Program-made: the position numbers and the translations under genes
Notes under the pieces: model-generated
Told to the model about the DNA's origin: nothing
Seen by the model: only the letters and a program-made list of their open reading frames with translations
Databases searched by the model: none
In this document: piece after piece, positions 1 to 39,661 of the stretch
How the letters are laid out: the number at the start of each line of letters is the position of its first letter
Position numbering within the stretch: the stretch's first letter is position 1
Assembly (NCBI GenBank): GCA_027618515.1
Contig: JAQCEV010000016.1
Coordinates: forward strand, 1-39,661
Direction: 5' to 3'
DNA length: 39,661 bases
Origin: Chloroflexota bacterium
Lineage (GTDB): Bacteria; Chloroflexota; Dehalococcoidia; Lucifugimonadales; Australimonadaceae

Positions 1-111
1 TGTTGTTACGGGCACATCATGCCCGACCGGAGCAGGGAATCCACTTATCCCCACTGTTCAGTTTTCCGAAGCCACCTCTGTCATAACTCTAATTTCAAGC
101 AGTTGGATTAG

Positions 112-306
112 TTATATTTCAGGAATCATACTCGTTGCTATCGTTATCGCACATTTCATCAATTGGGTTACAGATGCAAGCGTGAGCACGAGCACGTGGC
201 CGTCGTCTTGGGCCATGGCGGGCTGCACGAGGGCCAACAGGCCCCAGGCGATGGCTACCAGCCATAGTCCGCGCCGCATCTGCCGGGACATCGCCATCAT
301 CAGCAC
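112..306 (-). CDS. Short secreted peptide/ORF with signal peptide (possibly frameshifted)
   Basis: MSRQMRRGLWLVAIAWGLLALVQPAMAQ looks like an N-terminal signal peptide; downstream part is low-complexity and an alternative frame reads ARAHACICNPIDEMCDNDSNEYDS*. Confidence 0.35.
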   Translation of the reverse strand: MLMMAMSRQMRRGLWLVAIAWGLLALVQPAMAQDDGHVLVLTLASVTQLMKCAITIATSMIPEI

Positions 307-539
307 TTACCTCGCTTCTCTAGGCACGCGCTTGTTCCCCGTCTTCGCCTGATCGATCCGATAGGCATGGTGAACCATACCACTATCGGCATGCTTGCAG
401 CGTACTAGTGAATCGTGAACGAGCAATCGTCCCGGAAGCCAGGGACGTGAAGCTTTCGTGAAGGGGCGTGTCTGCCCGGGCGGGAGAGGGGCGCTATGAG
501 CGGGCGCTGGCAGGACTAGAGCCTCGGCAGCAGGCGCCG

Positions 540-1283
540 CTAGCGCAGCGCTTGCGAGTAGAGAACGATGCCGACGGCAACGGCGAGGTTGACGCTGCTG
601 ACACCCTCTTTCATGGGAAGGCTTACGCGCATGTTGGCCATGCTCTTGAGCTGGTCACTGAGGCCTTCGCGCTCGGTGCCGAAGGCGAGGATGGGCTGAT
701 TTGGCATGGTGGCAGTGGCGATGTCATCGCCTTCGGGGTCGATGGCGACGATGGGGCGCGTGAGGCCTTCGAGCGTTTCTAGGTTGGCTACGGGGACGGC
801 GAATTGGAGCCCGGCTGCGCCACGGATGACGGCGGGCTCCCAGGGGTCAGCGCCGCCAGTGAGCAATACGCCGCCGACGTTGGCCGCTGCAGCCACGCGG
901 ATGCAGGCGCCGATGTTTCCGCCGTTCTGGGGGTTCTCCAGCAAGATGATGGGGGCTGGTGACGCGAGGATGTCCTCGACCGTGTACGTGGGGCGTGCGG
1001 CGACGCCCCAGACTCCGGTCCAATGGGAGCGCATCTCGCCGATCTTCTTGACGTCTTTTTTGTCGATGGCTTTGGCCATGCTGGTGAGCTCGCCCGCGAT
1101 ATCGGGTGCTAGGGCGTCGGCCAACTCCTGGAGCTTCGCCTCGTTGGCGCAGGCCACCAGGCCGATGTCGGCGCCGAAGCGCGCGGCGTGCTTGACGGCG
1201 TGGAAGCCGTCGAGGAATACGAGATTGTTATCGGTCAGAGACGACCTGAGGAGATCGAGGCCGGCTGGTGTTATCGGTTGCAT
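540..1283 (-). CDS. TrmH/SpoU-family RNA 2'-O-methyltransferase
   Basis: SpoU motifs: NPQNGGNIGACIRVAAAANVGGV, AFGTEREGLSD, LPMKEGVSSVNLAVAVGIVLYS; start taken at MQPITPAG. Confidence 0.88.
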   Translation of the reverse strand: MQPITPAGLDLLRSSLTDNNLVFLDGFHAVKHAARFGADIGLVACANEAKLQELADALAPDIAGELTSMAKAIDKKDVKKIGEMRSHWTGVWGVAARPTYTVEDILASPAPIILLENPQNGGNIGACIRVAAAANVGGVLLTGGADPWEPAVIRGAAGLQFAVPVANLETLEGLTRPIVAIDPEGDDIATATMPNQPILAFGTEREGLSDQLKSMANMRVSLPMKEGVSSVNLAVAVGIVLYSQALR

Positions 1284-1396
1284 GTGGTTCCTGTTCTTTT
1301 GGATACGGAGGTGCACAGCTAGCCCGTGGGATCGCTGCGTTCATTGGTACCTCATCGAGGAGGACTGGGTGTGGTGTGGCATGATCTTCCCGCGAT

Positions 1397-1672
1397 CTAA
1401 CCTTCACCGAATACAAGGATGGCAAAGACCAGAAACAAAAGATAGCCAGAGAGCACCATGGCCCCCGCTGCCATGATTCTGACTTGGCAATGGGCCAAGG
1501 CTCTCGGATCGTGCCCGTAGCTCCAACGCCCAAATGCACCCCAAAAAGAAATCTCCCGTTCGATTTGCCAAACCAAGCACCCTGCAACCTGGGGGCGGAA
1601 TCGTGTCAGAACCCATCCCACAAACGCAGCAATCGAGGAAATGACCAGCAGCAAGATTATCGTTGGGCTCAT
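1397..1672 (-). CDS. Small hypothetical membrane protein
   Basis: 91 aa ORF with N- and C-terminal hydrophobic helices (MSPTIILLLVISSIAAFVGWVL..., MVLSGYLLFLVFAILVFG). Confidence 0.55.
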   Translation of the reverse strand: MSPTIILLLVISSIAAFVGWVLTRFRPQVAGCLVWQIEREISFWGAFGRWSYGHDPRALAHCQVRIMAAGAMVLSGYLLFLVFAILVFGEG

Positions 1673-1710
1673 CGATTCAACCCTGGCCGAGGCGGTACGG
1701 ACGCGCCGCG

Positions 1711-3945
1711 CTAGCCCTTGGCTTGGAGCGCGGCGAAGACTTTTTCGGCAGTGATGGGTAGGTCGTGGATGCGGACGCCGACGGCGTCTTCGACGGAGTT
1801 GGCGATGGCTGCGGCGATGGGCACGTTGGGAAGCTCGCCGATGGCTTTGCCCTTGAAGGGTACGGGGCCTCCCACTTCATCCTCAAGGAGGATCGTTTCG
1901 AGCTTGGGGATGTCGCCGATGTTGACGAGCTTGAAGTCGGCCATGCTCAGCGTGCTGATGTGGCCGTCGATCAGGGGGGAGTCCTCGGTCATGGCGAATC
2001 CGATGCCCTGGATGACACCACCGTTGATCTGGCCCTGGTGTCCGAGTGGGTTGAGGATGAGCCCCACGTCATGGGAGGAGACGATGCGTTGGATCGTGAC
2101 CTGACCCGATTCGGGGTCCACTTCGACTTCTGCGATCTGGGTGACGTACGCCGTTACGGTGCGTTCTTCGGGCGGGTTGAATATCCCGGTGCAGACGAGC
2201 GGCTCGTCTTTTGAGGCAAGCGAGGCAACCTCCCGCAAGGTGAGGATCTGTTCTCTCGGGCCGATGAAGGCTCCGTTGCGTTGATGCACTTCTTCAACCG
2301 GGCAATCCCATTCGTTGGCGGCGGCTTGTGTCAGCGCGGCTATGAGGATGTCAGCGGCGTTCGCGACCGCGTTGCCTGCCGAGTTGGTTGTCTTGCTGCC
2401 ACCAAGGCCGGAGTCGAAAAGCCCGGAGTTGGTGTCTGCGGTTTGTACGCTGACCTCGCTGGTTTGTATGCCCAGCTTCTCTGCGACGATCTGCTGGAGC
2501 ACGGTGTGCGCGCCCTGACCGGCGTTTGCGATGGACACCTGCAGGATGGGGCCGCCGGTGGGGGCGAACGTGATGGCGGCGCTGGACTTACCGGCACCTG
2601 CTGGGCGTTCGTAGATCGCGATGCCGCGACCGGTGTTGGGTGAGGCCTTGGGCTTGTCCCAGCCAACGGCATCCATGGCGGCACGAAGCGTTTCTTTGCC
2701 CTTCACGCCCTGCCAGGTAAGTCCGATGGGGGTCGGCTCGCCATCGTTGATGAGGTTCCGCATGCGGAACTCGGCCTTGTCGATGCCAAGCTCGCCCGCG
2801 ATGAGATCCATGTGCGATTCGACCGCGAATACGATCTGCGGGCCGCCGGGTGTGCGCGTTTGGGTGCCGGAGACTTGGTTGGAGTAGACGCAGTATTCCT
2901 CAACCTTGATGGCGGGGATCCGGTAGGGGCTACCGGCCATGCGGACGCCGAGGACTGCGACCTGGGGGTTTGCTTTGTAGGCGGCGTAGGCTCCGCCAGA
3001 GAACGCGGCACGTACGCTCATGGCGGTCAGCGCGCCGTCGTTGGTCACGCCGGTACGCACGGTGAGCGTGGCAGGGTGCCGCCTGGGGCCAGCCATCAAT
3101 TCCTCGGTGTAGGTTTGGACGAACTTCACGGGGCGCTTCACTCGATCAGAGATCAGGTAGCAGAGCGTGGCGTCGTTGAGGTTGGACTTCGCCCCGAAGT
3201 CGCCTCCAACAGGCACGATGTTGACCGTGACGCGGCCTTCGGGCGCGCCAAGCTGCTTGATGAGGAGATCGCGAAGGCTGAAGGGCGATTTGTTGGTCGC
3301 CCAGACCTCGACATCGCCTTCCGGGTGCACCCAGACGGTGGCGGCGCTTGTTTCAAGGTAGCCATGGGGTGTGAGTGGCGTGCTGAACGTGTGCTCAAAC
3401 ACCTGATCTGCCTTGGCGAAGGCGGCTTCGAGGTCGCCGTGCTCCCACAAGGTGTAGGACTGTACGTTGGGCTCGGTGACTGAGCGCTCCGTTGCGCCCG
3501 CGTAGGAGGCGGGGTCGTCGTGGAGAACAGGCGCGCCGGGCTTGAGCGCTTCAAGGGCGTCGTAGACGGCAGGCAAGACTTCGTAGTCGACTTCGATCAG
3601 CGCGAGGGCTGCCTCGGCGATCTCAATCGTATCGGCGGCGACTGCGGCGACGGGGTCGCCCACGAAGCGAACCTTGTCGATGGCGAGCACCGGCATGTCA
3701 CGCATGCGGACGCCGACTCGGGCGTTGGGAAAGTCCTGTCCGGTGCCGACCATGGCGACGCCCGGAACGGCAGAAGCCTTCGAGGTGTCGATCGACCGGA
3801 TGCGGGCATGGGGGTGGGGGCTGCGGAGCAGCTTGACCCAGAGCGTGCCTGGCAGGGTGATGTCAGCGGTGTACTGGATACCGCCGGTTACTTTCTCTGC
3901 GCCTTCGACGGCTGCTGTCGGCTTGCCAACGGCCACGTACACCAT
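1711..3945 (-). CDS. Xanthine dehydrogenase family protein, molybdopterin-binding subunit
   Basis: 744 aa; N-terminal VTGGIQYTADITLPGTLWVKLLRSPHPHARI, VGGDFGAKSN, C-terminal KAIGELPNVPIAAAIANSVEDAVGVRIHDLPITAEKVFAAL. Confidence 0.93.
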   Translation of the reverse strand: MVYVAVGKPTAAVEGAEKVTGGIQYTADITLPGTLWVKLLRSPHPHARIRSIDTSKASAVPGVAMVGTGQDFPNARVGVRMRDMPVLAIDKVRFVGDPVAAVAADTIEIAEAALALIEVDYEVLPAVYDALEALKPGAPVLHDDPASYAGATERSVTEPNVQSYTLWEHGDLEAAFAKADQVFEHTFSTPLTPHGYLETSAATVWVHPEGDVEVWATNKSPFSLRDLLIKQLGAPEGRVTVNIVPVGGDFGAKSNLNDATLCYLISDRVKRPVKFVQTYTEELMAGPRRHPATLTVRTGVTNDGALTAMSVRAAFSGGAYAAYKANPQVAVLGVRMAGSPYRIPAIKVEEYCVYSNQVSGTQTRTPGGPQIVFAVESHMDLIAGELGIDKAEFRMRNLINDGEPTPIGLTWQGVKGKETLRAAMDAVGWDKPKASPNTGRGIAIYERPAGAGKSSAAITFAPTGGPILQVSIANAGQGAHTVLQQIVAEKLGIQTSEVSVQTADTNSGLFDSGLGGSKTTNSAGNAVANAADILIAALTQAAANEWDCPVEEVHQRNGAFIGPREQILTLREVASLASKDEPLVCTGIFNPPEERTVTAYVTQIAEVEVDPESGQVTIQRIVSSHDVGLILNPLGHQGQINGGVIQGIGFAMTEDSPLIDGHISTLSMADFKLVNIGDIPKLETILLEDEVGGPVPFKGKAIGELPNVPIAAAIANSVEDAVGVRIHDLPITAEKVFAALQAKG

Positions 3946-4017
3946 GGGGGTCTCCTACGCTTCACGCTTGCTAGTGCTTTGCGTGAGCTAGTTTAGGCCA
4001 TGGCGTGGGGCGTGCGG

Positions 4018-6243
4018 CTAGGCGTTCTTGGCCTTTAGTGCGGCGAACACCTTCTCAGCGGTGATGGGCAGGTCTCTTATGCGGACGCCGATGGCGTCTT
4101 CGACGGCGTTCGCGATCGCGGCCGCCACGGGGGTCAGCGGGTTCTCGCCGATGCCTTTAACGTTGTAGGGGCCAACACCGCCGGAGGGCTCTAGAAGCAC
4201 GGTCTTGAGCTCTGGTAGGTCGCCGGTGGTCGGGAACTTCACGTCGGCGAAGTTGGTGGTCATGACCTGACCGTTTTCGACCAAGACCTCCTCCATGAGT
4301 GCGTAGCCCATGCCTTGGAGGAAGCCACCGTTGATCTGACCTTGGTGGCCGATGGGGTTGATGATCGTGCCAACGTCGTGGGCCGTGGTGAACTTCAGCA
4401 GATCAACCCTGCCGGTCTCGGGGTCGACGGCGACCTCGGCGACCTGGGCAACAAAACCTGTCACATCGGGGCGCGCTGTGGCGTCGGCGTAGGCGTCAGC
4501 CCGGATCTCCTGGTTAGCCTCGGCGAGCACATCGCCCCAGAGGCGGCGCTCGCCAGTGTCGTCGCGGATCAGCTCCTCGCCAGCCAGGATGATGTGGCCC
4601 GCGGGCCATTCGAGGAGCGATGCCGCGAGGGTGAGTAGCTGTTCTTTGGCGTCGGTCGCGGCCATGTTCCCGGAGATGGTGGTGATGCGGGTGCCACGGC
4701 TACCGCCGATACCTGAATCCGGGCCGGTAACGTCGGTGCCCAGGACTTGGATATCGATCTTCTCTGGAGGGAAGCCGAGGGTCTCTGCGACCACGACGCG
4801 GAGCGTGGTGTAGGTGCCGGTGCCGGGCTCGAATACGGGTGTGCCGATGAGCACCTCGCCACCAGGCTTGAGGAACACGGTGACGGATGACTCGCCGGTG
4901 CCGGGGGCGCGGTAGCCCATGGCGACGCCACGACCGACGTTGGCGGGCTTGGGCGTTGCGTAGCCAGCGCCGTCAGCGGCGGCTTGGAGCGCCTCGCTGG
5001 CGCGCACGTCACGGTAGGAGGCGCCGGAGACCAGTTGCTCGCCGTCCTTGACCATGTTCTGCATGCGGAAGGCGACGGGATCCATGCCGATGGCGCGGGC
5101 GACCAGGTCGATGTGGGACTCGCCAGCGAAGAATCCCTGGGGTTCGCCTGGAGCGCGGGCCTGACCGCCAGGAAGGTTGTTGGTGTAGACACGGCGGACG
5201 CGGAGTTTGGTGCTCTCCATGCGGTAGCAGCCGCCACCGTGGGCTGCGCCACTGAGTTGCGGGCCAGGTCGCACGCCACCGTACGCACCGCCGTCGAATA
5301 CGGCGTCGAGTTCGTGGGCGACGATCGTGCCGTCGTTCATGACGCCAGTCTTGAACCGCATGGAGCCTGCATGGCGTGGGGCAGCGACGGTGAATTCGTC
5401 GTAGTAGCTGAATACGTGCTTCACGGGTCTGCCGGACTTGATGGCGAGCAGGCACGTAAGGGGCTCTTCGAGCGTGGCGCCCTTTCCGCCGAAGTCGCCG
5501 CCGACGGTGATGGGGTTGAGCTTCACTTTGTCTGGGGCCATGTCCACGGCGAGGGCGATGGCACCCTTCACACCGTGGGGGTTCTTGTTGGGTGCCCAAA
5601 CATGGAGGATGCCGTCGTCGTCCAGCCAGGCGACGCAGCAGTGGGGCTCCATGTAGCCCTGGTGCTGTCGTGAGACGGTGAAGGTGTTCTCGATGACCTT
5701 GTCGGCCTTCGCGAACCCTGCCTCTACGTCGCCACGACCGTGGATCTCGTCGATGAACACGTTGGACACGGGGGATAAGACCTCTGGCAGGCCTTCGTAA
5801 GTGTTGACGTCAGGGTGTACGAGCGGGGCGTTCGCTTCGGCTGCCGCGAAGGGGTCGAAGACGCCGGGAAGCTCGTCGTACTCAACCTCGATCAGGTCGA
5901 TGGCGGCTTCGGCGATCTCCTTAGTCTCGGCAGCGACTGCCGCGATGCGGTCGCCGATGAACCGGATATGCCCGTCGGACAGTACGTTGAGGTCGCGGTA
6001 GCGTCGACCGTAGCGGACGCCAGCCACGTCATCGCCGGTGACGACGGCGTGCACGCCGGGTAGGGCGGCTGCCTTGGAGGTGTCGATGCGCGTGATGATG
6101 GCGTGGGGCACCGGGCTGCGAAGGACTTTGGCCCAGAGCATGCCTGGTAGGTCGACGTCAGGCGTGTACTCGGCGGAGCCTGTGGTCTTGCCGTAGGACT
6201 CCGTGCGTGAGGTGAACCGGCCGATCGCTTGGTACTGAACCAT
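4018..6243 (-). CDS. Xanthine dehydrogenase family protein, molybdopterin-binding subunit
   Basis: 741 aa paralog of the adjacent gene; TGSAEYTPDVDLPGMLWAKVLRSPVPHAII, TVGGDFGGKG, KGIGENPLTPVAAAIANAVEDAIGVRI. Confidence 0.93.
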   Translation of the reverse strand: MVQYQAIGRFTSRTESYGKTTGSAEYTPDVDLPGMLWAKVLRSPVPHAIITRIDTSKAAALPGVHAVVTGDDVAGVRYGRRYRDLNVLSDGHIRFIGDRIAAVAAETKEIAEAAIDLIEVEYDELPGVFDPFAAAEANAPLVHPDVNTYEGLPEVLSPVSNVFIDEIHGRGDVEAGFAKADKVIENTFTVSRQHQGYMEPHCCVAWLDDDGILHVWAPNKNPHGVKGAIALAVDMAPDKVKLNPITVGGDFGGKGATLEEPLTCLLAIKSGRPVKHVFSYYDEFTVAAPRHAGSMRFKTGVMNDGTIVAHELDAVFDGGAYGGVRPGPQLSGAAHGGGCYRMESTKLRVRRVYTNNLPGGQARAPGEPQGFFAGESHIDLVARAIGMDPVAFRMQNMVKDGEQLVSGASYRDVRASEALQAAADGAGYATPKPANVGRGVAMGYRAPGTGESSVTVFLKPGGEVLIGTPVFEPGTGTYTTLRVVVAETLGFPPEKIDIQVLGTDVTGPDSGIGGSRGTRITTISGNMAATDAKEQLLTLAASLLEWPAGHIILAGEELIRDDTGERRLWGDVLAEANQEIRADAYADATARPDVTGFVAQVAEVAVDPETGRVDLLKFTTAHDVGTIINPIGHQGQINGGFLQGMGYALMEEVLVENGQVMTTNFADVKFPTTGDLPELKTVLLEPSGGVGPYNVKGIGENPLTPVAAAIANAVEDAIGVRIRDLPITAEKVFAALKAKNA

Positions 6244-6303
6244 CGTTCTCTCCAGAGGCGGTAGCGTGATGGGCGGCAGTATAGAGGCGACCGGGTTTGG
6301 GTG

Positions 6304-6957
6304 TCAGGTGACGAGGGCTAGTACGAAGCCGTCATAGCCTTTGCTGCCGACGGTCTGGAGCGCGGTGGCGTCGAGTCGCGGGTTTTCGGCGATGAGTTCG
6401 ATGAACCGGCGGACGCCCTGGACTTTAGGATCGGCGCTCGTGGGGTCGGTGACGGCGCCGTCGCGAACGACGTTGTCACCGATGATGAGCGTGCCGGGGC
6501 GCGAGAGTTTTACGGCCCACTCTAGATACGCGGGATTGCTGGGCTTGTCAGCATCGATGAAGATCATGTCGAAAGGGCCCGCAAGCGTGGCCAGCGAGTC
6601 CAGGGCTGGGCCTTGGTGGAGCGTGACGATGTCCGCGAGGCCTGCGTTCGCGATGTTGGAGCGTGCGACTTCAGCGTGCGTGGCGTTGGCTTCGAGGGTG
6701 ACCAGTCGGCCGTCAGTGGGTAGCGCGCGAGCGAGCCATATTGTGCTGTAGCCGCCGAGGGTGCCTATCTCCAGGATGCTTTTCGCACCGATCGATCGGG
6801 CGAGGAGGTGCAACAGCTTGCCTTGCGTTGGTGAGACGGCCTCGCGCGGGAGCCCTGCGACGTCACTCGCATCCAGCGCGGCTTCGAGGGCAGCGTCAGA
6901 TGGCACGAGCGCTCCAGTTAGGTAGTCGTCGACGGCGGTCCAGCGCTCTTGGGTCAT
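6304..6957 (-). CDS. O-methyltransferase (class I SAM-dependent, COMT/CCoAOMT-like)
   Basis: SILEIGTLGGYSTIWLARALPTDGRLVTLE, FDMIFIDADKPSNPAYLEWAVKLSRPGTLIIGDNVVRDG. Confidence 0.9.
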   Translation of the reverse strand: MTQERWTAVDDYLTGALVPSDAALEAALDASDVAGLPREAVSPTQGKLLHLLARSIGAKSILEIGTLGGYSTIWLARALPTDGRLVTLEANATHAEVARSNIANAGLADIVTLHQGPALDSLATLAGPFDMIFIDADKPSNPAYLEWAVKLSRPGTLIIGDNVVRDGAVTDPTSADPKVQGVRRFIELIAENPRLDATALQTVGSKGYDGFVLALVT

Positions 6958-7454
6958 AGGTTCACGACCATGATGTAGTCCTCAGCGGTGGTCTCTACGC
7001 GGGTGAAACCGAGGTTTTCGTAGACGTGCTGGGCGCGGAGGTTGGTTTGCTCAACGGCGAGGCTGAGCTTCGCTAGGCCGTTGGTGCGTGCGAGGTTGAG
7101 GAGGGCTTGGAGGAGCATGGTGCCGAGGCCGCGCTCTCGCTGGCCGCGCGCGAGGGCGATGGACACCTCGGGGATGTCGTCGGCGACGTAGCCGAAGGCG
7201 TGATGATCGGCGGTCCAACTTCGGCACCATGCGGCACCGATAGGCGTGCCGTCGTCAGCCTCAGCGACAAGGCCCCAGTCGCCTTCGCGGCCCCAGCCGT
7301 CGGTCAGCATGGCGATGGCTGGGCGAGCCAGCGTTTCGTCGATCGAGGGGCGGTCGCCGTCAGCCCAATGGATAGCCTCGTAGACCATCTCGCGGAGGAA
7401 TGAGAGGTCGTGGATGGTGGTGGGTCGGAGGCTGATAGTTGGGTCGGTCTGCAT
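6954..7454 (-). CDS. GNAT family N-acetyltransferase
   Basis: RGQRERGLGTMLLQALLNLARTNGLAKLSLAVEQTNLRAQHVYENLGFTRV; overlaps downstream gene start by 4 bp (coupled). Confidence 0.88.
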   Translation of the reverse strand: MQTDPTISLRPTTIHDLSFLREMVYEAIHWADGDRPSIDETLARPAIAMLTDGWGREGDWGLVAEADDGTPIGAAWCRSWTADHHAFGYVADDIPEVSIALARGQRERGLGTMLLQALLNLARTNGLAKLSLAVEQTNLRAQHVYENLGFTRVETTAEDYIMVVNL

Positions 7455-7557
7455 AGCCTGAATGTCTACTGCGACGTTTGTCGGTTATGGTAGCGCAGGA
7501 CAATGAAAATCCCAACCACCAAGGCCGGGTTGCGTTCGATCGATGAATCGGGGGATG

Positions 7558-7839
7558 TTAGCGATTGCCTTCGGAGGCGATGCGCTCTTGGATGCGCTTC
7601 TTGAGGTCTTGGGCAGAGATCCTACTGGGGAGGTCTCTCGCGGTCATGACGGTGGCGCGGAAGGTTTTAACGAACGTGCTGCAGTCTGGACAGTCGTTCA
7701 TGTGCGATTCAAACTTAGCCAACTCCTCGTTGACCATTTCTGAATCAACGTAGTCGGAACAGTTTTCCTTGAGGTCGTCACAGTCGAACTCAGGTTTAGC
7801 TTGTCGCCGGTTGAACCAGCCGAAGAGACTTTTTGCCAT
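7558..7839 (-). CDS. Anti-sigma factor, zinc-finger (zf-HC2) type
   Basis: Pattern C...E...H..x(3)C..C (LAKFESHMNDCPDCSTFVKTFRATV) adjacent and divergent to an ECF sigma factor. Confidence 0.8.
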   Translation of the reverse strand: MAKSLFGWFNRRQAKPEFDCDDLKENCSDYVDSEMVNEELAKFESHMNDCPDCSTFVKTFRATVMTARDLPSRISAQDLKKRIQERIASEGNR

Positions 7840-7922
7840 AGTTCATCCACCTCGCGGATGCCTGCATCAGATTGTAGGGAGGCTATGCTCCCATCGCAAC
7901 CGGCCATCGCGACCGGGCTTGC

Positions 7923-7951
7923 TTGGTGCGGGGTACGGTATCGGCTACAAT
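7923..7951 (+). promoter_or_regulatory. Putative sigma70-type promoter for the ECF sigma gene
   Basis: TTGGTG-N17-TACAAT read directly, about 90 bp upstream of the ATG at 8044. Confidence 0.5.
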
Positions 7952-8043
7952 ACGAACCCGCTGTTCCACCGTTGTTATATGTGATGCTTCGGCATCGCAG
8001 ACGGTGCTGACATTCCAGCTTTGCCTCTTAGGTTCACCGAGAC

Positions 8044-8565
8044 ATGGACGACGAAACATTTAGCAGCATAGTCGAGAACTACACCGACTATGCGTACAAC
8101 ATCGCCTACCGGATGCTGAACAATCCGGCGTACGCTGACGACGTTGTGCAAGACGCGTTTCTGTCGGCGTACCGTGCTCGCGATCGATTCAGGGGCGATG
8201 CGCAGGTCACGACATGGCTGTACCGCATCGTGGTGAACGCGGCGCTCCAGAAGATCCGCAAGGACAAGAAGCCCAAGGCGATGACGCAGAGTGGGGTCGA
8301 GGACTTGGATGTCGTGGATTGGAGTCCTGGTCACGAATCCCAGACGTTGAACTCTGAGTTGCGAGGCAAGTTGGAGACGGCCATCGGCGATCTGTCAGAG
8401 GATCTCCGGACGGCGGTGATCCTCCGCGACGTGCAGCAGCTTTCCACCGAGGAGGCCGCCGATGTCGTCGGCGTCAGCGTGCCTGCCTTCAAGGCGCGAC
8501 TGCATCGAGGCCGCGTGGCCCTCCGCGAGGCGCTGAACTCCTACGTGGTGACCAGCAAGCGCTAG
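8044..8565 (+). CDS. ECF-type RNA polymerase sigma factor (sigma-70 family)
   Basis: YRMLNNPAYADDVVQDAFLSAYRARDRFRGDAQVTTWLYRIVVNAALQKIRK and region 4 STEEAADVVGVSVPAFKARLHRGRVALREAL. Confidence 0.95.
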   Translation: MDDETFSSIVENYTDYAYNIAYRMLNNPAYADDVVQDAFLSAYRARDRFRGDAQVTTWLYRIVVNAALQKIRKDKKPKAMTQSGVEDLDVVDWSPGHESQTLNSELRGKLETAIGDLSEDLRTAVILRDVQQLSTEEAADVVGVSVPAFKARLHRGRVALREALNSYVVTSKR

Positions 8566-8631
8566 GCGTTTCTTCCATGGGCTTCGCCCGCCGACCGCAG
8601 TGTCGTTCGAAGCTCCCTGAGGAGGTTTGAT

Positions 8632-9243
8632 GTGAGCGTTGTGGTACGGCCGATCCGGCGCGAAGAGATCCCTGTCGGTGCGCGGGTATTGGCGTCCGCT
8701 TTCCCAGATTCCCCTCGATTCTCGTACCTCGTTCCTGACGGTGGGTATCGGCGCGCCAAGCTTGAGTGGTACTGGGCGGCCAGCATGACGTTGGCGATGG
8801 CCAACGGCCAGGTAAACGTTGCGATTGACGATACGGGCGATGGCATCGGCGGCGTGGCTATCTGGGAAGCGCCAGGTGGTGAGGTGCCGCTGAGGACTCG
8901 GCTAGCATCGGGGATGTGGATGGCTCCCGTCCGCCTGGGGATCGGTTCGTGGCTGCGGAAGCGGAGGTTGGGACCGGCGCTCGCTGCGGTTGAGCCTGCA
9001 GGTGACCATTGGTATCTCAACGCGATCGGGGTGGATCCGACCGTGCGGCGCAACGGCTTGGCCAAGGCGCTCCTCGATTCGATGCTGTCGAAGATCGACG
9101 AGGCTGGGCTGCCGACGTTTCTCGATACGTCGGGTGAGTGGTTGCTGCCGTACTACCAGAGTTTTGGATTCGCGGTGTCGAGCGAGGAGACGTTGCTCAA
9201 CGGGATCCCGCTGTGGGGGATGGTGCGACCGGCGCGCGAGTAG
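8632..9243 (+). CDS. GNAT family N-acetyltransferase
   Basis: GTG start; WYLNAIGVDPTVRRNGLAKALLDSMLSKIDEAGLPTFLDTSGEWLLPYYQSFGF. Confidence 0.87.
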   Translation: MSVVVRPIRREEIPVGARVLASAFPDSPRFSYLVPDGGYRRAKLEWYWAASMTLAMANGQVNVAIDDTGDGIGGVAIWEAPGGEVPLRTRLASGMWMAPVRLGIGSWLRKRRLGPALAAVEPAGDHWYLNAIGVDPTVRRNGLAKALLDSMLSKIDEAGLPTFLDTSGEWLLPYYQSFGFAVSSEETLLNGIPLWGMVRPARE

Positions 9244-9257
9244 GGGGAGGTGGTGGT

Positions 9258-9322
9258 GAGAGATTCCCTTCGATGAACTCAGGGCAGGCTTTCGCGGCCT
9301 TCGGCTCGTGTCAGAATGACGT
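9258..9322. repeat. Dispersed intergenic repeat copy (GAGATTC...CTCGTGTCAGAATGACGTTA)
   Basis: Shares GAGATTC...CTCGTGTC(A/T)GAATGACGTTA with 30687..30727. Confidence 0.5.
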
Positions 9323-9332
9323 TAACAAGAAA

Positions 9333-9358
9333 CGGGCCAGGCTGATGAGCCTGGCCCG
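9333..9358. terminator. Bidirectional Rho-independent-like terminator hairpin
   Basis: CGGGCCAGGCT-GATG-AGCCTGGCCCG, 11-bp perfect stem between convergent genes. Confidence 0.75.
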
Positions 9359-9385
9359 CTTGCTATTCCGTTGTGTGGCCGTGGT

Positions 9386-10252
9386 CTAGAGGTCGAAGAC
9401 GGCGAGTTGGGCGTCGTTGCTCTTTTGCTTGTTGTTGGCCCGGATGGTTTCGAATTGGGCGTCGAATGAAGGACGGGAGTTGTCTTCGTAGACGACGCCG
9501 ACGGGGACTCCGCCTTCCTCGATGATGGCCCGTGCAGCCTTGCGGTCCGAAGCGTCATGGTTGGCCGGGATGGTCCACGCGGTAGGGGCGATGTTGAGCT
9601 TGGCGCTGCCCTTGAGCTGCGTGTAAGTGTCGTTGTAGGTGGTGCACGGAGAGGCCACGTGCACGATGGAGAACCCGGGGTGCTCCATGCCGCGGAGGAT
9701 CAGGTTCGCCAGATCCTTGGGCTTGGATGAGTAGCCGGATGCGATGTACGTGACGCCGAGGGTCAGGTAGAGCTCCAGAGGGTTGACGGGGTTCTCGATC
9801 TTGCCGAACGGCGTCGAACTGGTGACCGTGTCATGGGTGGTCGTGGGAGAGGCCTGGCCCTTGGTGAGGCCATAGACGCCGTTGTCCATGATGACAGCGC
9901 AGATGTTGAGGTTACGCGCGGCTTGTGGGGCGATGTGCTCCATGCCGATGCTGAGGAAGTCACCATCACCTGCGACGGTGACGACATTGAGCTCAGGATT
10001 GCTCATCTTGATGCCCATGGCGACGGGGAGCGATCGACCGTGGATGCCGTGGAACCCGTAGGGCTGCTCGCCCTCCAGGAGGTGGACGGTGTTGCCCGAG
10101 CATCCGATACCGGCGACGACCACGTTGCTGGTCATTGGTCGCTCAGTCTTGATGTTCAGTTCTTCCATGGCGAATTCCATGGCTCTGCGGACGCCGAAGT
10201 CGCCGCATCCTGGGCACCAAAGGAAATCGTATTCGGGGTTCTTTTCGCTCAT
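9386..10252 (-). CDS. 2-oxoacid:ferredoxin oxidoreductase, beta subunit (TPP-binding)
   Basis: FLWCPGCGDFGVRRAMEFAMEEL, GIGCSGNTVHLLE, GDGDFLSIGMEH, MDNGVYGLTKGQASPTT. Confidence 0.93.
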   Translation of the reverse strand: MSEKNPEYDFLWCPGCGDFGVRRAMEFAMEELNIKTERPMTSNVVVAGIGCSGNTVHLLEGEQPYGFHGIHGRSLPVAMGIKMSNPELNVVTVAGDGDFLSIGMEHIAPQAARNLNICAVIMDNGVYGLTKGQASPTTTHDTVTSSTPFGKIENPVNPLELYLTLGVTYIASGYSSKPKDLANLILRGMEHPGFSIVHVASPCTTYNDTYTQLKGSAKLNIAPTAWTIPANHDASDRKAARAIIEEGGVPVGVVYEDNSRPSFDAQFETIRANNKQKSNDAQLAVFDL

Positions 10253-11964
10253 GCCTTGACCGCTCCCGTGGACTGGCCGATGCCAGATAGCAGCTGTTTG
10301 ATGCGCCCGGCGAGGTCACCGGGGCCGAAAGGTAGACCGGTGTACTGCGTGATGGCCTCGGCTTTGACGCCGAGGGATCGGAGGTTCAGCGCCATCTGGC
10401 CCTGGAAGTTGAGTTCCGGGACGATGACGAGATCTTTGCTCTGGAGTTCAGCCAACATCTTGGCTGGTAGCGGACTGACGAACATGGTGTAGTACCAACC
10501 GAGATCGAGGCCTGCGGCCAGCAACAGGTCGAGCGCTTCGCGGACAGACCCCTTGGAGCCGCCCCAGGGCATGACTGCGATCTTGGCGTTCGAGTTCTCA
10601 GCTTCGTAGTCGCCGTCTTCCAGCAGTTTGAGCTTGCTGAACCGGCGCTCCGTCATGTGGATGTGGTACTTGCCGAGATGGGTGGTGTCTCCATAGACAT
10701 CGTGCTCGGAGCCGTTGGCTATGTAGGCGCCAGGGCCTCCGGGCGAGGAGAAGGGAGAAAGTTCGTGGGACTCGTAGCGGAGGTAGTCGTTGTTCCCCGT
10801 GTAGCGGACACGTTCCTCGACCGGCACGTTTGCCAGATCGGGCTTGCGTATGTTCTGCGCGCGCTCGGCGAGTGAGTGCTCGCTGAGCAGCATCACGGGA
10901 CCTTGGTAGCGCTCTGCCCAGTTGAAGGCCATGACTGAGCCGTAGAAACATTCCTCGACAGTGCCCGGTGCGATGACCGGCATGCGGGAGTCGCCGTGGG
11001 CAGGGTAGATGGCGGTGAGTAAGTCTGATTGTTCGGTCTTCGTGGGGAGTCCGGTTGCGGGCCCACCGCGTTGAACGTCGACGACCACGATCGGAATCTC
11101 AGCCATCCAGGCCAAGCCAATGCCTTCTTGCATCAGCGTGAAGCCGGGGCCGGAGGTGGCGGTCATCGTTTTCTTGCCCGCGAATCCAGCGCCGATGATG
11201 GCAGTGATGGATTCGATCTCAGAGCTTGCTTGTACGGCAACCTTGCCTTCGCCCGTTAGGTTCTTCTCCATGTAAACAAGGATCGGAGTTGCGGGTGAGA
11301 TGGGGTAGCCGATGTAGCTTTCGATGCCAGCGTGCATCGCACCAAGGGAGACGGCCTCGTTGCCCTTGATGAACGACTGCGGGTAGTCCGGCTTGATGGG
11401 GCTACCTAGGTCGGAGACTGATTCTTCAGCCGCGAGGTGGTTGAGCCCCAGATCCAACGCTTTGTGGTTGGCGGTGACGACGCTTTCCCGTGCTGCGAAA
11501 CGAATGCTGACGAAGTCCTTGAAGAACTGCAGCGGCATGTTGATCAGCTTGGAAAGCCCTCCCATGACGACCATGTTCGCCGCTCGGGCTTCGCCGGTCT
11601 CTTTGGCAAGGGCGTCAAAGGGGACGGTGATGCAGCGGTGTGCGGTGTCGGCAGGGTCAGGGGTGGCGGAGGGATCAAGGAGGATTACTCCACCGTCCCG
11701 AACGTCAGAACGATGCTCTTGGTAAGCGTAATCGTTGAAGGCAACCAAGATGTCTACGGAGTCACCTGGGCTGGAAATGGGAACCCGCGAGACTCGGGCT
11801 TGAGTCCATGTTGGGCCACCTAGGATCTGGGAAGGGAAGGTTGCGAAGGTTAGGGCATGATACCCAACCCCTGTAGCCGCACGGGCAAGCATCTCGGCTG
11901 CCGTTACGACACCTTGACCGCCTTCCCCGGCGAACCGGACGACGATCTCACTACGACCAGCCAT
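10249..11964 (-). CDS. 2-oxoacid:acceptor oxidoreductase, fused gamma/alpha subunit
   Basis: N-terminal gamma domain VRFAGEGGQGVVTAAEMLARAA; alpha domain GNEAVSLGAMHAGIESYIGYPISPATPI, TATSGPGFTLMQEGIGLAWMAEIPIVVVDVQRGGPATGLPTKTEQSDL. Confidence 0.94.
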   Translation of the reverse strand: MAGRSEIVVRFAGEGGQGVVTAAEMLARAATGVGYHALTFATFPSQILGGPTWTQARVSRVPISSPGDSVDILVAFNDYAYQEHRSDVRDGGVILLDPSATPDPADTAHRCITVPFDALAKETGEARAANMVVMGGLSKLINMPLQFFKDFVSIRFAARESVVTANHKALDLGLNHLAAEESVSDLGSPIKPDYPQSFIKGNEAVSLGAMHAGIESYIGYPISPATPILVYMEKNLTGEGKVAVQASSEIESITAIIGAGFAGKKTMTATSGPGFTLMQEGIGLAWMAEIPIVVVDVQRGGPATGLPTKTEQSDLLTAIYPAHGDSRMPVIAPGTVEECFYGSVMAFNWAERYQGPVMLLSEHSLAERAQNIRKPDLANVPVEERVRYTGNNDYLRYESHELSPFSSPGGPGAYIANGSEHDVYGDTTHLGKYHIHMTERRFSKLKLLEDGDYEAENSNAKIAVMPWGGSKGSVREALDLLLAAGLDLGWYYTMFVSPLPAKMLAELQSKDLVIVPELNFQGQMALNLRSLGVKAEAITQYTGLPFGPGDLAGRIKQLLSGIGQSTGAVKA

Positions 11965-12325
11965 TGCCTGGTTCCTCCACGTATGTATACGGGCTCGATT
12001 GGGCGGCTGCGAAGCCTGTTTCCAATGCGTTGGGTGTACTGTTCACAGCCTATTAAGCGTACGCGTCCGCAGAGGTGACTGTCAAACCGTTTACTCGTCA
12101 CTCCAAGGGGATTTGTGGCGGTGTAACAGGGCGGTGATGACTAGCCTGTGGCGTAGATTCGACGATCAGCGGGCGAGGACGAGTCGGCGGTACTTGCGGG
12201 GCGGCGTGCTTGAGCGGAGCCTGAACAGAGAAGGATAAGGGAACGAAAAGAGGGGCAGCGAAGGCTTCGCAGGTGGCCTAGGATCGCCTCTGCGCTAGAG
12301 GTGAATCAGGAGTGGCGTACGCTCG

Positions 12326-12355
12326 TTGACATGCAATTTCGGCGGGTGCTACCCT
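12326..12355 (+). promoter_or_regulatory. Putative promoter for citrate synthase gene
   Basis: TTGACA-N18-TACCCT in the long intergenic region upstream of 12560. Confidence 0.35.
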
Positions 12356-12512
12356 GCTCAGGCTTTGCTCCAGCGTCTCACGGTTCGTGGGGGCTGCTGG
12401 AGGCACCAAAGACATCTGGCGTGGATGTCGCCACACTCGTTCGCATAGGGATCCGATAGCAAATTCGTTTGCGTCGACTTGTTGTGTGAGCGAGAAGCTA
12501 TACGAGCAGGCG

Positions 12513-12529
12513 TGCGAGTTCAACTCGCA
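12513..12529. promoter_or_regulatory. Perfect inverted repeat in citrate synthase leader (possible operator or leader hairpin)
   Basis: TGCGAGT-TCA-ACTCGCA, about 30 bp upstream of the ATG at 12560. Confidence 0.3.
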
Positions 12530-12559
12530 TGAGCTTGCGGGCTTTCCGGAGGGGTTTGC

Positions 12560-13693
12560 ATGGCAGAGGTTGAGCTGAAGCGGGGACTGCGGGATGTCTA
12601 TTTTGACAACACCGAGTCGAGCAATGTGATCGGCGACATCGGTCGACTGATCTACCGTGGGTACGACATCCACGATCTGGCCGAGAAATCGACCTTTGAA
12701 GAGACGGTCTACCTGATGATGCATGGGCAACTGCCCACGCAGGCAGAGCTCGACGCTTTCGACAGCACCATGCGCTCGAGTCGTGCGATCCCTCAAGAGG
12801 TCATCGACATCATCACGAGCATCAAGCAGGGCCATCCGATGGATGTCCTGAGGACTGCTCTGTCAGCGCTCTCCTCATTCGAGCCTGATGTGGACGATGT
12901 CTCCCACGAGGGGACGTTGCGTAAGGGCATCAAGATCGCCGCGCAAGCCCCGACCATCGTCGCGGCGCACCACCGGATTCGCAGTGGCGACAAGCCCTTG
13001 GACCCGGATCCTTCTCTTAACCACGCTGGTAACTTCCTCTACATGCTCCTCGGTGAGAAGCCTGATGAGGACACCAGCCGCTTGATGGACAAAGACCTGA
13101 TCGTTCACCTCGACCACGGCTCGAACGCATCGTCGTTCGCGGCGCGGGTTACCGCCAGCACGCTGGCCGATATCCACGGCGCAGTGGTCACGGGTGTCTC
13201 AACGCTGAAGGGCCCGCTGCACGGTGGCGCGGCTGAAGGTGTCATGAAGATGGCGCTGGAGATTGGCGAAGAGGGTAACGTTGAAGCTTATCTCGCTGGA
13301 AAGCGTGAGCGCCGCGAGCGCATCATGGGATTCGGCCACGCGGTCTACCGGGCAGAAGATCCCCGAGCCCGGCACTTGCGTGAAGGTTCCCGCGAGTTGG
13401 CGAACAAGAAGGGCCAGCCTCACTGGTTCGAGATCCTTAGCAAGGTTGAAGAGCACATGCGCCCGTACGCGGAGCGTGGCATCTGCGTGAACGTGGACTT
13501 CTGGTCCGGTTCCGTCTACTACCTGCTCGGTATTCCTGAGGATCTGTTTATCTCGATCTTCGCGGTCGCCCGCGTACCTGGCTATGTGGTGCAGGTGCTT
13601 GAGCAGCAGGACAAGAACATCCTGCTTCGACCGTTGCTGAACTACGTCGGCCCGACAGACTTGGAGTACGTACCCATCGCCAATCGCGGCTAG
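12560..13693 (+). CDS. gltA: Citrate synthase (Si-type; citrate/2-methylcitrate synthase family)
   Basis: GDIGRLIYRGYDIHDLAEKSTFEETVYLMMHGQLP, LDHGSNASSFAARVTAST, GPLHGGAAEGVMKM, GFGHAVYRAEDPRA, VNVDFWSGSVYYLLGIPEDLF. Confidence 0.95.
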   Translation: MAEVELKRGLRDVYFDNTESSNVIGDIGRLIYRGYDIHDLAEKSTFEETVYLMMHGQLPTQAELDAFDSTMRSSRAIPQEVIDIITSIKQGHPMDVLRTALSALSSFEPDVDDVSHEGTLRKGIKIAAQAPTIVAAHHRIRSGDKPLDPDPSLNHAGNFLYMLLGEKPDEDTSRLMDKDLIVHLDHGSNASSFAARVTASTLADIHGAVVTGVSTLKGPLHGGAAEGVMKMALEIGEEGNVEAYLAGKRERRERIMGFGHAVYRAEDPRARHLREGSRELANKKGQPHWFEILSKVEEHMRPYAERGICVNVDFWSGSVYYLLGIPEDLFISIFAVARVPGYVVQVLEQQDKNILLRPLLNYVGPTDLEYVPIANRG

Positions 13694-13726
13694 GCCGCTT
13701 GAACATCAAGCTCAGGGGAGAGGCGC

Positions 13727-13927
13727 ATGACTCAGGGGATCGAGATTGCAACGCAGTTGATTTCGGACTGTTGCCACCATTGGGTGATCGAGAGTCCGGA
13801 TGGCCCCACAAGTTCTGGCATCTGCCGGGACTGCGGTGAGATGAGGGATTTCAAGAATTCCATCCAGGTCACGAGTTGGGCGTCGGTGGGTAGCCACGCA
13901 AATAGGAACAAAGGCAGCAGCAACTAA
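13727..13927 (+). CDS. Small putative zinc-ribbon protein
   Basis: 66 aa; SDCCHHWVIESPDGPTSSGICRDCGEMRDFKN with C-H/CxxC metal-ligand pattern; followed by a terminator. Confidence 0.7.
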   Translation: MTQGIEIATQLISDCCHHWVIESPDGPTSSGICRDCGEMRDFKNSIQVTSWASVGSHANRNKGSSN

Positions 13928-13958
13928 GCTCTCCCTTTAGAACCAAACCAGTAAGTAA

Positions 13959-13985
13959 ACGCCCCTCATTCGAGGGGCGTTTTTG
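13959..13985 (+). terminator. Rho-independent terminator
   Basis: ACGCCCCTC-ATTC-GAGGGGCGT followed by TTTTTG. Confidence 0.9.
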
Positions 13986-14045
13986 TTGTAAGGACCCGGG
14001 CTCGGCGGTAGGGGCCGGCGAGGCCGCAAGAGGCCGCTGCTAAGC

Positions 14046-15296
14046 TTGGGGGATATGGAACGCTACCTGCAATCTTCTCGTACATTCCCTGGCGCCACGC
14101 CTGCTGAGACGGAGATCCGACGGCGAATCTCGGCTGACGGGCCGATGACGTTCGCGGATTTCATGGGCATCGCGCTGTACTGGCCTGACGGTGGGTATTA
14201 CACGTCAGGCGCGGCATTTGGGGCGGACGGCGATTTCTACACGGCACCGCTGACGCACCCCGTATTCGGTGCGCTGGTGGCTAAGCAAGTGGAGGAGATG
14301 TGGCGTGCCGCTGGCACTCCTGAGCGTTGGTGGGTGGTGGAGCCCGGCGCGGGCCTGGGTCAACTCGCGGCCGACGTCTTGGCTGCCGTTGGTGATGGCG
14401 AATCTGCGAGTGCGCTGCGTTACCTGGCTGTCGACCGCTCACGGCCCCGGCAGCCTGTCGCTGGCATGTCCTGGGCGCAGTCGTTGGCATTGCCTGTTCG
14501 TGGCTTGCGGGGCGTGGTGCTGGCGAACGAGCTGTTCGACGCCATGCCCGTGCATCGAGTGACGGTCGTCGACGGTGCTTTGCGCGAGATGTTCGTGGGC
14601 CTTGATGACGACGGGCGATTCGTGGACGTGCTTGGCGCCGCCAGCGTTGGCATTGCGGAGCGCCTCGATGGGTTGGGCGTGACGCTGGCCGAGGGGCATC
14701 GAGCCGAGGTCTGCCTAGAGCTAGATGCCTGGATGGCGGGCGTCGGGCTCGCGATGGATTCCGGTTACTTGCTGCTGGTGGACTACGGTCATGACGCGAC
14801 TGCGTATTACAACAGCACGCGGCATCGCGGTCTGTTGCGCACGTACTACAAGCACACGCTCGGGATGGACCCGTACGCCCACGTGGGGCGTCAGGACATC
14901 AGCGTGCACGTGGAGTTGACCTCGTTGCGCCAGGCGGCGGTCGCCGCCGGATTCACGGAGGCGGGGGCGACGACGCAAGCGGAGTTCCTGCGCTCGCTGG
15001 GCTTCGACGCGTACCGCGCTGACATCGCGTCGCGTCGCGATCTGCCGACGCCCGTGCGAGTGGCGAACCTACGTGCGCTGGACACGCTGGTGGATCCCGA
15101 AGGGATGGGGGCGTTCAGAGTTCTGGCGTTCGCGAAGGGTGTTCCCGCTGACGGTCTGAGCGGATTCTCCGGCATGGAGCCTGAACTATCCGTCACTGCG
15201 CCATTGGCGACTGGCTTCCACATGCCGCTCGGCGGAGCGCCAGGCGATGCGACGGAAGTGGTGGAGATGCCCAGTTGGGACGAGTTGCTCAAGTAG
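14046..15296 (+). CDS. MidA/NDUFAF7-family SAM-dependent methyltransferase (DUF185)
   Basis: ISADGPMTFADFMGIALYWPDGGYYTSGAAFGADGDFYTAPLTHPVFGALVAKQV, VEPGAGLGQLAADVL, VLANELFDAMPVHRV, LLVDYGHDA. Confidence 0.92.
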   Translation: MGDMERYLQSSRTFPGATPAETEIRRRISADGPMTFADFMGIALYWPDGGYYTSGAAFGADGDFYTAPLTHPVFGALVAKQVEEMWRAAGTPERWWVVEPGAGLGQLAADVLAAVGDGESASALRYLAVDRSRPRQPVAGMSWAQSLALPVRGLRGVVLANELFDAMPVHRVTVVDGALREMFVGLDDDGRFVDVLGAASVGIAERLDGLGVTLAEGHRAEVCLELDAWMAGVGLAMDSGYLLLVDYGHDATAYYNSTRHRGLLRTYYKHTLGMDPYAHVGRQDISVHVELTSLRQAAVAAGFTEAGATTQAEFLRSLGFDAYRADIASRRDLPTPVRVANLRALDTLVDPEGMGAFRVLAFAKGVPADGLSGFSGMEPELSVTAPLATGFHMPLGGAPGDATEVVEMPSWDELLK

Positions 15297-15310
15297 GGAT
15301 AGCGGAGTTC

Positions 15311-16198
15311 TTACTCTGCGTCAGATTCAGATTCTGCTTCTGATATGGACTCGGGCTCGTCTGGTTCCGCAGGTGCTTCTTCAAACAATTCGCAGCGGCG
15401 CGCAGTGATGATGAACCCGGTGTGGGCCACCATGCGGTGCTCCGGTCGTACGCTCATCTCCGTGACGTGCCACGGCCGTTCGATGAGTTCTGTGGTCTCG
15501 ATGAGCCGCCAACGTGGGTCTGCAGTCAGGGCCAAGCTGAGCTTGTGCACTTGGAGGACGGTGGGCAGGAACGCGGCGAGAACACCTCCGGTACGCAGCG
15601 ATACGGCAACATGTTCAACGGCCTGCCAGGGTTCAGGCAGGTCCAGCAGTATGCGATCGACGGCACGTTCGGCGAAGCCTGATTCGTAGACATCGGCTAC
15701 GACGATGTTGTGGTTCGTGGACTCTGGAGTGAGTTGGCTGATGTTGATTTTGGCCTTCTCTATGATCTCCTCGCGCACCTCGTACGTGGTGAGCGATCCC
15801 GTTGGGCCGATGGCGCGCAGGATCGCGGACGCCGCCGCGCCGGTACCGAGCCCGCCTTCGACGACGTTGGCGCCAGGGTAGAGGTCAAGGCGCATCAGTA
15901 GCGCGCCTAGATCCTTGGGGTAGATCACCTGGCTCTGCCGGGGCAGGTCGTAGATGCTCTCCTGGAACGTGGGACGGAGCGCCGTCACGCGGTGGCCTTT
16001 GCTGGTGACAGCGATGAACCCCTCTGTGCGTCCGATGATGTCATCGTGGTTGATGGCACCAAGGTGAGACGAGTAGCTGCCGCCGGTGTATAGCGGCACG
16101 CGGTAGCGTCGTCGACGGCGGTCGTACAGGATCACGATGTCGCCGTCGGCGAATGGTGAACGGTTGCGTGCTGCTTCTGAGGCGTGAGGGTAGGGCAT
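15311..16198 (-). CDS. trmI: tRNA (adenine-N1)-methyltransferase (TrmI family, m1A58)
   Basis: PKDLGALLMRLDLYPGANVVEGGLGTGAAASAILRAIGPTGSLTTYEVREE, RILLDLPEPWQAVEHVAVSLRTGGVLAAFLPTVLQV; acidic C-terminal tail. Confidence 0.9.
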   Translation of the reverse strand: MPYPHASEAARNRSPFADGDIVILYDRRRRRYRVPLYTGGSYSSHLGAINHDDIIGRTEGFIAVTSKGHRVTALRPTFQESIYDLPRQSQVIYPKDLGALLMRLDLYPGANVVEGGLGTGAAASAILRAIGPTGSLTTYEVREEIIEKAKINISQLTPESTNHNIVVADVYESGFAERAVDRILLDLPEPWQAVEHVAVSLRTGGVLAAFLPTVLQVHKLSLALTADPRWRLIETTELIERPWHVTEMSVRPEHRMVAHTGFIITARRCELFEEAPAEPDEPESISEAESESDAE

Positions 16199-16204
16199 AG
16201 TTAA

Positions 16205-16260
16205 AACAAGAGCGGAGCCGCTGCTGTGCAACGGCCCCGCCGAAACTCCGTGTTCTTGTT
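16205..16260 (-). terminator. Terminator-like hairpin after the peroxiredoxin gene
   Basis: AACAAGA..CGGAG / CTCCG..TCTTGTT inverted repeat ending in TTGTTTTAA on the minus strand. Confidence 0.6.
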
Positions 16261-16279
16261 GGGGCTGGCTTGTCCGGGG

Positions 16280-16741
16280 TTACCCCTGGAGCTTGTCGAG
16301 TTCTGCGAGAACAGCCGCCGGGTCAGGCAGCGTGCCCTGGTGCAACTCCGTGTGACGGATGATGCCTTCTTTGTCGATGATCATCAGTGAGCGCCTGGAT
16401 GTTCCAGAGTCCTCGTTGAAGATGTCGTACAGCTTGAGCGTTGCGCCGTGGGGCCAGAAATCAGACAGGAGCGGGTGACCGAGGTTGCCCAACGAGTTGG
16501 ACCAGTTGCGTAGTCCTGCTCGTGGGTCGGCGCTGAGGCCGATGAGCTGGGCTCCCTTTTCTTCGAACTGCTTCAACGCACGGTTGAAGGTTGATGCCTG
16601 GGCCGTTCACCCACCGGTGAATGCCGCAGGGAAGGTGTGTAGTACGACCCACTTGTCGCCTTTGAACGAGCTGAGGGTTACCTCTTCGTTCTCATGGCTC
16701 TTGAGGGTGAAATCAGGAGCAGCTTGGCCGACTTCTAGCAT
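16280..16741 (-). CDS. Selenocysteine-containing peroxiredoxin (AhpC/TSA-AhpE/BCP-like); internal TGA at 16609..16607 read as Sec
   Basis: Continuous reading through one TGA gives MLEVGQAAPDFTLKSHENEEVTLSSFKGDKWVVLHTFPAAFTGGUTAQASTFNRALKQFEEKGAQLIGLSADPRAGLRNWSNSLGNLGHPLLSDFWPHGATLKLYDIFNEDSGTSRRSLMIIDKEGIIRHTELHQGTLPDPAAVLAELDKLQG*. U falls at the peroxidatic Cys of the PxxxTxxC motif. ORF track only finds the 98-aa 3' half. Confidence 0.93.
16571..16589 (-). promoter_or_regulatory. Bacterial SECIS element (apical stem-loop) downstream of the Sec UGA
   Basis: CUUCAAC-CGUGC-GUUGAAG (7-bp perfect stem, 5-nt loop, G at loop position 2); stem begins 18 nt and loop 25 nt after the UGA. Confidence 0.8.
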
Positions 16742-16850
16742 GACTGATGCCTCCACTGATGTTCGCGTTTACCGGCGTCGGCAGGATAGGGCAGGCCCAG
16801 TGGGGCGTAAAGAGGCTAGACTCCGTCCCATCAAATATCGAGGAGTGTTG

Positions 16851-17189
16851 ATGGGTATCTCACGCATGTATACGGGCGACGATGGCGAGACCCACATCGA
16901 GGATCTCAGTCTGGACACTCACCCGGAACTAACATCCTTGTTGGCCGCCAAGGGCGTGGTGTTCAGGAGCCAGCCTGCAGGCGCTTTCAGCGACTTCCAC
17001 CCGGCGCCGAGGCGCCAGTTCGTGATAACGCTGTCAGGGGAAGTGGAGATCGGCCTGGCGGACGGCACCGTCCACCGGTACGGGCCCGGCCACGTGAATC
17101 TGGCAGAGGACGTTACGGGCAAAGGGCACACGACGCGCGTGGTTGGCGACGTTCCACGGGTGAGGGCAACCGTGCAACTAGCGGACTGA
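16851..17189 (+). CDS. Cupin-fold hypothetical protein
   Basis: FHPAPRRQFVITLSGEVEIGLADGTVHRYGPGHVNLAEDVTGKGHTTRVVGD; start ATG at 16851 preferred to the long upstream extension, which is antisense to the peroxiredoxin. Confidence 0.75.
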   Translation: MGISRMYTGDDGETHIEDLSLDTHPELTSLLAAKGVVFRSQPAGAFSDFHPAPRRQFVITLSGEVEIGLADGTVHRYGPGHVNLAEDVTGKGHTTRVVGDVPRVRATVQLAD

Positions 17190-17208
17190 TCATCTGGCGG
17201 TAGCAGGG

Positions 17209-18828
17209 CTAGCTAACGCACTGCGGGTCTGACGGTTTTGCTGCGCAGAGTTCCTTGAGTTCTTGTTCAGGGCTTAGCATGTGCTTCTCGTCGCCGTCCT
17301 CCGGTGGTGGAGGCGGGGGTGGCGTAGCGTCGCCCCCGCACTTGGCGTCTTGCGGGTTTTCGGCGCACAGCTTCGCAAGCTCGTCTTCTGGTGGAGGCGG
17401 AGGTGGCGTAGCGTCGCCGCCGCACTTGGCATCACGTGGGTTTTCAGCGCACAGCTTCGCAAGCTCATCGTCTGGTGGAGGCGGAGGTGTAGCATCGCCG
17501 CTGCACTTGGCGTCACGTGGGTTTTCAGCGCATAGCTTGGCAAGCTCGTCATCGATCGGAGGCTTGCCTCCGCCTTCTCCGTCCAGCGGGGGAAGCGGCT
17601 GGTCACCGTCGTGTGGCGGCACGAAGTTTTCGCAGTGCGCGTCGTTCGGATTCGCTTCGCAGAACGCCACCTGCTTGTTGGCTTCGTCGGATCTGCCGGG
17701 CGGGGGCGCGACGCCGTCGTGATTCTCGGGCGGTGCACAGGACTGACGGATGTTCTCAGCCTCATCGTCGCTGATCGGTCCGTCGATCTTGTGGCCGAGG
17801 GCTTCTTCCGCGCAGACCAAGACATCTGACGGCGGGGGAGGTTCGCTGGGGTCACCGAGGCCAACACACTCCTCGGATATCTTGGTCTTCTCTTCTTCGC
17901 TTACGGGCCCGTCGGCGGAACGACCGAGCACCCGCTCCACGCAAGCGGCGATCTCTGGCGGTGGCCTATCTGCGGCCGGGGCGTCATCTCGAGCTCCCTC
18001 TGCCGGAGCGCCACAGACCTCGTCGAACTTCGTTCGCTCATCTGGCGTGACGCTGCCGTCCAACGGTCGGCCTAGCACGCCTTCGATGCACTCAAGTACG
18101 TTGGGTGGTGCGACTTGACCGGGGTCACCACCGCCACCGGCCGCTCCTTGGCACTCCTGCTCGAACTTAGCGCGTTCATCGGCTGTCGCTTGGCCGTCGA
18201 ACGGTCGACCGAGCACGCGCTCGATGCATTCGATGACCTCCGCTGGTGGTGCGCTACCGGGCCCGCCATCGCGACCGCCGCCGTCTTCGGGCGCGCCGCA
18301 CGCTGCGTCGATCTTTGCGAGCTCTTCTTCGGTGAGGTTCTGGTCGAGCGGTCGACCGAGTACCTTCTCGATGCACTTAAGGACATCTGGCGGGGGCTCG
18401 CCCCGGTTTTCGCCGGAACCTCCTCCGATGCCCGCGCACTCGCCAGCGACGAGCGCTTTCTCCTCATCGCTGATCGGGCCGTCGAGCGTCCGACCGAGGA
18501 CGCGTTCGGCGCACTCGATGACTTCTGGCGGAGGAACGTCGTCCACTGGCCCGCCGTCGTCGCCGATGCACTCAGCCTGCACGCGTTCCGCTTCACCGGG
18601 CGTCACGTCGGCCTTGCGTGAGATCTTGCGCCCGAGCAATTCTGACGCGCACTCGGCGATAGTGTGTTCTTCGCTCGCAGCTTTGCTAGCGGTCTCTTTG
18701 CGTATGGCTTTGATGGGGTCGGCTTCGCCGGGGTCGACTTTGATCTTCGCGTTGGCCTTCTCTACAGCCTCTTTGACCACCGCGCCTGCGCCATCGTCGC
18801 CGTCTGTCCGCTCAGCGATCTTGGCCAC
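17209..18828 (-). CDS. Cys-pair repeat protein region (probable C-terminal part of the PKD/DUF5666 protein, frameshifted)
   Basis: 539 aa with about 7 copies of xxECIERVLGRPxDGxxTxEExxKxxxxC and about 5 copies of DELAKLCAENPRDAKCxGDATPPPPP; overlaps the upstream ORF in the -1 frame. Confidence 0.75.
   Translation of the reverse strand: MAKIAERTDGDDGAGAVVKEAVEKANAKIKVDPGEADPIKAIRKETASKAASEEHTIAECASELLGRKISRKADVTPGEAERVQAECIGDDGGPVDDVPPPEVIECAERVLGRTLDGPISDEEKALVAGECAGIGGGSGENRGEPPPDVLKCIEKVLGRPLDQNLTEEELAKIDAACGAPEDGGGRDGGPGSAPPAEVIECIERVLGRPFDGQATADERAKFEQECQGAAGGGGDPGQVAPPNVLECIEGVLGRPLDGSVTPDERTKFDEVCGAPAEGARDDAPAADRPPPEIAACVERVLGRSADGPVSEEEKTKISEECVGLGDPSEPPPPSDVLVCAEEALGHKIDGPISDDEAENIRQSCAPPENHDGVAPPPGRSDEANKQVAFCEANPNDAHCENFVPPHDGDQPLPPLDGEGGGKPPIDDELAKLCAENPRDAKCSGDATPPPPPDDELAKLCAENPRDAKCGGDATPPPPPPEDELAKLCAENPQDAKCGGDATPPPPPPPEDGDEKHMLSPEQELKELCAAKPSDPQCVS
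17212..17670 (-). repeat. Tandem repeat array encoding LAKLCAENPRDAKC-GGDATPPPPP units (about 84 bp)
   Basis: Near-identical DNA units visible at 17310-17560. Confidence 0.85.
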
Positions 18829-20462
18829 GCGCTCTTCGTCTTTAGCGCGATTTCATCGCGTAGGTTGTCCACGTCGGCGCTGTCCGTGAGCTCACCTGCG
18901 TCGAAACGCTTCTGCGCGATCTCGTCCAGCCGCTCGCTGACATCCTTGGTGGTGGAGACCACCTTGACCTCTTTGCGTCCGCTGCCTCCGTTGGTCGATC
19001 TGACGATGACGACGACTTGGTCACCAGCTTCGGCGTCGACGTCGGTGGCGTCCGCCTGCCCGAGATCCTCGCCGTCTTCGTCCACGACCTTGGCCGTATC
19101 GTCGGCGTCGGACTTAACGATGAGCACGCGTTTGTGTTCGCGCTGGGCCTTGGTTGGGATGGGCGTGATCTTGATGGCGGTGGCGTTGCCGTCCTCGACG
19201 GGGCCGTCCGCGATGACGACTACGCGATTGCCGACGGCGAACGCTTCGGTGCCCAGGTCGGATGCAAGCTCAGTGGCGTTGGGGTCGATGTGCACGCGAA
19301 CGGCGGAGAGATCGGCGGCGACCCAGATCTCACTGGCGTCGAGCCGGAGGATCGTTCCGATGACTGCTCTACCGGCGATCTTTCCTGACGAGCTTCCCAG
19401 GTCGTCGGGTGCACGGTTGTCGTTGGCGTCGGTCTTGGCTCGGCTAACGGCGACGTTGAGCGTCTCTGATGTGCCGCTGGCGTTGGAGGAGTCTGTGACC
19501 GTGGCGTTGATCGCCAGGGTTACCGTGGTGGAGCCCACGGCAACCTGTGGCATCGGAACGCCCAATACATACGTGAACTGAGGGAACGCGTAGCCGTTGC
19601 TGGGGCCGACCGTCGTGAGGATCACTCCGTCGATGAAGAACGTAAGCTCATTGAGGGTGGCGAGTTCCTCGCTGGAACCGGTCACGAGGGCCTCAATGTA
19701 AACGATTTCGCCCTCGGTTGCGGTGATGCTGCCGACGGGCGATATAGCTACCTGCGGGGTGGTTGGCAAGTTGTCAGACGCGCCGGTTGCTGGGCCAATC
19801 ACGATGACGGTTGCGGTATCGACCGTGGTTTGGCCTGAGTCATCGGTCGCTTCCACGGCGACGGTGAACGTGCCTACCGCAGTCGCGGAGAAGAAGACCG
19901 TTTGGCCAATGAAGTCGTCGAATGCCGCGTCGCCGCTTAGGGTCCACGCGTAGGAGACGGGGCTTCCGCCAGAGTCGAAGCCGATCGCGCTGAGAACTAT
20001 GCCCTCGCCAACGTTACCGGTGTACGGCCCACCGGCATCCACCTCAGGCGGAAGATCCACCACGGTGATGGACGTCGTGTCCGTACCAGTGTCGCCAAAG
20101 GGGCCCGTGACGGTGATCGTGACTTGGTACTCGCCGAGGTCGGCGTAGATGTGGGTGGGCGCGAGCACACCGGTGGAAGCGGGGACCGGGGTGTCTGTCA
20201 CACCATCGCCCCAGTTCACTTCGGTGGACGTCAATTCGGGGTTCAGCGTGGTGACGAGCGCGGCCAGGGTTGTCGTCTCACCTTGGCCTACGACTTGGGG
20301 CGCTCCTGCGTCAACGATGATGGAGGCGGTCACCGTGTTGGCCGCGTCGGTGACGGTCACCTCCTGGGCGAACAGTGGCGTGGCTCCAGATATGGTTGCG
20401 ACAGCCAGGAGCCCGAGTAGTGCGACAGCTCGTCGTAGTTTCACTTGAATGAGGTCTCCCAT
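18762..20462 (-). CDS. Secreted PKD-domain and DUF5666-like surface protein (N-terminal portion)
   Basis: Signal peptide LRRAVALLGLLAVATISGATPLFAQE; PKD-like VNWGDGVTDTPVPASTGVLAPTHIYADLGEYQVTITVTGPFG; DUF5666-like GRAVIGTILRLDASEIWVAADLSAVRVHIDPNATEL. Confidence 0.82.
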   Translation of the reverse strand: MGDLIQVKLRRAVALLGLLAVATISGATPLFAQEVTVTDAANTVTASIIVDAGAPQVVGQGETTTLAALVTTLNPELTSTEVNWGDGVTDTPVPASTGVLAPTHIYADLGEYQVTITVTGPFGDTGTDTTSITVVDLPPEVDAGGPYTGNVGEGIVLSAIGFDSGGSPVSYAWTLSGDAAFDDFIGQTVFFSATAVGTFTVAVEATDDSGQTTVDTATVIVIGPATGASDNLPTTPQVAISPVGSITATEGEIVYIEALVTGSSEELATLNELTFFIDGVILTTVGPSNGYAFPQFTYVLGVPMPQVAVGSTTVTLAINATVTDSSNASGTSETLNVAVSRAKTDANDNRAPDDLGSSSGKIAGRAVIGTILRLDASEIWVAADLSAVRVHIDPNATELASDLGTEAFAVGNRVVVIADGPVEDGNATAIKITPIPTKAQREHKRVLIVKSDADDTAKVVDEDGEDLGQADATDVDAEAGDQVVVIVRSTNGGSGRKEVKVVSTTKDVSERLDEIAQKRFDAGELTDSADVDNLRDEIALKTKSAWPRSLSGQTATMAQARWSKRL

Positions 20463-20484
20463 CTTTCGTGTCGGCGCAGCGCGC

Positions 20485-20967
20485 CTACGGCAGGTAAACG
20501 GCCGTGATGACGATGCTGTCCTGTTCGTTGGAGGCGACGCTGGCGACTACCTCGATGATGTTGGCGCCGAACTCCAGCGCAATGGTCGCTTCAAAGCGAC
20601 CGTCAGCGTCAGGGATGGCGACCTCGTCGTTGATGGTGACCACGGCGTCTACTCGCGTGCGTCCTGAGACGACGAGAGTGGCGTCGGTGGTGATGATCTC
20701 AAGCTCGGTGGGCGTGAGCAGTTCCAGGAATAACTCGGTGCCTATCGATGACACGGTGGGCGTGGGGAATGGAGTGGGGGTGAGCGTTGGCTCAGGCTCT
20801 GGCGTTGCAGTCGCGGTGGGCGCGGGCGTCGCCGTGGGCTGTTCGGCTGTAGCCGTTGGCGCTTCCGTGGGCGTGGCCGTAGGCTCCGGCGATGAACACG
20901 CGGCGAGAGTGCCCGTTATCGCGATCGCGATAAGAAGCCCGATACGGTGCAGACGGAGTTTGCCCAT
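20485..20967 (-). CDS. Putative lipoprotein with Thr/Pro-rich linker and Ig/bacterial big-like domain
   Basis: Lipobox-like GTLAACSSPEPTATPTEAPTATAEQPTATPAPTATATPEPEP, then VVSGRTRVDAVVTINDEVAIPDADGRFEATIALEFGANIIEVVA. Confidence 0.78.
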   Translation of the reverse strand: MGKLRLHRIGLLIAIAITGTLAACSSPEPTATPTEAPTATAEQPTATPAPTATATPEPEPTLTPTPFPTPTVSSIGTELFLELLTPTELEIITTDATLVVSGRTRVDAVVTINDEVAIPDADGRFEATIALEFGANIIEVVASVASNEQDSIVITAVYLP

Positions 20968-21040
20968 GCTCACGAGTCTAGGTTGGGCGAGCGCCGACAA
21001 CTACCGGGTTAGCACCCAGGAAAGCCCACAAGTGCAAAGG

Positions 21041-22531
21041 CTACCCCGCAGTGGGCGGCTCTGGAGGCTCCCAACGCAGGTGCGGCTGGCGTGCGGCGCG
21101 TGCCTCGTCCATCCGGGAGACGGGCGTGTTGTAGGGTGCGCCGTGCAGGAACGCTTCGTCCTCTGCGGCCTCGGCGTCGATGGCGAACAGCGTCTCGATG
21201 AAAGCGTCGAGCGTTTCCTTGGACTCGGTCTCCGTGGGCTCGATCATCAGCGCTTCGGCCACGACCAACGGGAAGTACATCGTGGGTGCGTGGAAACCGT
21301 GGTCGAGCAATCGCTTGGACACGTCCAACGCGCTTGCGCCCTTGCGACGCTTGGCGGAGAAGACGACCTCGTGCATCACCGAGCGGTCGTAGGGGAGCTC
21401 GAACACGGGGCGAAGCTTGGCCAGTAGGTAGTTGGCGTTCAGCACGGCGTTGCCTGAAATCTCAAGCATGCCCTCGTCGCCCAAGAGCGTGATGTAGGTG
21501 AGGGCGCGGATCAGAACTCCGAAGTTACCTTGGTATCCACCCATGCGTCCGATGCTGTGTTCGGGCATCACGGAGTGGTACGTGGCTTCTTCGCGCTTCT
21601 CGACCACCGGGCCCGGCAGGAACGGCGCGAGTTCTTCGACGACGCAGATCGGGCCTGCGCCCGGCCCGCCACCGCCGTGGGGGGTGCTGAAGGTCTTGTG
21701 GAGGTTCATGTGGACGACGTCAAACCCGATCTCACCGAGCTTCACCCGACCGAGCAGCGCGTTCATGTTGGCGCCGTCGCCGTACACCAAGCCGCCCGCG
21801 TCGTGGACGATCTTGCACATCTCGATCGCGTTGCGGTCGAACAGGCCCAACGTCGTTGGCTGCGTGAACATCACGCCAGCTAGGTCATCGGTTGCCTCGG
21901 CGCGCAGGGCGTCAACGTCTATGTTGCCGTTGGGGTCGGATGGCACGGACACGACATCGAATCCAGCCATCGCAGCGGATGCCGGGTTGGTGCCGTGGGC
22001 TGTGTCGGGGATGAGCATCTTGCGACGCTGGCTCTGGCCTCGGGCGTCGAGGGCAGCACGGATCGTTAGGATGCCAGCCAGTTCGCCGTGAGCGCCGGCC
22101 AATGGGGTGAGGCTGATAGCCGCCATTCCCGTGACCTCACGTAGGTGCTCTTGCAAGGTGAAGAGTGCCTCAAGCGTCCCTTGGCTCTGCCGCTCTGATT
22201 GGAGCGGGTGGGCCATGGCGAACCCCGGCAGCGCGGCCACGGCCTCGTTGATCCGTGGGTTGTACTTCATGGTGCAACTACCCAGCGGGTAGAAGTTGGT
22301 GTCCACGGAGAAGTTGAGTTGGCTGAGGTACGTGAAGTAGCGCACAACCTCGCCCTCTGTCACCTCGGGCAACTCTAGGTCGTCGCGCAACATGGACGCT
22401 TCGGGCAGCATCTGCGGGGGCACGTCTGAGGCGGGGAGTGCCGCGCCGGTGCGACCGGGCTTGCTGCGCTCCATGAGCGTGCGGCGCTTGTTGTGCGCCT
22501 CTTCTTGAAGGTTTGCGTTGATGTTTGCCAT
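21041..22531 (-). CDS. gcvPB: Glycine dehydrogenase (decarboxylating) subunit 2
   Basis: FYPLGSCTMKYNPRINE, DTAHGTNPASAAMAGFDVVSV, HMNLHKTFSTPHGGGGPGAGP. Confidence 0.97.
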   Translation of the reverse strand: MANINANLQEEAHNKRRTLMERSKPGRTGAALPASDVPPQMLPEASMLRDDLELPEVTEGEVVRYFTYLSQLNFSVDTNFYPLGSCTMKYNPRINEAVAALPGFAMAHPLQSERQSQGTLEALFTLQEHLREVTGMAAISLTPLAGAHGELAGILTIRAALDARGQSQRRKMLIPDTAHGTNPASAAMAGFDVVSVPSDPNGNIDVDALRAEATDDLAGVMFTQPTTLGLFDRNAIEMCKIVHDAGGLVYGDGANMNALLGRVKLGEIGFDVVHMNLHKTFSTPHGGGGPGAGPICVVEELAPFLPGPVVEKREEATYHSVMPEHSIGRMGGYQGNFGVLIRALTYITLLGDEGMLEISGNAVLNANYLLAKLRPVFELPYDRSVMHEVVFSAKRRKGASALDVSKRLLDHGFHAPTMYFPLVVAEALMIEPTETESKETLDAFIETLFAIDAEAAEDEAFLHGAPYNTPVSRMDEARAARQPHLRWEPPEPPTAG

Positions 22532-22533
22532 GA

Positions 22534-23856
22534 TTATCGGATCCCCTCCAGCGCAGCGACCAGTTCGTCTATCTGCTCGCGAGAGTTGACCTCCGTCACG
22601 CAGAACAGCATGCCGTTCTCGATGCGGTCCGATACGTCCAACCCACCGATGATCCCGTGTTCTTCAAGCCTGAGGTTGATCTCAGCAGGAGGTTTGGGAC
22701 ATCGGACGACGAACTCTTGGAAGAACGTGCCTTCTAGGGCGATGTCGTAGTTGGGCAATTCGGCGATGCGCCCCGCTGCGTAGTGGGCCTTCTGGTAGGT
22801 GAGTTCAGCCACATGCCGCAACCCACGCTTGCCCATGAGCGCCGTGTACATCGTGGCCCAAAGGCCGATGAGCGCGGTCGACGTGCAGATGTTGGATGTG
22901 GCGTGTTCACGCCGGATGTGCTGCTCGCGTGGTTGGAGCGTGAGCACGTAGCCGGTGCGGCCCTGAGTGTCGACGGTCTGACCGACGATGCGTCCGGGGA
23001 GCTGACGTATGAATTCCTTGCGACAGGTGAAGATGCCGACGTATGGCCCGCCGAAGCTCATGGGCACGCCTAGCGCCTGACCTTCGCCAGTCGCGATGTC
23101 CGCGCCGTAGGCACCGGGAGGCTGGAGCATCGCTGCGGCGATGGGGTCTGCCGAAAGGCAGAACAGCGCGCCTGCTGCGTGTGCCATGTCCGACAGGCGC
23201 TGCAAGTCTTCGATGTAGCCGAAGAAGTTGGGGTTCTGTGCCAGAACCGCTGCGGTGTCCGGCTGGAGCTCAGTGGCGTCGGGCTCGATGGTGTAGACCT
23301 CGATGTCCTGCGGGCCAGAGTAGGCTCGGACGGCCTCGGCGTAATGGGGGTTGACCGTGCTGAGGATCGCCACTCGCGCATGCTTCGTGACCCGACAGGC
23401 CATGAGGGCCGCCTCAGCCAACGCGGAAGCGCCGTCGTACATCCCGGCGTTTGAGACTTCCATCCCGAATATCTGGGCCATCATCGTTTGAAACTCAAAC
23501 GTACCCTGGAGCGTGCCTTGGGAGACCTCGGGCTGGTAGGGCGTGTAGGAGGTCAGGAACTCACCACGGGTTACCAGCGGCGGGATCACCGCCGGGCTGT
23601 AGTGGTTGTAGACACCTGCGCCCAGGAAGCTGGGGTGCGCGCCCGCGTGGAAGTTGCGGGAGGCGAGGCGCTCCATCTCCTGACGAAGGTCCATCTCGGA
23701 CATGGGCGCCGGGATCCGCAACACGGGGTTGCGGAACTCAGCAGGGATGTCCGTGAACAGATCGTCTATGGATGCCGCACCGACTTCCGCGAGCATCGCT
23801 GCGCGGTCTTCATCGGTATTCGGAACGTACGGGGAAGCGAAGGGTAAGTCTGACAC
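22534..23856 (-). CDS. gcvPA: Glycine dehydrogenase (decarboxylating) subunit 1
   Basis: SFLGAGVYNHYSPAVIPPLVTRGEFLTSYTPYQPEVSQGTLQGTFEFQTMMAQIFGMEVSNAGMYDGASALAEAALM. Confidence 0.97.
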   Translation of the reverse strand: MSDLPFASPYVPNTDEDRAAMLAEVGAASIDDLFTDIPAEFRNPVLRIPAPMSEMDLRQEMERLASRNFHAGAHPSFLGAGVYNHYSPAVIPPLVTRGEFLTSYTPYQPEVSQGTLQGTFEFQTMMAQIFGMEVSNAGMYDGASALAEAALMACRVTKHARVAILSTVNPHYAEAVRAYSGPQDIEVYTIEPDATELQPDTAAVLAQNPNFFGYIEDLQRLSDMAHAAGALFCLSADPIAAAMLQPPGAYGADIATGEGQALGVPMSFGGPYVGIFTCRKEFIRQLPGRIVGQTVDTQGRTGYVLTLQPREQHIRREHATSNICTSTALIGLWATMYTALMGKRGLRHVAELTYQKAHYAAGRIAELPNYDIALEGTFFQEFVVRCPKPPAEINLRLEEHGIIGGLDVSDRIENGMLFCVTEVNSREQIDELVAALEGIR

Positions 23857-23859
23857 TAT

Positions 23860-24240
23860 TTACTCGGTGATCGATTTGTATGCGGTCGGGTCTAGGAGGT
23901 TGTTGAGGTCGTCGGCGTTGTCGGGCTTGACCCGCACCAGCCAACCGCCCGTGAAGGGGTCTTCGTTGACCAGCTCTGGCTTGGACTTGATGTCGGCGTT
24001 GATCTCGACGATCTCACCGGTGATGGGCGAGAAGAGGTCTGAGACGGCTTTGACCGACTCGATCTCTCCCATGTGTTCGCCCTGGGTGACGCGCGCACCA
24101 ACGGCGGGCACCTCAACGAAGATGACGTCGCCCAACTCGTGCGCCGCGAACTCGCTGATGCCGACGCGTACCGTGCCGTCGCCCTCAAGTAGAGCCCACT
24201 CGTGCTCTTTCGAATATCGCCTGTCGGCTGGGATCTCCAT
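23860..24240 (-). CDS. gcvH: Glycine cleavage system H protein
   Basis: RRYSKEHEWALLEGDGTVRVGISEFAAHELGDVIFVEVPAVGARVTQGEHMGEIESVKAVSDLFSPITGEIVEIN. Confidence 0.97.
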   Translation of the reverse strand: MEIPADRRYSKEHEWALLEGDGTVRVGISEFAAHELGDVIFVEVPAVGARVTQGEHMGEIESVKAVSDLFSPITGEIVEINADIKSKPELVNEDPFTGGWLVRVKPDNADDLNNLLDPTAYKSITE

Positions 24241-24301
24241 GCGCCACCTCTAATGGTTGTTGGTCGCCCGGTTTACGCCGGGCCTGGGATGTTATCGGAC
24301 G

Positions 24302-25405
<1,104 letters not shown>

Positions 25406-25565
25406 GGTGGCTCCTTGAGGTGCCTGGGGGTGCGCCCAGATATGGTAGAGACGGCATCGGGCTCGGTCAACGAGTGCCGCCTAGCGGTTGGCACCCTCAG
25501 GACAGACGGCGTAAGGTGTGCACAAAACGGTAAATAATTCGGGAATTAGGCGGAGGGATTCGAAC

Positions 25566-26738
25566 ATGGCTGAGTTGGAGTTTGGGGCCTGGGGGCCCAT
25601 CAGCAATCACATCATTGACACGAGATTCGGCGGGATCGCAGCGGATGCCTACGACGATCACATCCGCCAGGCCCGCATGATGGACGAGTTGGGTTACAAG
25701 TATTACTGGATCATCGAACACCAGGCGTCCTACGTGGGATCGATCACGTCGCCGACGGTATTCCTGACGGCTATCGCGAGCGCGACCAAGAATATTCACA
25801 TCGGCGCGATGATCTGGGTGCTCCCTTTCCACAACCCGATGCGTCTTGCCGAAGAGGTCGCAACGCTCGACCACCTTTCGCACGGTCGCGTGGAGTTCGC
25901 CACGGGTATCGGTACGCACGAGCACGAGTTCATCCGACTGGGCCTGAACTATGACGACCGCCAGGCCATGGGCGATGAGGCGCTCGACGTGATCGAGAAG
26001 GCCTGGACGCAGCCTGAGGTTACGCACCACGGCCGGTTCTGGGATTTCGAGGAGATGCTGCCGAGGCCGTTCCCGTACCAGAAGCCCCACCCGCCGTTCT
26101 GGATCGCTGCGCATAGCATGCGAGCGTTCGAGTTCGCAGCGGAGCGCAACTACAACGTGGCCACGAACATCTCGACGGACGATCAGTTGGTCGAGAAGTT
26201 CAAGCACTTCCGCCATGTATGGGAAGAGTGCAACCACCCTGGCCCGATGCCGCGCCAATTGCTGGTGCGTGCCGTCCACGTCGCGGAGACGGACGAGAAG
26301 GCCCGAGAAGAGGTAGAGCCCTACCTGCTGGGATCGATGGGACTCGGTAGAGACATGATCACGAACACCCGTATCGGGATGGGTAGCGACCCAAGAGGCA
26401 AGGGGCGGGACAACACCCGTTACACCAGGGGCAACGGTGAGGTCTTCGCGGCGGCGCGCAAGTCCTACGACTTCTGGATCGACAGTGGCCTCGCGGTGAT
26501 CGGTAGCCCCGAGACGGTCATCCGCAAGCTCAAGGAGAAGCAGGAGAAGCTGGGATTCTCAGTATTCGCAGCCAATCACGGGATCGGGGATATGCCTACG
26601 GACTTGGTGGACAAATCCATCACCATGTTCGGCAAAGAGGTCATCCCCGCCTTCGAGCAGCCCAAGGGAGACACGAGGCCCGTCAGCCTAGCGGCTCAGC
26701 GCATGGGTTGCCCGTCGTACTCAGGGATGGCCCCGTAA
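25566..26738 (+). CDS. LLM class flavin-dependent (luciferase-like) oxidoreductase
   Basis: MDELGYKYYWIIEHQASYVGSITSPTVFLTAIASATKNIHIGAMIWVLPFHNPMRLAEEVATLDHLSHGRVEFATGIGTHEHEF. Confidence 0.93.
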   Translation: MAELEFGAWGPISNHIIDTRFGGIAADAYDDHIRQARMMDELGYKYYWIIEHQASYVGSITSPTVFLTAIASATKNIHIGAMIWVLPFHNPMRLAEEVATLDHLSHGRVEFATGIGTHEHEFIRLGLNYDDRQAMGDEALDVIEKAWTQPEVTHHGRFWDFEEMLPRPFPYQKPHPPFWIAAHSMRAFEFAAERNYNVATNISTDDQLVEKFKHFRHVWEECNHPGPMPRQLLVRAVHVAETDEKAREEVEPYLLGSMGLGRDMITNTRIGMGSDPRGKGRDNTRYTRGNGEVFAAARKSYDFWIDSGLAVIGSPETVIRKLKEKQEKLGFSVFAANHGIGDMPTDLVDKSITMFGKEVIPAFEQPKGDTRPVSLAAQRMGCPSYSGMAP

Positions 26739-26754
26739 CCAAGAGTGGACGATA

Positions 26755-26799
26755 GATAGCAAGAAAGGCCCCGGCATCGCCGGGGCCTTTCTTGCTATC
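26755..26799. terminator. Bidirectional Rho-independent terminator
   Basis: 21-bp perfect stem GATAGCAAGAAAGGCCCCGGC-ATC-GCCGGGGCCTTTCTTGCTATC between convergent genes. Confidence 0.9.
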
Positions 26800-26812
26800 G
26801 GATGTCTCAGCC

Positions 26813-27421
26813 CTAGCCGATCACTGAGAAAGGCTCATCCCACCCATCGCGGCCCGTGGCCAGTAGCGCTAAGCGGCCCGCGTGTGGCGTGTCCACCGCG
26901 AGATCGGCGAGCAGGTGTAGCGTGGACAGCATCGCGTCACGTGGGGAATCGCCCTGGATTCCGGTCGCGGCTTGCAGATCGAGCGTATGCACGACCAATT
27001 CCACCGTCCGGGTTGGTAGGTAATCGACGAGCGTGATGCCGCCGATCAGAGACGCGAACAGGTGGTCATCTGGCAGGGTATCGATGAACGCTGAGACCTC
27101 GCCTGCGATACGAACAACTGCTGACGGCAGGTCTGGGCCCAGCGCCTGCGCGGTCTGACGCCCCCGCTCGGCGACACGCGCATTCGTGCCCTCGCCCGCG
27201 AACGCGCGCTGGTAGTAGGCGACAGACGACGGGACTTCTGCGATCAACGTCGCGTCATGTGACGCGAATTGCTGAACGGTGAGCATGGCGCGGGCGGTGT
27301 GGCCGACCAGATCACGGACGGTCCATTCACCTAAGCCTGGCAGATCCCACTGGTCATCGCCCACGTGGCTGGCGGTGGTGACGAAGAATTCCATCGCGTG
27401 CTTGTACGCTTCCCGTGGCAT
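26813..27421 (-). CDS. Maleylpyruvate isomerase N-terminal/DinB-like (mycothiol-type metal-binding) protein
   Basis: DDQWDLPGLGEWTVRDLVGHTARAMLTVQQF and TRTVELVVHTLDLQAATGI; paralog of 34677..35282. Confidence 0.8.
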   Translation of the reverse strand: MPREAYKHAMEFFVTTASHVGDDQWDLPGLGEWTVRDLVGHTARAMLTVQQFASHDATLIAEVPSSVAYYQRAFAGEGTNARVAERGRQTAQALGPDLPSAVVRIAGEVSAFIDTLPDDHLFASLIGGITLVDYLPTRTVELVVHTLDLQAATGIQGDSPRDAMLSTLHLLADLAVDTPHAGRLALLATGRDGWDEPFSVIG

Positions 27422-27423
27422 GG

Positions 27424-28653
27424 CTAGCTCACCACACCCTGCTCGCGTAGCTCCGCGATCCGTGCTGGATCGAGCCCGATCTCCGTCAGCAGTTCGTCCG
27501 TGTGCTGTCCCATGTCCGGTGGCAACCGACGCACTCCGCCTGGCGTACGGGAGAGCTTCACGGGTGTGTTCGTGAACGTGACCGGGCCGATGGCCGGGTG
27601 CTCCAGCGCTACGAACATGTCCCGTGCGTTGAGTTGCGGGTCAGCCGCCACCTGGGGAACGTCCTGCACCGGGCCTGCGGGGACGCCCTTGGCGGCGAGT
27701 GCTGTGACCCACTCGTTGGTGGTGCGCTCGGCCACCGCGGCTTCGAGGATCGGCCGCAGTTCGTCGTAGTTCTGAGTGCGAGCCCAGCCGGACAGGAAGC
27801 GCTCGTCGTTCGCAAGTTCGGGATGGCCCATCTCAGCGCACAGGCTTCCCCAGTGACCGGTTGGGCCATCTGAGACGGCGATCGCCACGTAACCGTCCTT
27901 GGTGCGTAGCGCCTGCACGGGCGCGACGACGGGATGGCGGGTGCCGATACGCTCGGGCACATCGCCGACTGCGAAGTAGCGCATGAGCGGGTTTTCGAGG
28001 ATGGCCGCCTGGCAATCGAGCATGCTCATGTCCACGTGTTGCCCCTCCCCGGAGCGCTGGCGTTCCACCACCGCCGATAGCAAACCGATCGTGGAGAAGA
28101 GCGCTGCGGTCATATCACCCATGCTCACGCCAGGGCGCACGGGCCCGCCGTTCTCGTCGCCGGTGATGCTGAGCATGCCTCCCATCGACTGAACGATGAT
28201 GTCCAGGGCGGCGCGCTCGTGGTACGGCCCGGTCTGGCCGAAGCCCGATATCGAGACCATGATGACTCTTGGATTTCGCGCGTGCACCGTGTCGTAGCCG
28301 AGCCCCAGCTTGTCCATGGTGCCTGGCCGATAGTTCTCGATGAGCACGTCGGCTCCGTCGATGAGCTCCAGAAGCACGTCTTTTCCTGCGGGCTGCTTGA
28401 GATCCAGCACCATGCTGCGTTTGCCGCGATTGATGCTCATGAAGTAGGTGCCGTAGGCACGAGCGTCTCCTCCATCGCTTGGAGGGATGAATGGCCCCGT
28501 GCCCCGCGCCTGGTCGCCTCCTGGCGGTTCGATCTTGACCACGTCGGCGCCGAGGTCAGCGAGCATCATCGTGGAGAACGGCCCGGCGAGCACGCGGGTG
28601 AGGTCGATCACACGCAGTCCCGCGAGTGGTCCTTGGTGAGTGGTTTGTGTCAT
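27424..28653 (-). CDS. CaiB/BaiF family CoA-transferase (class III)
   Basis: GPLAGLRVIDLTRVLAGPFSTMMLADLGADVVKIEPPGGDQARGTGPF, NRGKRSMVLDLKQPAGKDVLLEL, GQTGPYHERAALDIIVQSMGGMLSITG. Confidence 0.96.
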   Translation of the reverse strand: MTQTTHQGPLAGLRVIDLTRVLAGPFSTMMLADLGADVVKIEPPGGDQARGTGPFIPPSDGGDARAYGTYFMSINRGKRSMVLDLKQPAGKDVLLELIDGADVLIENYRPGTMDKLGLGYDTVHARNPRVIMVSISGFGQTGPYHERAALDIIVQSMGGMLSITGDENGGPVRPGVSMGDMTAALFSTIGLLSAVVERQRSGEGQHVDMSMLDCQAAILENPLMRYFAVGDVPERIGTRHPVVAPVQALRTKDGYVAIAVSDGPTGHWGSLCAEMGHPELANDERFLSGWARTQNYDELRPILEAAVAERTTNEWVTALAAKGVPAGPVQDVPQVAADPQLNARDMFVALEHPAIGPVTFTNTPVKLSRTPGGVRRLPPDMGQHTDELLTEIGLDPARIAELREQGVVS

Positions 28654-28735
28654 ACCTGCTCCTCTAGAAGATCAATGGCAACAATCAGACTGACGCGTGC
28701 ATGGTACCCCCCAAGAACATTCGCGCCGCGTTCCT

Positions 28736-28741
28736 TATAAT
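28736..28741 (+). promoter_or_regulatory. -10 element (TATAAT) for the DUF1802 gene
   Basis: Exact TATAAT 42 bp upstream of the ATG at 28783; no clear -35. Confidence 0.4.
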
Positions 28742-28782
28742 CAGGCCACGCAGTATTCGCAGTGCGGATTTCGGAGGTGGGT

Positions 28783-29403
28783 ATGACGACGACTAAGGTG
28801 GATCTGGCTGATCTGCCGTTCTCCTGCGACGCCGCGCTCAAGGAATGGGCGGTGGCCATCGAGGCGCTCGGCCAAGGACGACTTGCGCTGATCATCCGTA
28901 AGGGTGGTATCCGCGAGGAGAATAACCGATTCGAGGTCAAGTTCCCGGAGTTCCTACTCTTCCCCTCGTTCGAGCACCAGCAGAGCGAGCTACTGCGCCC
29001 CGACCACGCCGAAGCCCTCGCTGATTCGATCAACGCGGTGCCAACGGATGACGGTCTGACGTTCACCCACTTCGCGAAGGTGCACTCGGCATTCCCGGTA
29101 ACGGAGTTGCCGCAGCTAGAAGCGCTGGAGTCGCACCACATCTGGACGAAGGAGTACGCGGAGAAGCGCTTGCGATGGCGTCCCCGTGTTGCCCTCACCG
29201 CCATGGTGCTGCGCGTGTATCGCTTGCCGGTCGCCAAGCAGGCGCCGTTCAGGCCCGAGTACGTGGGCTGCAAGTCGTGGTTGCCGTTGCTGGATTCCGT
29301 CAACATCGACGCCCTCGAACCCGCGATGTCCGACGATGTGTTCGCCGCAGAGGCGGCCGCCATCGATGCCGCGATGTCAGCCGCCGCGCAGGTTGCGGTC
29401 TAG
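28783..29403 (+). CDS. DUF1802 family protein
   Basis: AALKEWAVAIEALGQGRLALIIRKGGIREENNRFEVKFPEFLLFPSFEHQQSELLRPDH and RVYRLPVAKQAPFRPEYVGCKSWLPL. Confidence 0.85.
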   Translation: MTTTKVDLADLPFSCDAALKEWAVAIEALGQGRLALIIRKGGIREENNRFEVKFPEFLLFPSFEHQQSELLRPDHAEALADSINAVPTDDGLTFTHFAKVHSAFPVTELPQLEALESHHIWTKEYAEKRLRWRPRVALTAMVLRVYRLPVAKQAPFRPEYVGCKSWLPLLDSVNIDALEPAMSDDVFAAEAAAIDAAMSAAAQVAV

Positions 29404-29447
29404 GGCCGTTTAGTCTTACGTAAAGTAATTATTACAGGGGGAACCCT

Positions 29448-30452
29448 TTGAAGTACCGAAAGCTTGGCACAACTGACCTGTCCGTATCCGAGGTAGCGTT
29501 CGGCGTTTGGACCGTCGCGACGGGCTGGTGGGGCAAAGTCGAGAAAGACGATGCCATCCGCCTGCTCCAGGAGGCTGAGAACCAGGGCGTAACGCTGTAT
29601 GACACGGCGGATACCTATGCTGATGGTTACGGCGAGGAGTTGCTGCAGTACGCATTCCCCAAGAAGAAGCGCCAGGACATCATCATCGGCACCAAGTTCG
29701 GGTACGACCTGAAGACGCCACGGTGGGGCCATCACAAGGAACGCGCACAGCGCTGGGACCCGGAGTTCATCCGCGAAGCATGCGAGGACAGCCTGCGTCG
29801 CTTGGGCACGGACTACATCGACCTCTATCAGCTCCACAACCCGCGCATCGAGACCGTCCAAGATGACGAGGTGTTCGACACACTCGACGCCTTGGTCAAG
29901 GAGGGCAAGCTCCGCCACTACGGTGTGGCGCTAGGCCCCGACATCGGCTGGCGCGCCGAGGGCGAGGCAGCGATGGCTGAGCGTAAGGTGCCCAGCATTC
30001 AGATCATCTACAGCATCATCGAGCAGCAACCCGCTCGTGATTTCTTCCCCTTCGCTCACGACAACAATACTGGCCTGCTCGCGCGCGTGCCTCACGCGTC
30101 TGAGATCCTGACCGACGAGTTCACGAACCAGGTCAAGGTTGAGTTCGACGAGTCAGACCACCGAGCGCACCGCAAGCAGGAGTGGTTGGACACGGCGTTC
30201 GAGAAGCGCAATCGAGTGCTCTTCATCGCGCAGGAAACCGGTCGAACGCTGGCCCAGGCGGCCATCCAGTTCTGCCTATCCGAGCCCAACATCGCAGCGG
30301 TCTTGCCCAACATCGTGCGCAAGGATCAGCTTGACGAGTTCACCGTTGGAAGCGATGTCGCGCCTCTAGCCGCAGATGAAGTCGCTGAACTCTACCGGCT
30401 CTACGATGAGGAGTTTGCTAGTCTCGAAGAGATCCAGCCCCAGCGCACCTAG
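29448..30452 (+). CDS. Aldo/keto reductase
   Basis: TTG start with AGGGGGA RBS; MKYRKLGTTDLSVSEVAFGVWTVATGWWG, YDTADTYADGYGEELLQYAF, LGTDYIDLYQLHNP. Confidence 0.95.
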   Translation: MKYRKLGTTDLSVSEVAFGVWTVATGWWGKVEKDDAIRLLQEAENQGVTLYDTADTYADGYGEELLQYAFPKKKRQDIIIGTKFGYDLKTPRWGHHKERAQRWDPEFIREACEDSLRRLGTDYIDLYQLHNPRIETVQDDEVFDTLDALVKEGKLRHYGVALGPDIGWRAEGEAAMAERKVPSIQIIYSIIEQQPARDFFPFAHDNNTGLLARVPHASEILTDEFTNQVKVEFDESDHRAHRKQEWLDTAFEKRNRVLFIAQETGRTLAQAAIQFCLSEPNIAAVLPNIVRKDQLDEFTVGSDVAPLAADEVAELYRLYDEEFASLEEIQPQRT

Positions 30453-30553
30453 GCAAGGCAGGGTACTCCCTGCACGCCGCCCCGGGCTCGTTGGTAGGCA
30501 AATCGTGTAGCCAGTCGGGGCTCGCCCTCGGAACTCTTGGCTTTGCCGCTAGG

Positions 30554-30576
30554 ACTAAAGGTCGCTTGGCCGCTCC
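30554..30576 (+). repeat. Intergenic direct repeat copy 1
   Basis: ACTAAAGGTCGCTTGGCCGCTCC, one mismatch to 30742..30764. Confidence 0.75.
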
Positions 30577-30686
30577 GGGGAGGGCTCGCGAATGAGGGCA
30601 CTCCGGGTCGCTGGCACTGCGCAAGCAGCGTAAGAGGGCTGGGTGGGTGGGCACACTAACGGCCTGCCCTAGACGTGGAGCAAGAG

Positions 30687-30727
30687 AGAGATTCTCGCGG
30701 GCTGCGCCTCGTGTCTGAATGACGTTA
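30687..30727. repeat. Dispersed intergenic repeat copy (GAGATTCTCG...CTCGTGTCTGAATGACGTTA)
   Basis: Similar to 9258..9322. Confidence 0.5.
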
Positions 30728-30741
30728 GTAGGGGCCCAAGA

Positions 30742-30764
30742 ACTGAAGGTCGCTTGGCCGCTCC
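30742..30764 (+). repeat. Intergenic direct repeat copy 2
   Basis: ACTGAAGGTCGCTTGGCCGCTCC. Confidence 0.75.
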
Positions 30765-30822
30765 AGGAGAGATAGGGCGAGCGCTCTGTGCGCTAGCCAC
30801 TCGTGAACGGCAATATGTGGGT

Positions 30823-30839
30823 GCAGGGCTGCGCCCTGC
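30823..30839 (-). terminator. Hairpin immediately 3' of fabI
   Basis: GCAGGGC-TGC-GCCCTGC abutting the fabI stop codon; no T-run, so weak. Confidence 0.35.
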
Positions 30840-31613
30840 CTAGACGGCCATGATGTTGTAGCCGGCGTCTACATAGAGGATGGTGCCCGTGATGCCGGTG
30901 GAGAGCGGGCTGGCGAGGAACAGCGCCGCGTCGCCTACCTCATCCTGCGTGATGTTGCGACGCATGGGTGAGTGGTCAGCGTGGATCTTCTGCATGTCGG
31001 TGAAGCCGGAGATTCCGCGCGCTGCCAGCGTGTTGAGTGGGCCTGCAGAGATCGCGTTCACCCGGATGTTGCGCTGACCGAATTCCGACGCCAGTTGCTT
31101 GACTTCGTTCTCCAGTGCGGCCTTGGCCACACCCATGATGTTGTAACCGGGGTAAACCTTGTCGGCGGCGTGGAAGGTCAGCGTCATGATGCTTCCGCCG
31201 TCGGTCATGCGTTCAGCGCCGAGGCGTGCGACCGGTAGCAGCGAGTACGCGCTCACGTCCATGGCCAGGCGGAATCCGTCGATCCCGGTAGCTGAGAAAT
31301 CGCCAGCGAGATCGTCCTTATTGGCGAAGGCCACGCAATGCGCGACAGCCGCAAGCGGGGCTCGCGATGTGGCGGCATCGAACGCCGCTGCGACGGATGC
31401 TTCGTCGAGCACGTCGCACTCTACTGCCTGCGTATTGTCCATGTCCTTGACCAGATCAAGAACCGTGCGCCCCATGCGCTCGTTCTGGTAGGTCACGGTC
31501 AGACTTGCGCCTGCCTCATGGAAACGTTGGGCGATGGCCCAGGCGATGGAGCGATGATTCGCGACGCCGAAAACTACTGCTGACTGGCCGGAGAGGTCGA
31601 TGGAAACAGCCAC
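30840..31613 (-). CDS. fabI: Enoyl-[acyl-carrier-protein] reductase (NADH) FabI-like SDR
   Basis: GQSAVVFGVANHRSIAWAIAQRFHEAGASLTVTYQNER, VYPGYNIMGVAKAALENEVKQLASEFGQRNIRVNAISAGPLNTLAARGI, SPLSTGITGTILYVDAGYNIMAV. Confidence 0.94.
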   Translation of the reverse strand: MAVSIDLSGQSAVVFGVANHRSIAWAIAQRFHEAGASLTVTYQNERMGRTVLDLVKDMDNTQAVECDVLDEASVAAAFDAATSRAPLAAVAHCVAFANKDDLAGDFSATGIDGFRLAMDVSAYSLLPVARLGAERMTDGGSIMTLTFHAADKVYPGYNIMGVAKAALENEVKQLASEFGQRNIRVNAISAGPLNTLAARGISGFTDMQKIHADHSPMRRNITQDEVGDAALFLASPLSTGITGTILYVDAGYNIMAV

Positions 31614-31616
31614 TGT

Positions 31617-32150
31617 TTACGCCTTCGTTGCCAGACCGTCGAGAGCGCACCAAGGGTCGCTGTCGTTCCCCAAGGCAACGTCGGGGCGCTTCACGCCCTT
31701 CGCCATCTCGTCCTCGATCAAGGCAAAGTCTTGTTTGGGAACCAAGTGGAGCAGGCCTTGGAAGGCCAGAGGCCACTGTTCAGGGGCCCACTTCTTCACG
31801 TACTGCATCCGGGGTGCGATGAGCCGGGCGTCTACCACGTGATCATCATCCAGGATGATGTCAGGCTTCAGGTTCACGCGCCAAGCGAAAGTCTCGTCGG
31901 GTTCAGTGGTCGGCCAGGTGGGTGTTGGGTCTTCGAAGTACGTGGAAGAGACCGTCGCAACGACACCGAACACGAGGCGAACAGACACGTAGAACAGCAC
32001 GCGGTCGCCGATCGCCATCCGCTGAACGCGCTTGCGCTGGTTCCTCCCCATGCCGAGCAGAGTGAAGCCTTGCTCGACGCACTTGTCGTAGTACTCGGGG
32101 CGGACCGCGATCATCCAATAGTTCCTAGGTGTGGCCGTAACCATGCTCAA
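31617..32150 (-). CDS. EVE-domain protein
   Basis: RNYWMIAVRPEYYDKCVEQGFTLLGMGRNQRKRVQRMAIGDRVLFYVSVRLVFGVVATVSS. Confidence 0.85.
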   Translation of the reverse strand: MSMVTATPRNYWMIAVRPEYYDKCVEQGFTLLGMGRNQRKRVQRMAIGDRVLFYVSVRLVFGVVATVSSTYFEDPTPTWPTTEPDETFAWRVNLKPDIILDDDHVVDARLIAPRMQYVKKWAPEQWPLAFQGLLHLVPKQDFALIEDEMAKGVKRPDVALGNDSDPWCALDGLATKA

Positions 32151-32317
32151 ATGATATCACGGAGGGCAGGGCCAGCAGGGGCGATTAGTTGCACAGAAGG
32201 GACTCCGGAAAGTGTTTCCGACCACGGCCGGATGGCCGCTTCGGGGTCGCTCAGATAGAATGACTGGGTTGGACACTGCCGGACTGTCCTGGCGCCCCTT
32301 GCCCTGGAGTATGCAAC

Positions 32318-34603
32318 TTGGCCATCGCTACCAACCTCGGTTTTCCGCGACTCGGTGCCAACCGGGAACTCAAACGGGCCATCGAGTCCTATTGGGCAGG
32401 CAAGATTGATGAGAATGCGCTCCTCCGGACGGGCGCAATCATCAGACGGGATAACTGGCTCGTGCAGCAGAAGGCTGGGATAACCCACGTTCCTTCCAAC
32501 GATTTCTCCCTCTACGATCAGGTTCTCGATACGACCGCGATGCTCGGGGCCATCCCCGAACGATTCGGCCACGAAGGTGGGCTGGTGAGTCTCGACACCT
32601 ATTTCGCCATGGCGCGAGGTACCGTGGGCGATGACGAAACGCCCAGTGTTCCAGCGATGGACATGACGAAGTGGTTCGACACGAACTACCACTACATCGT
32701 CCCTGAGCTTGAGGCAGGGATGAAGTTCAAGCTCTCTAGCACCAAGATCCTCGACGAGTTCGTCGAGGCGCGAGAGATGGGGATACTCACCCGCCCAGTG
32801 CTCCTTGGGCCCGTCACCTTTCTTATGCTCTGCAAGACCAGGGAGCCGAAACTCGACCCGCTCGCCATGATGGAGTCCATCCTGCCGGTCTACGAAATCG
32901 TTCTGAAGCAGCTGGCTGCCGAGGGCGCTGAGTGGATACAGGTCGACGAACCCATGCTTGGTATGGATCTCGACGACCGTGAACGCTCAGCGTTTGGCCT
33001 AGCCTTCGCGCGTCTTTCGTCGGCTTCTTCGTCGTTGAAGTTGCTCGCCACGATCTACTTCGGTGACCTACGAGACAATCTGCGAGCGACCTTGGCCCTC
33101 CAAGTCGCTGGTATCCACATCGACCTCGTCCGTGGCCCTGAACAACTCGACGAGGTGATGGCGAAGCTGCCACCAAACATGGTTCTCTCGATCGGACTGG
33201 TCGACGGGCGCAACATCTGGAAGACGGACCTGACCCAGGCAACAGCACTGGCAACAAAGGCAGTGTCCACACTAAGTAGCGAGCGAGTCATGATCGGGCC
33301 GTCTTGTTCACTCCTCCACTGTCCGGTGGATCTCAATCTTGAGACAGGCCTGGATGCTGAGATGCGGTCGTGGATGTCGTTCGCGAAGCAGAAGGTTCGG
33401 GAGATCGCGGTGATCGCGGCCGTTGCCGGTACGCGGGGCGTCGGCGCTGGAGCACTCCTCGCCGAGAACGCTGCCGCGATGGAATCGCGGCGTTCGTCCC
33501 GGCGGATCCATAATCCGTTGGTTGAGGATCGGGCCGCGTCTGTGACACCGGAGATGTACGGACGCACGAGTCCGTACGAGGAGCGACAACCGCTTCAGAA
33601 ACAGTCCCTCAAGCTTCCTCAACTCCCTACAACAACCATTGGTTCGTTCCCGCAGACTCCCGAGATACGCAAGGCGCGCGCCTCACTGCGCAGCGGGCAA
33701 ATGAGCCCGACGGCGTACCAACGATTCCTGAAGAAAGAGATCGAGGCGGTCGTTCGCTTTCAAGAAGAGATCGGCCTAGACGTTCTGGTTCACGGTGAAG
33801 CTGAGCGGAACGACATGGTGGAGTATTTCGGCGAGCAGCTGGAAGGCTACATCTCCACGACCAACGGTTGGGTGCAGAGCTTTGGGACGCGCGCCGTGAA
33901 GCCGCCCATCATCTTCGGCGATATCTCTCGTCCAGAGCCCATGACAGTGAAGTGGGCCGCCTACGCGCAATCGCTGACCGACAAGCCGGTGAAAGGCATG
34001 CTTACGGGCCCCATCACCATGCTCGAATGGTCCTTCGTCCGCGACGACCAGCCTCGGAGCGACACGTGCCGCCAGTTGGCGCTCGCCATCCGCGACGAGG
34101 TGCTGGATCTGGAGAAGTCAGGCATCCGCATCATCCAGGTCGACGAGCCCGCTATGCGGGAGGGCCTCCCTCTCCGCCGCGCTGATTGGGCCGGTTACCT
34201 GGCCTGGGCCGTCGAGTGTTTCAAGCTCACCGTCGCTGGCGTCACCGACCGCACCCAGATCCACACGCACATGTGCTACGCCGATTTCAACGACATCATC
34301 GAGTCGATCGGTGAGATGGACGCAGACGTTATCTCTATGGAAGCCTCGCGCTCTGGGATGGAGTTGCTGTCCGCATTCGGAGAGTATCGCTACCCCAACC
34401 AGATCGGGCCTGGCGTGTACGACATCCACTCTCCGCGGTTGCCATCTGCCGATGAGATGAAGGACCTACTGGTTAAAGCATTAGACGTGCTGGGCGCAGA
34501 TCAAGTGTGGGTGAATCCCGATTGCGGTTTGAAGACTCAAAGCTGGGAAGAAGTCAGGGTGTCGTTGGGCAACATGGTCGACGCCGCGAGATCGCTGCGG
34601 TGA
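32318..34603 (+). CDS. metE: 5-methyltetrahydropteroyltriglutamate-homocysteine methyltransferase (cobalamin-independent methionine synthase)
   Basis: TTG start; NLGFPRLGANRELKRAIESYWAGKI; TTTIGSFPQTPEIRKAR; VDEPAMREGLPLRRADWAGYLAWAVECFK; HTHMCYADFNDII; VNPDCGLKTQSWEEV. Confidence 0.97.
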   Translation: MAIATNLGFPRLGANRELKRAIESYWAGKIDENALLRTGAIIRRDNWLVQQKAGITHVPSNDFSLYDQVLDTTAMLGAIPERFGHEGGLVSLDTYFAMARGTVGDDETPSVPAMDMTKWFDTNYHYIVPELEAGMKFKLSSTKILDEFVEAREMGILTRPVLLGPVTFLMLCKTREPKLDPLAMMESILPVYEIVLKQLAAEGAEWIQVDEPMLGMDLDDRERSAFGLAFARLSSASSSLKLLATIYFGDLRDNLRATLALQVAGIHIDLVRGPEQLDEVMAKLPPNMVLSIGLVDGRNIWKTDLTQATALATKAVSTLSSERVMIGPSCSLLHCPVDLNLETGLDAEMRSWMSFAKQKVREIAVIAAVAGTRGVGAGALLAENAAAMESRRSSRRIHNPLVEDRAASVTPEMYGRTSPYEERQPLQKQSLKLPQLPTTTIGSFPQTPEIRKARASLRSGQMSPTAYQRFLKKEIEAVVRFQEEIGLDVLVHGEAERNDMVEYFGEQLEGYISTTNGWVQSFGTRAVKPPIIFGDISRPEPMTVKWAAYAQSLTDKPVKGMLTGPITMLEWSFVRDDQPRSDTCRQLALAIRDEVLDLEKSGIRIIQVDEPAMREGLPLRRADWAGYLAWAVECFKLTVAGVTDRTQIHTHMCYADFNDIIESIGEMDADVISMEASRSGMELLSAFGEYRYPNQIGPGVYDIHSPRLPSADEMKDLLVKALDVLGADQVWVNPDCGLKTQSWEEVRVSLGNMVDAARSLR

Positions 34604-34676
34604 CCCTCATCCTGTGAAGCCCGAACGCTAGATGACCAGAACGCCCGGCCACCAGAACGCCCGGCTAGAGGTAACG

Positions 34677-35282
34677 ATGAGCAAGGAAGCATTCCGTCAG
34701 GCAGGCAGTTTCTTCGCAGACACTGTGGAGAAGATCAGTTCGAGCCAGTGGGACGAGTCCGCGCTCGGGGTTTGGAACGTCCGCGACCTAGTTGGACACA
34801 CCAGCGCGTCACTCGGTCGTGTAGCGGAGTTCAGCAAGCAGCGCGCCGACAAAGTTGATATCGCCTCTGCCGCTCAGCACTACCACGTGTCGCTGGCTGC
34901 ACAGGGCATCAACGACGCCATTGCCGACCGTGGGCGGGAAGCTGGCCAGGAGCTCGGCGACGAAATCGCGGCAACGATTCGCACGTCCCTCAACAAGGCA
35001 CTCACAGCGCTGGATGCTGTGCCTGACGGCACGATCATCGCGTACCCCAACGGTGGCATCAAACTCGAACATTACCTGGAAACTCGCGTGCTTGAACTTA
35101 CCGTTCACACGCTGGACATCCTCGCCGCCACGGGCATCGAGGTCGAGCCGCCACGTGAAGCACTGTCCTGCACGCTCCACCTCCTCGCCGATCTCGCCGT
35201 TGACTCGGGCTACGGGGGCCAACTTGCGCTCCTCGCGACTGGCCGTGGCGTCATCGCCGACCGCTTTTCCGTCCTGGGCTAA
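34677..35282 (+). CDS. Maleylpyruvate isomerase N-terminal/DinB-like protein
   Basis: SSQWDESALGVWNVRDLVGHTSASLGRVAEF, ETRVLELTVHTLDILAATGIEVEPPREALSCTLHLLADLAVDSGYGGQLALLATGR; clear paralog of 26813..27421. Confidence 0.8.
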   Translation: MSKEAFRQAGSFFADTVEKISSSQWDESALGVWNVRDLVGHTSASLGRVAEFSKQRADKVDIASAAQHYHVSLAAQGINDAIADRGREAGQELGDEIAATIRTSLNKALTALDAVPDGTIIAYPNGGIKLEHYLETRVLELTVHTLDILAATGIEVEPPREALSCTLHLLADLAVDSGYGGQLALLATGRGVIADRFSVLG

Positions 35283-35401
35283 CGCTGGCCTTGGCCAACG
35301 CTGGCACGCCTCGCCCTTCACGCACTCGCTGCCGCTCGGCAGTGGCCATCGCCAAGTGCCGATGATCGTCAACGGAGCGCCTCGATCGCTACTCCTACGT
35401 G

Positions 35402-36211
35402 CTATCCGAGTTCTACGCGGCCGCCAAGCATACGCAGGTAGTTCGCGGTGGTGACCTCTGCCACGGTCTCGATGTCCACGCCCTGGAGCTCGGCGAGCTT
35501 CTCAGCGACCTGCGGAAGGTGCCAAGGCTCCGTCCGGCGTAGTGGGTTCTTCTTGAACGGCTGCGGATAGGAGTCGGTCTCGATCACCAGACGGTCGAGA
35601 GGGAGTTGCGCTGCCACCGCCTGCAACGGCTCCTCGCGCAGCAGCGGCTTGGCCAACGAAACGTAGAATCCGATGTCCATCGCCTGCTTCGCCAACTCCA
35701 TGGAACCGCCGAAGTAGTGCCACGCACCACCTACGTCGCCTGCGTGCTCCTCGTTGAGGATGCGCACGGTGTCCGGGTCTGCCTCGCGTGAATGGATGAC
35801 CAGCGGAAGGCCAAGATCGCGCGCCATGCGTATCTGGATACGTAGCGCGTCTTGCTGCACGGCCTTGTCTGGCGAGTGCGGCATATAGTCCAGCCCGCAC
35901 TCGCTCCACTCAACGACCTCGGCATGCGTGGCGAGATCGTGCAAGTGCTCTGCCGTGGCGTCGTCTAGGGGCCCTGTCAGGTCTGCCGGATGAAGGCCGA
36001 TCCCTGCCTTGATGAAAGAGTGGGACTCGGCCAGGGCAAGCGTGTTTTCGCAGGAGGAGACGGTCGTGCCCGCTGCTATAATCAGCCCGACATTTGCCAG
36101 GCGGGCTCGTTCTAGCAGCCCTTCCAATTCATCGGGGCTGTACTGGTCAACGTGGGTATGGCCGTCGATCAGCGGATGGCGGGTGGTTTTGAGCTCTTCT
36201 TCGAACGTCAT
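35402..36211 (-). CDS. TatD-family metal-dependent hydrolase
   Basis: LIDGHTHVDQYSPDELEGLL, GIGLHPADL, EWSECGLDYMPHSPDKAVQQDALRIQIRMARDLGLPLVIHSREAD, RLVIETDSYP. Confidence 0.93.
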   Translation of the reverse strand: MTFEEELKTTRHPLIDGHTHVDQYSPDELEGLLERARLANVGLIIAAGTTVSSCENTLALAESHSFIKAGIGLHPADLTGPLDDATAEHLHDLATHAEVVEWSECGLDYMPHSPDKAVQQDALRIQIRMARDLGLPLVIHSREADPDTVRILNEEHAGDVGGAWHYFGGSMELAKQAMDIGFYVSLAKPLLREEPLQAVAAQLPLDRLVIETDSYPQPFKKNPLRRTEPWHLPQVAEKLAELQGVDIETVAEVTTANYLRMLGGRVELG

Positions 36212-36268
36212 AGTGTTGCGAGATTGTAGCCGGTCGAAAGAACCCCAGACAGGCTGCTTGGAGAGCAC

Positions 36269-37309
36269 TTGCTCCTGACATCTCCCTATGAATCGGCGCG
36301 CGCACTCGTCAGTAACCGATGGGTGCAACTCGCGGCCGGCGCCGTCTTCAGCGTCGGCTTAGGGTACGCAGCGTTCAGATCTATCGCGTGGCGCGATGTC
36401 ATCGACACGTTCGTCCATTTCCCCGTTGGCTATGCCTTATTGAGCCTCGTACCGCTGATCGCCGCTATGCTGCTCAGGGCCGGGCGATGGTCGGTTCTCC
36501 TCAAGGGCGAACCCGTGACGTTCCGGCAGGTCTTCATCACCCAGAACGCGGGCATCGGCCTCAACAACATGCTCCCCGTCCGGGTTGGCAGCGAGGCGCT
36601 CCAGCTTGGTCTCGTGACACGCCGCTACAAAGTTCCCCTGCCACGTGCACTAGCGTCTTTAGTGGGCGGCAACGTCCTGGACATCTTTGCGACTGGCATC
36701 CTCATGACCGCCGGCGTCCTACTGGTGCCGGGCCTGCGCGATTCCAAGATAAGCATCCAGCTATTCGGTGCGGTCGTCATGCTCACCGTCAGCATGCTGG
36801 TGATGCTGGGCGTTTCGCGCGGCATGGGATCCATCCCGATCGCCAATCGATTCAACTTCTTCCACCGGCTCATCGGCGCCCTGCGCGACCTCCGTGGTGA
36901 ACCGGGCCGATTGGCTCTGTCGTTCGCCGCGACCTTCCTCCACTGGTTCCTCATGGGCGTCACGGGATGGGTGCTGGCGCTCGGGCTGGACATCGACGTT
37001 GACCCGCTGACGATGGCGACAGTCTTGGTCGCGGCGACGTTCTTCACGTCGGCGATGCTGTCGCTACCGGGAGGCGGAGGTACGTACCACTTCGCGCTCG
37101 TGTCCATGCTGGTCGTGTTGGGCGCGGATCGAGAGCTCGCGTTCAGCTTCGCGTTCGTCATGCACCTGCTGGTGTTCGTGCCGCCCATGCTCGTCGCGCT
37201 CGTGGTGATGGCCCGCTTCGGCACTGGCGCACTCCGTGGTCATGGACCGTCCGCCGCCGCACTTGGAGGCGACGCTGAGGACGTCTCTGGCGAGATGCCG
37301 TCATCCTAG
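36269..37309 (+). CDS. Lysylphosphatidylglycerol synthase TM-region / UPF0104 family flippase-like membrane protein
   Basis: Multi-pass TM; LLRAGRWSVLLKGEPVTFRQVFITQNAGIGLNNMLPVRVGSEALQLGLVTRRYKVPLPRALASLVGGNVLDI; SLPGGGGTYHFALVSMLVVLG. Confidence 0.85.
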   Translation: MLLTSPYESARALVSNRWVQLAAGAVFSVGLGYAAFRSIAWRDVIDTFVHFPVGYALLSLVPLIAAMLLRAGRWSVLLKGEPVTFRQVFITQNAGIGLNNMLPVRVGSEALQLGLVTRRYKVPLPRALASLVGGNVLDIFATGILMTAGVLLVPGLRDSKISIQLFGAVVMLTVSMLVMLGVSRGMGSIPIANRFNFFHRLIGALRDLRGEPGRLALSFAATFLHWFLMGVTGWVLALGLDIDVDPLTMATVLVAATFFTSAMLSLPGGGGTYHFALVSMLVVLGADRELAFSFAFVMHLLVFVPPMLVALVVMARFGTGALRGHGPSAAALGGDAEDVSGEMPSS

Positions 37310-37329
37310 GTATCGTTCGACTTTCCGGT

Positions 37330-38877
37330 TTGGTCGTTGCAGCACTCGCCTTGTTAGCGGCGTGTTCTGCGGACCCGACGCCCACGCCGATCCCCGCGAC
37401 CCCGACGCCCACGTTGATCCCCACGCTGGGGCCACCACCTGAGGGAACCTTACGCGTGGCCGTGATCGGCGCTGCTCCCCACCAGGACCTTCACCGGCTC
37501 GTCAGCGAGTGGGCCACCCTGTTCGGAGCGGGCCTTGGGTACAACCGACTGTTCAGGTTCGTCGCAGACCCCAGCACCGAGCTACCGAGCCTGCGCGTGG
37601 AGTGCGACCTCTGTCGCAGTTGGCGATTTGTGGATGACACCACCCTTGAGGTCAAGCTGCACCCCGACGCCTGGTGGCAAGGCGCCGACGATTACGCGTC
37701 CCGGCCTGTTGCCCCGCTGGACGTGTTGTGGAGCCTTGAACGCCTGCGTGAGCCCGGCTCCCCCCACGAACGCCTTCTGGATTCGGTCGACGTCATCGAG
37801 GTAGTCGGTGAGAGCACGGTGCGCTTCCGGCTCCACCACCCAGACGCTGATCTGCTATTGAAGCTCGCCAGTCCCTACGCCGTGATCATGGCGCCTGACT
37901 CGCTGGACGGCGTCAACTTGCGGACGGGGCGCGTGCTGGGCGCGGGCGCGTGGCGCTACGTGCGCGGAGGCTCGGGGCAGGTGACGCTGACCGCGTGGGA
38001 TGACTACTTCCGCGAGGGCGAGCCCGCCGCCAACGCGGTTCAGTTCCTGCCCGTCTCCGACCTGGCCACGGGTGTCGTGTTGTTGGATCTCGACCGCGCA
38101 GACATGGCGCAGGTCACCGAACAGCAGTGGGCCCAGATGGACCACGAGCAATACGACTCGGTCGTCGTGGACCGACAAGGGCGTGGGGTGCTCTTTGGCA
38201 TCAACGCTGATCGCCAGCCGTTGGCTGACCAGGCTGCTCGCCGGGCCATCTTCGGCGCGCTCGACCCGCAGGCCGCCATCGCCGAATCGTTCGGCATCGG
38301 TTGGGTAGGGGCAGGGATGCCTCTTATTGAGCCGTCGTGGAGGCTTGATGACGCAACGCTAGCGCTGCAGTTCGACGCGCCGGGCGTCGCCATAGACGCA
38401 CCCCTCACGCTGACCATAGGCAATTTCGGCGAGGCGTTCGTCACCCACGGTGAGGCCCTCGCTGCGCAACTGCGTGACGCTGGTTTCGACATCACGACCG
38501 ATGTGGTTTCGCGTGGAGCCTACCTCGATCGAGTGTGGCAGCAACGCGATTACGACCTGTTCGTTGGCCCCATGCCACCTACCGACACGCCCAACGCGTT
38601 CATGCTCGCCCTGCTCCATAGCCGTGGCGCGTCCAACGTCACCGGGGCCGGGTCTGCCGAGCTTGATGCGCTCATCGAGGCGTTCTCCGTCGAGCTGAAC
38701 GCGGCCAACCGAACGGACCTCGCACGACGCGCGCAAACGGCAGCTCTCGACGGCGCTTGGCTGTTCATGGCGGCTGGCTTATCCGAGCGATGGGCATTCA
38801 ACGAGCGTGTTGTCGATCCACCACGAGCGTTTCCCCAAGGCTCGGGAGACGGGTGGAAGTACGTTAGTGTTGAGTAG
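37330..38877 (+). CDS. ABC transporter substrate-binding lipoprotein (SBP family 5, peptide/nickel type)
   Basis: Lipobox LLAACSADPTPTPIP; DPSTELPSLRVECDLCRSWRFVDDTTLEVKLHPDAWWQ...PLDVLWSLERL; TTG start uncertain. Confidence 0.85.
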   Translation: MVVAALALLAACSADPTPTPIPATPTPTLIPTLGPPPEGTLRVAVIGAAPHQDLHRLVSEWATLFGAGLGYNRLFRFVADPSTELPSLRVECDLCRSWRFVDDTTLEVKLHPDAWWQGADDYASRPVAPLDVLWSLERLREPGSPHERLLDSVDVIEVVGESTVRFRLHHPDADLLLKLASPYAVIMAPDSLDGVNLRTGRVLGAGAWRYVRGGSGQVTLTAWDDYFREGEPAANAVQFLPVSDLATGVVLLDLDRADMAQVTEQQWAQMDHEQYDSVVVDRQGRGVLFGINADRQPLADQAARRAIFGALDPQAAIAESFGIGWVGAGMPLIEPSWRLDDATLALQFDAPGVAIDAPLTLTIGNFGEAFVTHGEALAAQLRDAGFDITTDVVSRGAYLDRVWQQRDYDLFVGPMPPTDTPNAFMLALLHSRGASNVTGAGSAELDALIEAFSVELNAANRTDLARRAQTAALDGAWLFMAAGLSERWAFNERVVDPPRAFPQGSGDGWKYVSVE

Positions 38878-38881
38878 GCGC

Positions 38882-38887
38882 TATAAT
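38882..38887 (+). promoter_or_regulatory. -10 element (TATAAT) upstream of trxA
   Basis: Exact TATAAT about 120 bp upstream of the trxA ATG; -35 unclear. Confidence 0.4.
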
Positions 38888-39005
38888 GCCGGAAATCGCT
38901 CCCCCAGAAGGTACGGTTGGCATGGCCACCATGCACCGTCCGCCCGGACACCGCATCTGAAGTAGTGAGCCCGAGGCAATGGGGTAGAAGCATTGGAGGA
39001 AGCAC

Positions 39006-39335
39006 ATGGCAAAGCCTGAGCACGTAACAGACGCAGAATTTCAGAAGTCGGTTCTCGAATCCGACATTCCGGTTTTGGTGGATTTCTGGGCTGACTGGTG
39101 TGGCCCTTGTAAGATGATCGCCCCTGTCGTCGAGGAGCTCGCCGAAGAGTACGACGGCAAGTTCGCATTCGCCAAGCTGGACGTGGACTCGAACCCGCAG
39201 ACCGCGATGACCTTCGGTATCCGCAGCATCCCTGCGCTGCTGTTGTTTAAGAACGGTGTCGTGGCTGAGCAAGTTATCGGCGCGGTTCCGAAGGCGATCC
39301 TCAAGCGCAAGATAGACAAGGTTCTCGAGGACTAA
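39006..39335 (+). CDS. trxA: Thioredoxin
   Basis: VLVDFWADWCGPCKMIAPVVEELAEEYDGKFAFAKLDVDSNPQTAMTFGIRSIPALLLFKNG. Confidence 0.97.
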   Translation: MAKPEHVTDAEFQKSVLESDIPVLVDFWADWCGPCKMIAPVVEELAEEYDGKFAFAKLDVDSNPQTAMTFGIRSIPALLLFKNGVVAEQVIGAVPKAILKRKIDKVLED

Positions 39336-39439
39336 CCCTCAGTCCTGGTCGGAGACACAGACAAACTGAGCGCCCCGCCGAGTCGTGGCGCTTCTGCGTT
39401 CGCCATGAGCTTCACGCGAATGGAACGCTAAGCACATAT

Positions 39440-39537
39440 GGGGGTGGATGGGTCCCGGTGGGTCTCGCGGTCTTCAAAACCGTTGCCGGGCTAGCTTCCT
39501 AGTCCGGGGTGGGTTCGACTCCCACGCACTCCCGCCA
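39440..39537 (+). tRNA. selC: tRNA-Sec (selenocysteine, anticodon UCA)
   Basis: GGGGGTG/CACTCCC acceptor (one G-U; 8th position G-G), D arm GGGUCC-CGGU-GGGUCU (6 bp), anticodon arm GCGGU-CUUCAAA-ACCGU, long variable arm CCGGGCUAG-CUUC-CUAGUCCGG, T arm GTGGG-TTCGACT-CCCAC, discriminator G and encoded CCA. Confidence 0.96.
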
Positions 39538-39661
39538 GATAACGGCCATGTAAACGATGCCCCCGCCTTGCTACTGAAGACGTGGGCATTGGGGGCCTTG
39601 CTACCGGCGATCTCCACGTCCAGGACGGGTGCAGCGAGATAACGTCGACCGACTTGCCACT

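Follow-up and report, generated by a model that had tools for sequence, protein, structure and literature searches.

A concealed AhpE-type peroxiredoxin gene with a predicted selenocysteine codon at the peroxidatic position in a Chloroflexota bacterium

The window considered here is the whole stretch of 39,661 nucleotides analysed from a Chloroflexota bacterium (contig JAQCEV010000016.1). On its minus strand, a reading frame opens with an ATG at 16741, preceded about 8 nt upstream by a GGAGG, passes through a single TGA and ends with a TAA at 16280, encoding a peroxiredoxin of 153 residues when the UGA is read through. The gene (16280..16741, minus strand) has been assigned to the AhpE type on the basis of its frame, its PF00578 match, its resemblance to AhpE and a fold model. 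The in-frame TGA (16607..16609, minus strand) is codon 45, a predicted selenocysteine (Sec) codon at the position of the peroxidatic Cys, as judged from orthologs and 197 homologs. The catalytic motif reads P38-AAF-T42-GG-U45, where the TGA takes the place of the Cys in the PxxxTxxC pattern. In the standard ORF listing the gene is represented only by a 98-aa, TTG-started fragment (16280..16576), and this start (16576) lies inside a candidate bacterial SECIS hairpin (16571..16589, minus strand), which has been delimited by its geometry and by codon constraint. The 153-residue frame, with homology on both sides of the TGA, had been proposed in a first-pass annotation of the window; it was re-derived from the sequence and found to be exact, and the PF00578 (AhpC/TSA) match is continuous over the TGA (residues 4-130, E 3e-33).

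Directly downstream of the peroxiredoxin gene lies a TrmI-type tRNA m1A58 methyltransferase gene (15311..16231, minus strand), followed by a 416-aa ORF (14046-15296). This order is kept in most relatives, and a functional link is not obvious. A 539-aa protein (17209-18828, minus strand) has no Pfam match and consists of a repeated unit with Cys residues (CxxxxLGRxxDGxxxxEE...C and LCAENPRDAKC). On the plus strand, a tRNA-Sec gene (selC, anticodon UCA, 39440..39537) has been found by both ARAGORN and Rfam (RF01852, 71.4 bits with a gathering threshold of 47), in agreement with the earlier annotation. Immediately upstream of it is a thioredoxin gene with a WCGPC motif (39006..39335, plus strand); no other strong match to PF00085 was obtained in the genome. 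Outside the called genes, the window also contains 18 short single-TGA candidates, none of which resembles a redox protein by eye.

Sequence comparisons have revealed that the top PDB matches of the predicted protein are all Mycobacterium tuberculosis AhpE (E about 5e-29, 38% identity). An AlphaFold model built from an alignment of 14 orthologs (pLDDT 94, pTM 0.89) has AhpE as its best PDB match by fold, superposing on 1xxu with a TM-score of 0.95 and 1.3 A. The active-site Pro, Thr and Arg (P38, T42 and R117) are invariant in all 14 aligned orthologs, and the predicted protein contains no Cys at all, the lack of a resolving Cys being a characteristic of the AhpE type. In AhpE-type enzymes a Tyr or Phe has been described where Prx6-type enzymes carry a His (PMC12697902). 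By our own reading this residue corresponds to position 37, which is occupied here by a Phe directly before the catalytic Pro38; PDB entry 5c04 is the F37H mutant of the M. tuberculosis enzyme. The NCBIfam equivalog model for PrxU (peroxi_PrxU, NF040737) gave 60.9 bits where the cut-off is 270, which places the protein outside PrxU, and the NCBIfam models of other peroxiredoxin subfamilies scored far under their cut-offs. By nearest sequence and modelled fold, the predicted protein is thus an AhpE, a 1-Cys-type peroxiredoxin.

The position of the TGA is strongly conserved. When 16 genomes of the family to which the window belongs were searched, a match was obtained in all 16 and an orthologous gene in 15, the best match in the remaining genome (G008) being a PrxQ-like paralog. 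Each of the 14 fully aligned family orthologs, the window included, carries one TGA at the homologous codon, with identities to the window of 52-89%, and the fifteenth, a partial sequence (L030), has it too; the nearest named record is a same-genus genome with 88% identity. The same codon is a TGA in three loci from other MAG records. The source is a draft assembly of 178 contigs and Cys forms occur elsewhere in the family tree, so that a sequencing or assembly error for TGC or TGT in an ordinary Cys AhpE was examined, a possibility that the first-pass annotation had raised. The same TGA is nonetheless present in 17 other loci, comprising 13 other family orthologs of full length, the partial one and the three loci of other MAGs. 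Since one codon cannot err alike in so many assemblies, this explanation is considered excluded for practical purposes.

A wider comparison included 197 homologs drawn from the class, other Chloroflexota, Sulfobacillus, Actinomycetota and Desulfobacterota-type records; one extra row consisted of a partial sequence ending short of the site. In these homologs the codon aligned to position 45 was TGA (78), TGC (90) or TGT (29), and nothing else. The earlier reading of the TGA as standing on the catalytic Cys is therefore borne out, and the non-Cys residues that had been put forward as a reason for doubt were looked for at this codon and not encountered. The 98-aa fragment obtained by standard ORF calling would fit a pseudogene, or a true stop followed by a separate or dead TTG-started ORF. 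Against this, the invariant P38, T42 and R117 flank the TGA on both sides, and purifying selection was detected upstream and downstream of it in most pairs tested, with a downstream dN/dS of 0.01-0.34 in all seven pairs tested. Furthermore, the stop is confined to a single homologous codon, at which neither TAA nor TAG was found in the 197 homologs; the few TAA codons observed are over 100 codons further downstream, close to the C-terminus. Gene decay or genuine termination at codon 45 is accordingly regarded as extremely improbable.

The decoding of UGA as Sec requires separate consideration. Insertion of a canonical amino acid, such as Trp or Cys, through near-cognate decoding would also yield a full-length product, and this reading draws on the fact that Sec insertion is predicted rather than observed and on a SECIS candidate of marginal energy. 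It is opposed by a complete Sec machinery: selA, selB and selD, whose absence had been named beforehand as a ground for rejecting a selenoprotein, are all present in the same genome, each above its curated cut-off, a tRNA-Sec is encoded in the window, and SelD itself has an in-frame UGA (motif CAGUAGKF). It is also opposed by Cys being the sole alternative residue at the site, by the occurrence of UGA at redox-active positions in 10 of the 18 AhpC/TSA matches of the genome, and by the co-occurrence of TGA genes with selB. Across 197 genomes of the class, selB was present in 47 of the 51 genomes with a TGA-form AhpE and in 84 of the 146 others (Fisher p 1.5e-6, relatedness ignored); the four TGA-form genomes without a selB match are all MAGs, 69-93% complete. 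Canonical read-through is consequently held to be very improbable. A whole-genome reassignment of TGA was rejected, since some genes of the window terminate normally at TGA. Among its 32 clear genes, the stop codons are TAG in 18, TAA in 10 and TGA in four, a small sample, in a stretch of 62% GC where a TGA stop would usually dominate. A lineage with numerous UGA-Sec genes may possibly avoid TGA for termination.

Taken together, these data make it highly probable, at the level of gene prediction, that the locus encodes a full-length "1-Sec" AhpE-type peroxiredoxin in which UGA45 is read as Sec. The description of the gene as a hidden selenoprotein in the first-pass annotation is supported to the same extent, with Sec insertion as an inferred step.

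The element that would direct Sec insertion has been approached in several ways. The candidate hairpin (CUUCAAC-CGUGC-GUUGAAG) has a 7-bp stem and a 5-nt loop with a G at loop position 2, the loop starting 24 nt after the UGA. The bSECIS model (PMC13188914, Fig 2) specifies a stem of 4-16 bp, a loop of 3-9 nt located 16-37 nt past the UGA, a G at loop position 1 or 2 and an energy of at most -7.5 kcal/mol. The candidate fits in stem, loop, G position and spacing, while its energy of -7.3 kcal/mol is 0.2 short of the limit. The fold of a 68-nt stretch is no better than that of shuffles (z -0.22), the criteria of the model are passed by 57% of TGA genes and 48% of Cys homologs, and an Rfam search for a SECIS returned nothing at E up to 10. 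The structural prediction by itself is weak. The SECIS support of weight comes only from a comparison of group stability and from a codon-constraint scan. In the former, the downstream region was more stable in TGA genes than in Cys homologs relative to synonymous shuffles (Mann-Whitney p 3e-7, relatedness ignored). In the latter, codon identity beyond codon usage was scanned over the full length of the gene in each of three sequence sets, and the maximum of synonymous constraint fell at codons 51-57 in all of them (z 10, 12 and 21, uncorrected; the sequences being related, it is the rank that counts and not z). The letters TTC AAC CGT GCG TTG AAG are unchanged from genus to genus, despite TTG and CGT being minority codons; the stem hardly varies and covariation is uninformative.

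Different structures have been found in other members of the group. A sister genus (L018-L020) has GUCGUUC-GGUC-GAGCGAC instead, also a 7-bp hairpin, while a larger hairpin is found in more distant TGA relatives. Such a larger hairpin, CUCCUCG...CGAGGAG in L028, L029, L045 and L046, together with the observation that the minimum-energy structure of the window's own region pairs otherwise than the hairpin at 16571-16589, would suit a full-length selenoprotein whose SECIS is another structure. This variant of the main explanation is unlikely, given that synonymous constraint along the gene peaks exactly at codons 51-57 in all three sequence sets. The hairpin at 16571-16589 is retained as the SECIS candidate.

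Based on the sequence and on analogy to the mycobacterial enzyme, we infer Sec insertion, peroxidase activity and the identity of the reductant. The UGA at codon 45 would be decoded as Sec by tRNA-Sec and SelB, under the direction of the in-frame hairpin some 24 nt further on. The selenolate would be activated by P38, T42 and R117, as is Cys45 in M. tuberculosis AhpE, and would attack the peroxide to form a selenenic acid (Se-OH). Because the peroxiredoxin has no Cys, an outside reductant would be needed for the oxidised selenium, and resolution may be accomplished by an external thiol, be it a low-molecular-weight thiol, a glutaredoxin-like protein or a thioredoxin. The thioredoxin encoded at 39006-39335 is a possible reductant.

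The distribution of the Sec and Cys forms has also been addressed. In a tree built without the Sec column, the Sec/Cys label needs 12 changes, compared with a mean of 40 after shuffling, and at least five of these are on well-supported branches, which indicates that Sec and Cys have been interchanged several times. Within the family of the window, this ortholog occurs only in Sec forms. A Cys at +5 is present in 2 of 53 Sec forms and 34 of 71 Cys forms by raw counts; these counts are suggestive, yet it is not claimed that Sec goes together with loss of a resolving Cys at +5, as only five independent pairs lie on supported branches and they give no significance. Three loci from MAG records titled Gammaproteobacteria (L072, L074 and L075; JAPOYW010000151.1, JAPPAV010000092.1 and JAPOVK010000032.1) carry a gene of Chloroflexota type in which all 19 nt of the hairpin are the same. 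These records are probably mislabelled or mis-binned, transfer being the other reading. A second frame match in L055 (aa 664-784, minus strand) is a peroxiredoxin-like gene near a Cys AhpE homolog, in which a TGA precedes a Cys by three codons (UPYC). In another locus of the same class (L234, G177:C50:2990-3590), a 2-Cys AhpC-type motif, YPGDFTFV[TGA]ATEL, has its TGA at the peroxidatic Cys, representing a Sec form that does not belong to the AhpE subtype.

Additional candidate selenoproteins have been detected in the same genome. A profile search with PF00578 gave 18 matches, 10 of which contain a single TGA, in every case at a redox position. The motifs are PAAFTGGU (the window's peroxiredoxin), DFTKGU, GGGNU, WUPFC, WUPYC, WUTNC, WUNC, WUAVC and, twice, TUPPC. 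A thioredoxin-like gene with TUPHC and SelD raise the UGA-bearing total to at least 12 in one 3-Mb genome, a minimum obtained from searches of a few families. Besides the window's peroxiredoxin and SelD, these comprise ten Trx-fold genes with one in-frame TGA each on contigs of the same genome (G000), namely C138, C90, C50, C61, C154, C115, C102, C134, C114 and C112 (loci L153, L157, L154, L156, L161, L163, L165, L166, L167 and L173), with the sites TKGU, GGGNU, UPFC, UPYC, UTNC, UNC, UAVC, UPPC (twice) and UPHC. A 2006 survey reported 6-31 selenoproteins in its selenoprotein-rich bacteria (PMC1794560), and SelA and SelB have been described as commoner in bins of sponge symbionts from several phyla than in closely related references (PMC5649159). 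It appears rather probable that this Dehalococcoidia-like family is unusually rich in selenoproteins largely hidden from annotation and relies on lineage-wide Sec-based peroxide and thiol redox chemistry, combining a family-fixed, Cys-free 1-Sec AhpE with a battery of Trx-fold selenoproteins. The peroxide-reducing enzymes of this Chloroflexota group are liable to mis-calling, about half of the AhpC/TSA matches of this genome being UGA-containing genes that a standard ORF caller would truncate, and a mis-called peroxiredoxin complement shifts the oxidative-stress capacity and selenium need predicted for these uncultured bacteria. The Cys-free 1-Sec AhpE also offers a clean natural system for the resolution of a lone selenenic acid, beside the mycobacterial 1-Cys AhpE.

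When compared to known systems, the closest counterpart is the 1-Cys AhpE of M. tuberculosis (Rv2238c; PDB 1xxu, 4x0x and 5id2), which has the same fold and the identity given above. The two share an active site comprising P38, T42, position 45 and an Arg (R116 in M. tuberculosis, R117 here), as well as the Phe preceding the catalytic Pro, and both are without a resolving residue. They differ in residue 45, a Cys in the mycobacterial enzyme and a UGA, predicted to encode Sec, in the window; in the absence of any Cys from the window's protein; and in their hosts, Actinomycetota and Chloroflexota, respectively. Sec-peroxiredoxins are a well-established bacterial family, as the first-pass annotation had stated (PMC13188914, PMC2398784, PMC1794560), and the window's gene joins it; less familiar is how densely UGA-hidden redox proteins occur in the lineage. 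With the TxxU members of that family the gene has in common the PF00578 domain, the PxxxTxxU motif with UGA at the peroxidatic position and the existence of Cys homologs in other genomes, whereas its subtype is AhpE and not PrxU. The TGA-bearing AhpE-like genes of the same class and of Sulfobacillus and Anaerolinea records have their TGA at the same aligned codon as the window, but are below about 50% identity to it, and many have different predicted hairpins; some sister clades use Cys.
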